Below are positions 1 through 64,000 of a DNA stretch of 64,000 nucleotides, one piece after another (position 1 is the stretch's first letter; every line of letters starts with the position of its first letter). The position numbers and the translations under genes are program-made. The notes under the pieces are model-generated. The model made no database searches. It was not told the origin of the DNA and saw nothing but the letters and a program-made list of their open reading frames with translations. Source of the stretch: Bacteroidota bacterium (lineage in GTDB: Bacteria; Bacteroidota; Bacteroidia; Bacteroidales; VadinHA17). The stretch is taken from the NCBI GenBank assembly GCA_011050615.1, contig DRFJ01000049.1, positions 1 through 64,000 of the forward strand. Reading direction: 5' to 3'.

Positions 1-190
1 AATGAATCATTTGCAGGTTCTCCACATCCTCAGCCGTAAACAACCTGTTGCCCTTTTTATTTTTTTGCGGCCTGATTATATCGAATTCTTTTTCCCAGTA
101 CCGGACTGCCGATGTCTGTTCTCCCAGTATTTCAGCCACTTCTCCTATGGAGTAGAATAATTTCTTCTTTTTATTATCATTATCTTCCAT
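1..190 (-). CDS. MerR-family transcriptional regulator (partial, runs off the window)
   Basis: Only the first 63 codons are visible; the gene continues past base 1. After an Asn/Lys-rich start the protein reads FYSIGEVAEILG, then SAVRYWEKEF and KGNRLFTAEDV, which is the winged helix-turn-helix of MerR regulators: recognition helix, the conserved RYWE, and the wing with an R-x-[FY] motif. The effector domain lies outside the window, so the signal sensed cannot be told. The start codon is 2 bases after the stop of the CapA-like gene, so the two are very likely cotranscribed with the M23 peptidase genes. Confidence 0.88.
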   Translation of the reverse strand, partial: MEDNDNKKKKLFYSIGEVAEILGEQTSAVRYWEKEFDIIRPQKNKKGNRLFTAEDVENLQMIH

Positions 191-192
191 GT

Positions 193-1278
193 TCATTCCT
201 TTATTGTAATATTACCATCTTCATCTACAACAAGCTTTGATTCAGGAAAATCAGTCTGTATCAATTCCTGTATCTTAAAAATAGCCCTTTTTTCCGGATC
301 CTGCTTAACGTGACCCAGATTATTCTGGTATACCGGTATTATTTCTCCAAACAAAAATTTCCCGTCTCTGTCGAGACAGGCATAAATTAACGGTGCATAG
401 CCATTGGGCCCCTGCAGGTTGAATCGTCTGTATGTACAAAAATTCCCCAGGCTGTAAGCTATCAGCCTCCCCCGGTATATTTCCAGTGCCCTGCTTACAT
501 GCGGACCATGCCCAAGAACAATGTCTGCACCCAGGTCTATCAGCCTGTGGGCAAATTCATAAATATTACCCCTGTTTTCACCGTAATAATACTCTACTGC
601 CCTTGTAACATGCTGGTTTTCTGCTCCTTCTCCCCCGCCGTGAACAGACACAACCAGAATGTCACAACTCTCTTCCAGCATGCTTATAATCTCTTCTGTC
701 TTTTTCAGGTCATGCAGGTTTACAGTCCCCTTGTTTGGTGCAAAAGCACAAAATCCCACTTTAAATGTATCGAATATTGTCCTGACTGCCCATGGATAAT
801 CATCTGTACCGGCATAAGAGATATTCATTGAATCCAGGATAGCTGCTGTTGTTTGCTTTGCTTCAAAGCCAAAATCACCTATATGGTTATTTGCCAGGCT
901 CAGCAGGTCATAACCGGCACTGTCGAGGACTCCTGCGTAACTTTCAGGTACTCTGAAAGCATAGCAGCTAGTTGTATCCCTGCATTTTTTTGCAAGCCTG
1001 GCATCATCAGAGAAGGGACCTTCCAGGTTCCCGAAGGTAAGATCAGGCAGGGATAAAATTTCAAAAAGGGATGACATCAGGGGATAGGGGTCGTTCCCGG
1101 GTGGCAGGTAGCTCTTTTCCGGGAAAGAGGTCCCGAGCATAATATCGCCTGTAGCCGCGATTGCAATTAACTGTCTGTCATAACTTATCTGTGGATATAA
1201 TGCAGATGGAAAGCAAAATACAAAAACCATTAGTTTGAATATCCTGGTATTTAAGCGGCCCGGCCTGACTGATGACAT
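193..1278 (-). CDS. CapA-type metallophosphoesterase (poly-gamma-glutamate capsule synthesis family)
   Basis: The protein has the PGA_cap/CapA fold, a calcineurin-like metallophosphatase: GDIMLG near the N-terminus, then GNLEGP, ANNH, VSVHGG and GHGPH, which carry the usual metal-binding Asp, Asn and His residues. The family acts in the envelope or periplasm, in some bacteria on poly-glutamate or peptidoglycan-like material; the substrate here is unknown. I take the Met at 1278, which leaves a basic-hydrophobic signal segment ending near ALYPQ and starts 13 bases after the M23 gene stops. A longer frame opening at 1329 would overlap that gene by 38 bases. The next gene, the MerR regulator, follows with a 2-base gap. 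No capsule genes are adjacent, so a capsule role is not supported. Confidence 0.82.
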   Translation of the reverse strand: MSSVRPGRLNTRIFKLMVFVFCFPSALYPQISYDRQLIAIAATGDIMLGTSFPEKSYLPPGNDPYPLMSSLFEILSLPDLTFGNLEGPFSDDARLAKKCRDTTSCYAFRVPESYAGVLDSAGYDLLSLANNHIGDFGFEAKQTTAAILDSMNISYAGTDDYPWAVRTIFDTFKVGFCAFAPNKGTVNLHDLKKTEEIISMLEESCDILVVSVHGGGEGAENQHVTRAVEYYYGENRGNIYEFAHRLIDLGADIVLGHGPHVSRALEIYRGRLIAYSLGNFCTYRRFNLQGPNGYAPLIYACLDRDGKFLFGEIIPVYQNNLGHVKQDPEKRAIFKIQELIQTDFPESKLVVDEDGNITIKE

Positions 1279-1291
1279 AAAAGATTCAGGA

Positions 1292-2266
1292 TTAATCAAA
1301 AGACTGGCCACTGCGCATAGAAAGTTCAATCATCCTTTCATATTCTTCAGGGCTCAGATCGTTGAAATAATAATTGACCGGATCAACTTTCTTTCCGTTA
1401 AGATGCACCTCATAGTGAAGATGGGGAGCAGTGGACAATCCCGTACTGCCAACAAAACCGATGACATCTCCTCTTTTCACCTTCTGCCCCACCCTGAGCT
1501 TGTTAAACCTGTCCAGGTGTGCATACACCGTCTGGTAGCCAAAGCCATGATCTATTATTATATGATTGCCAAGTCCGCGCTTGGAGCTTTTTATGCCGGC
1601 TATTGTTCCATCGCCCGTTGAATACACCTCGGTACCGGTAGGAGCAGTGAAATCCATACCGTAGTGAAAGCGTCTGATTTTATAAATTGGATGTATTCTG
1701 TAGCCCCAGCCTGACGCTGTACGCGTAAGGTCTTTATTGGATATCGGCATTATGGCCGGTATGCTTCTCAGCATCTCTTCCTTCTCACTGGCAAGACTTA
1801 TCAGTTCATCAAATGATCTGGACTGCACATAGGTTTTCTTTTTAATTTTATCTAGCCGCATTGCCGTTTCAATGACTATGCCTGAATTGTCATAACCCTC
1901 AAGCTCTTCGTACCTGTTAACACCTCCTATGCCTCCCTCCCGTAATGATGTTGAGATTGGTTCAGCCTCAAAAATCGTTCTGTAAAGATTATCATCCGTT
2001 TCCTGAAGATGAGCAAGAACCTTCTCAACTTTCTCCAGATCTTTGCTCAGTAATTCATACTGAAGTTTCATTTGTTCGTTCTCACGTTTCAGCACTTTCT
2101 CTTCAGGAGAATCAAAAAGGTAGGTAAAGATGGATCCATATAACAATGCAAGAATGACAGAACCTGTAAAATAGGCCATAAACCTTAGAAACCTCTCCCT
2201 GAACGACATCTTTATCCTGTCGAATGATAAAGACTGAGGGTTATATTTATATTTTACTTTTGCCAT
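1292..2266 (-). CDS. M23 family (LytM-like) murein endopeptidase, membrane-anchored
   Basis: Type II membrane protein: a short basic N-terminus, one transmembrane segment (about residues 30-50), a coiled-coil-like region rich in Glu/Lys, then a C-terminal LytM domain. The zinc and catalytic residues are present: HYGMD (H-x3-D), YAH and the HLH motif in APHLHYE. Such enzymes cut peptide crosslinks in peptidoglycan in the periplasm. The start at 2266 (MAKVKYKYN) is preferred to one four codons earlier because it fits the family N-terminus. It is a paralogue of the next gene upstream: both have QSRSFDE/DD and the EELEG motif in the same place. CapA and MerR genes follow on the same strand. The complete active site argues for a true enzyme, not an EnvC/NlpD-like activator. 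Confidence 0.9.
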   Translation of the reverse strand: MAKVKYKYNPQSLSFDRIKMSFRERFLRFMAYFTGSVILALLYGSIFTYLFDSPEEKVLKRENEQMKLQYELLSKDLEKVEKVLAHLQETDDNLYRTIFEAEPISTSLREGGIGGVNRYEELEGYDNSGIVIETAMRLDKIKKKTYVQSRSFDELISLASEKEEMLRSIPAIMPISNKDLTRTASGWGYRIHPIYKIRRFHYGMDFTAPTGTEVYSTGDGTIAGIKSSKRGLGNHIIIDHGFGYQTVYAHLDRFNKLRVGQKVKRGDVIGFVGSTGLSTAPHLHYEVHLNGKKVDPVNYYFNDLSPEEYERMIELSMRSGQSFD

Positions 2267-2381
2267 ATTGCATTTCACAGGATATTGTTCAAAGATAGGA
2301 TAAATATATTAAATCTAATTAATTACAGAAATCATTGAAAGCTATTTTTCTCACATTATATAAAGAATTATACAATATTAA

Positions 2382-3344
2382 TTAATTGCCGTAAGTCCCA
2401 TTCAGAGCAGTAATCATTTCATTATACTCCTCCATTGTAAGGTCGTCATCAAAGAAATGAAGAGGGTTCTGCACTTTACCGTTATAGTGTATTTCATAAT
2501 GTAAATGTGGCCCTGAAGAAATGCCAGTGCTGCCTGACAATCCAATCCGGTCTCCTCTTTTAACACTTTGACCTTCTGTTACTTCAACTGTTTTGAGGTG
2601 TCCGTAAATAGTAATAAAACCATAACCATGGTCTATCTCAACCATATTACCAAAGCCAAAAGGGCTCCATCCTGCCCTTGCAACCACTCCGGCACCGGTG
2701 GCAAATACATCCGTTCCGGCGGGAGCCAGGAAGTCCTGTCCATGGTGCCACCTCGGACTGCCTAGCACCGGGTGAATTTCCCTGAACTTTAGCCCGTCGC
2801 CGAGCGGAATATTCACATTAACCGGCCGAATAAAGGGAATATGGGATAACTTATTGTTCCAGTCGGAGGCCAGGGGTATAATATCATCGAATGACCTTGA
2901 CTGTATATAGGTTTTCCTCAGGAGTTCATCAACCCTTTTCCTTGCCGAAATAATTATATCTGAATTTTCAAAGCCCTCAAGCTCTTCATATTTTTTTGTA
3001 CCACCGTAGGCTGGCTGCCTGAAAGATGGTGGTATTTTTTCCATGTCAAATATTGGCCGGTAGACATTATCCTCTGCGGCTGCCATGCTCCATAATTCAT
3101 GTTCAATGGCATCAAAATCATTTTCAAGCAACTGATACCGGTACCTTATTTCATCCAGGCTGGATTGCAGCTTTTTTTCTTTTGGAGATCCGAAAAAATG
3201 CTTGAATACCAAGCCATAAGCACCGGCAAGGACAATAGAGGCAACAAGAATCAATGTGAACCTTGCAAGTTTCTGTTTAAAGGAAAGTCGATATTCCTTA
3301 TATACTAATTCATTCTTATCAAGTAGATACTTCTTGCGTAACAT
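2382..3344 (-). CDS. M23 family (LytM-like) murein endopeptidase, paralogue of the neighbour
   Basis: Same architecture as the downstream neighbour: one transmembrane helix, a coiled-coil stretch with EELEGFEN and YIQSRSFDD, and a C-terminal LytM domain with HHGQD (H-x3-D), YGH and GPHLHYE (HxH). It should cut peptidoglycan peptides in the periplasm. The frame is open back to 3428, but the Met at 3344 (MLRKKYLLD) gives the expected short basic tail before the membrane helix and leaves about 120 bases for divergent promoters between it and alaS; the longer form would add a stretch with no family resemblance and leave only 35 bases. The tandem pair probably arose by duplication and diverged (central region poorly alike). 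The 100 bases between the two copies contain no gene. Confidence 0.88.
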   Translation of the reverse strand: MLRKKYLLDKNELVYKEYRLSFKQKLARFTLILVASIVLAGAYGLVFKHFFGSPKEKKLQSSLDEIRYRYQLLENDFDAIEHELWSMAAAEDNVYRPIFDMEKIPPSFRQPAYGGTKKYEELEGFENSDIIISARKRVDELLRKTYIQSRSFDDIIPLASDWNNKLSHIPFIRPVNVNIPLGDGLKFREIHPVLGSPRWHHGQDFLAPAGTDVFATGAGVVARAGWSPFGFGNMVEIDHGYGFITIYGHLKTVEVTEGQSVKRGDRIGLSGSTGISSGPHLHYEIHYNGKVQNPLHFFDDDLTMEEYNEMITALNGTYGN

Positions 3345-3463
3345 CAGGATCTTCACAATATGTTTTCCCCATGTTTTTCCCCTGGGGTGCCGCAAATCTA
3401 ATTTAAATAAACTAATTTTACAAACCATTTACCAATCATAATGTTAAAGGATCAGGAGAGTAT

Positions 3464-6100
3464 ATGAATTCAAAAGAACTAAGAAGAGCATTTTTTGACT
3501 TTTTTGAAGAGAAAGGACACACCATAGTTAACTCTGCCCCGATGGTACTCAGGCATGACCCTACCCTAATGTTTACAAACGCGGGTATGAACCAGTTTAA
3601 AGATATTTTTCTTGGAAATGAAAAGCCACTGAATAAACGAGTGGCCAATAGCCAGAAATGCCTCAGGGTATCAGGCAAGCATAATGACCTTGAAGAGGTT
3701 GGACACGACACCTATCATCATACCATGTTTGAGATGCTTGGAAACTGGTCCTTTGGTGATTATTTCAAAAAGGAAGCAATAGAGTGGGCGTGGGAGTTCC
3801 TGACATCCGTCCTTAACATACCGGAAGACAGGATATACGCTACTGTTTTTGAAGGCAACAGGGAGGAAGACCTTGAAAGGGATAATGAAGCAGCAGAATT
3901 GTGGGGGAAGTGTTTTACCAATCCTGAAAACAGGATACTTGAAGGATCCAAAAAAGACAATTTCTGGGAAATGGGCGATACCGGTCCCTGTGGCCCATGC
4001 TCTGAAATACATATAGACCTCAGGAAGGCCCGGGAACGGGAGGCCATACCAGGGCATACCCTTGTAAATAAAGACCATCCACTCGTACTTGAAATCTGGA
4101 ATCTCGTTTTTATACAATTTAACCGTAAGGCCGGCGGATCACTTGAACCGCTGCCTGAAAAACATGTCGACACAGGCATGGGCTTCGAAAGACTGTGTAT
4201 GGTAGTTCAGGACAAGAAATCAAATTATGACACCGATATATTCCAGTCACTGATCAAGGAAATATCAGCCATCACTGGAATAAGTTATGGTGCCGGGAAA
4301 AATACAGATATAGCTTTAAGGGTAATTGCAGATCACCTGAGGGCTGTTTCTTTTTCTGTTGCTGACGGACAGATACCTTCGAATAACAAGGCCGGCTACG
4401 TTATCAGGAGAATACTCAGGCGGGCCATTCGCTATGGATATAATTACCTTAACCAGGAAGACCCCTTTATCTACAGGCTGGTGCCCGTGCTGGTGAAGAT
4501 AATGGGAGATCAATTCCCTGAGATCAGGGCGCAGGAGGAACAGATCACTACAACAATACGGCAGGAGGAAATTACCTTCCTTAATACCCTCGGTAAAGGG
4601 ATCAGGCTCATCGAAAAGAGGATTCGGGAATTGAAAGAAACCGGGCAGGACATCTTCCCGGGGAAAGATGCATTTACCCTTTACGACACCTATGGATTCC
4701 CTGTCGACCTTACCCAGCTTATACTTAAGGAAAATGAAATGGCAGTAGACATTGAGGGATTCGGAGAAGAGATGACAAAACAAAAGCAGAGGTCAAAGAC
4801 TGACGCGGTAAAAGAAACAGATGACTGGATAATAGTGGATGACATCCAAGGAACTGAATTCACCGGTTATGAGAAAACAACCGAAAAGATTAAAATCACA
4901 CGCTTCCGTAAAATAAAAGTCAAAGGTACAGAGTATTATCATCTTGTATTTGACAAAACTCCTTTCTATGCAGAATCAGGTGGCCAGGCAGGCGATACGG
5001 GCTATATAACCAATGGCAAGGAAAAGATTGATATAATTGATACCATTAAGGAAAATAAGCTCATCATTCATGTAAGCAAGTCTGTCCCGGTTGACACAGG
5101 AAATTACTACCAGGCAATTGTAAACCAGGCACGCCGATCAGCAACGGAAAAAAATCATACTGCAACACACCTGCTCCATTTTGCGCTTAGAAGAATCCTC
5201 GGAAATCATGTTGAACAGAAAGGATCACTGGTAACTGCCGAAAAGCTCAGGTTTGATTTCAGTCATCTTAAAAAAATCAGCCAGGAAGAACTCAACAGGA
5301 TAGAAAAACTGGTAAATGAAATGATCAGAAAAAACATACCTGCAACAGTAATTGATGACTTGCCCGTAGATGAAGCACTTGACAAAGGAGCTATTGCCCT
5401 CTTTGGTGAAAAGTATGACAGCAGGGTAAGGATCGTGGGCTTTGATGATTCACTGGAATTATGCGGAGGCACCCATGTCGAAGCCACGGGACAGATAGGC
5501 CTTTTCAAAATTATCTCCGAAACAGCCATTGCTGCAGGTATCAGGAGAATTGAAGCTGTCACGTCCGAGCAGGCACTTGATTATGTCAATACTAAATTAT
5601 CCATCCTTGATAAAGTCAGTAATATGCTCACCACATCCAAAGACATTCCCGAATCAATATCCAGGCTCCTGGCCCAGGTTAACAAACTGAATAAAAGGAT
5701 AGAAAAGCTTGAGGCAAACGCATCAGCAATCTTACGCGATGAGCTGCTTAATAATTCTGAAGATATAAATGGAATACAATTCATTGCCCGCCAGGTACAG
5801 ACTGATTCCGTCGATATACTGAAAAAAATTGCACAGATGGTAAGATCCTCTAACAAGGGCATTATCCTTGCCGTCGGTACTCAGATCGGCGACAAGGCCC
5901 ATTTGCTGATGATGGTAACCGATGATATTGTTGAAATGAAGAAAATACATGCCGGTGATATTATAGGCAAGGCCTCAAAATATATTAACGGCGGTGGCGG
6001 TGGACAGCCTTTTATGGCTGTTGCCGGGGGCAACAAACCCGAAGGAATTCCCCGGGCACTTGATCAAATAAGGGAAGCCGTGAGGGAAGCCCTCCTTTAA
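3464..6100 (+). CDS. alaS: Alanyl-tRNA synthetase
   Basis: Class II synthetase charging tRNA-Ala in the cytoplasm. The 878-residue length is normal. The N-terminal catalytic core begins with the typical RRAFFDFFEEKGH and includes GMNQFKD, the C-terminal part has the editing domain with HTATH (His565, His569) and CGGTH (Cys667, His671), whose Cys and His residues bind zinc and clear mischarged Ser/Gly-tRNA, and the end carries the Gly-rich C-Ala motif GGGGGQPFMA. An AGGAG sequence lies a few bases before the ATG, unusual in this region where most genes have no Shine-Dalgarno site. It is divergent from the M23 peptidases and is followed by a 164-base spacer. Confidence 0.98.
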   Translation: MNSKELRRAFFDFFEEKGHTIVNSAPMVLRHDPTLMFTNAGMNQFKDIFLGNEKPLNKRVANSQKCLRVSGKHNDLEEVGHDTYHHTMFEMLGNWSFGDYFKKEAIEWAWEFLTSVLNIPEDRIYATVFEGNREEDLERDNEAAELWGKCFTNPENRILEGSKKDNFWEMGDTGPCGPCSEIHIDLRKAREREAIPGHTLVNKDHPLVLEIWNLVFIQFNRKAGGSLEPLPEKHVDTGMGFERLCMVVQDKKSNYDTDIFQSLIKEISAITGISYGAGKNTDIALRVIADHLRAVSFSVADGQIPSNNKAGYVIRRILRRAIRYGYNYLNQEDPFIYRLVPVLVKIMGDQFPEIRAQEEQITTTIRQEEITFLNTLGKGIRLIEKRIRELKETGQDIFPGKDAFTLYDTYGFPVDLTQLILKENEMAVDIEGFGEEMTKQKQRSKTDAVKETDDWIIVDDIQGTEFTGYEKTTEKIKITRFRKIKVKGTEYYHLVFDKTPFYAESGGQAGDTGYITNGKEKIDIIDTIKENKLIIHVSKSVPVDTGNYYQAIVNQARRSATEKNHTATHLLHFALRRILGNHVEQKGSLVTAEKLRFDFSHLKKISQEELNRIEKLVNEMIRKNIPATVIDDLPVDEALDKGAIALFGEKYDSRVRIVGFDDSLELCGGTHVEATGQIGLFKIISETAIAAGIRRIEAVTSEQALDYVNTKLSILDKVSNMLTTSKDIPESISRLLAQVNKLNKRIEKLEANASAILRDELLNNSEDINGIQFIARQVQTDSVDILKKIAQMVRSSNKGIILAVGTQIGDKAHLLMMVTDDIVEMKKIHAGDIIGKASKYINGGGGGQPFMAVAGGNKPEGIPRALDQIREAVREALL

Positions 6101-6264
6101 AGCTTCCTGATTCTTTATACGGTCGAAAATTACCATATCCTGCCTGTGCTTGCAAAGCCCTGTTATTTAGCTATATAGAAATTCCAATATTATGTTCGAT
6201 AGCATATTTTTTCATTTGTTCGAAATATTTTTGTAGAATTGCCAGTTCCATAAAAATAAAAATC

Positions 6265-8043
6265 ATGCAAGTAACACGAACTTTTGATATCATCGACTGG
6301 AATATTGAGAAATATTCCAGGGAGGTAGCTATTGCCGGAAAGGCAGGCAATGAATGGAAAACATACTCAACCGGCGATTACCGTGAAAATACAAACATGG
6401 TAAGTTACGGTTTGAGGGCTATCGGTCTCAGGCAGGGTGATAAAGTGGCAACCATAACAGGTAACCGTCCTGAATGGTGTTTTGTTGATATGGGCCTCTC
6501 GCAGGCAGGAATGGTACATGTACCGGTATATCCTACCATTGGTCCCGAGGAGTACCAGTACATACTCAGTCATGCAGAAGTGAAAGTTATATTTATTTCG
6601 AACCGGTCAATATATAAAAAAGTGGAACCGGTACTGGCCGAGCTTAAAAGTATCACGGATATATATTCATTTGATAATATTGAGGGAGTGAAGAATTTCG
6701 GGGAACTTCTGGAACTCGGTAAAAATAACGAAGAAAAATACAGGGATGAGGTGCTCAGGACAAAAGAATCAATCACCCCTGATGATCTGATGACTATAAT
6801 ATATACCTCGGGGACAACCGGCCAGCCTAAAGGAGTAATGCTGTCACACAAAAACATTGTTTCAAACATTCTGGCACTAAATAACATACACCATCTTGGC
6901 TTTGGAAACAGGGCAATGAGCTTCCTCCCTCTTTGCCACATTTATGAAAGGACGGTCAATTATCATTTCCAATATAAGGGGATGAGTATTTACTACATTG
7001 AAAATATGGGCCTTATTACTGAACTCATCAAGGAGGTCAAACCACATGTGATGAACACAGTGCCGCGCCTTATGGAAAAGATTTATGACGGTATAATGAA
7101 TAAGGGACAGGCGCTTAGCGGTATAAAAAAACAATTATTCTTCTGGGCTGTCAGGCTTGGCCTTAAATTCGAACTGAAGGGAAAAAGTGCATTTTACAGG
7201 GCAAAACTAGCGCTTGCAAACAAAATAATATTCAGCAAATGGAGAGAAGCACTGGGTGGGGAGATTGAAATTATTGTTTCCGGAGGTGCTGCTATACAAC
7301 CAAGACTTGAGAGGATATTCTGGGCTGCTGGTCTGCCAATAATTGCAGGCTATGGTTTAACTGAAACCTCCCCTGTAATAGCAGTGAACCCCTTCAGAAC
7401 AAATGACATTATGTTCGGCACCGTAGGACCTCCCCTGCCGGGTGTTGAGGTAAAAATTGCTGAAGACGGTGAAATACTTACCAGGGGGCCTCACGTAATG
7501 ATGGGCTATTACAAGAATGAGGAAAGAACCCGGGAAATGATTGACAGTGAAGGATGGGTTCATACAGGAGATATCGGAACCCTCGTCGATGATAAATGGC
7601 TCAAGATAACCGACAGGAAAAAGGAAATATTCAAAACCTCTGCAGGCAAGTATATCGCCCCACAGGTAATCGAGAACAAACTGAAGGAATCGGTTTTTGT
7701 AGAACAGGCAATGGTAATAGGTGAGAATCAGAAATTTGCCAGTGCACTGATATCACCTAATTTCAAACAGCTTCACAACTGGTGCGCAGAGGAGAATATA
7801 AGCTTCAGGGATAATTCTGAGCTTGTCAGGAATGCAGACGTTGTAAAGCGTCTGGCACATGAGGTGGAACGTCTGAATATATCTCTTGGCGACCACGAAA
7901 AAATAAAGAGGTTCCGGCTTGTAGAGGAAGAATGGTCGCCCGACACAGGAGAATTGTCACCTACCCTGAAGCTCAGGAGAAACGAGCTGATGAGCAAATA
8001 TGAAGAAACCATAGAGGGAATCTTCAACCAGAAAAAGAATTGA
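6265..8043 (+). CDS. AMP-dependent long-chain fatty acid--CoA ligase
   Basis: ANL-superfamily adenylating enzyme that activates a fatty acid with ATP and joins it to CoA. Motifs in order: the P-loop-like YTSGTTGQPKG (about residues 180-190), GYGLTETSP, the hinge region GWVHTGDIG, and KITDRKKEIFKTSAGKYI with the catalytic Lys in the C-terminal domain. The 592-residue length and the insert after the first core motif match FadD15/FAA1-like bacterial long-chain ligases. There is no signal peptide, so it is cytoplasmic or peripheral. It stands alone, with a promoter-like TAGAATTG at 6234-6241. The exact chain length preferred cannot be read from sequence. Confidence 0.93.
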   Translation: MQVTRTFDIIDWNIEKYSREVAIAGKAGNEWKTYSTGDYRENTNMVSYGLRAIGLRQGDKVATITGNRPEWCFVDMGLSQAGMVHVPVYPTIGPEEYQYILSHAEVKVIFISNRSIYKKVEPVLAELKSITDIYSFDNIEGVKNFGELLELGKNNEEKYRDEVLRTKESITPDDLMTIIYTSGTTGQPKGVMLSHKNIVSNILALNNIHHLGFGNRAMSFLPLCHIYERTVNYHFQYKGMSIYYIENMGLITELIKEVKPHVMNTVPRLMEKIYDGIMNKGQALSGIKKQLFFWAVRLGLKFELKGKSAFYRAKLALANKIIFSKWREALGGEIEIIVSGGAAIQPRLERIFWAAGLPIIAGYGLTETSPVIAVNPFRTNDIMFGTVGPPLPGVEVKIAEDGEILTRGPHVMMGYYKNEERTREMIDSEGWVHTGDIGTLVDDKWLKITDRKKEIFKTSAGKYIAPQVIENKLKESVFVEQAMVIGENQKFASALISPNFKQLHNWCAEENISFRDNSELVRNADVVKRLAHEVERLNISLGDHEKIKRFRLVEEEWSPDTGELSPTLKLRRNELMSKYEETIEGIFNQKKN

Positions 8044-8106
8044 CACAATAATTTCAGAACGGCAGCCAAAGCCTTTTTTGAGAAATTCATTTTTCATACT
8101 TTTACA

Positions 8107-8114
8107 TACATTTG
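8107..8114 (+). promoter_or_regulatory. Bacteroidota-type promoter -7 element
   Basis: TACATTTG matches the Bacteroidota -7 consensus TAnnTTTG and lies 10 bases before the ATG at 8125, so the mRNA would have almost no leader. No well-spaced TTTG -33 element is visible. Confidence 0.4.
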
Positions 8115-8124
8115 TTATTAGAGG

Positions 8125-8586
8125 ATGAAAAATGTATTTCTGACCCCTGTATCATTATCCCTGAGCCTGCTTATGCTGGTAATATCCTGCACGGAAGAGA
8201 GTTGTGACCAGCCTACCGGGGTATTAATGAAGGCCGGGTTTTATTCAGCAGAAACAGAGGAAAATATCAGCGTTGACAGCCTCGATATTTATGGATTGAA
8301 TGTTCCTGACTCAATGATCTGCTCCGGGTCTAATCTGAATAAAATAGGCCTTCCCCTGAATCCTTCTGCATCCAGATGTACCTTTGTTATGGTTAACGGA
8401 GGCCGGTCAGATACTATTGAAATATTATATCATTCAAGCCTTGAATTCCTCTCACGTGCCTGCGGTTATATTTACCTTCACGAAATCGAAGAGATTATTT
8501 TTACCGAAAATGACATAACTGACATTTATATAATGAACAAATCAGTAAATCCCGGTGATGAAGAAAATATTCAGATACTCTTTTAG
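8125..8586 (+). CDS. Small lipoprotein, DUF6452-like
   Basis: 153-residue protein with a lipoprotein signal peptide (LMLVISC, lipid-attached Cys near residue 22), so it is probably a periplasmic-facing or outer-membrane lipoprotein. The mature part starts with CTEESCDQPT and has two further Cys (in MICSG and RACGY). It resembles the Bacteroidota-restricted DUF6452 family from memory; no function is known. It overlaps the start of the next gene by 32 bases, and the two form an operon. The same gene pair is common in Bacteroidota, which suggests a joint envelope role. Confidence 0.7.
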   Translation: MKNVFLTPVSLSLSLLMLVISCTEESCDQPTGVLMKAGFYSAETEENISVDSLDIYGLNVPDSMICSGSNLNKIGLPLNPSASRCTFVMVNGGRSDTIEILYHSSLEFLSRACGYIYLHEIEEIIFTENDITDIYIMNKSVNPGDEENIQILF

Positions 8587-9232
8587 CCTCTCCCTACTAT
8601 TGCTGCCACTGCTGCTTACTGCCCAGGAGGCAGATACGGTACAGGCACCGAAGTCAGTCAGCATGGGATTTGACATAACCGGTCCTGTATTATATGCACT
8701 TGACAATTCAGGCTATAACTATGAAGGGCACCTGTCATACAGGCTGAATTACAAATATTACCTTGTTTGTGAACCGGGCTTTTCCGATTACAATTATGAA
8801 CAATATAATTATGAATATAAGAGCCATGGCTGGTTTGTGAGAATCGGAACCGATATCGGGATGCTGGCTCCCGTGGCTTCAAAAATTGATCATTTTGCGG
8901 GTATAGGCCTGAGGTATGGCTTATCCGTCTTTGAGCATGAAACACCTGCCATAAACATTAATAATTACTGGGGAGAAGTAAATACTTCCATCCCTGCAAA
9001 TACTGCTCATGCCCATTTTCTTGAAATACAGGGAAGCATAAAGACAAAAGTATTCAGGAATGTTCTGATAGGCTGGGCTGTTAAGCTGCGCACCCTGGTC
9101 TATTCATCCGCAAGGAAGGAAAAAAAAGCACTTTATATACCGGGAATGGGGCTGAACGATTCATCTGTTACCCCTGCCTTTTCCTATTACATTATTTACC
9201 GTATCCCTCTCGGGAATTCTTCCGGCGAATAA
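8555..9232 (+). CDS. Outer-membrane beta-barrel-like protein, DUF6048-like
   Basis: 225 residues with a clear signal peptide ending LLLTAQ. The rest has alternating aromatic and polar residues (for example GHLSYRLNYKYYLVCEPGF) and ends in an amphipathic strand, as in small outer-membrane beta-barrels. It resembles the DUF6048 family from memory. It overlaps the lipoprotein gene upstream by 32 bases, so a lipoprotein plus barrel complex is plausible but unproven. Its 3' end overlaps the convergent symporter gene by 41 bases. Confidence 0.68.
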   Translation: MMKKIFRYSFSLSLLLLPLLLTAQEADTVQAPKSVSMGFDITGPVLYALDNSGYNYEGHLSYRLNYKYYLVCEPGFSDYNYEQYNYEYKSHGWFVRIGTDIGMLAPVASKIDHFAGIGLRYGLSVFEHETPAININNYWGEVNTSIPANTAHAHFLEIQGSIKTKVFRNVLIGWAVKLRTLVYSSARKEKKALYIPGMGLNDSSVTPAFSYYIIYRIPLGNSSGE

Positions 9233-10658
9233 GAAACATACCGATAAAAGTAATCAGCCCGTTAACTATCAGCAGCTCAAATCCAAATTTATATCCACGC
9301 AATAATTCATCAGAAAATGTATTGAGCAAGACGCAGATAAGAGGAGAAGCTATAGCAACGTAGGGCAGCAGATGATCATATACTTTCCACCTGGTAAACA
9401 ATCCGAAAGAATACATACCAAGGAGGGGACCATATGTATAACCAGCAACCGTATACAGTGCACTTATCACACTCTGGTCATTAATGAGCCTGAACACCAG
9501 TATTACGGACATCAGGATGAAGGAAAACATAATATGAACCCTGAAACGAACCTTCTTTAATACCGCTTCCTGCTCTCCTCCCTTTCCCAGGATGTCAACG
9601 GTAAAGGAAGTGGTGAGTGCTGTAAGGGCAGAATCGGCACTGGAATAGGCGGCTGCTATCAGGCCGAGGATAAAGAATATGCTCACCGCAGATGGCAAGC
9701 CCCCCCTGGTAGCCACAAGAGGGAAAAGATTATCTGCCTGATCAGGTATGGCCATCCCGGTAAATGAGGTGTATATGACCAGCAGAACTCCCAGCACAAG
9801 GAAAATCAAATTAACGGGTACAAAGGCAATACTGTAGGTATAAATATTCTTCCGTGCATCTTTCAGATTACGACAGCTAAGATTTTTCTGCATCATATCC
9901 TGGTCAAGCCCTGTCATAACTATTGTGATGAACATCCCTCCAAAAAACTGTTTCAAGAAATGACGCTCATCATTGAAGTCCTTAAAAAAGAAGATCTTTG
10001 ATAAATCATTTTCCCTGACTGTTTCTATCATGGTACCCAGGTTCAGGTCCATCGATCCGGATATGTAAATAACTGTTAGTATAACGGCACTCAGCATAAA
10101 GACAGTCTGTAAAGTATCAGTCCATATTATAGTCTTTATACCACCTTTGAAGGTATACAGCCATATAAGTGCCAGGGTAATGATCACGGTTACTGCAAAG
10201 GGCACATTCCATGCGTCAAAAACTGTAAACTGAAGTACATTTGCCACAAGAAACAGCCTGAATGAGGCTCCTATCGTACGCGACAAAAGAAAAAATGATG
10301 CGCCTGTCTTATATGAGTAATGACCAAAACGTTTTTCCAGGTAAGTATAGATCGAGGTAAGCTTCATCTTGTAATAAAGGGGAAGCAATACCTCGGCTAT
10401 TACAATATATCCGACCAGGAAACCGAGTACCATCTGCATATATGATAACTGGCTGTCTATTACCCAGCCGGGAACTGAAACAAAGGTAACACCCGACAAT
10501 GATGCCCCTAACATACCTATAGCCACGATAAGCCATGGAGATTGTCGGTTGCCAATAAAAAAACTTTCGCTGTCAGCCTTCCGGCTTGTAAACCAGCCTA
10601 TTGTGATCAATAAGCTGAAATAAAGCAATATAATTAGCAGGATTATTGCCGGGCTCAT
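9192..10658 (-). CDS. Sodium:solute symporter (SSS family)
   Basis: 488-residue inner-membrane protein with about 13 hydrophobic helices. The N-terminus has the family pattern: a first helix, then SRKADSESFFIGNR and the GASLSGVTFVS segment of the sodium-binding helix; AAYSSADSALTALTTS near residue 340 is the other sodium-site helix. It should drive uptake of an organic solute with Na+. The substrate is unknown: the Bacteroidota relatives of this type are called sodium:solute symporters and include sialic acid and sugar transporters. It stands alone on the minus strand, divergent from recR, and overlaps the barrel-protein gene tail to tail. Confidence 0.88.
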   Translation of the reverse strand: MSPAIILLIILLYFSLLITIGWFTSRKADSESFFIGNRQSPWLIVAIGMLGASLSGVTFVSVPGWVIDSQLSYMQMVLGFLVGYIVIAEVLLPLYYKMKLTSIYTYLEKRFGHYSYKTGASFFLLSRTIGASFRLFLVANVLQFTVFDAWNVPFAVTVIITLALIWLYTFKGGIKTIIWTDTLQTVFMLSAVILTVIYISGSMDLNLGTMIETVRENDLSKIFFFKDFNDERHFLKQFFGGMFITIVMTGLDQDMMQKNLSCRNLKDARKNIYTYSIAFVPVNLIFLVLGVLLVIYTSFTGMAIPDQADNLFPLVATRGGLPSAVSIFFILGLIAAAYSSADSALTALTTSFTVDILGKGGEQEAVLKKVRFRVHIMFSFILMSVILVFRLINDQSVISALYTVAGYTYGPLLGMYSFGLFTRWKVYDHLLPYVAIASPLICVLLNTFSDELLRGYKFGFELLIVNGLITFIGMFLIRRKNSREGYGK

Positions 10659-10758
10659 AAAGGAAATTTTGGCAAGGATAATAAAATCCGTCGAGAGAAA
10701 AAATTAAAATTGTTAATTTAATGCGCTGATTCTTTAATCGCGAATTATAAATAAAACC

Positions 10759-11379
10759 ATGACATTCTCTGATTATCCATCAAAACTCCTGGGAAACGCC
10801 GTAAATGAGTTTGCATCATTGCCAGGCATTGGTAAAAAAACTGCATTCCGGCTCGTAATGCACCTGCTAAGGCAGAATGAATCGGATGTGGAGCGCTTCG
10901 GGGAGAGCATAATAAAGTTGAAGAAGGAAATCAAATACTGTAAAATATGCTTTAATATATCTGATAATGATATTTGTGATATATGCAGTGACAGGTCAAG
11001 AGACAGGTCTCTTATATGCATAGTTGAAAATATCAGGGATGTTATAGCTATTGAAAATACCGGTCAGTACCGGGGATTGTACCATGTACTTGGTGGTATA
11101 ATATCCCCTATGGATGGTATCGGACCCTCCGACCTGAATATTGACCAGCTGGAAGAAAAGGTGAAATCTGGAAATATTGGGGAAGTAATCTTTGCCCTCA
11201 GCACAACCATGGAGGGAGATACGACCAATTACTATATATACAGGAGGCTTGTACCCTATAACATAAAAATAACGTCCCTTTCCAGGGGTGTTGCCATTGG
11301 AGACGAGCTTGAATATACAGATGAGATAACCCTTGGCAGATCAATTATTAACCGCACACCGTTTGACCTGCAGAAATAA
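10759..11379 (+). CDS. recR: Recombination mediator protein RecR
   Basis: 206 residues, the normal RecR length. In order: a helix-hairpin-helix ([16 protein letters not shown]), a four-Cys zinc finger (Cys61, Cys64, Cys73, Cys76), and a Toprim domain starting LICIVEN. RecR works with RecO (and RecF) to load RecA on single-stranded gaps coated with SSB. The gene stands alone here, without dnaX or the YbaB-type partner seen next to recR in many other phyla. Confidence 0.97.
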
Positions 11380-11480
11380 AGAATCAGCCATAATTACTAA
11401 GGTTCTTTGCCAGAAAATCAAATAATCATTAAATTAGATGAAGATATATCTGTATTCTTAACACATAAAAATATTAAAAA

Positions 11481-12689
11481 ATGAAGCCTGATATAACAAA
11501 TAAGTTGTCCCTCTCAGCCAAGTCAATGAAGAAATCTGCCATCAGGGAAATACTGAAATTGCTACAGAACCCTGAAATGATCTCTTTTGCCGGAGGATTG
11601 CCATCGCCCGACTCCTTTCCAATAGATGAAATAAAGGAAATAACAGCAATGATCCTGCAAACCAATGGCAAGTCAGCCTTGCAATACGGGACTACCGAGG
11701 GGGATCCAGATCTGAGAGAGATGCTATTGAAAAGGCACAGGGAGCAGGGTCTTTCAGTCGACCATAAAAACCTTGCAATTAGTACCGGATCACAGCAGGC
11801 CCTGGATATCCTGTCAAAAATATTTATTGACCGTGGTGATTACATAATATGCGGCTTACCTTCCTACCTGGGCGGACTATCAGCCTTTAACGCATACGGG
11901 GCCCGGATGAAGGGAATCCCCTTTGATGAATCGGGGATGAGAGCCGATGAGCTGGATAAAGCCCTGAAGCAACTGGAGGAAGAAAATGAAAAAGTAAAAT
12001 TTATTTATGTCATACCTGATTTCCAGAATCCTGCAGGAATTACTATGCCTGAATCAAGGAGGAAAGAAATACTGGATATAGCTTCAAAATACGACCTGCT
12101 GATTGTGGAAGACAGCCCCTACAGGGATATACGCTTTGAAGGCAAATCTCAGAAACTAATGTACGAACTCGATACCGAGGGAAGAGTAACCACCCTCTTT
12201 ACTTTTTCCAAAATACTGGCACCGGGATTTCGAGTTGCCTGGCTCCTCGGAAATCCTGAAATAATTGATAAGTTCTTTATGGCAAAGCAGTCAGCTGACC
12301 TCTGCTCTCCTGTACTGGTACAGAAAATAGCAGCCGAATACATGAGAAGGGGATTGCTTGATAAAAATCTCGTAAAAACCATAAGCCTCTATAAAACCCG
12401 AAGGGATTACATGCTGGGCTGTTTTGAAAAATATATGCCAGAAGGAGTTAAATGGACAAAGCCTGAAGGGGGTTTATTCCTTTTCATTACCCTGCCTGAA
12501 TATATGAATGCTGATGATGTGTTCAACCTGGCTGTAAAAAATAATGTGGCATTTGTGAAAGGTTCTGTTTTTTATTGTGACAACTGTGGGAAAAATACAA
12601 TGAGAATAAATTTCTCTTACTGCGACACTGAAACAATAAGCAAAGGAGTTGAAAGACTGGCTGAAGTGATCAGGAAATCAATGAAATAA
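11481..12689 (+). CDS. PLP-dependent aminotransferase (class I/II, 2-aminoadipate aminotransferase-like)
   Basis: 402-residue fold-type I aminotransferase. Key sites: FAGGLPSPDSFP at the N-terminus (substrate-side loop typical of the LysN/AraT/MocR-catalytic group), YGTTEGDPDLRE, the conserved PDFQNPAG with the Asn contacting PLP, EDSPYRDI (Asp and Tyr), and FSKILAPGFRVAW with the Schiff-base Lys244 and the phosphate-binding Arg. There is no N-terminal GntR helix-turn-helix, so it is an enzyme and not a MocR regulator. Likely donors are aromatic or branched-chain amino acids or 2-aminoadipate; the sequence does not decide. It is probably expressed separately from the lipoyl gene that follows after 85 bases. 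Confidence 0.88.
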   Translation: MKPDITNKLSLSAKSMKKSAIREILKLLQNPEMISFAGGLPSPDSFPIDEIKEITAMILQTNGKSALQYGTTEGDPDLREMLLKRHREQGLSVDHKNLAISTGSQQALDILSKIFIDRGDYIICGLPSYLGGLSAFNAYGARMKGIPFDESGMRADELDKALKQLEEENEKVKFIYVIPDFQNPAGITMPESRRKEILDIASKYDLLIVEDSPYRDIRFEGKSQKLMYELDTEGRVTTLFTFSKILAPGFRVAWLLGNPEIIDKFFMAKQSADLCSPVLVQKIAAEYMRRGLLDKNLVKTISLYKTRRDYMLGCFEKYMPEGVKWTKPEGGLFLFITLPEYMNADDVFNLAVKNNVAFVKGSVFYCDNCGKNTMRINFSYCDTETISKGVERLAEVIRKSMK

Positions 12690-12774
12690 GCAGTCTTAAC
12701 GCCAGTGGTTCCTTCACATTTTAAACATTTTTGTTCTTATTTGTTTAACAGTTGTAAAACGAATCAAAAAACAA

Positions 12775-13032
12775 ATGGGAAAAATAGAGATTTATCTGCC
12801 TGCAATGGGTGAAGGTGTCATTGAAGCAACAATCACCAAATGGCTTGTAAGTGAAGGCGGCGAGGTTGAAGAAGATGAGCCCGTAGTTGAAGTTGCAACT
12901 GATAAAGTAGATACTGAAATACCTGCACCTGCTTCAGGCATCCTTAAAAATATTGCATTCGGGGAAGGTGAGGTTCCTAAGGTGGGTGATATCCTCGCCT
13001 ATATTGAAAGTGATGCTATTGAAAAATCATAA
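12775..13032 (+). CDS. Free-standing lipoyl domain protein (E2-type)
   Basis: The 85-residue product is one complete lipoyl/biotinyl domain of the kind at the N-terminus of 2-oxoacid dehydrogenase E2 chains: PAMGEGVIEATITKW, then VEVATDKVDTEIP with Lys44 in the TDKV hairpin that gets lipoylated, and a closing VPKVGDILAYI. It ends with a stop right after the domain; no E1/E3-binding or acyltransferase part follows in any frame of the next 100 bases. It could be a carrier that works in trans or the leftover front of a lost E2 gene. The sequence is intact and starts with a clean ATG, which favours a real small protein. The E1, E2 and E3 genes are not in the window. Confidence 0.8.
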   Translation: MGKIEIYLPAMGEGVIEATITKWLVSEGGEVEEDEPVVEVATDKVDTEIPAPASGILKNIAFGEGEVPKVGDILAYIESDAIEKS

Positions 13033-13100
13033 AGAAGGAAAATATCAACACAGGCATGGCAACAGCCCTGCCCAACGGTAACCTTATTGTACCTGATTAG

Positions 13101-13108
13101 TAGCTTTG
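13101..13108 (+). promoter_or_regulatory. Bacteroidota-type promoter -7 element
   Basis: TAGCTTTG matches TAnnTTTG and sits 21 bases before the ATG at 13130. No TTTG is seen at the usual -33 distance. It would make the TPR gene cluster independent of the lipoyl gene. Confidence 0.4.
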
Positions 13109-13129
13109 GAATAACCTAAGCCAGCACCG

Positions 13130-14260
13130 ATGAACATAAGGGCTGTTAAACTGCTCCTGGTGGTCCTGACCCTGAATTCGGCCGTATCAACAGCACAAAG
13201 CCGGAGGGAAATCAGTGAAACTTATTATGAAGCCGGGACCTGGATTCTCTTCGGAGAATATGAAGATGCTCTCCCTTTGTATATAAAGCTGCTTGAGCCC
13301 GATCCTGATAATTATAACTATAAGTACCGGATTGGTATATGCTACCTTAATATTAGCGGAGAAAAGGAAAAAGCACTTCCCTGTCTGCTGGACGCCACCG
13401 AACATATAAATCCTGATTACAGGGGAGGAAAGTTAAAAGAGAACGAAGCTCCCTGTGATGCACTTTTCTACCTTGCCACAGCGTACAGGATATCGAACCG
13501 GCTCAACACAGCCCTGGATACCTGCCGCTTATTCTACGAGGGGATGGATAATAATAAATTATATGACTCTGTAAACGAACCCCGTAAAATACAGGCGGCA
13601 ACACCAGGGGTTTCTATTGCCAGGATTAATGCCCGGCAACGTGAAGAACAAGACCGTGCACTCGACAGTCTGGATGCCATACATGCCAGGGAAGCTCAAT
13701 CAATCGACCGTATGGGCCAGGTAATAAACGAAGTAAGTACCGGCGACGAATCAGGGATGATAAAAGACGCCATAGTAAAAGCCAACGAATTGCAAATAAA
13801 ACATGCCGGTGAATGGCTCAGGTCTATGTATTCTGTTGCTATCGGAGACGGTGCTGAAAAAGAATTCCTCACAAGGCTTATTGCAGCCATGTCGTCAGAT
13901 CCCGGTGATGATGCGGCAGAGTATATTAACGTTTTGGCCTCATATGCAGGATCAGGTCTAAAAGAGACTCTCGCTGGTATTGACCCGTACAATTGGAAAA
14001 CAAACAGACCGGAAGATGTAATTGACTACCTTCTCTCCAGCGCAGGTAAACCCGGTTATAATAAAGATGAAATTTTTGAAACTCTTTCCAAACTGATAAA
14101 TGCTTCCGGGAAAACAGCTGAAGATATTCTGACTTACCTGAATACCAGGGCAGGTCTTAAGCTGTGGGGTCTATGGATCTTAATGGGAGTAATGGTAATA
14201 AGCCTTATTATTTTCGTGTTTAAAAGGGGAAAAAAGAAGAAGGAGAAAGCTGAAACATAA
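13130..14260 (+). CDS. Membrane-anchored TPR protein (first of three paralogues)
   Basis: 376 residues: signal peptide (ends AVSTAQ), an N-terminal helical repeat domain of about 130 residues with TPR-like pairs (GEYEDALPLYIKLLE, YRIGICYLNI, ALFYLATAYRI), a long charged helical middle, and one transmembrane helix close to the C-terminus (LWILMGVMVISLIIFVFK) followed by a Lys/Arg-rich tail. The chain should therefore be periplasmic with a C-terminal inner-membrane anchor. The N-terminal domain is clearly the same as in the next two genes (shared [FY]G-E-Y-x-x-A and Y-[KR]-I-G-x-C-Y-L), but this one has no PD40 propeller. No function is known; the arrangement recalls PorE and gliding/type IX secretion TPR-PD40 proteins without their OmpA domain. 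Confidence 0.75.
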   Translation: MNIRAVKLLLVVLTLNSAVSTAQSRREISETYYEAGTWILFGEYEDALPLYIKLLEPDPDNYNYKYRIGICYLNISGEKEKALPCLLDATEHINPDYRGGKLKENEAPCDALFYLATAYRISNRLNTALDTCRLFYEGMDNNKLYDSVNEPRKIQAATPGVSIARINARQREEQDRALDSLDAIHAREAQSIDRMGQVINEVSTGDESGMIKDAIVKANELQIKHAGEWLRSMYSVAIGDGAEKEFLTRLIAAMSSDPGDDAAEYINVLASYAGSGLKETLAGIDPYNWKTNRPEDVIDYLLSSAGKPGYNKDEIFETLSKLINASGKTAEDILTYLNTRAGLKLWGLWILMGVMVISLIIFVFKRGKKKKEKAET

Positions 14261-14291
14261 TAAAAACCTTAGCCGTATTTCCCCTCTCTGT

Positions 14292-14321
14292 TTTGATATT
14301 GTTAATATTTTAATATTTTTG
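14292..14321 (+). promoter_or_regulatory. Bacteroidota promoter upstream of the TPR-PD40 genes
   Basis: TTTG at 14292-14295, 18 bases, then TATTTTTG at 14314-14321, which fits the TTTG/TAnnTTTG promoter pattern. The predicted start is about 14328, shortly before the ATG at 14343. Confidence 0.55.
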
Positions 14322-14342
14322 TTATAATCAAAACGGCGGGAT

Positions 14343-15620
14343 ATGAATCGAATATTGATAAGCCTTTTAGTTTTCTCACTAATAAATGCTAATCTTTTAT
14401 CCCAGAATTTTAACAAAGACCAGGAAATTTTTCTTGAAGGTGAGTATTTCCTGATGTTAGAGGATTATCTGGATGCCCTGCCCTATTATTTATCACTCTA
14501 TAAGATCTATCCCGAAAATTATAATATCGCTTACAGGATAGGCCTGTGTTACCTTGGTATCACCGGCCAGAAACATCTCTCAATTGATTACCTGGAAGAA
14601 GCTGCAAAAAACTCGCAGGCCTCATACAGGGAAGGATCGTTGCGACAGGAAACAGCACCCTGTGCAGCCTGGTATTATCTTGGTAACGCCTATCGCATAA
14701 ACTACCAGTTTCTTAAGGCGAAAGAAGCATATATGAAATATCTTGAAACATTGATGGACGATGACACTGATAATATCAGGTTTATAGAACATCAGATAAA
14801 TGTTTGTGATAATGCAAGGAAGATCATGGAGGATCCTGTCAGTTTTGAGAAAGAAAATATCGGTGAAAATTTTAATGACGGCAATAAGAATTTTAACCCT
14901 CTCATATCTCCCGACGGGAATCATTTTGCATACATGTCTTCCTTGAAATTCTATGATGCGGTATTCCTTGCAAGCAGGGAAAAGAACAGATGGACCACCC
15001 CTGTCAATATCACACCCGAGCTCAGATCAGACGGAGATCAATATATATCATGCCTCGCTGACAACGGGAATACTCTTTACCTGTCAAAAGACAACAATGA
15101 AGAAAGTAATATTTACATTAGCAGATATGATGGAATCAGATGGTCACCTGCCGAAGCCCTGACTGATATTATCAATACTGCATACTGGGAATCACATGCC
15201 TTTGTTACAGAAGATGGTTCGATGATGGTTTTTTCATCTGATCGCCCGGGAGGAATGGGAGGGCTTGATCTGTATATATCATACAAAAATGATAAGGGGG
15301 AATGGGGTCATCCGGTCAACCTTGGGCCTGAAATAAACACACCTTTCAATGAAGACAGGGCTTTTCTGACAGACAGGGGCACCAAGCTCTTCTTCTGTTC
15401 CCAGGGTCATTATAACATGGGCGGCTTCGATCTTTTCAAATCAGAAAGGCTCCAGGGAAATAATTGGTCGAAACCTGAAAACCTTGGCTACCCCCTGAAC
15501 ACTCCTGATGATGACGTATTCTTTATGCCTGTTGATAATGGAAATTCCGGATATACTTCCCTCCACAGGGAGGGCGAAGGATTTGGTAAGGAAGATATTT
15601 ATCATATAAAATTTAAGTAA
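14343..15620 (+). CDS. TPR-PD40 periplasmic protein (second paralogue)
   Basis: 425 residues. A signal peptide (ends NLLSQ) is followed by the TPR-like domain shared with both neighbours (ALPYYLSLYK, YRIGLCYLGI, YYLGNAYRI), then from about residue 170 a six-bladed-type WD40/PD40 propeller with repeated blades such as ISPDGNHFAYMSS, MMVFSSDRPGGMGGLDLYIS and LGPEINTPFNEDRAFL. It ends right after the propeller, with no OmpA or SPOR anchor. Such TPR-PD40 proteins in Bacteroidota are outer-membrane or periplasm-facing scaffolds; the best known is PorE of type IX secretion. Only 7 bases separate it from the next gene, so they are cotranscribed. Confidence 0.82.
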   Translation: MNRILISLLVFSLINANLLSQNFNKDQEIFLEGEYFLMLEDYLDALPYYLSLYKIYPENYNIAYRIGLCYLGITGQKHLSIDYLEEAAKNSQASYREGSLRQETAPCAAWYYLGNAYRINYQFLKAKEAYMKYLETLMDDDTDNIRFIEHQINVCDNARKIMEDPVSFEKENIGENFNDGNKNFNPLISPDGNHFAYMSSLKFYDAVFLASREKNRWTTPVNITPELRSDGDQYISCLADNGNTLYLSKDNNEESNIYISRYDGIRWSPAEALTDIINTAYWESHAFVTEDGSMMVFSSDRPGGMGGLDLYISYKNDKGEWGHPVNLGPEINTPFNEDRAFLTDRGTKLFFCSQGHYNMGGFDLFKSERLQGNNWSKPENLGYPLNTPDDDVFFMPVDNGNSGYTSLHREGEGFGKEDIYHIKFK

Positions 15621-15627
15621 GCTAACT

Positions 15628-17559
15628 ATGCATAAGCAAACAGTAACCTTCCTGTTTCTCCTTATTTCAATAAATCTGTGCGCCCAGACCGGTGAATTAA
15701 GGACGATTTTCAAAGAAGCCGAATCTCATTATCTCTTCGGCGAATATGAACTTGCCAATCCACTCTACCTTATTCTTGACGAATACCTGGCAGATAATGC
15801 AAATATTAAATTCAAAATCGGTAACTGTTACCTGCATATTCCGGATGAGAAAACAAAGGCAATACCCTACCTTGAACAGGCGGTAAAAAGTGCCACTTTT
15901 GATGCCAGGCCCGGGAAATACAGGGAATCTAATGCGCCACTCGAAGCCTATTTTGCACTGGCATCAGCCTACAAGATAAATTATGAATTTGACAGAGCAC
16001 TGAGTATGTATGCAAGGCTGAAAGAACTTATGTCAGATGAACAGAAGCTTGAAAATGCCGACTTCATCGACCAGCAGATAAATGCATGCCGTAATGCAAT
16101 GGAATTCATGGATAAGCCCACTTATTTCGGAAGGAAAAACCTGGGACCTGAAGTAAACCTTGGCTCTTTCAATATCAATCCGGTAGTAAGCGGTGACGGA
16201 AATACACTTGCTTTCACCGAAAGCAGAGGCCTCGAAAATACCATATATTACATAAAAAAAGAAGACGGGGAATGGGGCAAACCCATTAATATAACAGGTG
16301 AACTGGGAGGAGACACTGACTATACAACAAGTTCACTCAATTTTGATGGTTCCGAACTATATCTCTATAAACAGGATACTTTTGACGGCAATATCTATAT
16401 GTCGAAGTTTGAAAATGGCAAATGGTCGGAAATACAGAAACTTAACCCGAACATTAATACAAAATATTACGAATCACACGCATCCCTGTCCCCGGATGGC
16501 AACATGCTGTATTTTACTTCAAACAGGGAGGGAGGCTTTGGAGGCCTTGATATTTACGTTTCCACCAGGGACGACAGGGGACAATGGTCAAGCCCCATGA
16601 ATTTAGGTCCGGAGATCAATACCTCCTACAATGAGGAAACCCCCTTTCTCAGTGCAAGTGATTCAATATTGTTTTTCAGCTCTGAAGGCCATAAAAGCAT
16701 GGGAGGTTATGATATTTTCAAGGCAATAAGGAGAGACGGAAAATGGCAGGCTCCCACCAACATGGGATATCCGCTAAATACACCTGACGATGACCTCTTC
16801 TTCCAACCCGTCAACAGTGGAAAGAACGCTTATTATTCAATGTCCTCAGACTATAAAAAGAAGGATATATTCTACCTTAACATAGGAGAGCAAAAATCTT
16901 ACCCGGTCTATAAAATTGTAGGTCATCTCAGCCTCTCTGACACAATACTGGAATTCAATGACGATTTCAGGATTATCCTTTTCAGTAATACTTTGAATGA
17001 TATCGTTGATGTGGCCTATCCCAATAAGTACAGCGGCTATTACAGCTTTTTGGTTAAACCGGATGATTACTCCCTTACCTGCGAAGGACTCGCCTACCTT
17101 ACGGAAAAAGAAGGTATTATAATAACTGAGAACCATCCCAGGGAGGAAGAATACATTAGCATTACACTTAAACCTGATCCTGATTATATACCTGAAATTC
17201 GTGTTGCAGGCATTGAGGAAATGCTTGACTATTCGCAGGTCAGGATAGTTGATGAGATTGACTCATCAATACTTGTCACGGATGTCCGGGTAAAGGATGT
17301 AAGCGATTCAGATTCAACCAATGCCGATGTACTTTATTACTCTGTCCAGCTTATGGCACTGCACAATCCCGTTGATGTCAGTTTCTTTAAGTATGCTGAA
17401 GTAAATGTTGTGTATAATGATGAGGATAAGTTCTACAGGTACCTGACAGGCCAATTCCAGGATAAAGAACAGGCTTACAGGAGAATGTTCCAGCTTATAC
17501 GCCTGGGATATCCCGACGATTTATTTGTAAAAACAGTATACAGGGATAATAAGGAATGA
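15628..17559 (+). CDS. TPR-PD40-SPOR protein (third paralogue)
   Basis: 643 residues: signal peptide (ends INLCAQ), TPR-like domain (about 20-150), PD40 propeller (about 175-420; FGGLDIYVSTRDDRGQWSSP, LGPEINTSYNEETPFL), a beta-rich linker of the carboxypeptidase-regulatory type (about 425-500) and a last segment of about 75 residues that reads YYSVQLMAL ... YRYLTGQFQDKEQAYRRM ... FVKTVY. That last part has the SPOR pattern: a YxVQ strand, a G-x-F strand turn followed by an A-x-x-x helix, and a final FVK strand. SPOR domains bind glycan strands stripped of peptides, so this protein probably ties the complex to peptidoglycan. It is translationally coupled to the GNAT gene (ATGA overlap). Confidence 0.8.
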   Translation: MHKQTVTFLFLLISINLCAQTGELRTIFKEAESHYLFGEYELANPLYLILDEYLADNANIKFKIGNCYLHIPDEKTKAIPYLEQAVKSATFDARPGKYRESNAPLEAYFALASAYKINYEFDRALSMYARLKELMSDEQKLENADFIDQQINACRNAMEFMDKPTYFGRKNLGPEVNLGSFNINPVVSGDGNTLAFTESRGLENTIYYIKKEDGEWGKPINITGELGGDTDYTTSSLNFDGSELYLYKQDTFDGNIYMSKFENGKWSEIQKLNPNINTKYYESHASLSPDGNMLYFTSNREGGFGGLDIYVSTRDDRGQWSSPMNLGPEINTSYNEETPFLSASDSILFFSSEGHKSMGGYDIFKAIRRDGKWQAPTNMGYPLNTPDDDLFFQPVNSGKNAYYSMSSDYKKKDIFYLNIGEQKSYPVYKIVGHLSLSDTILEFNDDFRIILFSNTLNDIVDVAYPNKYSGYYSFLVKPDDYSLTCEGLAYLTEKEGIIITENHPREEEYISITLKPDPDYIPEIRVAGIEEMLDYSQVRIVDEIDSSILVTDVRVKDVSDSDSTNADVLYYSVQLMALHNPVDVSFFKYAEVNVVYNDEDKFYRYLTGQFQDKEQAYRRMFQLIRLGYPDDLFVKTVYRDNKE

Positions 17560-18080
17560 TATTCGATAAAATTAAATTAAGGGCTCCCGAGCCCGAAGAC
17601 CTGGCCATCCTGTATGCATGGGAAAATGATCCTTCTATATGGCAGATAAGCAATACATTAAGCCCGTTTTCAAAGTATACCCTGAGAAAGTATATTGAGA
17701 ACTCACACAAAAGTGTATTCGAAACAGGCCAGCTGCGCTTTATGATAGAAATTACCGACTCCGGGAAAACCATTGGCACAATAGATCTATTTGATCTTGA
17801 TGTTTTTAATCTCCGCGCCGGAATAGGTATACTGATTGCCGACACCGGAGAAAGGAGGAAGGGATACGCCGGGATGTCAATAAGATGCCTGACAGATTAC
17901 TGCTTCAGGCACCTCAAACTTCACCAGGTCTATTGTAACATCACTGAAGATAACCATCCCTCAATCGACCTTTTCACAAGAATAGGCTTTGTTAAAGTTG
18001 GCCGGAAAAAAGACTGGATAAGGGAGAACAAAGGATTCAGCGATGAAATTATGTTCCAGATGATTAACCAGCTTGTTTAG
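17556..18080 (+). CDS. GNAT family N-acetyltransferase (RimJ/SpeG-like)
   Basis: 174-residue acetyltransferase using acetyl-CoA. It starts KLRAPEPEDLAILYAWEND (strand 1 and helix 1), and the acetyl-CoA loop is in GIGILIADTGERRKGYAG, with the final FTRIGFVKVGRKKDWI segment typical of RimJ/RimL and spermidine acetyltransferases. It may modify a small amine or a protein N-terminus; the substrate is unknown. Its ATG overlaps the stop of the SPOR gene (ATGA), so it is made from the same message, which raises the question of whether it modifies a partner of that system. Confidence 0.85.
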   Translation: MIFDKIKLRAPEPEDLAILYAWENDPSIWQISNTLSPFSKYTLRKYIENSHKSVFETGQLRFMIEITDSGKTIGTIDLFDLDVFNLRAGIGILIADTGERRKGYAGMSIRCLTDYCFRHLKLHQVYCNITEDNHPSIDLFTRIGFVKVGRKKDWIRENKGFSDEIMFQMINQLV

Positions 18081-18084
18081 TTAT

Positions 18085-19359
18085 TCACACATCCTCACCG
18101 AAAGGATGTTCAATATCCTGTGTTAACATCCCTCCCAGCATCCTCGCCCCGTCGCCGGTAACAACAAAGCAGTCTTCAATCCTTATCCCGAACTCTCCAT
18201 AAATATAAATCCCCGGCTCATTGCTGAATGTCATCCCCGGCTTCAACACGAGGGGATTATCTTTTACAAGGTAAGGATACTCATGCACATCCATTCCTAT
18301 GCCATGTCCAAGCCTGTGGGCAAAATATTTGTAGCCCGGGCCAAAACCGGCATCCTCTATCACTTTTCTAGCCACACGGTCAATTTCGCCACAGGGGATA
18401 CCCGGTTTAACCGCCTTATGGGCTTCCTGCTGTGCTTTCAGGACAATATTGAAGACTTCCTTTTGCCTCTCACCCGGCTTTCCGAATACAATGGTGCGTG
18501 TTACATCACTCCTGAATCCTTCGATTGAACATCCACCATCAACAAGCACAATATCTCCTTCATGTAAATGCCTTACCTGGCTTGTACCATGAGGGAAGGC
18601 TGAAGTAAAACCAAAAAATGGGCCGCCACTTCCACCTGTTCCCATTTCGGAATGAGCAAATCTTATATGGTCTCCCAGCTCTTCCCTGGTCATTCCTTCC
18701 TGAAGCTTACTGAATCCGTATTTGTACGCTTTCTTTGTAATCATATTGGCCAGGTCCATATAAGCAAGTTCCTTTTCTGTTTTTATTGCCCTGACCATGT
18801 TTACTGCCATGCTCCCGTCAGGAAGGTCAGTCCCGAGCGATCGCTGGAAACCTTCAGATATGAAACTTCTAACCGAAGGGCCCATGGCTATCTTCCTCTT
18901 ATCAATACCCAGGTCATTCACTATGCCGGCAAGAAGGTCAAAGGGAGATTCATGCTCTTTCCACGTTCTTATCTCATGCCCTTCCGGGATTTGTTCCTTT
19001 GCTCTCTCAAGCTCAAAGTCAGGACATATCCAGACAGGCTCTTTCTTTATGTTTACTAGTGGCCCGAAGATCCTTTCACTCAGCCACCATGAGACATTAA
19101 AAAAGTATTTCAGGTTTGTGCTTCCTTCCAGGAATAAAGCATCTACACCTTCATTTATCATTGAATCGGCCAAACGGTTAAGCCTGGCTTCATAATCCTC
19201 CCCTGTAAGAGGCTCCACGCCTGCCATTTCATTTTTTAGATTGTGATCCGCTGTTTCACTTTCCTTATCAGCACATGATTGAAGGAAAGGAGAAACCAGG
19301 CCTGTTGCCGCTATCGTAAGGCCACCGATTTTTATAAACTCGCGCCGGGTATTTTTCAT
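18085..19359 (-). CDS. M24 family aminopeptidase (Xaa-Pro type), Tat-exported lipoprotein
   Basis: About 424 residues from the Met at 19359. The N-terminus has a twin-arginine motif (TRREFIKIGG) followed by a lipobox (FLQSC), so a folded enzyme is probably exported by Tat and lipid-anchored. The pita-bread catalytic domain has all five metal ligands: Asp in VDGG, Asp in RSDVTRT, His in GHGIGMDVHE, Glu in SNEPGIY and Glu in RIEDC. It should release N-terminal residues before proline from peptides outside the cytoplasm. A Met eight codons earlier is possible but would put the Tat motif unusually deep. Confidence 0.88.
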   Translation of the reverse strand: MKNTRREFIKIGGLTIAATGLVSPFLQSCADKESETADHNLKNEMAGVEPLTGEDYEARLNRLADSMINEGVDALFLEGSTNLKYFFNVSWWLSERIFGPLVNIKKEPVWICPDFELERAKEQIPEGHEIRTWKEHESPFDLLAGIVNDLGIDKRKIAMGPSVRSFISEGFQRSLGTDLPDGSMAVNMVRAIKTEKELAYMDLANMITKKAYKYGFSKLQEGMTREELGDHIRFAHSEMGTGGSGGPFFGFTSAFPHGTSQVRHLHEGDIVLVDGGCSIEGFRSDVTRTIVFGKPGERQKEVFNIVLKAQQEAHKAVKPGIPCGEIDRVARKVIEDAGFGPGYKYFAHRLGHGIGMDVHEYPYLVKDNPLVLKPGMTFSNEPGIYIYGEFGIRIEDCFVVTGDGARMLGGMLTQDIEHPFGEDV

Positions 19360-19458
19360 TTTATCAGGTTTTTGAAGTTCCATAAAGTTAGGCTATTCCT
19401 CATATTATAAAAATGTTTATCAGCAGGACAAGGAAATATGAAATGCGAAATGCGACAG

Positions 19459-19488
19459 TTTGCAGTATTCCGGAATAATGTATCTTAG
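19459..19488 (+). promoter_or_regulatory. Bacteroidota-like promoter for the sulfatase gene
   Basis: TTTG at 19459-19462, 18 bases, TATCTTAG at 19481-19488 (two mismatches to TAnnTTTG). Transcription would start near 19495, which rules out the upstream Met codons and supports the ATG at 19511. Confidence 0.45.
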
Positions 19489-19510
19489 CATTAAAAATGC
19501 ATCCGTAAAC

Positions 19511-21346
19511 ATGAAACTACTATCATCCTCCATCCTTAGCCTTAGCCTTATCCTTTTTTCGTGCTCTGCCAACAGGACCAATAATGACAGGCCCAATGTA
19601 ATTATAATTCTTACCGATGACCAGGGATCGCTTGATGTTAATACTTACGGTGCCACTGATCTTTTTACACCCAACCTTGACAGGCTTGCTTCTGAAGGAG
19701 TACGATTCTCACGGTTTTATTCAGGTTCTGCAGTATGCTCACCATCAAGGGCATGCATACTTACCGGAATGACCCCTCATTCAGCAGGTGTTCCCGGTAA
19801 TGTATCTTCAATACCCGGGAATGAGGGAATGCCTTCCTCTATGGTAACGATAGCAGAGATAATGAAAGGTGCCGGATATAAAACCGCCCATATAGGTAAA
19901 TGGCATCTCGGTTACTCAGAAGAAACAATGCCCCTGGCACAGGGATTTGATTACAGCTTCGGCCATATGGGTGGCTGCATAGACAATTATTCACATTTCT
20001 TTTACTGGAACGGGCCAAACCGGCACGATCTATGGGAGAACGGTAAGGAGATATTCATGGACGGTGAATTTTTCCCCGATCTCATGTATGAGAAGGCTGA
20101 AAATTTCATAATCAAAAACAGTAATAATCCATTTTTTCTCTATTATGCCATCAATGTGCCCCATTATCCTCTTCAGCCTTCTGAAAAATGGCGCAGGAAA
20201 TATGAAGGCATGGAAATGCCCAGGCGGGATTACGCAGCCTTCCTTTCAACGGCCGATGAGAATATAGGTAAATTGATCAGTCTGCTTGATAAACTTGAGA
20301 TAAGGGATAAAACAGTAATAATCTTTTTATCCGATCACGGGCACTCCTATGAAACACGGACATTCGGCGGGGGTGGCAGCGCAGGACCTTTCAGGGGAGG
20401 TAAAACATCATTATTTGAAGGAGGTATCAGGGTGCCTGCAATAATAAGCTGGCCGGGCAAAGTGCCTGAAGGTCTAATAAGAAAGCAGATATGCCACAGC
20501 GCCGACCTTCTGCCAACTATTGCAGCATTATGTAATATCGACAGCCTTCCCGGGGGACTTGAAGGCATGGACATAAGTAAGGTTATTATTGATAATCAAA
20601 GCCTTGATGACAGAACTCTTTACTGGAAACTTGGCAGTCAGTGGGCGGTAATAAAGGATAATTGGAAACTTATAGGCCTGCCGGTAGATCCCTCAGGTAA
20701 AATTCCACTTGATAAAACCAGAGACAGACTCTTCCTTGTAAACCTTGACGAAGATTCAACAGAATCAAAAAATATAGCCGGGGAATACCCCGATATAATG
20801 AAACAAATGACCGGTGAATACCTCGAATGGATACATGCATCAGAAGAAGACATACCTGTTGATATTGAACTTAATAATTCTGCCATGGGGGCAGAAATAA
20901 GCCTTGCTTCAGAACCGGATACAAGATATTTTGGAGGCGGAGCACCAGGCCTGGTGGACAACGTTGCAGGATCACGTTCATTTAATGACGGATGCTGGCT
21001 GGGTTTTGAAGGGGATGATCTCGAAGCCTTGATTGACCTTGGAGAAATCAGGATGGTAAATTCCGTGAAAATAAGGTTCCTGAACAACCCCGGAAGCTGG
21101 ATATTCGGACCGGAATTTGTTGATATAAGATCTTCCGTCGACGGGAAAAATTTTACTGGGCATGTGAGGCTCGAAGGCCCTTTCGGTCCTGATAAAACGC
21201 TTAATATACAAAGTGTCGTAACAAGTATAGAGAAGGAAGTCAGATACCTTAAAATATTTGCGGCAAATATTGGGGAAAATCCCGTATGGCATACCGAGCC
21301 CGGTGGCAAAGCCTGGCTGTTCTGCGACGAAATCATTATCAAGTAG
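19511..21346 (+). CDS. S1-family sulfatase with C-terminal discoidin-like domain, lipoprotein
   Basis: 611 residues from the Met at 19511, which begins a lipoprotein signal peptide (LILFSC, Cys18). The catalytic domain opens PNVIIILTDDQG with the calcium-binding Asp pair, and has CSPSR (Cys76), the formylglycine consensus C-x-P-S-R, plus GKWHLG. About 150 residues after the sulfatase core form a beta-rich F5/8-type (discoidin) module that is likely to bind carbohydrate. The enzyme would remove sulfate from glycans at the cell surface and needs an anaerobic or aerobic formylglycine-generating enzyme, not seen here. It leads the block with GH92 and a second sulfatase. Confidence 0.92.
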   Translation: MKLLSSSILSLSLILFSCSANRTNNDRPNVIIILTDDQGSLDVNTYGATDLFTPNLDRLASEGVRFSRFYSGSAVCSPSRACILTGMTPHSAGVPGNVSSIPGNEGMPSSMVTIAEIMKGAGYKTAHIGKWHLGYSEETMPLAQGFDYSFGHMGGCIDNYSHFFYWNGPNRHDLWENGKEIFMDGEFFPDLMYEKAENFIIKNSNNPFFLYYAINVPHYPLQPSEKWRRKYEGMEMPRRDYAAFLSTADENIGKLISLLDKLEIRDKTVIIFLSDHGHSYETRTFGGGGSAGPFRGGKTSLFEGGIRVPAIISWPGKVPEGLIRKQICHSADLLPTIAALCNIDSLPGGLEGMDISKVIIDNQSLDDRTLYWKLGSQWAVIKDNWKLIGLPVDPSGKIPLDKTRDRLFLVNLDEDSTESKNIAGEYPDIMKQMTGEYLEWIHASEEDIPVDIELNNSAMGAEISLASEPDTRYFGGGAPGLVDNVAGSRSFNDGCWLGFEGDDLEALIDLGEIRMVNSVKIRFLNNPGSWIFGPEFVDIRSSVDGKNFTGHVRLEGPFGPDKTLNIQSVVTSIEKEVRYLKIFAANIGENPVWHTEPGGKAWLFCDEIIIK

Positions 21347-21466
21347 CTACTGTAATCAGGAGTAGTGGCATATGTTCAATCTTAAACGGTAGTACACAAG
21401 TTAGGTGATTGGAATTATTTCTTTAATCAGCTTTTCTTTGTATTTTTAAATCAAAAATCAACTGAT

Positions 21467-21781
21467 ATGATAACAACAAACACCCCAACAATTCCCGGAA
21501 GGGAAATAACAGAAATACTGGGAATTGCACGTGGAAGCACGGTAAGGGCCCGTCACCTCGGCAGGGATATTTTCGCAGGACTGAAAAACCTTGTCGGCGG
21601 GGAGATACATGAATATACAGAGCTACAGGCTGAGGCAAGGGAACAGTCCCTGCAAAGAATGATACAGGATGCTGAAAAAATGGGTGCCGATGCAATTGTA
21701 AACGTAAGGATGCATACATCAATGATAATGCAGGGATGCTCGGAAATACTGGTCTATGGCACAGCTGTAAAGCTTAAATAA
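21467..21781 (+). CDS. YbjQ/UPF0145-type heavy-metal-binding-domain protein
   Basis: 104 residues covering the whole YbjQ (DUF74) fold: ITEILGIARGSTVRARHLGRDI, then a helix with AREQSLQRMIQDAEKMGADAIVNVR and the closing strand ILVYGTAVKL. Family members form small pentameric rings; a heavy-metal role is only suggested by resemblance. It is followed after 8 bases by a tiny membrane protein. Confidence 0.9.
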   Translation: MITTNTPTIPGREITEILGIARGSTVRARHLGRDIFAGLKNLVGGEIHEYTELQAEAREQSLQRMIQDAEKMGADAIVNVRMHTSMIMQGCSEILVYGTAVKLK

Positions 21782-21789
21782 TACGTAAA

Positions 21790-21924
21790 ATGAGATTCCT
21801 GATTGGATTTTTTATAGTTCTTGCAATCGCGTTTGCAGTATATATACTGGTAAAAATCCTTCTCGTTATTGCCAGACGGATTGAGGATAAAGACAGGGAA
21901 GATTTCGAGAAAAGAAAATATTAG
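21790..21924 (+). CDS. 44-residue single-pass membrane protein
   Basis: ATG at 21790 to TAG at 21922-21924. The product has one hydrophobic helix of about 25 residues (FLIGFFIVLAIAFAVYILVK and beyond) followed by a charged tail (RRIEDKDRED, EKRKY). It starts 8 bases after the YbjQ gene stops and stays open to the last codon, so it is probably a real gene cotranscribed with it. I do not recognise it. It might pair with the ring-forming YbjQ protein at the membrane. Confidence 0.5.
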   Translation: MRFLIGFFIVLAIAFAVYILVKILLVIARRIEDKDREDFEKRKY

Positions 21925-21952
21925 AACATCTATTACTTAAAATAAAATAGAG

Positions 21953-23188
21953 ATGAAAAATGCCGGCATTTGTTTGATAATGGCATTTATTGTTGCTTTT
22001 TTTGCCTGTAAAGAATACCCTGAGAGAAATAAAGCAAGTATGAAAACAAGGAATAATCTCTACTTCCATGACAGGGAATTACTGGAAAACCATATTGAAA
22101 TATTAGAATTAAAAAAAGGTGAAAGTGCCCTGATAATAGTCCCTGCCTGGCAGGGCCGGGTTATGACCAGCACCTGCGAAGGTGATAATGGATTATCTTT
22201 TGGATGGATTAACCATGAACTTATAAGTTCAGGTAACAAACTTAAACATATGAATCCATACGGCGGTGAAGAAAGACTGTGGCTCGGACCCGAAGGTGGT
22301 CAGTATGCCCTGTTTTTCAAAACGGGTGATCCCTTTGAGTATGAATACTGGCAAACCCCTCCTGTAATGGATACCGAAAGCTTTGAACCGGAAGGGAGAA
22401 CAGATACAAAAGCCTTATTCTCAAAAAAAGGAAAACTCACAAATTATTCCGGTACCGTGTTTGACTTTAGAATCACCAGGATTATACACCTGCTTGATCC
22501 GGGTGAGATTGAAGCTCTGGCAAATGCAGGATTAACAGATGTACAGGCAGTTGCCTACAAATCGGATAATATTATTGAAAATACCGGCACGAACAGCTGG
22601 ACAAAAGATAAGGGCCTTCCATCCATATGGATGCTCGGCATGTTTAAACCCTCGCCTTCTGCTGTAGTGTTAATACCGGTGATAGAAGGAAAAATTGATG
22701 AATACGGGCCCGTGGTCAATGATAACTATTTTGGCAGCATCCCGGGAGACAGGCTAAAAATAAAAGATAATATTATCTATTTTAAAGCCGACGGTAAAGA
22801 AAGAGGTAAAATAGGAATCCCGCCAATGAGATCAAAAGGCATTATGGGTAGCTATGACCCTGAAAATAAGGCTCTGACTCTGCTTTTGACCGACATCCCG
22901 GACCAGGGATCCGTATTTGTCAATTCAGCCTGGAAATTCCAGGATGAGCCCTATTCGGGTGATGCACTCAATTCGTACAATGACGGCCCGCTGGATGATG
23001 GTTCCGTTATGGGTCCCTTTTACGAACTTGAAACCTCATCCCCTGCACTTTCGTTGAGGCCGGGGGAAAAATATAAGCATAGTCAGACAACAATTCATCT
23101 CAGGGGTCAGGAAGAACAATTGGATGCAATTTGTGAGAAAGTATTTGGCATAAGCCTTGAAAACATAAAAACCATCTTCCAGTACTGA
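21953..23188 (+). CDS. DUF6786-like lipoprotein, likely carbohydrate-active beta-sandwich
   Basis: 411 residues with a lipoprotein signal (AFFACKEY). The body is rich in Gly and aromatic residues: LWLGPEGGQYALFF, WQTPPVMDT, GLPSIWMLGMFKPSP and VGD-like turns, as in aldose-epimerase-like or galactose-mutarotase folds. It matches, from memory, the DUF6786 family of Bacteroidota lipoproteins found in glycan-use loci. It lies between a sulfatase and GH92, which supports a role in glycan processing or binding. No catalytic residues can be assigned. Confidence 0.65.
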   Translation: MKNAGICLIMAFIVAFFACKEYPERNKASMKTRNNLYFHDRELLENHIEILELKKGESALIIVPAWQGRVMTSTCEGDNGLSFGWINHELISSGNKLKHMNPYGGEERLWLGPEGGQYALFFKTGDPFEYEYWQTPPVMDTESFEPEGRTDTKALFSKKGKLTNYSGTVFDFRITRIIHLLDPGEIEALANAGLTDVQAVAYKSDNIIENTGTNSWTKDKGLPSIWMLGMFKPSPSAVVLIPVIEGKIDEYGPVVNDNYFGSIPGDRLKIKDNIIYFKADGKERGKIGIPPMRSKGIMGSYDPENKALTLLLTDIPDQGSVFVNSAWKFQDEPYSGDALNSYNDGPLDDGSVMGPFYELETSSPALSLRPGEKYKHSQTTIHLRGQEEQLDAICEKVFGISLENIKTIFQY

Positions 23189-23237
23189 TTAGATGCCTTA
23201 CGGGATAACTATTAAGTGGAGAGCACTATAAAAACAT

Positions 23238-25529
23238 TTGTTAATGTTCATAAAGAAAATTATTCTACTGCCGGCATTGATCCTGATATCTATTGTTTCT
23301 GTTGCTCAGGATCATAATTATATACAATATGTAAACCCCTTCATTGGAACACAGAGGATGGGGCACACATATCCCGGTGCCACAGTTCCTTTCGGGATGG
23401 TGCAGCTCAGTCCTGATACTGATACCATACCATATGAAGACAATGGGGAATACAACCGGAAAGTTTATGAATACTGTGCAGGTTACCAGTACGAAGACCC
23501 TACTATTGTAGGCTTCAGCCATACACATTTCAGCGGAACCGGACATTCCGACCTGGGTGACATACTGATCATGCCGACCCACGGGATGCTCCTCCTCAAC
23601 CCGGGTACGGAGTCAGGACCGGACAAAGGCTACCGCTCACGCTACTCTCATGACCGGGAATATGCTGAGCCTAACTACTACAGTGTTGATTTGCTCGATT
23701 ATGATATCAGGGCTGAACTCACAACCAGCACCAGGGTGGGCTTTCACCGGTATACCTTCCCCAACGCAGATCAGGCTCATATAATCCTTGATATGATGCA
23801 TGGTATCTATAATTATGATGATAAAAATGTCTGGACTTTTATAAGGGTGGAAAATGATACCCTGGTGACGGGTTACAGGCAGACAAACGGATGGGCCCGT
23901 ACGCGTACAGTATATTTTGCCATGTCTTTCAGCAAGCCTTTCAAATCATACGGTCATGAGAAACAGGATAACTATGTCTATAAGGGCTTCTATAAAAAAT
24001 TCAACGAAAAGGAGAATTTCCCGGAGATGGCGGGAAGGCAGCTAAGGGCATATTTTAATTTTGACGTTGAAGCGGGTGAAAAGATAATGATAAAAGTGGC
24101 ACTGTCGCCGGTAAGCACAGAAGGGGCAATTAACAATATGGTGGAGGAAATACCTCACTGGGATTTTGAAAAGACAAAAAGAGCAGGACAGGAATTATGG
24201 AATGACGAACTGTCAAAAATCAGGATTGAAACGACAAGACCTGATGATAAGATTGTTTTCTATACTGCTCTTTACCATACCTTCTTGAGTCCCATTGTCT
24301 ATATGGATGTAGATGGAAGGTACAGGGGCATAGACCAGCACATTCACCAGGCAGAAGGCTTTACCAATTATACAATATTTTCACTATGGGACACCTACAG
24401 GGCCCTCCACCCCTTCTTCAATATTGTCCGGCCCTCCGGGAGCAGGGACATGGTCGAATCAATGCTTACCCACTTCGATCAGAGTGTGCATCCCATGCTG
24501 CCTGTATGGTCGCATTATGCAAATGAGAACTGGTGTATGATTGGTTATCATAGCGTTTCTGTGATAGCTGATGCCATAGCCAAGGGGGTCTGGACAGGTG
24601 ATATTGACAGGGCCCTGGATGCTTGCGTGAGAACAGCGTCATATGGAAAATACGACGGCCTGGAATATTATATGGAAAAGGAATATGTGCCGGAGGACAA
24701 GAACGACTATTCTGTCAGTAAGACCCTTGAGTATGCCTATGATGACTGGTGCATACAGAAGATAGCAGATAAAGCCGGGAATGAAGCTATTGCTAATTTA
24801 TTCTCCCGGAGAGCGGCATCGTACCGGAATGTATATAATCCGGAAAGCGGCTTTATGCATCCCAGGCTGTCAGACGGCACTTTCAGGGAAGAATTTGATC
24901 CGCTCAACACTTACGGCCAGGGCTTTATTGAGGGCAATGCCTGGAACTATGGACTATATGTACCACATGATATACCTGAAATGATTAAAATGATGGGGGG
25001 AAAAGCCCGCTTTGCAGCAATGCTGGACTCACTGTTTAAAGCAGAGCTGGGTGATGAACATATTGAACATAACGAGGATATAACAAGGGATGGTATAATT
25101 GGAATGTATGTGCACGGCAATGAGCCGGGACATCATATACCCTATCTGTACAACTGGACGGACAAGCCGGGGAAAACACAGGAACGTGTCAGGATGATAA
25201 TGGAAACCATGTATTCGAATGAAACAAACGGACTGTGTGGCAATGACGACTGCGGTCAGATGTCGGCATGGTATATATTCAGTGCACTTGGCTTCTATCC
25301 GGTCTGCCCCGGGAGCGATCAGTATTCACTGGGCAGCCCGCTGGTGAAAGAAGCTGAAGTTCTACTGGAAAATGGTGAAACGTTTAAGATCAGAACCGTA
25401 AACCAGTCTGAAGAAAATGTTTATGTCGGTAAAGTCACCCTGAACGGTAAAAAGCTAAAGCGTCTTTACATCACTCATTCGGAAATAATATCAGGTGGCG
25501 AAATGGTATATTATATGAAGGAAAGATAG
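23238..25529 (+). CDS. GH92 family glycoside hydrolase (exo-alpha-mannosidase)
   Basis: 763 residues, a common GH92 length, with a signal peptide (ends IVSVAQ). It begins YVNPFIGTQRMGHTYPGATV and PFGMVQLSPDT, the family signature, and near the C-terminus has HGNEPGHHIPYLYNWTD and GLCGNDDCGQMSAWY, where the conserved acidic residues of the calcium-dependent inverting mechanism lie. GH92 enzymes remove alpha-linked mannose (mostly 1,2, also 1,3, 1,4 or 1,6) from N-glycans or mannan in the periplasm. The linkage cannot be read. The sulfatases on both sides suggest a sulfated mannose-containing substrate. Confidence 0.95.
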   Translation: MLMFIKKIILLPALILISIVSVAQDHNYIQYVNPFIGTQRMGHTYPGATVPFGMVQLSPDTDTIPYEDNGEYNRKVYEYCAGYQYEDPTIVGFSHTHFSGTGHSDLGDILIMPTHGMLLLNPGTESGPDKGYRSRYSHDREYAEPNYYSVDLLDYDIRAELTTSTRVGFHRYTFPNADQAHIILDMMHGIYNYDDKNVWTFIRVENDTLVTGYRQTNGWARTRTVYFAMSFSKPFKSYGHEKQDNYVYKGFYKKFNEKENFPEMAGRQLRAYFNFDVEAGEKIMIKVALSPVSTEGAINNMVEEIPHWDFEKTKRAGQELWNDELSKIRIETTRPDDKIVFYTALYHTFLSPIVYMDVDGRYRGIDQHIHQAEGFTNYTIFSLWDTYRALHPFFNIVRPSGSRDMVESMLTHFDQSVHPMLPVWSHYANENWCMIGYHSVSVIADAIAKGVWTGDIDRALDACVRTASYGKYDGLEYYMEKEYVPEDKNDYSVSKTLEYAYDDWCIQKIADKAGNEAIANLFSRRAASYRNVYNPESGFMHPRLSDGTFREEFDPLNTYGQGFIEGNAWNYGLYVPHDIPEMIKMMGGKARFAAMLDSLFKAELGDEHIEHNEDITRDGIIGMYVHGNEPGHHIPYLYNWTDKPGKTQERVRMIMETMYSNETNGLCGNDDCGQMSAWYIFSALGFYPVCPGSDQYSLGSPLVKEAEVLLENGETFKIRTVNQSEENVYVGKVTLNGKKLKRLYITHSEIISGGEMVYYMKER

Positions 25530-25573
25530 AATTTATCTTTATCCCGGGAGTTCAGCATTTCGCATCTCATCTC

Positions 25574-27109
25574 TCACCTGTCTCCCAGCGCCTTAATTTT
25601 GAACCTGTCCAGTTCCGCCGGCACATGGGCTGCTTTCATTATGGAATCCATCCCGGCTACAATTCCAGGGTAATCAGCGGCAATATTATCAGACTCTGCA
25701 GGGTCGGTTTCAAGGTTGTACAATTCAATCTCCATATTGCCATTGAAAATATTTTTACGCAAGGCCTTCCATTTACCCATCCTGACAGCCTGCTGTCCCT
25801 GGTAAGCCGGGAATTCCCAGTAAAGGTAATCATGTTCCTCCTGTTCATCCTTTCCCGTCAGGACCGGGAGAAAGCTTATTCCGTCAATATCATCGGGTAC
25901 TTCAGCACCGGAAATAGCTGCCACGGTTGGCAGCACATCCCAGAAAGCTGATATATGGTCAGTAACAGAACCGGGTCTTACTTTCCCGGGCCAGCTGGCA
26001 ATCATTGGAACCCTTATGCCACCTTCATAAACACGGCCTTTCACACGGCCGGCATCTTCACTGAAGGGCCCGGCGCTGTTGAACCAGGGTGAATCAGTGC
26101 CTCCTGTATAGGAAGGTCCGTTATCGCTGGTGAATATTACCAGGGTATTATCATATATTCCAAGGTCCTTGAGCTCTTGTATGAGTAATCCAACCTGCTC
26201 ATCAAGATAGGATACCATACCGGCATATGCAGCATGGGGATATCGTTGAGGAAAGTAACCCGCATTGCCGGTGTAAGGCTCTTCGTCACCGAATTTTTCA
26301 ACGTAGTAATCCACCCATTCCGGTGGTGCCTGCAAAGCAAGGTGGGGTATCGGTGTGGCCCAGTAGAGAAAGAAAGGCTTATCCTTATTCTCTCTTATGA
26401 AATTTGTAATTTCCTCAAACATCAGATCCGGTGAGTACACATCCAGCCAGAAATCTCTGTAACCTGACTCATCATAGGGATCGGCTCCTTCCGGTAATCC
26501 TGTATGTGGAGGTATTGTATCATTTCCCGTAAGAACCCTTTCCGTATTTTTCCACAGGTGAACAGGATTATAGGTATGAGCCTGTCGCTGGCAGTTATAA
26601 CCAAAAAAGAAGTCAAAACCCTGTTTATTCGGTATTCCACTGCTTCCCGGAGCACCGAGTCCCCACTTCCCAACTATGGCCGTCTTATATCCGGCCGCCT
26701 GCAACAGTTTCCCTATGGTTACCGTAGTCTCAGGCATGGGATATTGTCCTTCAAGCCCAGGATTCCTGATCATCTCCCTGTAGTCCCAGACATTACCCCT
26801 TTCAGACCATTCATGGTTTCCTCTAATAAAAGCATGACCGGAATGTTTCCCCGTAAGAAGCACGCACCGGGATGGAGCACATACGGGAGAACCTGAATAA
26901 TGCTGTGTAAATATAATCCCCGATTCTGCCAGCTTGTCGATTGCAGGTGTTTCTATTTTCTCCTGCCCGTAGCAGCCCAGCTCACCATAACCCAGGTCAT
27001 CAGCCAGGATATAGATTATGTTGGGTTTGGAGGGTTCTGTACTGTCGTTCCTGCATGATAATATTACAAGAGCAAACAGAATTATTACAATAAATGAAAG
27101 ATACTTCAT
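25574..27109 (-). CDS. S1-family arylsulfatase, lipoprotein
   Basis: 511 residues with a lipoprotein signal (LVILSC, Cys19). Sulfatase features: ADDLGYGELGCYG, formylglycine site CAPSR at Cys77, GKWGLG and the C-terminal EGGIRVP. It differs from the other sulfatase here (no discoidin module) and may attack a different sulfate position. It faces the GH92 gene tail to tail with 44 bases between and lies 25 bases downstream of the M3 peptidase gene on the same strand. Confidence 0.93.
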   Translation of the reverse strand: MKYLSFIVIILFALVILSCRNDSTEPSKPNIIYILADDLGYGELGCYGQEKIETPAIDKLAESGIIFTQHYSGSPVCAPSRCVLLTGKHSGHAFIRGNHEWSERGNVWDYREMIRNPGLEGQYPMPETTVTIGKLLQAAGYKTAIVGKWGLGAPGSSGIPNKQGFDFFFGYNCQRQAHTYNPVHLWKNTERVLTGNDTIPPHTGLPEGADPYDESGYRDFWLDVYSPDLMFEEITNFIRENKDKPFFLYWATPIPHLALQAPPEWVDYYVEKFGDEEPYTGNAGYFPQRYPHAAYAGMVSYLDEQVGLLIQELKDLGIYDNTLVIFTSDNGPSYTGGTDSPWFNSAGPFSEDAGRVKGRVYEGGIRVPMIASWPGKVRPGSVTDHISAFWDVLPTVAAISGAEVPDDIDGISFLPVLTGKDEQEEHDYLYWEFPAYQGQQAVRMGKWKALRKNIFNGNMEIELYNLETDPAESDNIAADYPGIVAGMDSIMKAAHVPAELDRFKIKALGDR

Positions 27110-27134
27110 ACGCTCCCTGTTTGAAATTGGGATC

Positions 27135-29237
27135 TTAATTCAGGAAACCCAGGTTTCTCAGAAAGGGTGTTCTTTCGGGCTCTCTGCCCCTGAAATTGAC
27201 ATACATTTCCATGGCGTCCATAGTACCGTTTTTCTCGAGTATATTCTCCCTGAATGACTGAGCTGTTTCCCTGTCGAATATACCCTTCTCCCTGAAGGCC
27301 TCATATGCATCATGGTCAAGAACGGCTGCCCAGTCATATGAATAATAACCTGAGGCATATCCTCCAACTATATGCAGGAAGTATGTACTCCTGTACCGCG
27401 GTTCAATTTCCGGTATGAGACCTATCTCATCCATTGTTTTCCGCTCAAATTGCGGGACGTTTACTTCAGTTTCTGAATCAATAGTATGATAGGCCATATC
27501 GAGGTAGCAGGCAGCAAGATATTCACCTTTGGCAAAGCCCTGGTTAAAGAAGCTGCTGTTCCTTATCTTCTCTATCAGTTCATCTGGTATTGGTTCGCCC
27601 GTTTCGTAGTGCAGTGCGTATGATTTCAGCATTTCCGGTTCAGTCACCCAGTGTTCCATTATCTGGCTGGGCAGTTCCACGAAATCCCATGCAATATATT
27701 CATAACCATATGTTTTTGTTGAGAACAGCGCGTCTAGTGCATGCCCGAACTCATGGAAGAGGGTGGTAACCTCATCCAGTGACAGCAGGGATGGTTTATC
27801 ACCGCTTGGCCGGGTGAAGTTCATTACCATTGTCACCACCGGTGTAATTTTCTTGCCGTCTTCAATCTTATGATCCCTGTACGATCCGCACCATGCTCCC
27901 TGGTTCTTACTCCCGCGAGGATGAAAATCAAGGTATAGGACTCCCAGGTGTTCCCCGTTTTCTTCTTTTACTTCATAGGCGACAGCCTCTTCGTGTGGTT
28001 TTGGGATATCTTTTATTTCCGTAAAAGTTATTCCGTACAGTTTACCGGCAAGTGAAAAAGCGCCCTGTCTAACATTTTCAAGTTTAAAATAGGGTCTCAG
28101 TTCATTATCGTCGAGGTCATATTTTTCCTTGCGCAGTTTCTCGGCATAATACCACCAGTCACTCGACTGTATATCAATACCGTCACCTTCCCTGTCGGCT
28201 ATTGCCTGCATTTCATCGAGGTCATTTTTCGCGGCAGGCATGGCAGCTGACCAGAGCGTATTGAGCAGGTCATATACATTAGCAGGTTCTTTTGCCATTC
28301 TCGGTTCAAGCACAAGGTGGGAGTGGGTCTCATAGCCCAGGAGCCTGGCCCTGTCGGCTCTTATTTCCATCATCTCTGCCAGTATTTCCTTGTTATCATA
28401 ATCGTTATCATTATTGCCCCTGTTTAGATATGCATTATATAACCTCTCCCTGAGTTTGGGTTTTTTTGAATATTGCAGGAAGGGCAACATGCTGGGTTTC
28501 TGTGTGGTAAACACCCATTTACCGTCAAGGCCCCTGGCTGCAGCTTCTTCGGCTGCACTGTTAATTACCGATTCGGGCAGGCCTTCAAGATCTTCTTCCT
28601 TGCTTATTTCAAGTACATAATTATTGGTCTCCGCAAGCACATTCTGATTAAATTCAACCCGGAGCACAGACAATCTCTGGTTCATTTCCTTCAGCTTCTC
28701 TTTCTGTTCCGGGTCCAGGGCAGCGCCTTCTCTCACCAGTTCCTTATAAATATTCTCCAAAAGGAACTTCTCCTCATCATTGAGATCAAATTTTTCCATA
28801 TTATTATATACAGTCTCCACCCTTTCGAAAAATCTTGGATCGAGACTTATTTCATCGCTGTGCCCGGCAAGCCTGGGTGATATTTCCATCTGCACTTCCT
28901 GCAGTTCAGGACTTGTATTTGCATCGCTCAGGCCAAAAAAGGTATATGCAACCTTATTAAGGAGTTTGCCTGTATTATCCATTGCAACAATGGTATTCTG
29001 AAATGTTGCTTCCTCATCGCTGCTGAGAATGGCTTCCACCTCTTTCTTATGTTCTTCCATACCTTTCTCAAAGGCAGGGATAAAATGTTCAACCCTTATT
29101 TCATCGAAAGGCGGAACCCCGAACGGAGTTTTATACTCTGAAAAGAAAGGATTATCCTTTTCTGTACTTTTCAGATCCTGCTTGCACGATACCATAGCCA
29201 GGGGCAGGATAAATAATAATATCAATAATTTTTTCAC
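27135..29237 (-). CDS. M3 family metallopeptidase (Dcp-like), lipoprotein
   Basis: 700-residue zinc peptidase with a lipoprotein signal (LAMVSC). The catalytic centre is TLFHEFGHALDALFS (HExxH plus the helix), with the typical distal Glu in the ELPSQIMEHW region. It resembles peptidyl-dipeptidase Dcp and oligopeptidase A, which cut short peptides. Being secreted and lipid-anchored it would process peptides outside the cytoplasm. The downstream sulfatase is 25 bases away on the same strand, probably one message. Confidence 0.93.
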   Translation of the reverse strand: MKKLLILLFILPLAMVSCKQDLKSTEKDNPFFSEYKTPFGVPPFDEIRVEHFIPAFEKGMEEHKKEVEAILSSDEEATFQNTIVAMDNTGKLLNKVAYTFFGLSDANTSPELQEVQMEISPRLAGHSDEISLDPRFFERVETVYNNMEKFDLNDEEKFLLENIYKELVREGAALDPEQKEKLKEMNQRLSVLRVEFNQNVLAETNNYVLEISKEEDLEGLPESVINSAAEEAAARGLDGKWVFTTQKPSMLPFLQYSKKPKLRERLYNAYLNRGNNDNDYDNKEILAEMMEIRADRARLLGYETHSHLVLEPRMAKEPANVYDLLNTLWSAAMPAAKNDLDEMQAIADREGDGIDIQSSDWWYYAEKLRKEKYDLDDNELRPYFKLENVRQGAFSLAGKLYGITFTEIKDIPKPHEEAVAYEVKEENGEHLGVLYLDFHPRGSKNQGAWCGSYRDHKIEDGKKITPVVTMVMNFTRPSGDKPSLLSLDEVTTLFHEFGHALDALFSTKTYGYEYIAWDFVELPSQIMEHWVTEPEMLKSYALHYETGEPIPDELIEKIRNSSFFNQGFAKGEYLAACYLDMAYHTIDSETEVNVPQFERKTMDEIGLIPEIEPRYRSTYFLHIVGGYASGYYSYDWAAVLDHDAYEAFREKGIFDRETAQSFRENILEKNGTMDAMEMYVNFRGREPERTPFLRNLGFLN

Positions 29238-29363
29238 GGCAAATATAATTTTTAGTTAATGGTAATTGAATTACAAAATAATAAAGAATTAAACAAATTC
29301 CACCATCCCGGTATAATTATCTTTTATAATTAACATGACGTTCACAAAAGAATTAATATTTTG

Positions 29364-29371
29364 TAGATTTG
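29364..29371 (+). promoter_or_regulatory. Promoter -7 element for tRNA-Ser
   Basis: TAGATTTG (fits TAnnTTTG) ends 12 bases before the first base of the tRNA, so the transcript would start just ahead of the mature 5' end. The upstream -33 match is weak. Confidence 0.45.
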
Positions 29372-29383
29372 CAGATCGATTCT

Positions 29384-29475
29384 GGAGAGATGCCGGAGTG
29401 GTCGAACGGGGCGGTCTCGAAAACCGTTGTCCCGAGGAATCGGGACCGAGGGTTCGAACCCCTCTCTCTCCGCCA
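29384..29475 (+). tRNA. tRNA-Ser (anticodon CGA), CCA encoded
   Basis: The acceptor stem GGAGAGA (29384-29390) pairs with TCTCTCC (29465-29471), then discriminator G and an encoded CCA. The anticodon stem GCGGT/ACCGT holds the loop CTCGAAA with anticodon CGA, reading UCG (Ser). The long variable arm GTCCCGA/TCGGGAC is typical for serine, and the T arm has GAGGG-TTCGAAC-CCCTC. Every arm of the cloverleaf pairs. Confidence 0.95.
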
Positions 29476-29490
29476 GGGCATTTGCAGATA

Positions 29491-29515
29491 TAAACCCGCG
29501 CCCAGCGCGGGTTTA
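29491..29515 (+). terminator. Hairpin after tRNA-Ser
   Basis: A perfect 10-base stem, TAAACCCGCG (29491-29500) with CGCGGGTTTA (29506-29515), and a 5-base loop. It lies 15 bases past the tRNA. There is only a short T run, so it may stop transcription weakly or be part of a small intergenic repeat. Confidence 0.5.
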
Positions 29516-29624
29516 TGGTTCCGGGCTCAGGGATCCCTGCTGAACGAAGTGAAGGAGTAATCCCGGTGTGGAAGGCGAAGCTACCCTATTTTGTCTTTTC
29601 CCTTTTAACTCTTATCTTTTAGAT

Positions 29625-30125
29625 ATGAAAATCCGAGCGGCAACAGAAAAAGACCTGGAAGCAATCAACAACATCTATAACCAGGTAATACCCTATGAAA
29701 TGTCCACAGCCGACATGGTTCCCTTCACCATGGAAGAGCGTCTGCAGTGGTATAAGGCATATGACAGGTCAAGCTACCCTGTTTTTGTTGCAGACACAGG
29801 TGATGAAATGGCCGGTTATTTTTCATTCAGTCCTTATCGCCCGCGCCGTATGGCAATGAGGTATACAGCCGAAATAAGCTACTTTATTGATGAGAATTAC
29901 AGGGGAAGAGGAACAGGCAGCGCACTGATGGAACACGCCATTAACAAAGCCCCGGAATATAAATTCAAAACATTGATAGCCATTCTCCTTGCCCACAATG
30001 AGGCCAGCATCAGGCTACTGGAAAAATTTGGTTTCCGGGAATGGGGCAGAATGCCCGGGGTAGCCGATTTTAACGGCAAGGAAAGGGATCATCTTTATTA
30101 TGGAATAAGGTTAAGAATGGGTTAA
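29625..30125 (+). CDS. GNAT family acetyltransferase (phosphinothricin acetyltransferase-like)
   Basis: 166 residues from the Met at 29625 (MKIRAATEKDLEAINNIYN); the upstream codons back to 29568 are unlike the family. It has the acetyl-CoA loop in YRGRGTGSALM and a family ending with FGFREWGRMPGVADFNGKERD, typical of PAT/MnaT-like enzymes that acetylate phosphinothricin, methionine sulfone or similar amino acids. The true substrate is unknown. It stands alone after the tRNA. Confidence 0.87.
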   Translation: MKIRAATEKDLEAINNIYNQVIPYEMSTADMVPFTMEERLQWYKAYDRSSYPVFVADTGDEMAGYFSFSPYRPRRMAMRYTAEISYFIDENYRGRGTGSALMEHAINKAPEYKFKTLIAILLAHNEASIRLLEKFGFREWGRMPGVADFNGKERDHLYYGIRLRMG

Positions 30126-30175
30126 CAATGGTTTTATTACAAAAAGATCAGGTTACAGGCAATAATTAAAAGGTC

Positions 30176-31240
30176 TTATATCCATATCTTCAGCTGCTCG
30201 CCCGGAAGATGCTCATCTTCAAGATTAGAAATTGATACCCCAAGCAATCGCACTCTCTTCCTCTTAAAATATATCTGCTCCCTCAGTCTTTGCATTGTTG
30301 AGTGCAAAACACTAAAGCTGTCAATCTGCCTGTCCAGTGTATAACTCTTTGTAATCTGCCTGAAATCGTCAAATTTAACTTTCACAGTTAAGGTTTTCCC
30401 CCTTTTATCTTGTTTTTCGACCCTGGCCCACAGCTCTTTTTCAAGTTTGTATAATTCTGCTATTATCTCAAAATCCGTTGTCAGGTCCTTTTCAAAAGTC
30501 AGCTCCGCCCCTATAGATTTCCTTATCCTGCCAGCTTCAACTTTCCTGTTGTCAATACCCCTGGCTATATCATAAAAGAACATTCCGGCCTTCCCAAAAT
30601 TCCTTTCAAGGAAGGAGAGATCAGCCCGCCGGAGGTCAGTTCCCGTATGTATACCGAAACGATGCATCTTTTCTGCTGTCACCTTACCTATCCCAAAAAA
30701 ACGCTCAATTGGAAGGCTACAGATAAATTGGTCAATATCTGACGGATAGATAATATACAGGCCATCGGGCTTATTAACATCTGATGATAATTTTGCCAGG
30801 AACTTATTTACCGAAATACCTGCTGAACAGCCAAGACCTGTCTTATCCCTGATTTCTTTCTTAATATTCCTGGCAATGGCTGTGGCAGCATCCAGATTGG
30901 CAGCAGTCATACTCACATCCAGGAAGGCTTCATCAATTGACAGAGCTTCAACAAGCGGGCTGTAGTTATGAAAAATATCAAAAATGATCGATGATACTTC
31001 CCTATATCTGTACATCCTGTGCTTAGTAAACACAAGACCGGGACACAATCTCTTTGCCGTAATACTGGGCATGGCCGATCTGATACCGTACTTACGCGCC
31101 TCATAGCTGGCTGCTGCAACAACACCACGGGATGAATCTGATCCTACCACCACCGGCCTGCCTTTCAATTCTGGCCTGTCTTTTTGCTCAATTGAAGCAA
31201 AAAAAGCATCCATATCAATATGCAGTATTTTCCTGTCCAT
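30176..31240 (-). CDS. dinB: DNA polymerase IV (Y-family translesion polymerase)
   Basis: 354 residues, normal for DinB. Catalytic palm: IDMDAFFASIE (first Asp) and SIDEAFLDVS (Asp-Glu pair); also YEARKYG, GCSAGISVNKFLAKLSSD, then the little-finger domain. It has no clear C-terminal clamp-binding QxxLF, though the tail LPGEQLKIWI is a candidate. It copies past damaged bases with low fidelity. The start at 31240 is the family N-terminus (MDRKILHIDMDAFF). It is divergent from the broken SNF2 gene. Confidence 0.96.
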   Translation of the reverse strand: MDRKILHIDMDAFFASIEQKDRPELKGRPVVVGSDSSRGVVAAASYEARKYGIRSAMPSITAKRLCPGLVFTKHRMYRYREVSSIIFDIFHNYSPLVEALSIDEAFLDVSMTAANLDAATAIARNIKKEIRDKTGLGCSAGISVNKFLAKLSSDVNKPDGLYIIYPSDIDQFICSLPIERFFGIGKVTAEKMHRFGIHTGTDLRRADLSFLERNFGKAGMFFYDIARGIDNRKVEAGRIRKSIGAELTFEKDLTTDFEIIAELYKLEKELWARVEKQDKRGKTLTVKVKFDDFRQITKSYTLDRQIDSFSVLHSTMQRLREQIYFKRKRVRLLGVSISNLEDEHLPGEQLKIWI

Positions 31241-33221
31241 AATATGACTTATACGAGCTGTAAATTTATAAAAAGAGAGTCAACTTGCTTTGAAAAGTGC
31301 AATATCTTAACCATAATTGCATGTTATACTATTACCATTGATTTGATTCCGCAAAAAAAAATATCGCATCGTGCCTTTGTGATTATACTGGGGAAACACA
31401 GGTTATGGGGTTCTGTTTTCCTTCCGTGGATTGTGGAGAAGGAAGAAGGAAATGAGTACTACAGCCCCCTTGAATGCCTTTCACCATACGCCTCACCCGG
31501 CATCATGGATGAACTGACGGAAGCCGAAACTGAACTGACAGAACTTATTAACAGCTATTCGAACCGTTATCTTTTCCGCCTTTTTTCACGTGAAAAGACA
31601 GTGGTGGAATTTACAGAAAAAATAAGCGGGGAAAGATTTGAAAAACATGTTAAGCCATATATTGAACGAAAACTCTATAAATGCTTTAATATTATTAATG
31701 AATACTCAATACCTGTTTACCGGCAAAAAACAGGCACAAGCAATCTTCACCCGGAGGATCTCCTGAATATTTGCGGAAAAAGTATTAAGCCCCTCTTCAC
31801 CTTTGAAAAGGGAAGTGAAGAAAGTAAATACATCCCGGAATTATACATTAACGGAGGGAAGATTGATCTCCTTAACAGTGAAATTGAGATCCTTTGTAAT
31901 TATCCCTGCCTTATAAGACATAATGATAAGATAATACCGGTTGATGAGATTGAAGGCTCCAAGCTCATGCCCTTCCTGCTAAAAAAAGAAGTAAGAATAC
32001 CGGGGAACCATAACAAAAAATATTTCTCCGGCTTTGTAAGGAAGCTCGTGAACAATCACAATGTGAGGGCACTTGGTTTTGAAATAATCAATATCATCCC
32101 GGAACGCTCAGCCGCATTGTATCTTGAAAAAGGTATAAGAAATATAGCTGCTCTCATTCTTAAATTTGAATATGAAGGGAAAACAATATTTCATAATGAA
32201 CCGGCTAATGCCTTCACAATTTTTGAAGAAGAACCCGGCCTCACAGTTATACAAGGCAATTTCAAGACTGCAATCTGAACACAAACTTGTTCTCACAGGG
32301 ACTCCCGTGGAAAATTCCCTGACCGATCTGTGGACACAGCTTAATTTCGTTAATAAGGGCTTATTGGGTAGCCTTGCTTATTTCAACAGGCAATTTGCCC
32401 GGCCTATCGAAAAAGACCAGTCGGAAGAACGTGAAGAAAGATTGACAAAATTAATAAAGCCATTTATATTAAGGAGGACTAAAGAGGAAGTAACACATGA
32501 CCTGCCACCTGTAGTTGAAAACATGGTTTACTGTAACATGAGTGAAGACCAGCACAGGAAATATGAAGAGGAAAAATCAGTTGTCAGGAATTCAATACTC
32601 GAAACAGTTGAAAAAACCGGTGAAGAAAAATCGGCTATTATAGTCTTGCAGGGACTGATGAAGCTCAGACAGATATCCAATCATCCCGTTCTCGCCGATC
32701 CAGACTACAGTTCCGATTCAGGCAAATTTGAAAATGTACTGCACGATATTGAGTCTGTAATTTCCGAGGGTCATAAGATTCTTGCCTTTTCATCATTCGT
32801 CAGGCACCTTGATCTTTACGCCAGGGAATTTGATTCAGCAGGATTGCAATACTCCTTTCTTACCGGCCGCAGTAACAAAAGGGGGGATATAGTTAATGAC
32901 TTCCAGTCTGATAAAGGCATAAATATTTTCCTTATTTCTCTTAAGGCAGGGGGGCTGGGTCTTAACCTGACCGCAGCCGATTATGTTTTTATCCTCGATC
33001 CCTGGTGGAACCCCTCGGCCGAACTGCAGGCACTGAGCAGAGCCCACAGGATAGGGCAGAAAAAAAATGTATTTGTTAAAAGATATATTACTTCGAACAG
33101 TATAGAGGAAAAAATTGTAAAATTGCAAGAAAAGAAATCCCGCCTTGCTGAAACTTTCATCTCCACGAATAATCCCTTAAGGGAAATGGAAATTAAGGAT
33201 ATACTCGAACTGATAGGCTGA
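31220..33221 (+). pseudogene. SNF2-family helicase broken by internal deletion and frameshift
   Basis: Two reading frames together hold only the ends of one SNF2 helicase. Frame one (up to 32278) carries the N-terminal accessory domain (SPLECLSPYASPG ... SAALYLEKGIRNIAALIL). Frame two, from about 32220, picks up directly at the motif before III (KNPASQLYKAISRLQ), then LVLTGTPVENS (motif III), FILRRTKEEV and the C-terminal helicase domain with GGLGLNLTAAD and SRAHRIGQKKNV (motifs V and VI). Walker A (motif I), Ia and the DExH box (motif II) are absent in every frame. The frames meet near 32215-32235, a run TTTGAAGAAGAAC that codes in both, which suggests a microhomology deletion. The start is uncertain, since the open frame overlaps dinB; a likely start is nearer 31320. 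Without the ATPase core it cannot be a working helicase. Confidence 0.85.
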
Positions 33222-33266
33222 TCGTTATTATGTATATTTACATGCTGAAAACAAAAACATAATTTT

Positions 33267-34232
33267 ATGATTGACTATACCCAACACCCCCTGAATAAAA
33301 AATACGACCTTGATACAGCTCTTGGTTCAATATGGGAATTCTATAAGAAATGGTTTGGCAGCCTGATGCTTATAACATTTGTCTTTTCGCTTATCACTTC
33401 ATATCTGACCGGAAAGATTAACATCTCGGAAATTTATTCGGTAACTGACCCTGAGGAGATGATTGCTATTGTGAAATCCATGATGGGACCCTATTCACTC
33501 ATCTTACTCTTCACTTTTACCTTTACCCTGATATTACAGTACTATATCATAAGAAAGCCGCTTGATCCTGACGCTACAGTATTTTCCATTGGCACAACAG
33601 GAATTGTCAAATTTTTTCTGCCTCTCCTCCTGCTGGACATTATTCTTGCTGTATTTGCCATGTTTGCCTTAACCCTGGGTATTTTCCTCTTCTTTATCGG
33701 GGCCCTGTTCTCCACTGTCTATGTAGTAATGATTTATGCATTCATAGCTCCGGTCCTCATGATTGAAGACAGGGGCCTTGGTGAGACCATCACTGCCACC
33801 ATCAGGCTCGCACATAAACGTTTCTGGCCTAATATTGGATGGGTAGCTGTATTTATAATTCTTATTATGGTTATCTCTTTTATTCTCAGTGCCATAATCA
33901 TGATACCCTACGGAGGGAGTTTCTTCAGGACAATTATGAACCCGGAGAATGCAAGCGAAATACTTGACATTACGAGCAAACCTTCCTTTATAATACTCAA
34001 TGCCATTATTAATGCCCTGACCATGCCCTTATTCCCCTTATTCAGCCTTGTTCTTTATTTTAATGCCCGGTCGGATAACACTGGCGAGGTAATCAGGGAG
34101 AGAACTGAAGAAGATAAAGGAGGGCCTGTTAAAATAGAAGATCTTTATTCTGGTTCGGGAAATAGCAGGAAAAAAGGCCTTGATAAAAAAGATGATGCGG
34201 CTCCTCCTACGATTGAAGATCTAATGCCTTAG
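33267..34232 (+). CDS. Multi-pass membrane protein of unknown function
   Basis: 321 residues with about six hydrophobic helices (33-50, 72-90, 112-135, 140-165, 195-215, 245-265), after a soluble start reading KYDLDTALGSIWEFYKKWF and before a polar, low-complexity tail with repeated EDL/EDLM motifs (KIEDLYSG, TIEDLMP). The arrangement recalls glycerophosphodiester-phosphodiesterase membrane-domain-like or DUF proteins of Bacteroidota, but I do not recognise it. It stands alone after the broken helicase. Confidence 0.7.
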   Translation: MIDYTQHPLNKKYDLDTALGSIWEFYKKWFGSLMLITFVFSLITSYLTGKINISEIYSVTDPEEMIAIVKSMMGPYSLILLFTFTFTLILQYYIIRKPLDPDATVFSIGTTGIVKFFLPLLLLDIILAVFAMFALTLGIFLFFIGALFSTVYVVMIYAFIAPVLMIEDRGLGETITATIRLAHKRFWPNIGWVAVFIILIMVISFILSAIIMIPYGGSFFRTIMNPENASEILDITSKPSFIILNAIINALTMPLFPLFSLVLYFNARSDNTGEVIRERTEEDKGGPVKIEDLYSGSGNSRKKGLDKKDDAAPPTIEDLMP

Positions 34233-34273
34233 TCAATAAATAAAGTAATAAATAATCAAAACGTCCTGTAATT

Positions 34274-34849
34274 ATGAAGGTACTTGCAATAAACGGCAGT
34301 CCGCGTAAAAAAGGTAATACCGAGCTCCTTCTGAGGGAAGCAATGAAGGTACTGGAAGAGCATGGCATAGATACCGAGTTAATCAAGATTGGCGGTAAAA
34401 AAATAAAACCCTGTACCGCCTGCATGAAATGCAAGAAAGAAAAGGATGGCCAGTGTCATATAAGCAATAAGCTGCTCAACGAAATACTGGTAAAGATGAC
34501 TAAGGCTGATGGTCTTCTTATCGGATCGCCCGTATATTTTTCAGATATCACGCCAGAAACGAAAGCCCTGCTTGATGTAGCCGGGTATGCGCTACGGGCT
34601 GCCGGCAATCCCCTGAAAAGAAAAGCCGGTGCTGCTGTAATAGCTGTCAGACGTGCAGGAGCCATACATTCCTTCGACAGTATTAACCACTTCTTTCTCA
34701 TTAATGAAATGATTATACCCGGGTCCTCTTACTGGAACATAGGTATAGGGAGGGAAAAAGGAGATGTATTAAATGACGAGGAAGGTCTGAAAACGATGAG
34801 AACACTAGGTGAGAATATGGCCTGGCTGATTAAAAAGACTAAAGGGTGA
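34274..34849 (+). CDS. NADPH-dependent FMN reductase/flavodoxin-like iron-sulfur flavoprotein
   Basis: 191 residues with a flavodoxin-type fold: the FMN phosphate loop INGSPRKKGNTE, then a Cys cluster C-x2-C-x2-C with a further Cys (CTACMKCKKEKDGQC) like iron-sulfur flavoproteins, and the second FMN loop IGSPVYFSDITPE. It probably moves electrons between NAD(P)H or ferredoxin and an unknown acceptor. A strong bidirectional terminator follows, so it does not run into the hydrogenase genes. The neighbour hydrogenase on the other strand may share redox partners. Confidence 0.88.
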   Translation: MKVLAINGSPRKKGNTELLLREAMKVLEEHGIDTELIKIGGKKIKPCTACMKCKKEKDGQCHISNKLLNEILVKMTKADGLLIGSPVYFSDITPETKALLDVAGYALRAAGNPLKRKAGAAVIAVRRAGAIHSFDSINHFFLINEMIIPGSSYWNIGIGREKGDVLNDEEGLKTMRTLGENMAWLIKKTKG

Positions 34850-34873
34850 AGGCTCAAGACAAAAAGGGGGGAA

Positions 34874-34914
34874 AAAAGCAGAGACGCCCGGATTGGGCGT
34901 CTCTGCTTTTTTTT
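34874..34914. terminator. Bidirectional rho-independent terminator
   Basis: A perfect 16-base stem (34874-34889 with 34895-34910) around a 5-base loop GGATT, with A's before and T's after it. It serves the flavoprotein gene on the plus strand and the hydrogenase operon on the minus strand. Confidence 0.9.
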
Positions 34915-34934
34915 AACCGCTTATTGCTTTAATG

Positions 34935-36731
34935 CTAATACCGCACCCTCTCTACATAATGAGTATGCAGTAATTCATGTGCCTTATGACCGTTTGGTTT
35001 CTCCAGGAAGTCTTCATACAGTTTTTTAACTTCAGGATTGTCATGTGATTTCCTTATAGGCATACTCAAATCCTCGGCATATATGGCATCTATCCTTTGC
35101 TGGCGTATTGTCATATTTGTGGGTATGGGTTGTCCGCCACCTCCGATACATCCACCCGGGCATGCCATTATTTCAACAAAGTGATAATCCGCTTCTCCCT
35201 TACTTATGGCAGTCATCACCTTGTTGGCATTGGTAAGCCCGTGAGCTATTGCCACTTTCAGTTCCACTCCTTCCAGGAAACTCCACTCTTTTAGACATCC
35301 CTCTATTTTCAGGCTTGCCTCCTTCACTCCTTCCATTCCCCTGGCCGGTATAATATTGAGGTTATCAAAGGGTACGGGCTTGCCCGTAACAATTTCATAA
35401 GCCGTTCGGATGGCTGCTTCCATAACACCACCGGTGGCTCCAAAAATAGCTCCAGCACCGGTTGAATCACCCATAATTGAATCATAATTTGATGGTTCAA
35501 GCATCCTGAAATCAATACCGGCCTGCTTGATCATCATTGCAAATTCTCTTGTTGTGAGTACATAGTCTACATCCTTGTAACCGCTATCCCTCATTTCCGG
35601 CCTGTTTGCTTCATACTTTTTGGCAGTACACGGCATTATCGAGACTGAGACGATTTTTTCAGGACTGACACCTATGTTTTGTGCATAGTAAGTTTTTGCC
35701 AGGGCCCCGAACATTTGCTGTGGGGACTTACAGGTTGAAAGATTCTTCAGCATCTCCGGAAACTTGTGCTCAATAAATTTTATCCATCCCGGTGAACATG
35801 AAGTATACATGGGAAGAACTGCATCCTTATCTTTTTCAACCAATGCCTTCCTGAGCCTGGTCAGAAGCTCTGTACCTTCTTCAATAATGGTAAGGTCAGC
35901 CGTGAAATCCGTATCTAGTACCGAATCAAAACCGAGCTGTTTAAGGGCTGTAACCATCTTACCTGTTACCCTTTCCCCCGGATCATATCCCAGGTCTTCT
36001 CCAATGCTCACCCTTACAGCAGGGGCTGTTTGCACAACAACATATTTTTCAGGATCATATATTGCGTCCCATACAAAATCTATATAATTTTTCTCTGTAA
36101 GAGCTCCGGTCGGGCAACGGTTAACACATTGTCCGCAATTTGTACATACAACGTGGCTTATTGGTCTGTCATGGAAAGTTGATATTTTCATATCAGAACC
36201 TTTTCCGCTCACAGCTATTGCCGAAACCTTCTGCAACTCACTGCAGGTGCGTACGCAACGCTGACAACGTATACATTTACTGTCGTCCTTGATAATGGCA
36301 CAGCTGGCATCATCAATCAGGCGTTCATGATCACCGACGATATCAAGAAACAGATGATCACCAAAAGAAAACTCATTGGCAAGGGTCTGCAGCTCACAAT
36401 TCTGGTTTCTGTAACATTTGGTGCAATCGGCCCTGTGTTCTGACAGAAGCAGTTCGATCACGTGTTTCCTGGCATTACGTACCTTCATCGAATTGGTTAA
36501 TATCTCCATTCCTTCCTGTACAGGCTGAGCACATGCAGCGGCAAGAACCTTTGCCCCCTTTTGCTCCACAACACAGACCCGGCAGTTACCTGCAACGCAA
36601 AGGTCGTCATGGTTACAAAGGGTGGGGATATGAATATTCAATTTCTTTGCAGCCTGCAATATGGTTGATCCTTCAGGTACCGATACAGGCTGGTTATTTA
36701 TTTTCAGGTTTACCATTTTATCTTTTTTCAT
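34935..36731 (-). CDS. hydA: [FeFe] hydrogenase large subunit (HydA/HndD-like, NADH-linked type)
   Basis: About 598 residues from the Met at 36731, 13 bases after the HydB-like gene. Modules in order: a plant-type [2Fe-2S] domain (CNHDDLCVAGNCRVC), the His-Cys [4Fe-4S] region (HRADCTKCYRNQNC), two [4Fe-4S] clusters (CIRCQRCVRTC, CTNCGQCVNRCP), and the H-cluster domain with L1 TSCSPGW, L2 MPCTAKKYE and L3 MACPGGCIGGGGQP, then a small-subunit-like C-terminus. All H-cluster cysteines are present, so it should make or use H2. Maturation genes hydE, hydF and hydG are not in the window. A longer start at 36794 would overlap the upstream gene by 50 bases. Confidence 0.95.
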   Translation of the reverse strand: MKKDKMVNLKINNQPVSVPEGSTILQAAKKLNIHIPTLCNHDDLCVAGNCRVCVVEQKGAKVLAAACAQPVQEGMEILTNSMKVRNARKHVIELLLSEHRADCTKCYRNQNCELQTLANEFSFGDHLFLDIVGDHERLIDDASCAIIKDDSKCIRCQRCVRTCSELQKVSAIAVSGKGSDMKISTFHDRPISHVVCTNCGQCVNRCPTGALTEKNYIDFVWDAIYDPEKYVVVQTAPAVRVSIGEDLGYDPGERVTGKMVTALKQLGFDSVLDTDFTADLTIIEEGTELLTRLRKALVEKDKDAVLPMYTSCSPGWIKFIEHKFPEMLKNLSTCKSPQQMFGALAKTYYAQNIGVSPEKIVSVSIMPCTAKKYEANRPEMRDSGYKDVDYVLTTREFAMMIKQAGIDFRMLEPSNYDSIMGDSTGAGAIFGATGGVMEAAIRTAYEIVTGKPVPFDNLNIIPARGMEGVKEASLKIEGCLKEWSFLEGVELKVAIAHGLTNANKVMTAISKGEADYHFVEIMACPGGCIGGGGQPIPTNMTIRQQRIDAIYAEDLSMPIRKSHDNPEVKKLYEDFLEKPNGHKAHELLHTHYVERVRY

Positions 36732-36744
36732 TTTTCTGTCTTCT

Positions 36745-37911
36745 TTAGTAGATGATTTCCTCTCTGAAGTTTTCAACGATTGAATTAAATGCATTGCCTA
36801 CTGACTGGCCGAGTCCGCATTTGGATGCTATTTTCATCGTAGCCGCCAGTTTAACCAGTTCATTCAGATAAGTCGATTTTGATTCTCCCCTCTTTACGCT
36901 CTCCACACCTTTGAGCAGTTGCTGACAACCGACACGGCAGGGTGTACACTGCCCGCATGATTCTTCTGCAAAGAAATCAAGGTAATTATGCAGGACATGA
37001 TACATTGATCGCGAACTGTTGAACAGCTTCATTGATCCTCCTGTGGGAACTCCTTCAAAGCCGATCACAGTGCTTGCAAACAATTTTCTCGGTACACAGA
37101 AGCCTGCAGCTCCTCCGACCTGCACTGCCTTGGTGTCGCCATCACCAAATTCATTTACAAACTCCAGCAGTGACATCCCCAGCTCCAGTTCGTAAATGCC
37201 CGGGATGGGTGTGTCGCCCGATACTGAGAATACTTTGGCGCCGGTTGAAAACCTGGTGCCTAAGAGCTTATATTTCTCAGCACCATACTTGAGAATAATT
37301 ACAGAATTGACAAGTGTTTCCACATTATTTACTACCGTAGGTTTCCCAAACAGTCCACTGGCAGTAGGATAGGGAGGTTTGTTCCTTGGTTCACCCCTCT
37401 TGCCTTCTATCGACTCAAACATGGCGCTTTCTTCACCACAGATATAAGCCCCGCTGCCAAGTCTGAAATCAATTTCAAAATCGTAACATATTTCATTGAT
37501 CATCTTATGAAAGCCGTCCAGTTCCATCCTTAATTGCGGGAGGAGGAATTTATATTCACCCCTCAGGTAAATGATCCCTTTTTTTGCCCCTACTGCCCTG
37601 CCGGCAATAGCCATCCCGGTGTATACCTTGTAAGCTACCCTGTCAAGAATCTCACGGTCTTTGAAAGTCCCTGGTTCACCCTCATCAGCGTTACAAACTA
37701 TATATTTTGTCCTGTTCTTCTCTTCTGCACATAACTTCCACTTCATTCCTGTAGGAAAGCCTGCTCCTCCCCTGCCCTTGAGACCTGATTCAAGCATCTC
37801 ATTTATGATATCTTCAGGAGACATATCGCACGCCTTGGTCAGTACTTCCCGTGGATTAATGTGTTCAAATATCAGATCAACTTTACTTATTTTCTTGGTT
37901 TTCATTATCAA
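36745..37911 (-). CDS. NuoF-like flavoprotein, short HydB/HndC type
   Basis: 388 residues with the NADH/FMN-binding site: GLKGRGGAGFPTG, then CNADEGEPGTFKD and GAYICGEES, and a [4Fe-4S] site in SCGQCTPCRVGCQQLL. It would bind NAD(H) and FMN and pass electrons to HydA. Compared with HydB of known bifurcating hydrogenases it lacks the N-terminal thioredoxin-like [2Fe-2S] module and the C-terminal double [4Fe-4S] ferredoxin module, and is close to the bare NuoF core. The stop lies 13 bases before HydA. It starts 6 bases after the HydC-like gene. Confidence 0.92.
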   Translation of the reverse strand: MIMKTKKISKVDLIFEHINPREVLTKACDMSPEDIINEMLESGLKGRGGAGFPTGMKWKLCAEEKNRTKYIVCNADEGEPGTFKDREILDRVAYKVYTGMAIAGRAVGAKKGIIYLRGEYKFLLPQLRMELDGFHKMINEICYDFEIDFRLGSGAYICGEESAMFESIEGKRGEPRNKPPYPTASGLFGKPTVVNNVETLVNSVIILKYGAEKYKLLGTRFSTGAKVFSVSGDTPIPGIYELELGMSLLEFVNEFGDGDTKAVQVGGAAGFCVPRKLFASTVIGFEGVPTGGSMKLFNSSRSMYHVLHNYLDFFAEESCGQCTPCRVGCQQLLKGVESVKRGESKSTYLNELVKLAATMKIASKCGLGQSVGNAFNSIVENFREEIIY

Positions 37912-37917
37912 GTCCTC

Positions 37918-38382
37918 TTATTTATGCATGTAATCTTTAATAATCTTAACAATCTTCTCCCTGTTCAGCTCTGTATAGGGAACATCATTAATAAGCATAG
38001 CCGGCGCTTTATGGCACCAGCCCATGCAATTGGTTTCCAGGAGTGTAAACAAACCGCTCGAGGTTGTCTCCCCAACCTTTATTTTCAAGATATCCTCCAG
38101 GGTCTCAATAACTTCGTGTTTGCCTTTCATGGCGCATGTTATGGTTTTGCATACCCTGATTACATATTTGCCCCTTGGCTCTGTATCAAGAAAAGAATAA
38201 AAAGAAGCGGTACCATATACCTCTGCGGCGGATATGTCAAGCTCTTTGGCTACCTCAACCATGGCATCATCGCTGAGATAATTGTGTTGCTCAACAATGC
38301 CCTGCAGGATGGGCATAAGGCTTTCTCTGCGGCGACCGTGTGTTTCAACCAGATCCTTCACCAGATTATCAGTTTGATACAT
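37918..38382 (-). CDS. NuoE-like thioredoxin-fold [2Fe-2S] subunit (HydC/HndA-like)
   Basis: 154 residues from the Met at 38382 (MYQTDNLVKDLVETHGR); the open frame reaches 38457 but the added residues are unlike the family. It has a helical N-terminus with IVEQHNYLSDDAM and the [2Fe-2S] site VCKTITC and ETNCMGWC, the usual Cys pairs of NuoE. It should relay electrons between NADH/FMN and ferredoxin-like clusters. First gene of the three-gene operon HydC-HydB-HydA. About 290 bases upstream of it have no gene, and I see no clear promoter there. Confidence 0.93.
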   Translation of the reverse strand: MYQTDNLVKDLVETHGRRRESLMPILQGIVEQHNYLSDDAMVEVAKELDISAAEVYGTASFYSFLDTEPRGKYVIRVCKTITCAMKGKHEVIETLEDILKIKVGETTSSGLFTLLETNCMGWCHKAPAMLINDVPYTELNREKIVKIIKDYMHK

Positions 38383-38670
38383 ATTTAAAAATGTTTTTTT
38401 AGTAATTATATATTTAACTTTCAGAGGGGCTAAAAATAGTACAGCGCGGGCGCACAAAAACTGGGAAAAATCATGTTTTGGTAATTTAGAATTGTTCTAA
38501 AGAATTTTATTCCTTCAGGTCACTGGCTGTATTATTCATCAGTGGGGATTCATTAAATCGAAACAGGCGATACTTATTTTGAAATATACCTGAATGTTAC
38601 TGTCCTAAACTGAAGTTTCGGTTACATTTATGATATTTGCTGTATTAAACGCATTGAATTATATTTATAC

Positions 38671-39954
38671 GTGGCAGTAAAAAATGTTATTATAGCACAA
38701 TCAGGCGGTCCGTCACCGGTAATAAATAATACACTTAAAGGTATTATTGAAACCTGCTTGCAGGACAGCTCCACATTTGGAACCATATACGGGGGATGGC
38801 ATGGTATTGAGGGCATTCTTAAAGAAGACTTGCTGAATATTTCAAGCCAGGATAAAAGGGAGATTGAACTTTTGAAAACCACACCCGCTGCCGGCAGCAT
38901 TGGGACCTGCAGGTATAAACTTAAAGACGGGCAAAATAAGGACCTTGACCGTATTATTCAGGTTTTCCGCGCCCATAATATAGGTTATTTCTTCTATATT
39001 GGGGGTAATGATTCGCAGCATACAATTATGAAGGTAAGTGAAAAATGCAATGAATACGGGCTTGAAACCATATCGGTGGGCGTACCCAAAACGATCGACA
39101 ATGATCTGGGCGACAGTGAATTCAAACTGATAGACCATACCCCCGGGTACGGTTCCGTTGCCAGGTACTGGGCTCACAATATTCAGAATCTTAACGAGGA
39201 AAACAGGGGCTCCTCTCCTGCTGACCCCGTGATAGTGGTACAGGTAATGGGAAGAAAGACAGGTTTCATACCAGCTGCTGCAAGGCTTGCAGATCCCAAC
39301 AGGGAATTTCCGCTTCAGATTTACATGGCCGAATCAACTGTTTCTTTACCCGAAATGGCTGAAAACGTAAATAAATACCTGCTTGAATACGGCCGGTGCA
39401 TTGTTGTTGTCAGCGAAGGCTTTCATGCGGGTGACCTTGGCGAACTCAGGGACGCCTTCGGACATTCAGAATACGGAGCCTCCAGGATGAGTGTCCAGCA
39501 GGTGGTGATAAACTACCTGAACAGTGCAGGGCTTAAAGCAAGAGGAGCTGCCAGGGGGCAGGTTCCCGGTACCGATCAGCGGCATTCAATGATTTATGCA
39601 TCAGGTGTCGACCTTGAAGAAGCCGGTATGGTGGGGAAAAAAGCTGTTGAGATAGCCCGAGCTGGCGAAAATGGCTGGATGGCAACACTGCTCCGATCCA
39701 CCGGACCCGCTTATGAGATCATATATGATAAGGTGAAGCTTAAGGACGTAGCACTGTCTGAAAGAAACTTCCCTGAACACTGGATAAGTGATAAGAGATA
39801 CGATGTAACTGATAAGTTTATTAATTATGCCAGTCCCCTGATAGGAGATGAATGGATTCGTATTCCCCTGAGCAATGGGATCCAGCGGTTCACACGTTTC
39901 AAGCCGCTTTTTGCGGAAAAGAAACTTGAAAAATATATACCGGAGGCTTATTAA
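38671..39954 (+). CDS. 6-phosphofructokinase, probably PPi-dependent
   Basis: 427 residues starting at a GTG codon (MAVKNVIIAQSGGPSPVINN). It has the nucleotide/phosphate loop SGGPSPVINN, the catalytic PKTIDND with the Lys that in this family goes with PPi use (ATP enzymes have Gly), and IGGNDSQ where the Asp after Asn also fits the PPi group. VMGRKTGF and the C-terminal sugar-binding region follow. It would make fructose 1,6-bisphosphate reversibly using PPi, saving ATP. It leads a five-gene operon, with 1 base between it and the next gene. Confidence 0.9.
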   Translation: MAVKNVIIAQSGGPSPVINNTLKGIIETCLQDSSTFGTIYGGWHGIEGILKEDLLNISSQDKREIELLKTTPAAGSIGTCRYKLKDGQNKDLDRIIQVFRAHNIGYFFYIGGNDSQHTIMKVSEKCNEYGLETISVGVPKTIDNDLGDSEFKLIDHTPGYGSVARYWAHNIQNLNEENRGSSPADPVIVVQVMGRKTGFIPAAARLADPNREFPLQIYMAESTVSLPEMAENVNKYLLEYGRCIVVVSEGFHAGDLGELRDAFGHSEYGASRMSVQQVVINYLNSAGLKARGAARGQVPGTDQRHSMIYASGVDLEEAGMVGKKAVEIARAGENGWMATLLRSTGPAYEIIYDKVKLKDVALSERNFPEHWISDKRYDVTDKFINYASPLIGDEWIRIPLSNGIQRFTRFKPLFAEKKLEKYIPEAY

Positions 39955-39955
39955 A

Positions 39956-40840
39956 ATGGACAACTATCAATTATTGAAAGATTTAAAACCCTGTAAAGAG
40001 TTTTTTACCGGAATTGATTCGGATGGCTGTGTGTTTGATACAATGGAAATCAAACAAAAAGAGTTTTTTATTCCCTGCGGGATAAAATATTTTAACCTGT
40101 TTCCAATTTCAGGAACTGTAAGGGAAACATGGGAGTTTGTAAACCTTTATTCCGTTTACAGGGGATTGAACAGGTTTCCTGCCCTTGTGAAAGTTTTTGA
40201 ATTGCTTGGGCAAAGAAAAGAAGTGAAGGAAGCAGGAGTTGAGCTGCCTGAAATGGAAACATTAAAAGAATGGATCAAGGGTGAGACCAGGCTTGGAAAT
40301 GAATCGCTAAGAAATTACTGTAAAAAAAATACGGATCCTTCCCTGCATACTGTTCTTGAATGGTCAGAAGAAATAAATAAGGATATCAGCAAATGGCTGA
40401 AGGCAATAAGTCCGTTCAGGAATGCCCCGGAATGTATACGGAAGATAAGCCACGATGCCGATTGTATTGTAGTGTCACAGACCCCGCTTGAAGCACTTGA
40501 AAGAGAATGGAAAGAACATGGTATTGATAGATTTGTAAGGTTTATAGCAGGGCAGGAACACGGCACAAAAACTGAACATATTGCCCTGGGTGCTAAAGGC
40601 AAATACCCCGATGACAGTATCCTTGTTATAGGAGATGCCCCGGGAGACATGAAAGCGGCGATGGATAATAATGTGCTATTTTACCCTGTGATCCCCGGGA
40701 AAGAAGTGGTATCATGGGGCAGGCTAAAAAACGAAGCATTTGACAGGTTCCTGTCCGGATCATTCAGGGGCGTGTACCAGGCAAGGCTGCTGAAGGAATT
40801 TAAAAAAGCCCTCCCTGAAACACCGCAATGGGAAAGATAA
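39956..40840 (+). CDS. HAD superfamily hydrolase
   Basis: 294 residues from the Met at 39956 (MDNYQLLKDLKPCKEF), one base after the PFK stop. HAD motif I is GIDSDGCVFDTM (nucleophile Asp plus second Asp), motif II lies around IVVSQTP, and motif IV is IGDAPGDMKAA. A large helical cap lies between. It should be a phosphatase or phosphotransferase acting on a small phosphorylated compound. Placement between PFK and a LarA-like gene suggests a sugar phosphate or sugar-acid phosphate. A longer start at 39875 would overlap PFK by 80 bases and is not used. Confidence 0.85.
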   Translation: MDNYQLLKDLKPCKEFFTGIDSDGCVFDTMEIKQKEFFIPCGIKYFNLFPISGTVRETWEFVNLYSVYRGLNRFPALVKVFELLGQRKEVKEAGVELPEMETLKEWIKGETRLGNESLRNYCKKNTDPSLHTVLEWSEEINKDISKWLKAISPFRNAPECIRKISHDADCIVVSQTPLEALEREWKEHGIDRFVRFIAGQEHGTKTEHIALGAKGKYPDDSILVIGDAPGDMKAAMDNNVLFYPVIPGKEVVSWGRLKNEAFDRFLSGSFRGVYQARLLKEFKKALPETPQWER

Positions 40841-40858
40841 TAAATCAAAACTCTGCTC

Positions 40859-42160
40859 ATGCTATATTACAGCATTGAAAGTGAAGACAGATCTATAGAA
40901 GACAGGCAGATCAGAAAAGCTCTTATTGCTGCTGTTGAATCAGCCGGACAGGGTAAACCAATTTTGATTATACCTCCCGATATCACCAGGATAAACTCAG
41001 GTGCAGGGAAAATTAGCGAACTTATATGGAAGGAGTACGGGAAGAGAGTAAAAGATATCCTGCCTGCACTTGGAACACATAAACCAATGACAGCCAACGA
41101 AATAAGCCTTATGTACGGTACTGTTCCCCATAAGCTCTTCAGGCAGCATAGTTGCCACAGGGATATTATTACCCTGGGGAAAATACCCGCTTCTTTCATA
41201 AAAGAAGCAACAGGAGGCAAACTAAATTACAACTGGCCTGTCCAGGTAAATAAGCTTATCATTGATCATTCTCAATCACTGATTATTTCAATTGGACAAG
41301 TGGTTCCGCATGAAGTAACGGGTATGGCCAATTACAACAAGAATATTTTCATTGGCTGTGGCGGATATGAGTCAATAAATAAAAGCCATTACATGGCTGC
41401 CGTTTATGGCATTGAAAATTTGTTGGGCCGGGCCAGGAATCCGGTGAGGAAACTTATTAACCGTGGTGACAACCTGTTTGCAGGTCAACTTAATATTCTG
41501 TATGTGCTTACTGTTATTGATAGTGATCCGGATGGCCGGCCAGCAATGAAAGGGCTTTTTATAGGTTCTGATATTGAATGTTTTATGAAAGCCTCATCAT
41601 TATCCTCCAGGCTGAATATTAATGTTATTGAAAAAGAACCTGCTAAAATGCTAGTCTGCCTTAAACCCCGGGAATACCGTAGCACCTGGCTTGGGAATAA
41701 GGCAATATACCGTACAAGAATGGCCATTGCCGATAAGGGTGAACTGATAATAATTGCACCTGGCATAAGAGAATTCGGGGAGGACAAAATAATAGACAGA
41801 CTGATACGAAAATACGGTTACCGAACACCGGAAGAGATTATGCATCTTGTAAAGGAAAATGCTGATCTTCAGGAAAACCTTGGTGCTGCAGCCCATCTTA
41901 TACATGGAAGCCCTGATAACAGGTTTAAAGTAACATATTGTACACAGAAAATGCTTGAAAAGGATATACGAAGCGCGGGATTTGATTATGCCGACATAGA
42001 GGAAACAAGAGATAAATATAATACAGAAAACCTCCGTGAGGGCTTCAATATAAATCACGAAGGTGAAGAGTTTTACTATATCCCCGATCCGGGCATGGGG
42101 CTTTGGTCAACACGGAAAAAAATAAATGTAAACGCTGATAATGAAAATAATTATAGATAA
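40859..42160 (+). CDS. LarA-like (DUF2088) nickel-pincer racemase/epimerase family protein
   Basis: 433 residues. The N-terminal DUF2088 part has PPDITRINSG (nucleotide-like loop) and LGTHKPM; the second part has SIGQVVPHEVTGMANYNKNIFIGC, which lines up with the LarA segment that carries a conserved His and the pincer-binding Lys. LarA enzymes use a nickel pincer cofactor to racemise lactate or epimerise other 2-hydroxy acids. The larB, larC and larE cofactor genes are not in this window. The operon suggests a sugar-acid or hydroxy acid substrate. It overlaps pdxB by 20 bases and follows the HAD gene by 18. Confidence 0.78.
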   Translation: MLYYSIESEDRSIEDRQIRKALIAAVESAGQGKPILIIPPDITRINSGAGKISELIWKEYGKRVKDILPALGTHKPMTANEISLMYGTVPHKLFRQHSCHRDIITLGKIPASFIKEATGGKLNYNWPVQVNKLIIDHSQSLIISIGQVVPHEVTGMANYNKNIFIGCGGYESINKSHYMAAVYGIENLLGRARNPVRKLINRGDNLFAGQLNILYVLTVIDSDPDGRPAMKGLFIGSDIECFMKASSLSSRLNINVIEKEPAKMLVCLKPREYRSTWLGNKAIYRTRMAIADKGELIIIAPGIREFGEDKIIDRLIRKYGYRTPEEIMHLVKENADLQENLGAAAHLIHGSPDNRFKVTYCTQKMLEKDIRSAGFDYADIEETRDKYNTENLREGFNINHEGEEFYYIPDPGMGLWSTRKKINVNADNENNYR

Positions 42161-43265
42161 AAATATCCCCTACATAAAGGGTGTGCTTGAACCCTGGGCA
42201 AGTGTTGAATATGTTGAAGGAAACAGGATAAACAATAATACCCTCTCCGGCGCTGATGCGCTAATCATCAGAACCCGGACCAGGTGTGGCAGAGATTTGC
42301 TGAAGGGAACAGATATTAAATTCATAGGTTCGGCTACAATTGGGACCGATCACATCGATCTCGGATGGTGCAGCGAAAGGGGAATAAAATGTGTCAGTGC
42401 CCCTGGCTGTAACTCGGGTTCGGTAATGCAGTACCTGGCCTCGGCACTTGTTTATTTAATTATGCAATACGGAATCCGGCCCGCAAGCAGAACCATAGGA
42501 ATAGTGGGAGTCGGCAATGTGGGTTCCGGGGTGGCCCGTATGGCAGAAATACTTGGTTTCAATGTCATACTCAATGATCCTCCACGCGAAAAACAGGAAG
42601 GGAACCTGGGATTCAGCTCACTGAAAAGTCTGCTGAATAACTCAGATATAGTCAGCATACATGTACCCCTGACCTTTAAAGGCCCTGACAGAACCTACCA
42701 GCTTGTAAATGAAAATTTTATTACACAGATGAAGGATCAGTGCATACTTATAAATACTTCGCGCGGACTGGTGGCAGATGAAAGGGCAATAATGCAGGGT
42801 CTGGCAAAAAGAACCATCAGGGCTGTAGTGCTTGATGTATGGAGAAACGAACCCGATATTGATTCCAGGCTTCTTGAAGCCGCAGCAATAGGCACAGCTC
42901 ATATAGCAGGCTACTCAGCCGACGGAAAAACAAATGGTGTTAAGATGGTAATCAGGCAGCTGTCTGAATATTTTAGTCTGCCCCTGAAAGAATGGGAATA
43001 TGAAAAACTGCCTGAGCCTCCTGATCCTCTTATAGACATTTCAAAATTCACAGGGACTGACCTTGAAATAATATGCAGGACAATATATCATACTTATTCC
43101 ATAGAAAATGACAGCAGAATGCTTAAGGAGAACCCAACAATGTTTGAAAAATTAAGAAATGAATATCCCCCCAGGAGGGAGTTTCATGCTTTTCAAATCA
43201 AAGGAAATAATGACCTTATTATAGATAAATTAAAAAGCCTGGGATTTAAATATCCAAACACCTGA
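42141..43265 (+). CDS. pdxB: 4-phosphoerythronate dehydrogenase
   Basis: 374 residues, normal for PdxB. D-2-hydroxyacid dehydrogenase fold: NAD loop GIVGVGNVGSGVA, catalytic Arg in NTSRGLVAD, Glu in NEPDID and His in GTAHIAGYS. The C-terminal dimerisation domain of PdxB is present (PRREFHAFQIKG). It oxidises 4-phospho-D-erythronate in pyridoxal phosphate synthesis, using erythrose 4-phosphate products. Its start overlaps the LarA-like gene by 20 bases, and gnd follows after 19 bases. Other 2-hydroxy-acid oxidation cannot be excluded in this operon setting. Confidence 0.9.
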   Translation: MKIIIDKNIPYIKGVLEPWASVEYVEGNRINNNTLSGADALIIRTRTRCGRDLLKGTDIKFIGSATIGTDHIDLGWCSERGIKCVSAPGCNSGSVMQYLASALVYLIMQYGIRPASRTIGIVGVGNVGSGVARMAEILGFNVILNDPPREKQEGNLGFSSLKSLLNNSDIVSIHVPLTFKGPDRTYQLVNENFITQMKDQCILINTSRGLVADERAIMQGLAKRTIRAVVLDVWRNEPDIDSRLLEAAAIGTAHIAGYSADGKTNGVKMVIRQLSEYFSLPLKEWEYEKLPEPPDPLIDISKFTGTDLEIICRTIYHTYSIENDSRMLKENPTMFEKLRNEYPPRREFHAFQIKGNNDLIIDKLKSLGFKYPNT

Positions 43266-43284
43266 TCATCTAAACATTGAAACA

Positions 43285-44721
43285 ATGGAAAAATCACACA
43301 TCGGACTCATAGGTCTCGCAGTTATGGGAGAAAACCTGGCACTGAATATGGAAAGCAGGGGATACAGGGTATCGGTCTTTAACAGGTCAACAGAAAAAGT
43401 CAAAGCTTTTACTGATGGGAGAGCCGCAGATAAGAATATTAAAGGAACTTATACGTTTGAAGATTTTGTCAGCAGCCTGGAGAAACCAAGGAAAGTTATG
43501 ATGATGGTAAAGGCGGGTGAGCCGGTTGACCAACTTATTGACAGGCTTATCCCCCTGCTTGAACCCGGGGATATAATCATTGACGGGGGTAATTCAAATT
43601 ATGCCAATACCGGGAGGAGGACAGCTTATGTGGAAAGTAATGACATGCTTTATATAGGGACCGGTGTAAGCGGAGGTGAAGAAGGTGCCCTGCTAGGGCC
43701 TTCAATAATGCCCGGTGGCAGTCCGGGTGCATGGCCTTATGTAAAAGATATCTTCAGAGCTGTTGCCGCCAAGGCAGATGACGGCTTGCCCTGCGCGGAA
43801 TGGGTAGGGAAAAACGGGGCCGGTCATTTCGTCAAGATGGTGCATAATGGAATAGAGTACGGAGATATGCAGATAATAGCTGAGGCATATTTTCTTATGA
43901 AAAACCTGCTTTTTATGAACCATGAAGATATGGCCTGGGTGTTTACAGAATGGAATAAGGGGGATCTTGATAGTTACCTTATAGAAATAACGGCAGATAT
44001 AATGAAGTTCAAGGATGATGATGGTTATCCCCTGCTGGAAAAAATACTTGACCGTGCAGGTCAGAAAGGGACGGGTAAATGGACAGGCATAGAGGCGCTG
44101 GAAAAGGGGACGCCTTTAACACTTATCGCAGAATCGGTTTTTGCCCGCTACCTGTCAGCACAGAAAGATCTCCGTGTGAAGGCTTCTGAAATAACTACCG
44201 GACCGGAGGTAAGGACCCCGGCTGATCCGAATCGTTTCTTAAAAGATTTAAAAGATGCTGTATATGCTGCAAAAATAATCTCTTATGCCCAGGGCTTTGA
44301 GCTGATGAGAAAAGCATCGCAGGAAGCTTCATGGATGCTTGACTATGGGTCAATAGCAAGACTCTGGAGAGCCGGCTGCATAATACGGTCGGTCTTCCTG
44401 GATGATATCAGCAAAGCATATGACAGAAAAAAAGATCTTGAAAATCTTATCCTCGATGATTTTTTCCGCTTAAAAATTGAAAATGCTCAGGAAGGATGGC
44501 GACGCGTCGTAGCCACAGCAGTGGTTAACGGCCTGCCTGTCCCGGCCTTATCCTCGGCATTGGCATATTACGACAGCTTCAGGAGCAAAACGCTGCCTGC
44601 CAACCTTTTACAGGCCCAGAGGGATTATTTCGGAGCTCATACCTATGAAAGGAATGACCGGCCACGAGGCAAATATTTCCACACAAACTGGACCGGAAAG
44701 AAAAGGGATACAACTCTTTAA
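43285..44721 (+). CDS. gnd: 6-phosphogluconate dehydrogenase (decarboxylating)
   Basis: 478 residues. NADP-binding GLAVMGENLALNME, the signature GTGVSGGEEGALLGPSIMPGG, and the catalytic Lys in HFVKMVHNGIEYGDMQ, ending with a C-terminal tail near FHTNWTG typical of Gnd. It turns 6-phosphogluconate into ribulose 5-phosphate, CO2 and NADPH. Last gene of the PFK operon. No glucose-6-phosphate dehydrogenase gene is next to it, so 6-phosphogluconate may come from gluconate. Confidence 0.97.
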   Translation: MEKSHIGLIGLAVMGENLALNMESRGYRVSVFNRSTEKVKAFTDGRAADKNIKGTYTFEDFVSSLEKPRKVMMMVKAGEPVDQLIDRLIPLLEPGDIIIDGGNSNYANTGRRTAYVESNDMLYIGTGVSGGEEGALLGPSIMPGGSPGAWPYVKDIFRAVAAKADDGLPCAEWVGKNGAGHFVKMVHNGIEYGDMQIIAEAYFLMKNLLFMNHEDMAWVFTEWNKGDLDSYLIEITADIMKFKDDDGYPLLEKILDRAGQKGTGKWTGIEALEKGTPLTLIAESVFARYLSAQKDLRVKASEITTGPEVRTPADPNRFLKDLKDAVYAAKIISYAQGFELMRKASQEASWMLDYGSIARLWRAGCIIRSVFLDDISKAYDRKKDLENLILDDFFRLKIENAQEGWRRVVATAVVNGLPVPALSSALAYYDSFRSKTLPANLLQAQRDYFGAHTYERNDRPRGKYFHTNWTGKKRDTTL

Positions 44722-44796
44722 TGCGCATAACACTGTGACTCCTTCCCCTCTACGATGAGCTCATCGCGTCTGTACTTCTGTCTTTTATCTTGAAAC

Positions 44797-45543
44797 TTAA
44801 AACCCTTTTATTGTAAAGCCTCCGTCAACGGCAATAACCTGGCCGGTGATATATGAGGCTGCAGGCATGCACAGGAAGGCCACCAGTGCAGCCACTTCCC
44901 CGATCTCTCCCACCCTTCCCATAGGTGTACGTGACAGTACTTCATTCCTGTAGTCTTCATTCTCAAGCACCTGACGGGCAAGAGGAGTATTAATATACCA
45001 GGGAGCGACTGAGTTTACCCTTATCCCGTCAGCAGCCCACTCCCCCGCCAGGTTCCGTGTCATCTGGTTCATTGCAGCCTTGGTCATACCATAAACCGAG
45101 CCGGTTCTGACGTGTGTCATGCCGGCAACGGAACTAATATTCACCACTGACGAGGCTTCACTTTTTTTGAGAAATGGATACAAACCCCTTGTAAGGCTGA
45201 AAGCTGAAATAAGGTTTGTGTGAAGAATATAATCCCTCTCCTCTTCAGAATATTCAATGGTCTTTTTCCTGATATTGGTCCCCGTATTATTCACCAGTAT
45301 ATCAAGCCTGTTAAAACGCTCCCTGATATATTCAATAAGACTTTCCCGATCGCCAGCGGAAGATGCATCCGACTTTATATAAACCGGGTTTTTATGTTCA
45401 CCACCATCCGGGGGGCCGCTTCTCGAGGTGCATATAACTTCAGCACCATGAGCAATCAATTCTTCTGTAATACCCTTGCCAATGCCCCTTGTTCCACCCG
45501 TAACAAGGGCCAGTTTGCCATTCAAGGACCATCTCTGAATCAT
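44797..45543 (-). CDS. SDR family oxidoreductase
   Basis: 248-residue classical short-chain dehydrogenase: NAD(P)-binding [17 protein letters not shown], the catalytic Ser (NISSVAG) and the YGMTKAA (YxxxK) motif, then VNSVAPW and a C-terminal [15 protein letters not shown]. It resembles tropinone-reductase-like and sugar-acid SDRs, but the substrate is unknown. The upstream gene on the same strand is a truncated lyase, so its promoter is probably lost or is inside the truncated region. Confidence 0.93.
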
Positions 45544-45584
45544 ATTTTTAAGTTTAAGTGGGTCAAGTGGTTTAAGAGTTTAAA

Positions 45585-45959
45585 TCATTGATGTTTTAAC
45601 TTTCCCTCATTTTCAGACTTTTGAAAACATTTCATCCATGTTGAGCTTTCGGAAGTCTTTTTAAACTCCTCATAAACTGATTTCCAGTCATTATTCACAG
45701 GCAGGCGTAATTCATCACAGTCTATTCCAATATATTTCATAAAGGCCTTCCCTACTGAAATTACACAATATTTATTCAGGAGGTTGATCATGGAAACTGC
45801 CATTTTCTGATATTCACGTGCCTCATTCAGATCACCCTCCCCATATGCTTCGATAAGCCTGTGACAGAGAGGAGCAGCATAATTGCAGGTACTGCCAACT
45901 CCGCCTTCAGCCCCCAGCACCAGCCCTGAGAGCAGGTTTTCATTGCTTCCCCAAAACAT
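45585..45959 (-). pseudogene. N-acetylneuraminate lyase/dihydrodipicolinate synthase family, C-terminal remnant
   Basis: The 124 residues start at the C-terminal end of a DapA/NanA barrel: MFWGSNENLLSGLVLGAEGG, VGSTCNY, then the helical tail. A complete enzyme has about 300 residues; the first 180, with the Schiff-base Lys and Tyr, are missing. The frame closes at a stop at 45975-45977 just upstream. SDR lies 41 bases downstream on the same strand, so a sugar-acid or sialic-acid operon was probably cut here. The break is within about 50 bases of the point where the ars cassette begins. Confidence 0.8.
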
Positions 45960-46106
45960 ATCATATTTATATGTCTACCCATTAATTGTAATTCATTTCA
46001 GAATGGCCAGCAAACTATGTCTCAGTTCTGTTCAATAATATCCCCGGCCGGTATGATCTGGAAATATAGCTCTTTTATCCCTTCGTACAAAATACCTATT
46101 TTATAA

Positions 46107-46412
46107 ATGCAGCCTGGCTTAAACCAGCGTCCGGATTTAGGGGGTAGGTCCATATTGGAATTACTCTCTAATCAGTCTTGTTGTTACAATGGTGATCTGA
46201 GTGAAGACCTTCCAATAGCAAAGTCCACCTTGTCTCAACACCTTAAGGAGTTGAAGGCTGCCGGATTAATTCAGGGACAAATTGAAGGACCAAGAGTAAA
46301 ATATTGTATTAGTAAAGAAAATTGGGAAGAAGCAAGACTTCGCTTCAAAGACATTTTAGAATTTCATTTTTTTATATATTTGCTGTTCGTCGTTTTGCGA
46401 ATGACGAATTAA
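46107..46412 (+). pseudogene. ArsR/SmtB regulator with replaced N-terminus (probable remnant)
   Basis: From about 46140 the product is a normal ArsR core: SILELLSNQSCCYNGDL, the recognition helix KSTLSQHLKELKAAGLI, and the wing GPRVKYCI. The first 13 or so residues (MQPGLNQRPDLGG) do not look like the first helix of this family, and no better start codon in frame is seen. The CC pair fits an arsenite-type metal site. The stretch after RLRFKDIL runs hydrophobic into the operator region at 46386, also unlike the family. Function is doubtful; it may still bind DNA as it keeps the helix-turn-helix. Confidence 0.62.
46375..46408 (+). promoter_or_regulatory. Promoter core plus candidate ArsR operator
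   Basis: TATATTTG (46375-46382) fits the -7 element, giving a start near 46389. On top of that start lies an inverted repeat, TTCGTC (46386-46391) and GACGAA (46403-46408), that also contains TTCG-N8-CGAA (46386-46401). The same TTCG-N8-CGAA spacing occurs before arsP. It lies 24 bases before the small thioredoxin gene. An operator over the start site would repress the ars genes. Confidence 0.55.
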
Positions 46413-46431
46413 TAATTAAACACATATAATA

Positions 46432-46671
46432 ATGGAAATTAAAATATTGGGTACAGGATGTCCTAAATGCAAAACTCTGGAACAAGTTACAGGAGAAATA
46501 GTCTCTGAGCTTGGAATTGAAGCCGAAATTGTAAAAGAAGAGGATATTATGAAAATTATGGAATATGGAATTATGCATACTCCTGCACTGGTAATTAATG
46601 AAAACGTTGTTCTCTCCGGAAGAGTTCCTTCACGGGGTGATTTGGAAGATTTATTAATACAAAATCAATAA
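46432..46671 (+). CDS. Small thioredoxin-fold redox protein (TM0996/MTH895-like)
   Basis: 79 residues: GTGCPKCK, the CxxC pair at Cys10 and Cys13, then a helix, and the cis-Pro motif HTPALVIN. This family of tiny thioredoxin-like proteins often sits in metal and arsenical resistance cassettes, where it could keep a reductase or permease Cys reduced. Cytoplasmic, no signal peptide. It is followed by ArsF-, ArsG- and ArsP-like genes on the same strand. Confidence 0.9.
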   Translation: MEIKILGTGCPKCKTLEQVTGEIVSELGIEAEIVKEEDIMKIMEYGIMHTPALVINENVVLSGRVPSRGDLEDLLIQNQ

Positions 46672-46718
46672 AACACATTAACTAAGCTATATTCAATTAA
46701 TTATAAAATTTTAAACGA

Positions 46719-47132
46719 ATGAAATCAATCAGATTATTATTAGTCACTTTGTTTGTTTTGAGTTTGAACTCTTCATGTGATGCACAAACCGGGAAGGAAG
46801 TAAAAACCCCAAAGATCTCGAAATCAGATAATGTGCAAGTTTATTATTTTCACCTCACAAGCAGATGTGTTACCTGCAAGGCCATTGAAACTGTAGCATC
46901 CGAAGCTGTAGCTGGGAATTATGGTGGTGAAGTTAGCTTCACTGCATATAATATTGAAGAACCGGAAGGAGAGAAGAAGGGAAAAGAACTTGGAGTATCA
47001 GGTCAGGCACTTCTGATTGTTGGTGGCGATCAGAAAATTAACCTGACCAATGAGGCTTTTATGTATGCCCGGACAAATCCTGAAAAATTCAAGGAACTTA
47101 TAAAAGAAAAGGTTGATCCTATATTAAAATAA
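46719..47132 (+). CDS. ArsF-like thioredoxin-fold lipoprotein
   Basis: 137 residues with a lipoprotein-type signal (LNSSC, Cys20) and a periplasmic domain with RCVTCKAIE (Cys50, Cys53) and QALLIVGGDQ. It fits, from memory, the nitrophenyl compound nitroreductase subunit ArsF family, found with ArsG-like permeases. The role proposed for the ArsE-ArsF-ArsG group is reduction of nitro-aromatic arsenicals such as roxarsone and efflux of the amino product. No ArsE-like gene is visible here. It ends 3 bases before ArsG. Confidence 0.72.
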   Translation: MKSIRLLLVTLFVLSLNSSCDAQTGKEVKTPKISKSDNVQVYYFHLTSRCVTCKAIETVASEAVAGNYGGEVSFTAYNIEEPEGEKKGKELGVSGQALLIVGGDQKINLTNEAFMYARTNPEKFKELIKEKVDPILK

Positions 47133-47135
47133 CAG

Positions 47136-47837
47136 ATGGGAGAGATTCTGAACAATTTACTGGAAAATTCTTCTTTACCGTTTGTTACTGCTTTGGCCCT
47201 GGGGCTGATGACAGCAATCAGTCCCTGCCCTCTGGCTACAAATATAACGGCTATCGGCTTTATCGGGAAGGATATTGAAAACAAGAACAGGGTTTTTATC
47301 AATGGTCTGGTATATACTCTGGGCAGGGCGTTTACCTATACGCTACTGGCTTTTATCATTTTTTCAGGTGCTGATCAGTTTAAAGTTTCAGGTTGGTTTC
47401 AGCAAAATGGAGAAAAAATTCTTGGTCCCCTGCTAATTGGCATCGGCCTTTTTATGCTTGATATTATCAGGATTAAACTTCCCGGCATTAGCGCATTAAC
47501 CGATCGGTTCCAGAAGAAGGATTCAAAGTCCTACCTTGATGTCCTTTTGCTGGGTATTGTGTTCGCCCTTGCCTTTTGCCCGTATAGCGGGGTGCTCTAT
47601 TTTGGTATGCTGATACCTATGGCTATCGGATCTGCATCGGGCCTTTTTCTTCCCTTTGTTTTTGCAATCGCCACCGGTATTCCTGTAATTATATTTGCGT
47701 GGCTGCTTGCCTATACTGTATCAGGAGTAGGGAAATTGTATAAACGCCTTAAGAACTTTGATATCTGGTTCAGAAGGATAATTGCGATCGTATTTATTGT
47801 GGTTGGAATATATTATATAATAAGGATTTACCTATAA
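47136..47837 (+). CDS. ArsG-like permease (CcdA/DsbD membrane-domain family)
   Basis: 233 residues, about six hydrophobic helices. The first helix has SPCPLATN (Cys31) and the fourth LAFCPYSG (Cys148): the two Cys of CcdA/DsbD membrane domains that pass electrons across the membrane. From memory it belongs to the ArsG family of aromatic aminobenzyl-arsenical permeases. Together with ArsF-like and the small thioredoxin it could carry reducing power from cytoplasm to periplasm. Confidence 0.75.
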   Translation: MGEILNNLLENSSLPFVTALALGLMTAISPCPLATNITAIGFIGKDIENKNRVFINGLVYTLGRAFTYTLLAFIIFSGADQFKVSGWFQQNGEKILGPLLIGIGLFMLDIIRIKLPGISALTDRFQKKDSKSYLDVLLLGIVFALAFCPYSGVLYFGMLIPMAIGSASGLFLPFVFAIATGIPVIIFAWLLAYTVSGVGKLYKRLKNFDIWFRRIIAIVFIVVGIYYIIRIYL

Positions 47838-47854
47838 AAAAATTTATCAATCGT

Positions 47855-47872
47855 GTTCGTTAAGTTACGAAC
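47855..47872 (+). promoter_or_regulatory. Second candidate operator, upstream of arsP
   Basis: GTTCGT (47855-47860), 6 bases, ACGAAC (47867-47872): an inverted repeat with the same TTCG-N8-CGAA core (47856-47871) as the site at 46386. It ends 17 bases before the ArsP-like start, in the only noncoding gap of the cassette. Confidence 0.5.
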
Positions 47873-47889
47873 AATAAGTAAAATCAAAC

Positions 47890-49209
47890 ATGGAAATAAA
47901 GAAAGAATTTAAAATACTTTTCTGGATCGCAGCTGTTTTTGTAGCTGCATACTTTATGCCACTTGAGAGCCCTGTATTTAACGGAGCTGTTATGGCTATG
48001 CTTGACCTGGCAAAATGGTATGCCCGGGAGCATGTAATACTATGCTTACTGCCCGCATTTTTTATTGCAGGTGTAATCTCTGTATTTGTCAGCCAGGGAG
48101 CAGTAATGAAATATTTTGGAGCAAAAGCAAAAAAATGGGTAGCTTACACTGTTGCATCATTATCCGGGACAATCCTGGCTGTTTGCAGCTGTACCATTCT
48201 TCCGCTTTTTTCAAGTATTCATAAGAGGGGTTCAGGGCTTGGTCCTGCAATTGCATTTCTATATTCGGGACCTGCCATCAATATCCTGGCAATTATTCTT
48301 ACTGCCCGCATTCTGGGATTTGAGATGGGAATCGCAAGGATAGTTGGGGCCGTTCTGTTTGCTATAGTCATTGGTTCGGCAATGTCACTCATTTACCGGA
48401 AAGAAGAGAAGGAGAAACAGGAAGACCAGATGAGTTTTCCGGAGTTCCCGGAAAAACGACCGATGTGGCAGACAGCATTTCATTTTTTCACGCTGGTACT
48501 TATTCTTGTCTCTGCCAACTGGGGGAAACCTGCTGACGGTGTTACAAGTGGGGTCTGGTACTGGATATGGGCCAATAAATGGTATATTACATCTGCATTC
48601 AGCTTATTACTCGTTTTTTCTTTGATCCATATTCTCAAGTTAAGATGGCATTATGTAATTATTGCAGGTGTTGTCACAGCTATCTCAGCTTTTATATCTT
48701 CCTCACCTATGATTCCTGTTATAGTAGGCATAGCAGGATTAAGCATAATTACTCTGCTTGACAAGAAGGAGACTGATAACAGGGAATGGACCCTGTCGAC
48801 ATGGGATTTTGCAAAACAGATTATGCCCCTGCTCGGGATAGGTGTACTGGTAGCAGGCTTCCTGCTTGGATCAACTCATGGTGATACTGCAATGGCGGGT
48901 GTTATTCCAAATGACTGGGTTGCAAAGCTGGTAGGAGGCAACTCTGTCCTTTCAAATTTCTATGCCTCCATAGTGGGTGCATTTATGTACTTTGCCACTC
49001 TGACCGAGGTCCCTATACTGCAGGGATTGATGGTGGCAGGAATGGGCAAAGGCCCTGCTCTGGCATTGCTGCTGGCCGGCCCTTCGCTTTCACTGCCTAA
49101 TATGCTTGTAATCAGAGGAGTTATCGGAACACAAAAAACTGTGGTTTATGTATTTCTTGTAGTAGTAATGGCAACCGTAACAGGATTAATATATGGTGGT
49201 TTATTCTAA
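47890..49209 (+). CDS. ArsP-like permease (DUF318/trivalent organoarsenical efflux)
   Basis: 439 residues, about eight to ten helices. The signature AVCSCTILPLF (Cys99, Cys101) and FLYSGPAINIL are those of the permease (DUF318) family to which ArsP belongs; a second symmetric half has GALL-like LLLAGPSLSLPNM. ArsP exports trivalent methylarsenite and roxarsone(III). The Cys pair is a likely metalloid site. The family also contains permeases linked to other metals, so the substrate is inferred from the neighbours. Confidence 0.82.
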   Translation: MEIKKEFKILFWIAAVFVAAYFMPLESPVFNGAVMAMLDLAKWYAREHVILCLLPAFFIAGVISVFVSQGAVMKYFGAKAKKWVAYTVASLSGTILAVCSCTILPLFSSIHKRGSGLGPAIAFLYSGPAINILAIILTARILGFEMGIARIVGAVLFAIVIGSAMSLIYRKEEKEKQEDQMSFPEFPEKRPMWQTAFHFFTLVLILVSANWGKPADGVTSGVWYWIWANKWYITSAFSLLLVFSLIHILKLRWHYVIIAGVVTAISAFISSSPMIPVIVGIAGLSIITLLDKKETDNREWTLSTWDFAKQIMPLLGIGVLVAGFLLGSTHGDTAMAGVIPNDWVAKLVGGNSVLSNFYASIVGAFMYFATLTEVPILQGLMVAGMGKGPALALLLAGPSLSLPNMLVIRGVIGTQKTVVYVFLVVVMATVTGLIYGGLF

Positions 49210-49245
49210 TATTGATCTTTATGTAATCAGAGTCAACCAATAAAA

Positions 49246-49350
49246 ATGTTACCTGTAATTATTATAACAGCTATTCTTTTAGTAATCTCATTTATTTTCG
49301 ACAGAAAAAAACAATTTCCGGAGTTCTAAAAGGATTTAAAGTTGTGCAAC
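49246..49350 (+). pseudogene. Truncated second permease (frameshifted N-terminus)
   Basis: A 27-codon frame from ATG 49246 to stop 49327-49329 gives MLPVIIITAILLVISFIFDRKK, the first helix of the small permeases that often follow ArsP-type genes. A run of seven A's (49305-49311) precedes the stop; with one A added the frame reads DRKKTISGVLKGFKV and continues to about 49350, then meaning is lost close to the tRNA terminator. The gene is frameshifted and cut short, unless the A run is a sequencing error. Confidence 0.6.
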
Positions 49351-49393
49351 TATTCCTTCGCGGCCGTGGTCTCCGGGGATGGTTGAATCAAAC

Positions 49394-49429
49394 AAAAAAA
49401 GCCCGGTACTTTGGTACCAGGCTTTTTTT
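49394..49429 (-). terminator. Terminator of tRNA-Pro
   Basis: AAAAAAAGCC (49394-49403) pairs with GGCTTTTTTT (49420-49429), and GGTAC with GTACC further in, with one C/A mismatch and a 4-base loop. On the minus strand it lies 6 bases past the tRNA, with a T run. Confidence 0.8.
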
Positions 49430-49434
49430 GTTTG

Positions 49435-49509
49435 TCGGGATGGGGAGATTCGAACTCCCGACCCCTACGTCCCGAACGTAGTGCGCTGGCCTGACTGCGC
49501 TACATCCCG
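49435..49509 (-). tRNA. tRNA-Pro (anticodon CGG)
   Basis: On the minus strand the acceptor CGGGATG pairs with CATCCCG, discriminator A, no CCA encoded. Anticodon stem CTACG/CGTAG with loop TTCGGGA gives anticodon CGG, reading CCG (Pro). T loop GTTCGAATC in GGGAG/CTCCC; D arm GCGC-AGTCAGGCCA-GCGC. It is 85 bases from the ars permease remnant, and may be where the cassette went in. Confidence 0.94.
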
Positions 49510-49552
49510 TTGTCGCCTCCCTGGTTTCAGCGAAGGAAAACTTTGAAACATG

Positions 49553-49582
49553 CAAAAATAACCATTCAATCTTTAATGCAAA
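49553..49582 (-). promoter_or_regulatory. Promoter of tRNA-Pro
   Basis: On the minus strand TTTG (49582-49579), 18 bases, TATTTTTG (49560-49553): matches both Bacteroidota elements with correct spacing. Start near 49545, 36 bases before the tRNA. Confidence 0.6.
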
Positions 49583-49654
49583 AATAAATATTCTTCTATA
49601 TAAGGACAGTATTTTTTTTGTCGGTGTTTCGCGTTTCTCCCATAAAAACAATTC

Positions 49655-49890
49655 TGAATATTGTAAAAATGCCGGGTATGGCAGTTACGGACTTTCTTCG
49701 GATCCCAACCTTACTGAAATGGAAGTCAGGGAATTGCAGGTCGGTGATTATGGATCAAACAGTGTATTACTGAGTGGCCTTGCCGGTTTTGCAATAAAAA
49801 CCACAAAACCGAAGTCAAGGTTTAACCTCATTCACATGCAAAACGGTATTTCGAAGGCAGGTATATTCGACTATGAAGGCTCTGGTCAGG
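49655..49890 (+). pseudogene. TonB-dependent receptor-like fragment
   Basis: In one frame about 75 residues read as coding: NAGYGSYGLSSDPNLTE, VGDYGSNSVLLSGLAG, then RFNLIHMQNGISKAGIF, resembling strands and loops of a large Bacteroidota outer-membrane receptor. No start is seen and the frame runs into the end of the ABC permease gene on the other strand. The only Met (49719) is internal to the repeat-like text. I take it as a piece of a deleted gene. Confidence 0.5.
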
Positions 49891-50752
49891 GCTGTTCTTT
49901 TAAGGGTTTGTTCTTGTTTATACTCTTATACAAGATATAGCCCAGGATCAGGACCAGGCCAAGCAGGCTTATTATTACAGGGGCACTTGGTACATCAAGC
50001 TTCAGGGAGAACAATAAGCCCGCAAAAGATGCAGCTATGCCTGCCAGCCAGCCAACTATAAGCTTGCCCGTCCAGTTACCGGTGAGTAAAACAGACAGTG
50101 AGGCAGGAAGAATCAGAAAGGCAAAAACGGTTAGTATACCTGCTATCTTCACTGCCTCGACCACAACAAGGCCAAAGGAAAAATAAAACAGGAAATCCCA
50201 TAGCTTATACCTCTTAATATCAGGCTCATGATTATGAAATGATTCCGTGAGATTCATGAATTTCTTCCTGAAAACAATGTGAAAAATTCCTGTTATGGCC
50301 ACCACAATAGCCAGCCTGGCCAGTTGGGGCCCTGAAATCCACAATATTGTACCCACCAGCATGTCATGAACATGAACATCACCACCGGCACCCTTATCAA
50401 GAATTATGACTGTAAGTGTTGTGGCAACAGCATAAGCAATTCCTATTATTGCCTCCAGAGGAATTGATATTGTTTTGTGCCTCAGCAGGGTAAAAGCCAG
50501 GGAGGCAATGGAAATAAAGCCCAGTGAGAATAAGTATGGCCAGAATGCATGATCACCATGCGCCACCTCTTCATGCCCGACATTAAAAAGGACCATACCC
50601 ACTGCCGAACCCAGGGCAGCAATAGATGCAAGGGCGATATCAATAAAAATAATTTCTCTTTTAATAACATGTATACCGAAGTAGACATTTATAAGGACAA
50701 TGAGAATACAGCCAAGGAAAGGGAACAATATGAAATTCAGAGACAGCATCAT
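49886..50752 (-). CDS. Metal ABC transporter permease (ZnuB/TroCD family), second copy
   Basis: 288 residues with about eight hydrophobic helices; ABC-3 family, signature around GIAYAVATTLTVIILDKG and FLILPASLSVLLTG. It has an extra His-rich loop (NHEPDIKRY) and an acidic His patch (GHEEVAHGDHAF). It should form a heterodimer with the upstream permease for Zn2+ or Mn2+ uptake. It starts 4 bases before the end of the upstream permease. An ATPase gene does not follow; a receptor-like fragment does. Confidence 0.9.
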   Translation of the reverse strand: MMLSLNFILFPFLGCILIVLINVYFGIHVIKREIIFIDIALASIAALGSAVGMVLFNVGHEEVAHGDHAFWPYLFSLGFISIASLAFTLLRHKTISIPLEAIIGIAYAVATTLTVIILDKGAGGDVHVHDMLVGTILWISGPQLARLAIVVAITGIFHIVFRKKFMNLTESFHNHEPDIKRYKLWDFLFYFSFGLVVVEAVKIAGILTVFAFLILPASLSVLLTGNWTGKLIVGWLAGIAASFAGLLFSLKLDVPSAPVIISLLGLVLILGYILYKSINKNKPLKEQP

Positions 50753-51603
50753 TTTGCGCTTATTTGATTGTTGGATACACTGGTTTTACCGGCCCTGTTG
50801 TTAAACAGACGGGCAAAGGCAAAGAAGTAGGCTGCAATACCGATCAGGCTGACAATAGCCGGGCCGTTTGAAATATTCATGGAATATGATATGTATATAC
50901 CAAGTATTGACCCTGCTGATCCTATCAGCCAGCCCCACATTATCCTTCCCTTCCACGATGAAACAAATATCCTGCTTATGGATGCCGGGCCTATCAGCAG
51001 CATAAAGACGAGGAAAATTCCCATTACCGGTACTGATTTTACAATAATTATCCCGAATGTTATATAAAACACGAGATCGTACATTCTTGTACGCCTGAGA
51101 GAATTGCCTGTCAATGCACCATGTGAAATCTCTTTTATCCTTTTCCCCATCAGGAGGTTAATTATTATCACAGGCACAAATACCAGCAGGCAATTGAACA
51201 CGCTCTTCCATGTAACCCACAACACATTGCCTGTAATGGTTTTGGTAATATAATTTGAACCGCCCTGAATTTTTTCTGCCAGCAGTAGTGCCATACCAAG
51301 GGCTACACAATAGAAAATCCCAATTATGGCCTCCTGCGGCAGGACCTGCTTTCTTACTTTCATGAGAGAGAAGATTCCCAGTATAATAATCGTAAAAGCA
51401 TATGATACGAGCTGGGCATTGACTGAATTTTCCGCAAAACCAAGTAAGATACCAATCATGGTACCCAGGGCTGCTATCTGTGCTACGGCAATATCTATAA
51501 ATATTATACCCCTTGTTAAAATATGGTTACCAAAATAGCTTAGCATCCCGGCCAGGATAATGCAGGAAATTATCGGAGGAGCAAGAAATGCGAGGGTTCC
51601 CAT
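50749..51603 (-). CDS. Metal ABC transporter permease (ZnuB/TroCD family), first copy
   Basis: 284 residues, about eight helices, with the ABC-3 permease pattern EAIIGIFYCVALGMALLLAEK and VFMLLIGPASISRIFV. Two divergent permeases in one operon suggest a heterodimer, as in TroC/TroD. It starts 3 bases after the binding-protein gene, leaving no room for an ATPase gene between, the usual position in Tro-type operons. Confidence 0.92.
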   Translation of the reverse strand: MGTLAFLAPPIISCIILAGMLSYFGNHILTRGIIFIDIAVAQIAALGTMIGILLGFAENSVNAQLVSYAFTIIILGIFSLMKVRKQVLPQEAIIGIFYCVALGMALLLAEKIQGGSNYITKTITGNVLWVTWKSVFNCLLVFVPVIIINLLMGKRIKEISHGALTGNSLRRTRMYDLVFYITFGIIIVKSVPVMGIFLVFMLLIGPASISRIFVSSWKGRIMWGWLIGSAGSILGIYISYSMNISNGPAIVSLIGIAAYFFAFARLFNNRAGKTSVSNNQISAK

Positions 51604-51606
51604 TTT

Positions 51607-52629
51607 TTAAATATTTTGTTTAATCTGGCTTATCCAGTAATCCATCAGTTCAAAATTATTGTTGATCCCCAGTTCATTATTAACGAAAAGGGGCAGATAT
51701 ACCGCCTTTATGCCTGTCCTGTCTTCTATCATCCGGGGCGATTTCTTTTCGAAATAGTTTGCCACCAGCATCACCTTGATATCCTGTTCCTTTATAAGGT
51801 TTACCATATACTGCACATGTTTGGCTGAGGGTGGTATGCCCGGTTTGGGTTCAATGAAGCCTGCGATCTCAAGACCGAAGATATCGGCAAAATAAGCCCA
51901 GTTCTTATGATAGGCAATAACCCTGTTGCCCCGTAACGGCAGGGCTTCCTTTAACCAGCCCCCCAGCAGGTCAACAAGCTTCCTTCCCTGGTATTCCCTG
52001 TCCAGGAAAGTAAATAGCGTATGGTTATGGAGGAGACCCGAAAGTGTTTCTCCTCCGAACATATTAACCAGTTCATCCCCAAAAAGAGCCCTGTCAACCC
52101 TGTCAATAAAATCATCCCTGTTCTGCTCATAGAAAGCGGCATTCTGGGGATCAACCTTTATAAGACCCACAGTGATATTCCTGGCAATTATTTTCCAGTT
52201 CAGGGGACTTGTATTTATATGTGGATTCCCCATCAGGTGAACGTCTCCTTCACTTCTATCGGCCTTCTCCGGTTTATCAAGTATCTCCACCCCATCCGAA
52301 ACTGCCACAAAGCCAATAGCACCATCCATAATGTTACGGTTACGGGCCTTATCCAGAAGGGTGGCCGACCATTGTTCCAGGTCCATTCCCGTTGTTATCC
52401 ATATATCCGCCTTATTGAGCATCATGGCATAGCTTGGCTTGGGTGGTATAAAATGCGGATCGGATTCACCTTTTGATATCATCTCTACTACAGCATTCCC
52501 TTTAGCTATCTCCGAAGCTATAGATGCATAATCGGAAAAGGAACATACTATCCTTATCTGGTTCTTTTGGGCTGCCATTGCTGAAATTGTTATCAGGGCA
52601 AGCAGCACACTTATAATTTGCTTTCTCAT
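51607..52629 (-). CDS. Metal ABC transporter substrate-binding protein (ZnuA/TroA-like)
   Basis: 340 residues with a signal peptide (ends ISAMAAQ). A cluster A-I periplasmic binding protein: three candidate metal His are in SDPHF, GNPHIN and AYHKNW, with a later acidic region. There is no His-rich loop like that of ZnuA of E. coli. It would pick up zinc or manganese in the periplasm. It starts 33 bases after the outer-membrane protein gene. Confidence 0.9.
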   Translation of the reverse strand: MRKQIISVLLALITISAMAAQKNQIRIVCSFSDYASIASEIAKGNAVVEMISKGESDPHFIPPKPSYAMMLNKADIWITTGMDLEQWSATLLDKARNRNIMDGAIGFVAVSDGVEILDKPEKADRSEGDVHLMGNPHINTSPLNWKIIARNITVGLIKVDPQNAAFYEQNRDDFIDRVDRALFGDELVNMFGGETLSGLLHNHTLFTFLDREYQGRKLVDLLGGWLKEALPLRGNRVIAYHKNWAYFADIFGLEIAGFIEPKPGIPPSAKHVQYMVNLIKEQDIKVMLVANYFEKKSPRMIEDRTGIKAVYLPLFVNNELGINNNFELMDYWISQIKQNI

Positions 52630-52662
52630 ATATCCTGTTTATTAAATTTTATTTACATCTTA

Positions 52663-53940
52663 TCAGTAGGCCTCGTGCTTATGCGGGCCCATTGCCCATG
52701 AGAACTGTATTACAAGGGTATGATTTGAAGGGTATGCGCCCTCTCTTTCAGGAAGGTAGGCAATAGCCCTTGAATTATACTGGTATTGTATCCGGTAAAA
52801 AACAAATTCGCTTTGCCAGAAATCAAAATTAAGCGAATAATCCCACTCATGCTGTTCATTATCATAGGGCATCTCGCTGTATCCTATCCTGCCACCCACC
52901 CAGATACGTGAATTTAATTTACGGTGAACAAGAGAATAGAAGCCCTTGCTTCTCACAATTCCGGCAGGAGTTTCATTATACCCGTAATACAATTCTGTTT
53001 TCCAGTCAAATGATTTATATTTTGCAGTCCCGGGAGGTTCCCATTTATAGTGCAGCCCAAAACTTCCAATGCAGGTGTTTGAGCCTGTAACCCCGTCATT
53101 CTTCCCCGCAATGGCACTGAAAACATACTCAATATAACTGGAATTTGAAATATCATAATAATTTTTCCAGTGCCCAACATAAGCCAGGTTAACACTTTTA
53201 TCTGATGAATAACTGAGGTTATCATTTATGTTTATGAGGGAAAAATCGAAGGAGCTTGCATCGGAAAATAATATCCCTGGAAGCATGAAATTTACTGCAG
53301 CACCCATGCCGTTAAAGCCGTCCAGTCCAAAATAATTTACGCAGGCCCTGGGCCTGTCAAACTGTGGCAGGGCATGTGTATGGTGCCTGTTAAGAAGTCC
53401 GAATTCAGGAAAGAAAACCCCACCTTTCAATGACATTTTGAGAGGAAGGTTCAGAATCTCCATATAAGCTTCTTCAACAGACAGCCCCTCATCGCTGATA
53501 TCCAGGAAAGCCTTGCCGCGTGCGAAAGGGTCTAGAGCAGAAGTAAAAGACATTTCCAGGCTCCTCATAAATAAACCATTGCTCCCATGCGTCCTTTCAC
53601 CCGGCTCTGATGTCACTTCATCCTGCGCTGATGCTACTGATCCGAAAAAATCACCCAGTACACTTATGTTTGGGTTTAATCCCTGCTGCTGCCGTACCCC
53701 GCTATGGAACTTTTTTGAAATGTCAATATCCTCTTTCTTCTTCCTGTCCGAAAGCATATCAGCTTCCTCAAGCAACCTGGCCAGTTCGTCTTCCTTCTTT
53801 TTCTCATCCGCTGCAGCCTCCAGCTTTTCTATCCTGTCAAGCAAGCGCCTGTAATCAAGAGTGTCAGGTATCGTCTTTTCCTGCCCAAAAATCAAAGCAC
53901 CACTGAAATACAGGAAAAAAATTACTAAAAAATGTTTCAT
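52663..53940 (-). CDS. Outer-membrane beta-barrel protein with coiled-coil N-terminus
   Basis: About 425 residues from the Met at 53940, which starts a signal peptide (ends ALIFGQ). A charged Lys/Glu-rich coiled-coil (about 25-75) precedes a barrel of alternating strands (MSLKGGVFFPEFGLLNRHHTHALP, YYGYNETPAG, WDYSLNFDFWQSEFVFYRIQYQYN) and a C-terminal FSWAMGPHKHEAY with His residues. The HHTHALP and C-terminal HKH suggest metal contact. Placed in the metal uptake operon it is a candidate outer-membrane metal importer, not of the TonB receptor type. The start at 53985 is not used since it adds residues before the signal peptide. Confidence 0.75.
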   Translation of the reverse strand: MKHFLVIFFLYFSGALIFGQEKTIPDTLDYRRLLDRIEKLEAAADEKKKEDELARLLEEADMLSDRKKKEDIDISKKFHSGVRQQQGLNPNISVLGDFFGSVASAQDEVTSEPGERTHGSNGLFMRSLEMSFTSALDPFARGKAFLDISDEGLSVEEAYMEILNLPLKMSLKGGVFFPEFGLLNRHHTHALPQFDRPRACVNYFGLDGFNGMGAAVNFMLPGILFSDASSFDFSLININDNLSYSSDKSVNLAYVGHWKNYYDISNSSYIEYVFSAIAGKNDGVTGSNTCIGSFGLHYKWEPPGTAKYKSFDWKTELYYGYNETPAGIVRSKGFYSLVHRKLNSRIWVGGRIGYSEMPYDNEQHEWDYSLNFDFWQSEFVFYRIQYQYNSRAIAYLPEREGAYPSNHTLVIQFSWAMGPHKHEAY

Positions 53941-54044
53941 TTGTTTTTTATACTTAAATCTGGTTCTCCCTTCCTCAATCGCCACAACAACATAAGGGTT
54001 TTAAGGCAAGGGATTTAAAAACTAGGTTTTCCTTGTAATGATTA

Positions 54045-54407
54045 TTAAGAATAAAGGGGAGGACCCCGAAGCGAATATGTAAGTTTTTCAAGAACAGGTC
54101 TTTTATTATTCCTGCTTCTTTGCAATAATTTATTGATTTCAAGAACCGGCCATAGCGCAATCAGAATTAAAACCAGGATAAAGTCAACACTCGCCATGAG
54201 GTCAAGAATAAGCAGTTCGGCATCAGTATGGCTGTGCCCGGGATAAGACTGATCAGACTGTCCGTTTTTAAAAGGATGAGCATGAGAATATGTGTATCCC
54301 CTTACGAGGTGACTGTGCCTGTTCATAATTGAGTTTGACATAAAAAGCAGCAGTACGGGAACAGTTACCAGAAGGATAAGATGTTTATATTTCCTCAGAA
54401 TGTCCAT
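54045..54407 (-). CDS. Small His-rich membrane protein
   Basis: 120 residues from the Met at 54407: helix 1 (about 8-25), a His-rich outer loop of 35 residues (RHSHLVRGYTYSHAHP and GHSHTDAE), helix 2 (about 65-90), and a basic tail. The loop is well suited to bind Zn2+ or Ni2+ and probably faces the periplasm. It heads the metal transporter operon. I do not recognise a named family; a partial protein with His motifs at the window end (63867) is of a related type. Confidence 0.62.
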   Translation of the reverse strand: MDILRKYKHLILLVTVPVLLLFMSNSIMNRHSHLVRGYTYSHAHPFKNGQSDQSYPGHSHTDAELLILDLMASVDFILVLILIALWPVLEINKLLQRSRNNKRPVLEKLTYSLRGPPLYS

Positions 54408-54513
54408 TAAATGAGTATAAAGAGGGAGCAAATATAGGAAAGTTATATTTTTGAAAAAAATAAATCTGTGAACTAAGATTTAAAGTATGTTAAAATCAGA
54501 CATAAGTTACAAA

Positions 54514-55095
54514 TCAGTTCTTAACACCTGATTCCAGCCAGTTTCTTATCATTTTATCACCTTCCGGCGTCATTATGGATTCGGGATGGAACTGCACTGC
54601 CTCAATATCATATATCTTGTGCCTGATTCCCATAATCCTTCTCCCTGAAGACAAACAGGTCACGTTAAAGCACCCGGGCAGACTGTCTGCATCGCTGACC
54701 CAGGAATGATAAAAGCCTGCTTTAAAATTCTCCGGGATATTACGGAGAACTGTTGACTCAACTCCTGTTTGTTTAAGCATCTTTATCCTTCCGTGAACCA
54801 CCTCTTCAAGCCGGATGAGTTTACCCCCGTAAAACAGTACAATTGCCTGTAAGCCAAGGCAGATTCCTAGTATGCTTTTTGTTGGTGCATATGATTTAAG
54901 AACCTGTTCCATAATATTTCCATTACGAGGCAGGTCAGGCCCTGGAGAGAAAATAATCTTATCATATACAGACAGGGATGAAATATCTATTTCCCGTGCT
55001 TTTTTTATTTCTAATTTTACCGGCGATGAAGCTCTGACAATATGTGCTATATTGTAGGTAAAAGAATCATAATTATCAATAAGAAGTACTTTCAT
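54514..55095 (-). CDS. pabA: Aminodeoxychorismate/anthranilate synthase component II (glutamine amidotransferase)
   Basis: 193 residues from the Met at 55095. Class I glutamine amidotransferase: VLLIDNYDSFTYN, FSPGPDLPR, the nucleophile in LGICLGLQAI and the His-Glu pair in QFHPESIMTPEG. It supplies ammonia to PabB for p-aminobenzoate or, in some species, to TrpE. The frame is open up to 55296, but this Met is the family start. Its ATG overlaps the ATG of pabB on the other strand (CATG). Confidence 0.92.
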   Translation of the reverse strand: MKVLLIDNYDSFTYNIAHIVRASSPVKLEIKKAREIDISSLSVYDKIIFSPGPDLPRNGNIMEQVLKSYAPTKSILGICLGLQAIVLFYGGKLIRLEEVVHGRIKMLKQTGVESTVLRNIPENFKAGFYHSWVSDADSLPGCFNVTCLSSGRRIMGIRHKIYDIEAVQFHPESIMTPEGDKMIRNWLESGVKN

Positions 55096-56077
55096 GGACT
55101 CAAATATAATGAAATATGCCACTGAGCGAATGAATTCCATGGGCAAAGCACAGCGTCCATATTTCTTTATGTTTGATTTTGAATTAAAGAGACCGGTAAT
55201 ACATCCGCTGGATGAACTTCCTGAAGATATAATTATAAGCACCCCTCTTTTCGAGAATTCCGGTCCTGAGCGGCATAAAAGGGACGATGCAATCACGCTT
55301 AAGGCCGAACCGGTAAGTTTTTCAGAATATAAGAAAGCTTTTAAAAATGTAATCAGGAATATAGTCCACGGGAACTCATACCTCTTAAACCTGACATTTC
55401 CCTCAAGGATAATAACGGATGCAAACCTTGAAGAGATTTTTTACAGCAGCAGGGCCAGATACAGATTGCTGATAAAAAATAAATTTGTTGTATTCTCACC
55501 CGAAATATTTGTCAGAATAGACGAAGCAGGAACAATAAAGTCTTTCCCCATGAAAGGGACCATTGATGCTTCCGTGCCTGAAGCAGAAAAAATCATACTG
55601 GAAGACGAAAAAGAGAAAGCAGAACACAATACCATTGTTGACCTGATAAGAAACGACCTAAGTATGAATGCTGAAAATGTAAGACTTGAAAGGTACAGGT
55701 ATATTGATACAATTGAAACATCTTCTTACACGCTTTTACAGGTGAGTTCAGAGATAGCCGGGGCACTTGGACCCGGATGGAGAGCCCGTGCAGGAAGCAT
55801 AATAGGCTCAATGTTACCTGCCGGGTCAATCAGTGGAGCTCCCAAAAAAGAAACATTAAGAATAATCCGGGAAAGTGAAATATCAGACAGGGGCTATTAT
55901 ACCGGTATATTTGGAATATTTACGGGCAAAGAACTGGATAGTGCTGTAATGATCAGATTTATTGAACAGAATGATAAAGGATATGTTTACAGAAGTGGAG
56001 GAGGTATAACCTACCTGAGCAGGATGGAGATGGAATACAAGGAACTTGTAAAAAAGATATATGTCCCTCTTGGTTGA
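55094..56077 (+). CDS. pabB: Aminodeoxychorismate synthase component I
   Basis: 327 residues, the short chorismate-binding catalytic core without a long N-terminal domain. Motifs: HGNSYLLNLTFP, FVVFSPEIFV, FPMKGTIDAS, and near the end AGSIIGSMLPAGSISGAPKKET and the acidic ERNTIVDLIRNDL type helix (here EHNTIVDLIRND). It joins ammonia to chorismate for p-aminobenzoate and folate. Alternative starts exist at 55109 or 55133. It is divergent from pabA and overlaps pabC by 17 bases. Confidence 0.9.
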   Translation: MDSNIMKYATERMNSMGKAQRPYFFMFDFELKRPVIHPLDELPEDIIISTPLFENSGPERHKRDDAITLKAEPVSFSEYKKAFKNVIRNIVHGNSYLLNLTFPSRIITDANLEEIFYSSRARYRLLIKNKFVVFSPEIFVRIDEAGTIKSFPMKGTIDASVPEAEKIILEDEKEKAEHNTIVDLIRNDLSMNAENVRLERYRYIDTIETSSYTLLQVSSEIAGALGPGWRARAGSIIGSMLPAGSISGAPKKETLRIIRESEISDRGYYTGIFGIFTGKELDSAVMIRFIEQNDKGYVYRSGGGITYLSRMEMEYKELVKKIYVPLG

Positions 56078-56663
56078 AACAATAAAGGTAAAGGATGGAG
56101 AGATATTCAATATTGACTATCACTCTAAGCGCTTTAATAAAACCAGGAAAGATATATTCAATGCAGGGCCTCCAGTTGATCTCAGTGACAAGATAATAAT
56201 ACCGGCTTACGCCCGGAAAGGACTTTTCAAATGCAGGATTGAATATGACAGGCATATAAGGAAGATTGATTTTTCCCCCTATGAATTGAAAAGAATAAGA
56301 ACATTGAGATTGATTGATGCGGGTGACCTTGAATACCACCATAAATTCATTAACCGGGATAAGATAGATCAACTACTTGAACAAAAGGGTGAATGTGATG
56401 ATATCCTTATGGTAAAGAATGGAAAAATAACCGATACATCCTGTGCAAATATTATCTTAAAAGCTGAGGACCATACCTGGTACACGCCATCAAGTTACCT
56501 TCTGAGAGGAACAAAAAGAGAATTTCTTCTTGACAGCGGGCTGATACTGGAAAAAGACATCACCCCGGGAAGTCTCGGAAAATTTAAGGAGCTAAGGTTG
56601 ATTAATTCAATGATTGATATTGAAGATACTGACAGTATAGCTGTAAGTTCAATATATTTTTAA
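56061..56663 (+). CDS. pabC: Class IV aminotransferase fold, aminodeoxychorismate lyase
   Basis: 200 residues with the fold-type IV PLP enzyme pattern, shorter than normal (about 270): FNIDYHSKRFNKTRK, HHKFINRDKID (with the Schiff-base Lys), then DDILMVKNGKITDTSCANIIL. It overlaps pabB by 17 bases, fitting the last step from aminodeoxychorismate to p-aminobenzoate. Together with pabA and pabB it gives a full pab set. Confidence 0.85.
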   Translation: MSLLVETIKVKDGEIFNIDYHSKRFNKTRKDIFNAGPPVDLSDKIIIPAYARKGLFKCRIEYDRHIRKIDFSPYELKRIRTLRLIDAGDLEYHHKFINRDKIDQLLEQKGECDDILMVKNGKITDTSCANIILKAEDHTWYTPSSYLLRGTKREFLLDSGLILEKDITPGSLGKFKELRLINSMIDIEDTDSIAVSSIYF

Positions 56664-56678
56664 AAGTATCGGGTGATA

Positions 56679-57092
56679 TTACCTGGTGAAGGTGGTACTC
56701 TCCCTTCTTATATTTTTTAGCGGATAGGAAAATTCCTTGCCCCTGTAATTATATTTTATCATATCAGTTTCACCGGTAACCTTATACTCATAGTTCTCAA
56801 TCAGGGATGGCCCGGTGTTTATGGTACCTTTTACTATTGTGCTCCTCCCTTCAGATATAAGATTTACGTCAACTTCAATACCCCTGAAAACCAGGGAGGT
56901 AAACTCCACATCCTCATCCAGCTCCCTGAATTCAATGAAAACATCGGTTCCTTTCTCCATATCTTTTAACATCCATGACCGGTAATAAATATCATGCACC
57001 CGGAAAAGATCATGCTCACTGTTAAAGAAAGTTACACAACTGACTGTACCGAGCATTATAAGAAAAGCTGCAATAAAGTTCATGTTTTTCAT
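56679..57092 (-). CDS. Small lipoprotein of unknown function
   Basis: 137 residues from the Met at 57092, or 134 from 57083; both give a lipoprotein signal (MLGTVSC). The mature part is beta-rich (DVFIEFRELDEDVEFTSLVFRGIEVDV). No family recognised. It is convergent with pabC (15 bases apart) and alone on its strand. About 200 bases of AT-rich spacer lie upstream. Confidence 0.6.
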   Translation of the reverse strand: MKNMNFIAAFLIMLGTVSCVTFFNSEHDLFRVHDIYYRSWMLKDMEKGTDVFIEFRELDEDVEFTSLVFRGIEVDVNLISEGRSTIVKGTINTGPSLIENYEYKVTGETDMIKYNYRGKEFSYPLKNIRRESTTFTR

Positions 57093-57246
57093 GGAAATTT
57101 TTTTAAATAAACATACCAAATTCAGGCTTCCACAAAATAATTCATTACAAATCTGGTTATTTATTATTACAGATTCCAAAAAGCGTGCAATTTATTTATT
57201 TTTAATTGCCTTATTTTATTTACTCCCTAATTATTAAGGCATAATC

Positions 57247-57279
57247 TTTGTAAATAACTCAGGGTATTTATTAAATTTG
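57247..57279 (+). promoter_or_regulatory. Bacteroidota promoter of the S41 protease gene
   Basis: TTTG (57247-57250), 21 bases, TAAATTTG (57272-57279): a full match to both elements. Start near 57286, 13 bases before the ATG. Confidence 0.65.
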
Positions 57280-57298
57280 ACCCTTAAAAACAAAAAGA

Positions 57299-58822
57299 AT
57301 GAAAAGGGCATATAAAATACTATTACTGCTGTCAGCAGTTCTTATCCTTGGCCTGAATGCCTGTGAAAAGGAAATTCCGCCGGAAAATGAAGAACCTGAA
57401 GTTGAAGATCCTGATGAGATAAGCCTTTTCATATACGAAGGCCTTAAGGACGTTTACCTGTGGTATGACATGGTTGACAAACTGGAAAATGGTTATTTCG
57501 ACACAACAAAGGATTTTTATACTTACCTGAATAACTTTGGATCAAACTACGAAGATCTTTTTGAGGATCTCCTATATCAGCGAGGCACAGTTGATAGATG
57601 GTCATGGATAGTTGACGATTATGAGGAACTTGAAAATTCATTCGCCGGTATTTCCAAGTCGATGGGTTATGATTTCAGGCTTGTACAGATATACGGTTCC
57701 AATGACATCTTCGGCTACATAAGATATGTACTGCCCGGATCGCCTGCTGAAGGTGCAGGCCTAAAGAGAGGGGATCTTTTTCTCAAGGTTAACGGTCAGC
57801 AGATGACAATTGATAACTACATGGACCTTCTTTTCAATAATGATAGTTATTATCTTACCCTTATGTCAATCGTAGATAATGAATTTATTGTCGGGGAAGA
57901 CACCGAAGTAATGAATGCTGTGGTTCTCCAGGAAAACCCGGTCTATTATACCGATGTTCTGGATATAGGAGGTGTTCAGACAGGCTATCTTGTATATAAT
58001 GCCTTTACCTCCAATTTTGACGTAGAACTGAATCAGGCATTCCAGGATTTTAAGGACCAGGGTGTCCAGAGATTAATACTTGACCTCAGATATAACGGAG
58101 GTGGATCAATACAGACAGCAATTTATCTTGCAAGTATGATTTATGATACCGATGACACTAAGATATTTGCAAAATCAGAATGGAATGATAAATACACTGC
58201 CTATATTAAGTCCACCTATGGTGCTGACTATCTCAACTATTACTTTACAGAGGTAATTGAAAAATATGATGAAGATACGCAAACCACACTGACCTACGAT
58301 ATCTCATCACTTGGCATAAGCGAATTATATGTAATAACAAGCAAGTCAACAGCTTCTGCCAGTGAACTTGTAATAAACGGACTTGAACCATATTTTGATG
58401 TAAAACTAATTGGTAAAAATACTACGGGCAAGTATGTTGGATCCGTAACTGTCAAGGATTACTATACACGGGAAAACCTCAATCCAAGTCATAAATGGGC
58501 TATGCAGCCTATAGTTCTTAAGATTACCAATACCCTGGGGAATCCGGCTGATTTATCTGCCCCCGGTTATGTTAACGGATTACAGCCTGATTTTGAAGCC
58601 AGCGAAGATTATAAAAACCTGCTGCCCTTTGGTGATGAGAATGAACCGCTCCTTAAGGCCACAATAGATTATATAATTGGTGCCAAGTCTGCCCGGGCCA
58701 AACCGGCACTTGTTGAAGGAATTGACTACAGGGTGGTGGCTGATTCACGCGACTTCAAACCACTCAGCAAGGAAATGTACCTTGAAGGAGATTTCTGGAT
58801 AAAAGATAAACAACAAAAGTAA
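57299..58822 (+). CDS. S41 family C-terminal processing-type protease, lipoprotein with PDZ domain
   Basis: 507 residues with a lipoprotein signal (LGLNAC) and an acidic Pro/Glu linker (PPENEEPEVEDPDE). A PDZ domain around residues 130-180 contains YVLPGSPAEGAGLKRGD. The S41 catalytic part reads LILDLRYNGGG, then SKSTASASELV (Ser nucleophile) and GKNTTGKYVG (Lys base). The enzyme would trim proteins or peptides at the cell surface. It has its own strong promoter and stands alone. Confidence 0.9.
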   Translation: MKRAYKILLLLSAVLILGLNACEKEIPPENEEPEVEDPDEISLFIYEGLKDVYLWYDMVDKLENGYFDTTKDFYTYLNNFGSNYEDLFEDLLYQRGTVDRWSWIVDDYEELENSFAGISKSMGYDFRLVQIYGSNDIFGYIRYVLPGSPAEGAGLKRGDLFLKVNGQQMTIDNYMDLLFNNDSYYLTLMSIVDNEFIVGEDTEVMNAVVLQENPVYYTDVLDIGGVQTGYLVYNAFTSNFDVELNQAFQDFKDQGVQRLILDLRYNGGGSIQTAIYLASMIYDTDDTKIFAKSEWNDKYTAYIKSTYGADYLNYYFTEVIEKYDEDTQTTLTYDISSLGISELYVITSKSTASASELVINGLEPYFDVKLIGKNTTGKYVGSVTVKDYYTRENLNPSHKWAMQPIVLKITNTLGNPADLSAPGYVNGLQPDFEASEDYKNLLPFGDENEPLLKATIDYIIGAKSARAKPALVEGIDYRVVADSRDFKPLSKEMYLEGDFWIKDKQQK

Positions 58823-58830
58823 AAAGAAAA

Positions 58831-58985
58831 CCTGGCAGTGCGAAGCGGAGCTCGCCGAAGGCAATTTGCCGCAGGCAGGCGAGTGCTGCGAGCCCGCGAA
58901 TGGCCGGTGATTATGGCGGGTGGGAACGGGCAAAAAGTAAAGGCTGACCATGGCAGGTCTCTGCATTTGCCGTTCGCCCTTAGTT
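58831..58985. repeat. Structured GC-rich intergenic element
   Basis: This spacer is much richer in G and C than the genes around it, and contains nested inverted repeats: CTCGCC (58851-58856) with GGCGAG (58878-58883), and inside it GGCAA (58860-58864) with TTGCC (58866-58870). It resembles small dispersed intergenic repeats of Bacteroidota. No gene is seen. Confidence 0.5.
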
Positions 58986-58995
58986 GTTGGTCTAT

Positions 58996-59595
58996 CTACC
59001 ATGAATACTCGTACCAGCTCCTTACATCTACAGGATGCATACCTGCAATGCGGGCTGCCCTGATACCAAGATCACCATCCTCAAAAACAATGATCTTCTC
59101 ATGTGCTATGCCCAGCAAGCCTGCACATTTTATAAAGGTCTCGGGATCAGGCTTATGCCTGCTGACGTCGTCTGCTGTTACTATGTGTTTAAAATAGTCC
59201 TTCATCCCAATTACCTCCAGGGTGCGGAGTACAGTGTCCCTGTGCCCGCCGGTACCCAGCGCCATGGCTTTCCTGCCGTGATAATCCCGCACTATATCAG
59301 CAACAGGCTTTACCTCCTTCACCAGGTGCTGCATATTCATAAAGTTCTCCTTCTTCCTTTCCGCAATGATCTCAGGATCTACACTGTCTTCCTTATCGTA
59401 ATACCTGATAATTGCCCTGGCAATATTTTTGCCGGGAGTACCGGTAAAAGATCTCAGGAATTCACTGCTCATATCCATTCCGAAACTCTGGCAAGCCTGC
59501 TTCCAAGCCTGCATATGCAGTGGCATAGTATTGGCCAGAGTACCATCAAGGTCAAATATCATCCCCTCTATACCGTCGGGTAGTTTGAAATTCAT
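58996..59595 (-). CDS. HAD family hydrolase, beta-phosphoglucomutase-like
   Basis: 199-residue HAD enzyme of subfamily IA: motif I FDLDGTLANT (nucleophile Asp plus proton donor Asp), cap with TGTPGKNIAR, motif II MALGTGGHRD, motif III around SRHKPDPETF and motif IV FEDGDLGIRAA. Resembles beta-phosphoglucomutase/YqaB-type phosphosugar phosphatases. No partner nearby tells the substrate. It faces the S41 protease across the structured spacer. Confidence 0.88.
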   Translation of the reverse strand: MNFKLPDGIEGMIFDLDGTLANTMPLHMQAWKQACQSFGMDMSSEFLRSFTGTPGKNIARAIIRYYDKEDSVDPEIIAERKKENFMNMQHLVKEVKPVADIVRDYHGRKAMALGTGGHRDTVLRTLEVIGMKDYFKHIVTADDVSRHKPDPETFIKCAGLLGIAHEKIIVFEDGDLGIRAARIAGMHPVDVRSWYEYSW

Positions 59596-59712
59596 AAGGC
59601 CTGTCTTTTGAGCTCCAAAGATAATGAAAACTCCTGAACGGCTCTCGACGAACGGCTAAGGACTAACGTGCTTTCTTTTTTTGTATTTTTACGCAGTATA
59701 AAATCATATCTC

Positions 59713-60852
59713 ATGATAATCAACAGACGAAAATTCCTTACCCTCTCCGGTCTGGCCGGTACTTCTGTTATGCTTCCATGGAGCGGCATATATGCGGGCA
59801 GGGCGGAAACAGGAGTAAGTGAAGCCTCGGGCGGTGTAAAAATAAGCTACAGAAAAATTAAACTCAGGCTGGGTCATACATGGACCATCAGCAGGGGCAG
59901 TACCGACTATAAGGAGGACGTAATTGTATATTACGAAAAAGACGGCATAAGAGGAATAGGAGAAGCATCACATATGACTGGTGCAGGGCAGAGTGCAGAA
60001 AGGACAATTGAGGAACTTGAAAAAATAATCCCTGTGTACATCGATGCCGATCCGTTCAGTTTTTCGGAATTACCGGAAAAGGTAAATGAGATAATCGCCG
60101 GTCTGTCACCGGCAAAAGCGGCAATCGATATTGCCCTCTTCGACTGGCTTGGGAAAAAGCTAAATATTCCGGTACACAAATTCTTTGGTCTTGATCCGGG
60201 CAAATATGTTGATACATCTTTCTCAATTGGCTTTGACAAACCTGAAATATTGAAACAGAAAGTTCGTGAAGCCGATCCCTACAGTATTCTGAAAGTAAAA
60301 CTTACAAACATAAATGACAGGGAAATCATAGAAACCATCAGGGAAGTAAGCGATAAGCCCATCAGGGTAGATATTAACGAGGGATGGACAAATAAAGAAG
60401 AGGCCATTAAAATGATTGAGTGGCTGGCGGCAAAGGGGGTTGAACTTGTTGAACAACCTCTGCCTGTGGGAATGATTGAAGAAACCAGGTGGCTGAAAGA
60501 AAGGTCACCCGTCCCGGTTATTGCAGACGAAGCAGTTAATACATCAAAAGATATACTGCCCCTTGCCGAAGCCTATGACGGGATAAATATCAAACTGATG
60601 AAGTCTGGTGGTATAATGGAAGCTTACAGGATGGCCGTCATAGCAAGAGCCTTTGATCTTGACATCATGATTGGCTGCATGATAGCATCTTCAGTTGCCA
60701 TAACTGCAGCGGTGCAGCTGCAGCCCCTGGCGAGGTGGCTCGACCTGGACGGCTCCCTCCTCATAAGCAACGATCCTTTCAATGGCGCACAATTCCATGA
60801 CGGTCACTGGATCATGCCCTCAGACCCGGGAATCGGTGTAACAGAAATTTAG
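59713..60852 (+). CDS. Enolase-superfamily epimerase (L-Ala-D/L-Glu or dipeptide epimerase type), Tat-exported
   Basis: 379 residues from the Met at 59713, with a twin-arginine signal (NRRKFLTLSG, then LPWSG). MLE-subgroup enolase fold: KVKL (catalytic Lys), RVDINEG (metal Asp), ELVEQPLP (metal Glu), PVIADEAV (metal Asp) and the second Lys in INIKLMKSGG. It probably epimerises dipeptides such as L-Ala-L/D-Glu from peptidoglycan, here after export. The start upstream (59668) adds 15 residues before the Tat motif and is less likely. Confidence 0.87.
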   Translation: MIINRRKFLTLSGLAGTSVMLPWSGIYAGRAETGVSEASGGVKISYRKIKLRLGHTWTISRGSTDYKEDVIVYYEKDGIRGIGEASHMTGAGQSAERTIEELEKIIPVYIDADPFSFSELPEKVNEIIAGLSPAKAAIDIALFDWLGKKLNIPVHKFFGLDPGKYVDTSFSIGFDKPEILKQKVREADPYSILKVKLTNINDREIIETIREVSDKPIRVDINEGWTNKEEAIKMIEWLAAKGVELVEQPLPVGMIEETRWLKERSPVPVIADEAVNTSKDILPLAEAYDGINIKLMKSGGIMEAYRMAVIARAFDLDIMIGCMIASSVAITAAVQLQPLARWLDLDGSLLISNDPFNGAQFHDGHWIMPSDPGIGVTEI

Positions 60853-60888
60853 AAACAATAGTATTAAGAGAAGAAGGAAAGATAGCTA

Positions 60889-61656
60889 ATGAAAATAAAT
60901 ATTGATGAAGCCGGCCTGGAAAATATAAAAAAGTGGTTCGCAGACTATGTGGATACCTTTAAAAAAGGTGACCCGGAAATACAGGAAAATATAGAACTTA
61001 AGGAAGAGCATACATACAGGGTTTGTAAAGAGATCCTCACCATAGGGAAAAAACTGGGATTAAAGGATGATGAGTTGCGCCTGGCTGAGATAATCGCTCT
61101 TTTGCATGATGTCGGGCGTTTTGAACAGTACGCCAGATACAGGACTTTCAATGACAGCAAGTCAGTTAACCATGCCGGGCTTGGTATTGAAATAATCTTA
61201 AGAAATGGTGTCCTCGGAAACCTGGATAGCAGAATACAGGCCCTGGTGGTAAAAGCTATCGGTTATCATAATCAGGTGTCGCTGCCGGCTGATGAAGCAG
61301 GAACATACCTTTTTTATTCCAGGCTTCTCCGCGATGCCGATAAGCTCGATATATGGAAAGTGGTAACAGATTATTACCACAGAAAAGGAGGAAAAAGAAA
61401 TTACGGGCTTGAGCTTGAGTTGCCTGACACCCCCGGAGTTTCAACTGAAGTGCTCGACGACATCAGGAAGAAACGAACTGTTAATATGAAAAATATCCTG
61501 AACCTTAACGACTTCAAGCTGCTCCAGATGTCATGGATCTTTGATATCAATTTTAAACCCAGCCTTGATATCATAAAAGAACGTCATTACCTTGAGAAAA
61601 TCAGAGCAGTCCTGCCACAATCAGAAGAAATTGATGATCTTTTCCCCTCAGTGTGA
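60889..61656 (+). CDS. HD domain phosphohydrolase-like protein
   Basis: 255 residues with an HD metal-binding domain: LRLAEIIALLHDVGRFEQY (His-Asp), and H-rich segments (NHAGLGI, IGYHNQVS, RLLRDADKLDI) that carry the other His and Asp ligands. Members act on nucleotides or phosphoesters. It follows the epimerase after 36 bases and overlaps transketolase tail to tail by 9 bases. Substrate unknown. Confidence 0.87.
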   Translation: MKINIDEAGLENIKKWFADYVDTFKKGDPEIQENIELKEEHTYRVCKEILTIGKKLGLKDDELRLAEIIALLHDVGRFEQYARYRTFNDSKSVNHAGLGIEIILRNGVLGNLDSRIQALVVKAIGYHNQVSLPADEAGTYLFYSRLLRDADKLDIWKVVTDYYHRKGGKRNYGLELELPDTPGVSTEVLDDIRKKRTVNMKNILNLNDFKLLQMSWIFDINFKPSLDIIKERHYLEKIRAVLPQSEEIDDLFPSV

Positions 61657-63681
61657 CACAAATTCAACAACCTGCTTATACACATTCTCCGGTGTAAAGC
61701 CGAATTTTTCATCAAGCACCTCATAGGGTGCCGAATAACCAAACTGTTCAAGTCCCCATATACGTCCATTTTCACCTACCAGTCCGGCCAGGTTTACGGG
61801 CAATCCTGCCGTAAGACCAAACCGTGGTATCCCGGCCGGCAATACTGAATCCTGGTACTCTCTTTCCTGTCTTCTGAACAATCCCTCGGAGGGGACAGAT
61901 ACTATCCTTACTTTAAGCTTTTTTCTCTCCTTTAACAGTGCCGCGCCTTCCACGAGAGTGCTCACCTCGGAGCCGCTGGCAAGCAGCACAACATCAGGTT
62001 TGTCATGGCTATCTGATACAATATAAGCTCCTTTTTTTGCTCCCATGGCATCTTCATACCTGCTTCCACCTGTGGGCAGGTCGCTGATATTCTGTCTTGA
62101 AAGGATCAGGGCCGTGGGAGTATCTGTATTTTCTAGTGCCATCTGCCAGCACACCGTTGTTTCTGCAGCATCAGCCGGTCTGAGCACCAGCATGCTGCTT
62201 TTGCCCGAGTGGTTCTTAATCTGCTCCAGCAACCTGATCTGGACTTCCTGTTCAACAGGCTGGTGGGTGGGACCATCCTCCCCCACCCTGAAAGCATCGT
62301 GTGACCAGACATATTTCACCGGCAGTTCCATAAGCGCAGCCAGCCTCACGGCAGGCTTCATAAAATCCGAGAATACGAAGAAGGTTCCGCATACAGGTAT
62401 TACCCCCCCATGCAGTGCCATTCCGTTCATTATTGCCGCCATTGTCAGCTCCGATACCCCCGCCTGTAAAAACTGACCTGTAAAATCTCCACGCTTCATC
62501 TCCCTTGTCTTCCTAAGAAAGCCATCAGTCTTGTCCGAGTTGGCCAGGTCGGCAGATGACACTATCATGTTCTCAATACGGTCGGCATAAAATGACAGCA
62601 CCGCTGATGATGCTGCCCTGGTAGCTATGTCTCCCTTCTGCTCTATGGCCGAGTGATCAATCCCGGGAACCCTGCCCGAAAAGAAGAAATCCAGTTTTTC
62701 AGCAAGAGCGTGATTGGCTTCTGACCATGCTTTTTCCTTTCTGCTGAAGAGGTTAATCTGCTCTTTCTTCTTATTTATTATATCATTATAGAGGTCTTTT
62801 ACTTCTTTAAAAATATAAAAAGGATTTTCAGGATCACCACCAAGTCTCCTCATCGACTTTTCAAAAGAAGCTCCTGCCTTACTTACAGGCTGACCATGCG
62901 TCGATGTCTTTCCCTCAAAAGAATTTTCCTCTTCATCAACAAGGCCCTTGCCCATTACCGTCTTTCCTATTATAATACTTGGCCTGTCCTTTTCCTTCAA
63001 AGACTGGTCAAGGGCACGGCGTATTTCTGAATGATTATGCCCGTCAATTGTCACCACATGCCAGCCCCATGCCTTATATTTGGCAGCCGTATCTTCCGAT
63101 GTCACAATATTTGTCTCTGTTGACAATTGTATATCATTGCTGTCATAGAACATAACCAGGTTGCCCAGCCCGAGATGACCGGCTATCCTGCCGGCTCCCT
63201 GCGAGATCTCTTCCTGTATGCCACCGTCAGATATGTAAGTAAAGATGGTATGCGACATCCATTCGCCAAAACGCTGCTCCAGGAATTTTGCAGCGATAGC
63301 AGCACCCACGGCATTGGTATGCCCCTGCCCCAGGGGTCCTGAAGTGTTTTCTATACCCCTGCCGGTATCAGCCTCGGGATGGCCCGGCGTGGGACTTCCC
63401 CATTGCCTGAAATTCTTAATTTCATCTATGGAAATAATCCCGTACAGAGCAAGCACGGAATATAGCATGGGTGACATATGGCCCGGGTCAAGAAAAAACC
63501 TGTCACGATGTATCCACGCAGGATTGCCGGGATCAAACCTCATATATTCCGAAAACAGTATGTGTATATAATCTGCCCCTCCCATAGCCCCGCCGGGATG
63601 TCCTGATTTAGCATTCTCCACCATAGCCATGGATAGAAGCCTGATATTATCAGCTGCCTTTAAATGAATGTCTGTTGCCAT
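61648..63681 (-). CDS. tkt: Transketolase
   Basis: 677 residues from the Met at 63681. Thiamine-diphosphate enzyme: GHPGGAMGGADY, the TPP motif around FYDSNDIQLS (with GDGGIQEE-like text DGGIQEEISQG), EDGPTHQPVEQ in the pyrimidine domain, and a C-terminal domain. It moves two-carbon units in the pentose phosphate pathway, feeding erythrose 4-phosphate (and so PdxB) and ribulose 5-phosphate use with Gnd. It is a single-chain form, not split. A start at 63711 adds 10 residues before MATDIHLKAADN and is less likely. Confidence 0.96.
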   Translation of the reverse strand: MATDIHLKAADNIRLLSMAMVENAKSGHPGGAMGGADYIHILFSEYMRFDPGNPAWIHRDRFFLDPGHMSPMLYSVLALYGIISIDEIKNFRQWGSPTPGHPEADTGRGIENTSGPLGQGHTNAVGAAIAAKFLEQRFGEWMSHTIFTYISDGGIQEEISQGAGRIAGHLGLGNLVMFYDSNDIQLSTETNIVTSEDTAAKYKAWGWHVVTIDGHNHSEIRRALDQSLKEKDRPSIIIGKTVMGKGLVDEEENSFEGKTSTHGQPVSKAGASFEKSMRRLGGDPENPFYIFKEVKDLYNDIINKKKEQINLFSRKEKAWSEANHALAEKLDFFFSGRVPGIDHSAIEQKGDIATRAASSAVLSFYADRIENMIVSSADLANSDKTDGFLRKTREMKRGDFTGQFLQAGVSELTMAAIMNGMALHGGVIPVCGTFFVFSDFMKPAVRLAALMELPVKYVWSHDAFRVGEDGPTHQPVEQEVQIRLLEQIKNHSGKSSMLVLRPADAAETTVCWQMALENTDTPTALILSRQNISDLPTGGSRYEDAMGAKKGAYIVSDSHDKPDVVLLASGSEVSTLVEGAALLKERKKLKVRIVSVPSEGLFRRQEREYQDSVLPAGIPRFGLTAGLPVNLAGLVGENGRIWGLEQFGYSAPYEVLDEKFGFTPENVYKQVVEFVSH

Positions 63682-63844
63682 AAAGTATTTATTATGAAAT
63701 GTGATTATCAAACAAATGTAAAAAACACCGGTTGCATAAACCTGTTTTATACCGGAAATTAATCAAGAAATAATCAACAGTTTATTTTCAGTGCTATCAA
63801 ACAGTTGATTAGTATATAAATCTCTGCCGTTAACTATTTTTTCT

Positions 63845-63852
63845 TAAATTTG
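63845..63852 (+). promoter_or_regulatory. Bacteroidota -7 element before the last gene
   Basis: TAAATTTG fits TAnnTTTG, 14 bases before the TTG at 63867. No TTTG lies at the usual distance upstream. Confidence 0.4.
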
Positions 63853-63866
63853 CACAAATTAAAGCC

Positions 63867-64000
63867 TTGAGGAAAGCAATTAAAATCAAGACATCATTAA
63901 TGCTGCTGGCATGGTCGGTGATTTTCCTGCACGGGATAATACCTCATAACCACCATGACCGCAGAGATGCCGGCTGTAAACACATCTGTCATCATGGCAC
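63867..64000 (+). CDS. His-rich membrane protein (partial, runs off the window)
   Basis: An open frame from a TTG at 63867 (or an ATG at 63900) to the window end. It reads LMLLAWSVIFLHGIIPHNHHDRRDAGCKHICHH: a membrane helix then a cluster of His and two Cys, in a pattern found in small Bacteroidota proteins with HGIIPH motifs (DUF6769-like, from memory). Likely a metal-binding membrane protein. Type related to the His-rich protein at 54045. Only about 44 codons are visible. Confidence 0.55.
   Translation, partial: MRKAIKIKTSLMLLAWSVIFLHGIIPHNHHDRRDAGCKHICHHG

Follow-up and report, generated by a model that had tools for sequence, protein, structure and literature searches.

PorE is a lipoprotein in which an N-terminal TPR, a propeller and a CRD-like domain are followed by a wall-binding OmpA domain. 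Some species have been found to encode 2 to 13 homologues each with their domains in this order (PMC5053529), so a multi-paralogue family is to be expected. P. gingivalis PorE mutants keep an intact outer-membrane barrier (PMC5053529), and loss of CHU_0125, a TPR-PD40-OmpA protein of Cytophaga hutchinsonii, damages outer-membrane integrity and causes leakage and vesicle formation (PMC5891637). A 2025 force-transducer analysis described PorE as CpoB, TolB and Pal fused, i.e. as a compact Tol-Pal, and proposed it as a possible outer-membrane-to-wall tether, perhaps active at the septum, without evidence of septal action (PMC12204202). SPOR domains bind denuded glycan, which is enriched at the septum, and the glycan-contact residues of RlpA are Q270, A273, F274, R302, R309 and R311 (PMC6895207).

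The locus analyzed here encodes secreted TPR-propeller paralogues that are, by profile comparison, related to PorE and CHU_0125. In the window, i.e. the whole stretch of 64,000 nucleotides analyzed, the + strand carries three tandem ORFs (P0001, P0002 and P0003, the products of genes A, B and C), and a GNAT gene comes next. The coordinates agreed with the original prediction that the genes are close together and the last is ATGA-coupled to GNAT: genes B and C are spaced by 7 nt, and the start of the GNAT gene overlaps the end of gene C by ATGA. The features of the locus are as follows.

12775-13032, + strand: remnant of an E2 gene (2-oxo acid dehydrogenase E2), with an intact 85-aa lipoyl domain, then truncated
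13026-13095, + strand: scrap of the E2 catalytic domain, 70 bp between two deletions
13130-14260, + strand: gene A (P0001), 376 aa, from which an in-frame deletion has removed the propeller, CRD-like and Ig-like parts
13571-13624, + strand: gene A deletion junction, approximate (blastn pieces stop at 13554 and resume at 13659; alignment A2)
14162-14218, + strand: predicted transmembrane helix of P0001, LWGLWILMGVMVISLIIFV (hydropathy; alignment A2)
14343-15620, + strand: gene B (P0002), 425 aa, with signal peptide, TPR and PD40 propeller, then nothing
about 14406-14831, + strand: TPR of P0002
about 14841-15611, + strand: PD40 propeller of P0002 (Pfam PD40)
15628-17559, + strand: gene C (P0003), 643 aa, with signal peptide, TPR, PD40, CRD-like and SPOR parts
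about 15691-16113, + strand: TPR of P0003
about 16120-16899, + strand: PD40 propeller of P0003 (Pfam PD40)
about 16909-17169, + strand: CRD-like beta sandwich of P0003, predicted (AlphaFold model of P0003)
17335-17544, + strand: SPOR domain of P0003, assigned by Pfam SPOR matches of its orthologous tails and by hhalign
17556-18080, + strand: GNAT acetyltransferase, 174 aa (Acetyltransf_3, Pfam E 7.1e-21)

The N-terminal ~130 residues of the three proteins were homologous, P0001 sharing 35-42% identity with P0002 and P0003 (E about 1e-22), as expected from the claim of three tandem paralogues with a common N-terminal TPR. The motif wording attached to that claim holds roughly: where it gives [FY]GEY, P0002 reads LEDYLDA, and P0003 carries FKIGNCYL in place of Y[KR]IG. 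The PD40 propellers proposed for the second and third genes were recovered by a profile search (Pfam PF07676) at scores well over the cut-off of 20.9 bits (P0002: 53.4 bits, E 2.2e-14; P0003: 74 bits, E 7.4e-21). Inside the genus, P0002 orthologues were 71-76% identical. Searches by structure, run with the models of C and A, returned mainly propellers and TPRs. Of the solved propellers, TolB was one of the closest in fold (Foldseek: E 2.7e-7 to 3e-7; VIA-align: Z 15.7, rmsd 3.5, 213 aligned), and a phmmer search of P0003 against PDB gave no match. Among plasmid records, the PD40 proteins found were distant ones only.

The third protein had been assigned a SPOR-like end, and on sequence such a domain was found within its last 75 residues. 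The Pfam SPOR profile (PF05036) matched full-length P0003 weakly (13.6 bits, E 0.085), below the gathering score of 21 bits, and its tail alone at just under this cut-off (19.6 bits, E 0.0011); the orthologous C tails matched in 12 of 12 cases (best E 2.7e-5). Gene D, which occurs in relatives and encodes a TPR-PD40-OmpA-SPOR protein, has a SPOR domain above the Pfam cut-off in L003 (34.6 bits). When profiles of the C tails and of the D tails, the latter set including the Pfam-certified L003, were compared by hhalign, they matched with a probability of 98.4% (E 6e-15). The D-tail profile retrieved the solved CwlC SPOR domain (1x60, E 0.0047), and a PDB sequence search with the C SPOR profile alone gave no match. 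In the AlphaFold model of the P0003 tail, strands at residues 566-571, 592-597, 602-610 and 633-639 and helices at 573-578 and 613-625 followed the beta-alpha-beta-beta-alpha-beta order of SPOR, at a low pLDDT of about 60. Matched to RlpA by eye on spacing, the C tails have an invariant Gln, an Ala three residues on (Q574 and A577) and an invariant Arg (R604), and they carry Leu at the position of the RlpA Phe (alignment A4). Judged from these profiles, the SPOR domain at the end of P0003 is genuine, and its fold is suggested by the model.

Like PorE, this family combines an N-terminal TPR, a propeller, a CRD-like domain and a wall-binding C-terminal domain. However, P0001-P0003 had no Pfam match to OmpA, and no lipobox was found in them, cysteine being absent from any conserved cleavage position and Cys18 of P0003 not conserved (alignments A1/A2, by eye); thus no outer-membrane anchor was seen, and the anchor is SPOR, a predicted transmembrane helix or none. 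Against the PorE model (NCBIfam NF052230, cut-off 600 bits), P0002 scored 129.8 bits and P0003 144.0 bits (E about 1e-38 to 5e-42), whereas a separate protein with OmpA on another contig of the same genome (L017) scored 694.6 bits. On these grounds the trio was rejected as PorE. What the locus adds to the known PorE-type multi-paralogue family is the variety of anchors and the fixed gene order. The CHU_0125 model (NCBIfam NF053607, cut-off 620 bits) matched the same head in P0002 (145 bits), P0003 (182.5 bits) and a full-length A of a relative (153.7 bits), all below the curated cut-off, and the window proteins differ from CHU_0125 in having no OmpA.

The homology of P0002 and P0003 to the PorE model would suit paralogues that serve type IX secretion (T9SS) as accessory proteins, as PorE does, and the genome encodes both SprA (2,700 bits) and a PorE-family protein. 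We consider this role improbable, since the scores are far from the cut-off, the PorE-family protein is encoded elsewhere and no T9SS gene was recognized near the cluster. A T9SS may be present in this genome; the GldM model had no match anywhere searched and is hence uninformative on this point.

Twelve contigs of named Bacteroidales MAGs, together with stretches from relatives, were read for gene order (several contigs being counted twice), and the cluster pattern was called with domain profiles built in this analysis. The first half of the pattern is RecR, an aminotransferase and/or GT2 glycosyltransferase, E2, A and zero to two TPR-PD40-OmpA genes; the second half is B, C, in some clusters D, and GNAT. 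No cluster of this set had both a separate OmpA gene and the D gene, and the window cluster has neither. Almost all family loci for which the reading extended far enough had GNAT adjoining the cluster, which it closes in relatives. In most of the family's genomes A-B-C stands beside GNAT, in line with the conserved order that had been anticipated, and the locus is an instance of a cluster conserved within one Bacteroidales family. High scores to the full C model (CRD plus SPOR) were confined to the window's own Bacteroidales family. In other families of the order, TPR-PD40 proteins carried one or two SPORs or OmpA-SPOR, sometimes beside GNAT (L097, L100, L108, L112). Matches to the SPOR model, some of them not on propeller proteins, occurred in 141 of 295 genomes; in an even draw across the phylum, 24 of 395 genomes had matches, which were weak except in the window's own genome.

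These observations make the proposal that SPOR replaces OmpA too simple, because in relatives OmpA sits either on paralogues of its own or in one protein with SPOR, which it precedes, and the genome of the window itself encodes the separate OmpA protein above the PorE cut-off. On the GNAT side in relatives, genes suspected from their sizes to be ExbB, ExbD and TonB were read by eye as AMP-nucleosidase-like, DNA polymerase III delta-like and rhomboid-like. No division, Tol or Ton gene was recognized among these by-eye neighbors beside the GNAT end in the relatives read, and no tolQRA among the relatives' cluster neighbors read or the window genes scanned.

The ladder of architectures originally proposed (TPR-TM, TPR-PD40, TPR-PD40-SPOR) was not supported in the case of gene A, as the first gene of relatives has a propeller and the window copy lost its own by deletion. 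Of the description of the first gene, the C-terminal membrane anchor was retained (predicted at residues 345-363), but the gene is an internally deleted one rather than a basic building block. P0001 comprises a signal peptide, a TPR (about residues 22-147), a helical tail (about 166-340), the transmembrane helix and a basic C-terminus. This helix is the single hydrophobic stretch near the C-terminus (KD 2.6), and the helix and the Lys/Arg-rich tail after it are conserved in A orthologues (alignment A2); from these two elements, A is probably anchored in the inner membrane. A orthologues are longer (mostly 820-972 aa) and have a propeller. Residues 1-157 of P0001 aligned with residues 1-156 of an 837-aa same-genus orthologue, and residues 150-372 with its residues 615-837. 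At the DNA level, ~104 bp stand in place of 1,499 bp, a net loss of ~465 codons in frame. In the model of an A orthologue, the part lost contains the propeller plus, at low confidence, CRD-like and Ig-like domains.

Of the 44 family-invariant columns in the TPR, 9 were changed in P0001, compared with 0-2 in each of ten A orthologues, and the P0001 TPR is thus under relaxed constraint. The helical tail and transmembrane helix were little accelerated relative to B and C on the same branch. We take gene A to be reduced or decaying in this genome. It is unlikely that P0001 is instead a functional short version of A that arose newly and was favored by selection once the propeller had gone: the frame has stayed open over 376 codons since the deletion, the tail and helix are scarcely accelerated, and a promoter-like TAnnTTTG box is retained upstream, but the TPR has lost its 9 invariant residues, the adjoining E2 gene has been broken by deletions, and the propeller-less short A was absent from relatives, every one of which has a propeller in its first gene where the sequence is full.

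The E2 gene is intact in relatives (~450 aa). In the window, its remnant shared 87% identity with the first 85 residues of the E2 of the relative G002 (450 aa), and the catalytic-domain scrap matched G002 at 82.9% by blastn and, by tblastn, at 84% to E2 residues 301-319. Compared with G002, ~632 and ~461 bp are missing, and the first deletion, on the 3' side of the lipoyl remnant, has ATCAT, a microhomology of 5 bp, at its join. This draft genome consists of 71 contigs with 85% completeness, which would leave room for errors of assembly behind both the short A and the broken E2. This explanation is very improbable, as two separate genes are hit, one join lies at a 5-bp sequence too short to fool an assembler, and a join would leave residues unchanged, but those of the retained TPR are altered. 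Because an assembly error would not alter residues, the deletions are taken as real.

An envelope complex with inner-membrane and peptidoglycan-bound members, as first proposed, fits the predicted anatomy. Our reading of the locus, which we hold tentatively and at somewhat less than even confidence, is an envelope tethering scaffold of PorE-like paralogues with a septal SPOR arm and an inner-membrane A arm that is reduced here. From the domains we infer cell location, septal binding, complex formation and tethering as follows. Each paralogue would join a constant head (TPR and TolB-like propeller) to a varied anchor: a helical domain and transmembrane helix to the inner membrane in A, none in B and SPOR in C, with OmpA or OmpA-SPOR added in relatives. 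The TPR and propeller would act as binding modules, the heads binding a common partner or one another, and the anchors would fix the assembly to the inner membrane and peptidoglycan. C and D would bind wall glycan via SPOR, D and its equivalents via OmpA too, and the SPOR arm would place the assembly on peptide-stripped glycan, mainly at the division site. The whole might then act as an envelope tether, in the way suggested for PorE as a compact Tol-Pal; here, the in-frame loss from gene A would leave the inner-membrane arm reduced or being lost. Weighing against this reading are the neighbors recognized at the GNAT end of relatives, which include no division, Tol or Ton genes, the window proteins' lack of a lipobox, the intact barrier of P. 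gingivalis PorE mutants (PMC5053529) and the low pLDDT of the SPOR part of the model.

A general wall scaffold, in which the cluster's products would fasten envelope assemblies to peptidoglycan around the whole cell and SPOR would have no septal specificity, is rather unlikely but is kept as a rival. The clusters of relatives also use OmpA, which binds ordinary peptidoglycan, and the SPOR tails keep Q-x-x-A and one Arg without the RlpA Phe and probably without part of the Arg patch. However, the SPOR of C is kept across most of the family beside OmpA members, a pattern suggesting distinct roles for the two anchors.

The cluster resembles Tol-Pal (TolB, Pal, CpoB) in that TolB is among its closest solved propellers by fold and in that TPR and wall-binding domains are fused or clustered; it differs in having no recognized TolQRA neighbors, Pal lipoprotein or TolB N-terminal domain, and a like way of working would be by analogy. 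To our knowledge, Bacteroidota have no recognizable tol-pal operon. A more specific version, which we regard as doubtful, is a division-site, Tol-Pal-like tether of Bacteroidales that would replace this missing operon, with A in the inner membrane, OmpA members on ordinary peptidoglycan and SPOR-tailed C on septal denuded glycan. If true, the tether would stand in for the operon absent from the phylum. A SPOR-tailed PorE-like member beside OmpA and membrane-anchored sisters would make the septal part of the PorE proposal testable by localization (PMC12204202). P0003 shares with FtsN, DamX, DedD, RlpA and CwlC a SPOR domain on an exported protein; here, in contrast, SPOR is joined to a TPR-propeller head, not to a disordered linker or enzyme, and an incomplete literature search found no paper on a SPOR-PD40 fusion.

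Gene C overlaps or directly adjoins the gene after it throughout the genus, where gene B is also preceded by a conserved stretch of its own (ATATTTTAATATTTTTGTTAT or near-identical), separate from gene A. Genes A and B-C-GNAT may thus form separate transcription units, in which case gene A could decay alone.

The region immediately 5' of P0001, the product of window gene A, contains the following features:
Window 12775-13095: remnant of an E2 (2-oxo acid dehydrogenase) gene, in which two deletions have left the lipoyl domain and a 70-bp scrap.
Window 13096-13130: promoter-like TAnnTTTG box (TAGCTTTG), 5' of P0001.
The box was kept before P0001 despite the deletion that placed the E2 scrap immediately upstream. 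The genome also encodes a second, only about 33% identical E2, on its contig C7.

Within P0001 itself, three cysteines were identified:
Window 13382-13525: P0001 residues 85, 109 and 132, each Cys.
Most or all other A proteins carry Tyr at these positions, and the codon change was TAY to TGY in all three cases. A further domain was located in the A protein of a relative:
L001:4105-6615, residues about 637-795: all-helical domain, conserved and about 160 residues long, preceding the C-terminal transmembrane helix of A proteins.
Among those A proteins that were scanned, none gave a Pfam match in this domain.

Propeller or SPOR-like architectures were also observed in gene D of relatives and in two other proteins of the window's genome:
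L003:9923-12421: gene D, a single protein with TPR-PD40-CRD-OmpA followed by two SPOR-like repeats.
L021:964-2526: 520-aa protein with a PD40 propeller, a coiled stretch and a SPOR-like end.
L024:1081-2766: 561-aa TPR protein with a Pfam SPOR domain and a second SPOR-like end.
In L003, the GNAT gene directly follows gene D. PD40 was the only Pfam match in the 520-aa protein, its SPOR-like end being read by eye, and the 561-aa protein lacks a propeller.

A peptidase gene lies about 11 kb upstream in the window:
Window 1295-2278 (-): M23 peptidase (LytM type).
In two sequences from relatives (L062 and L063), about 4 kb separates its homologue from gene A.
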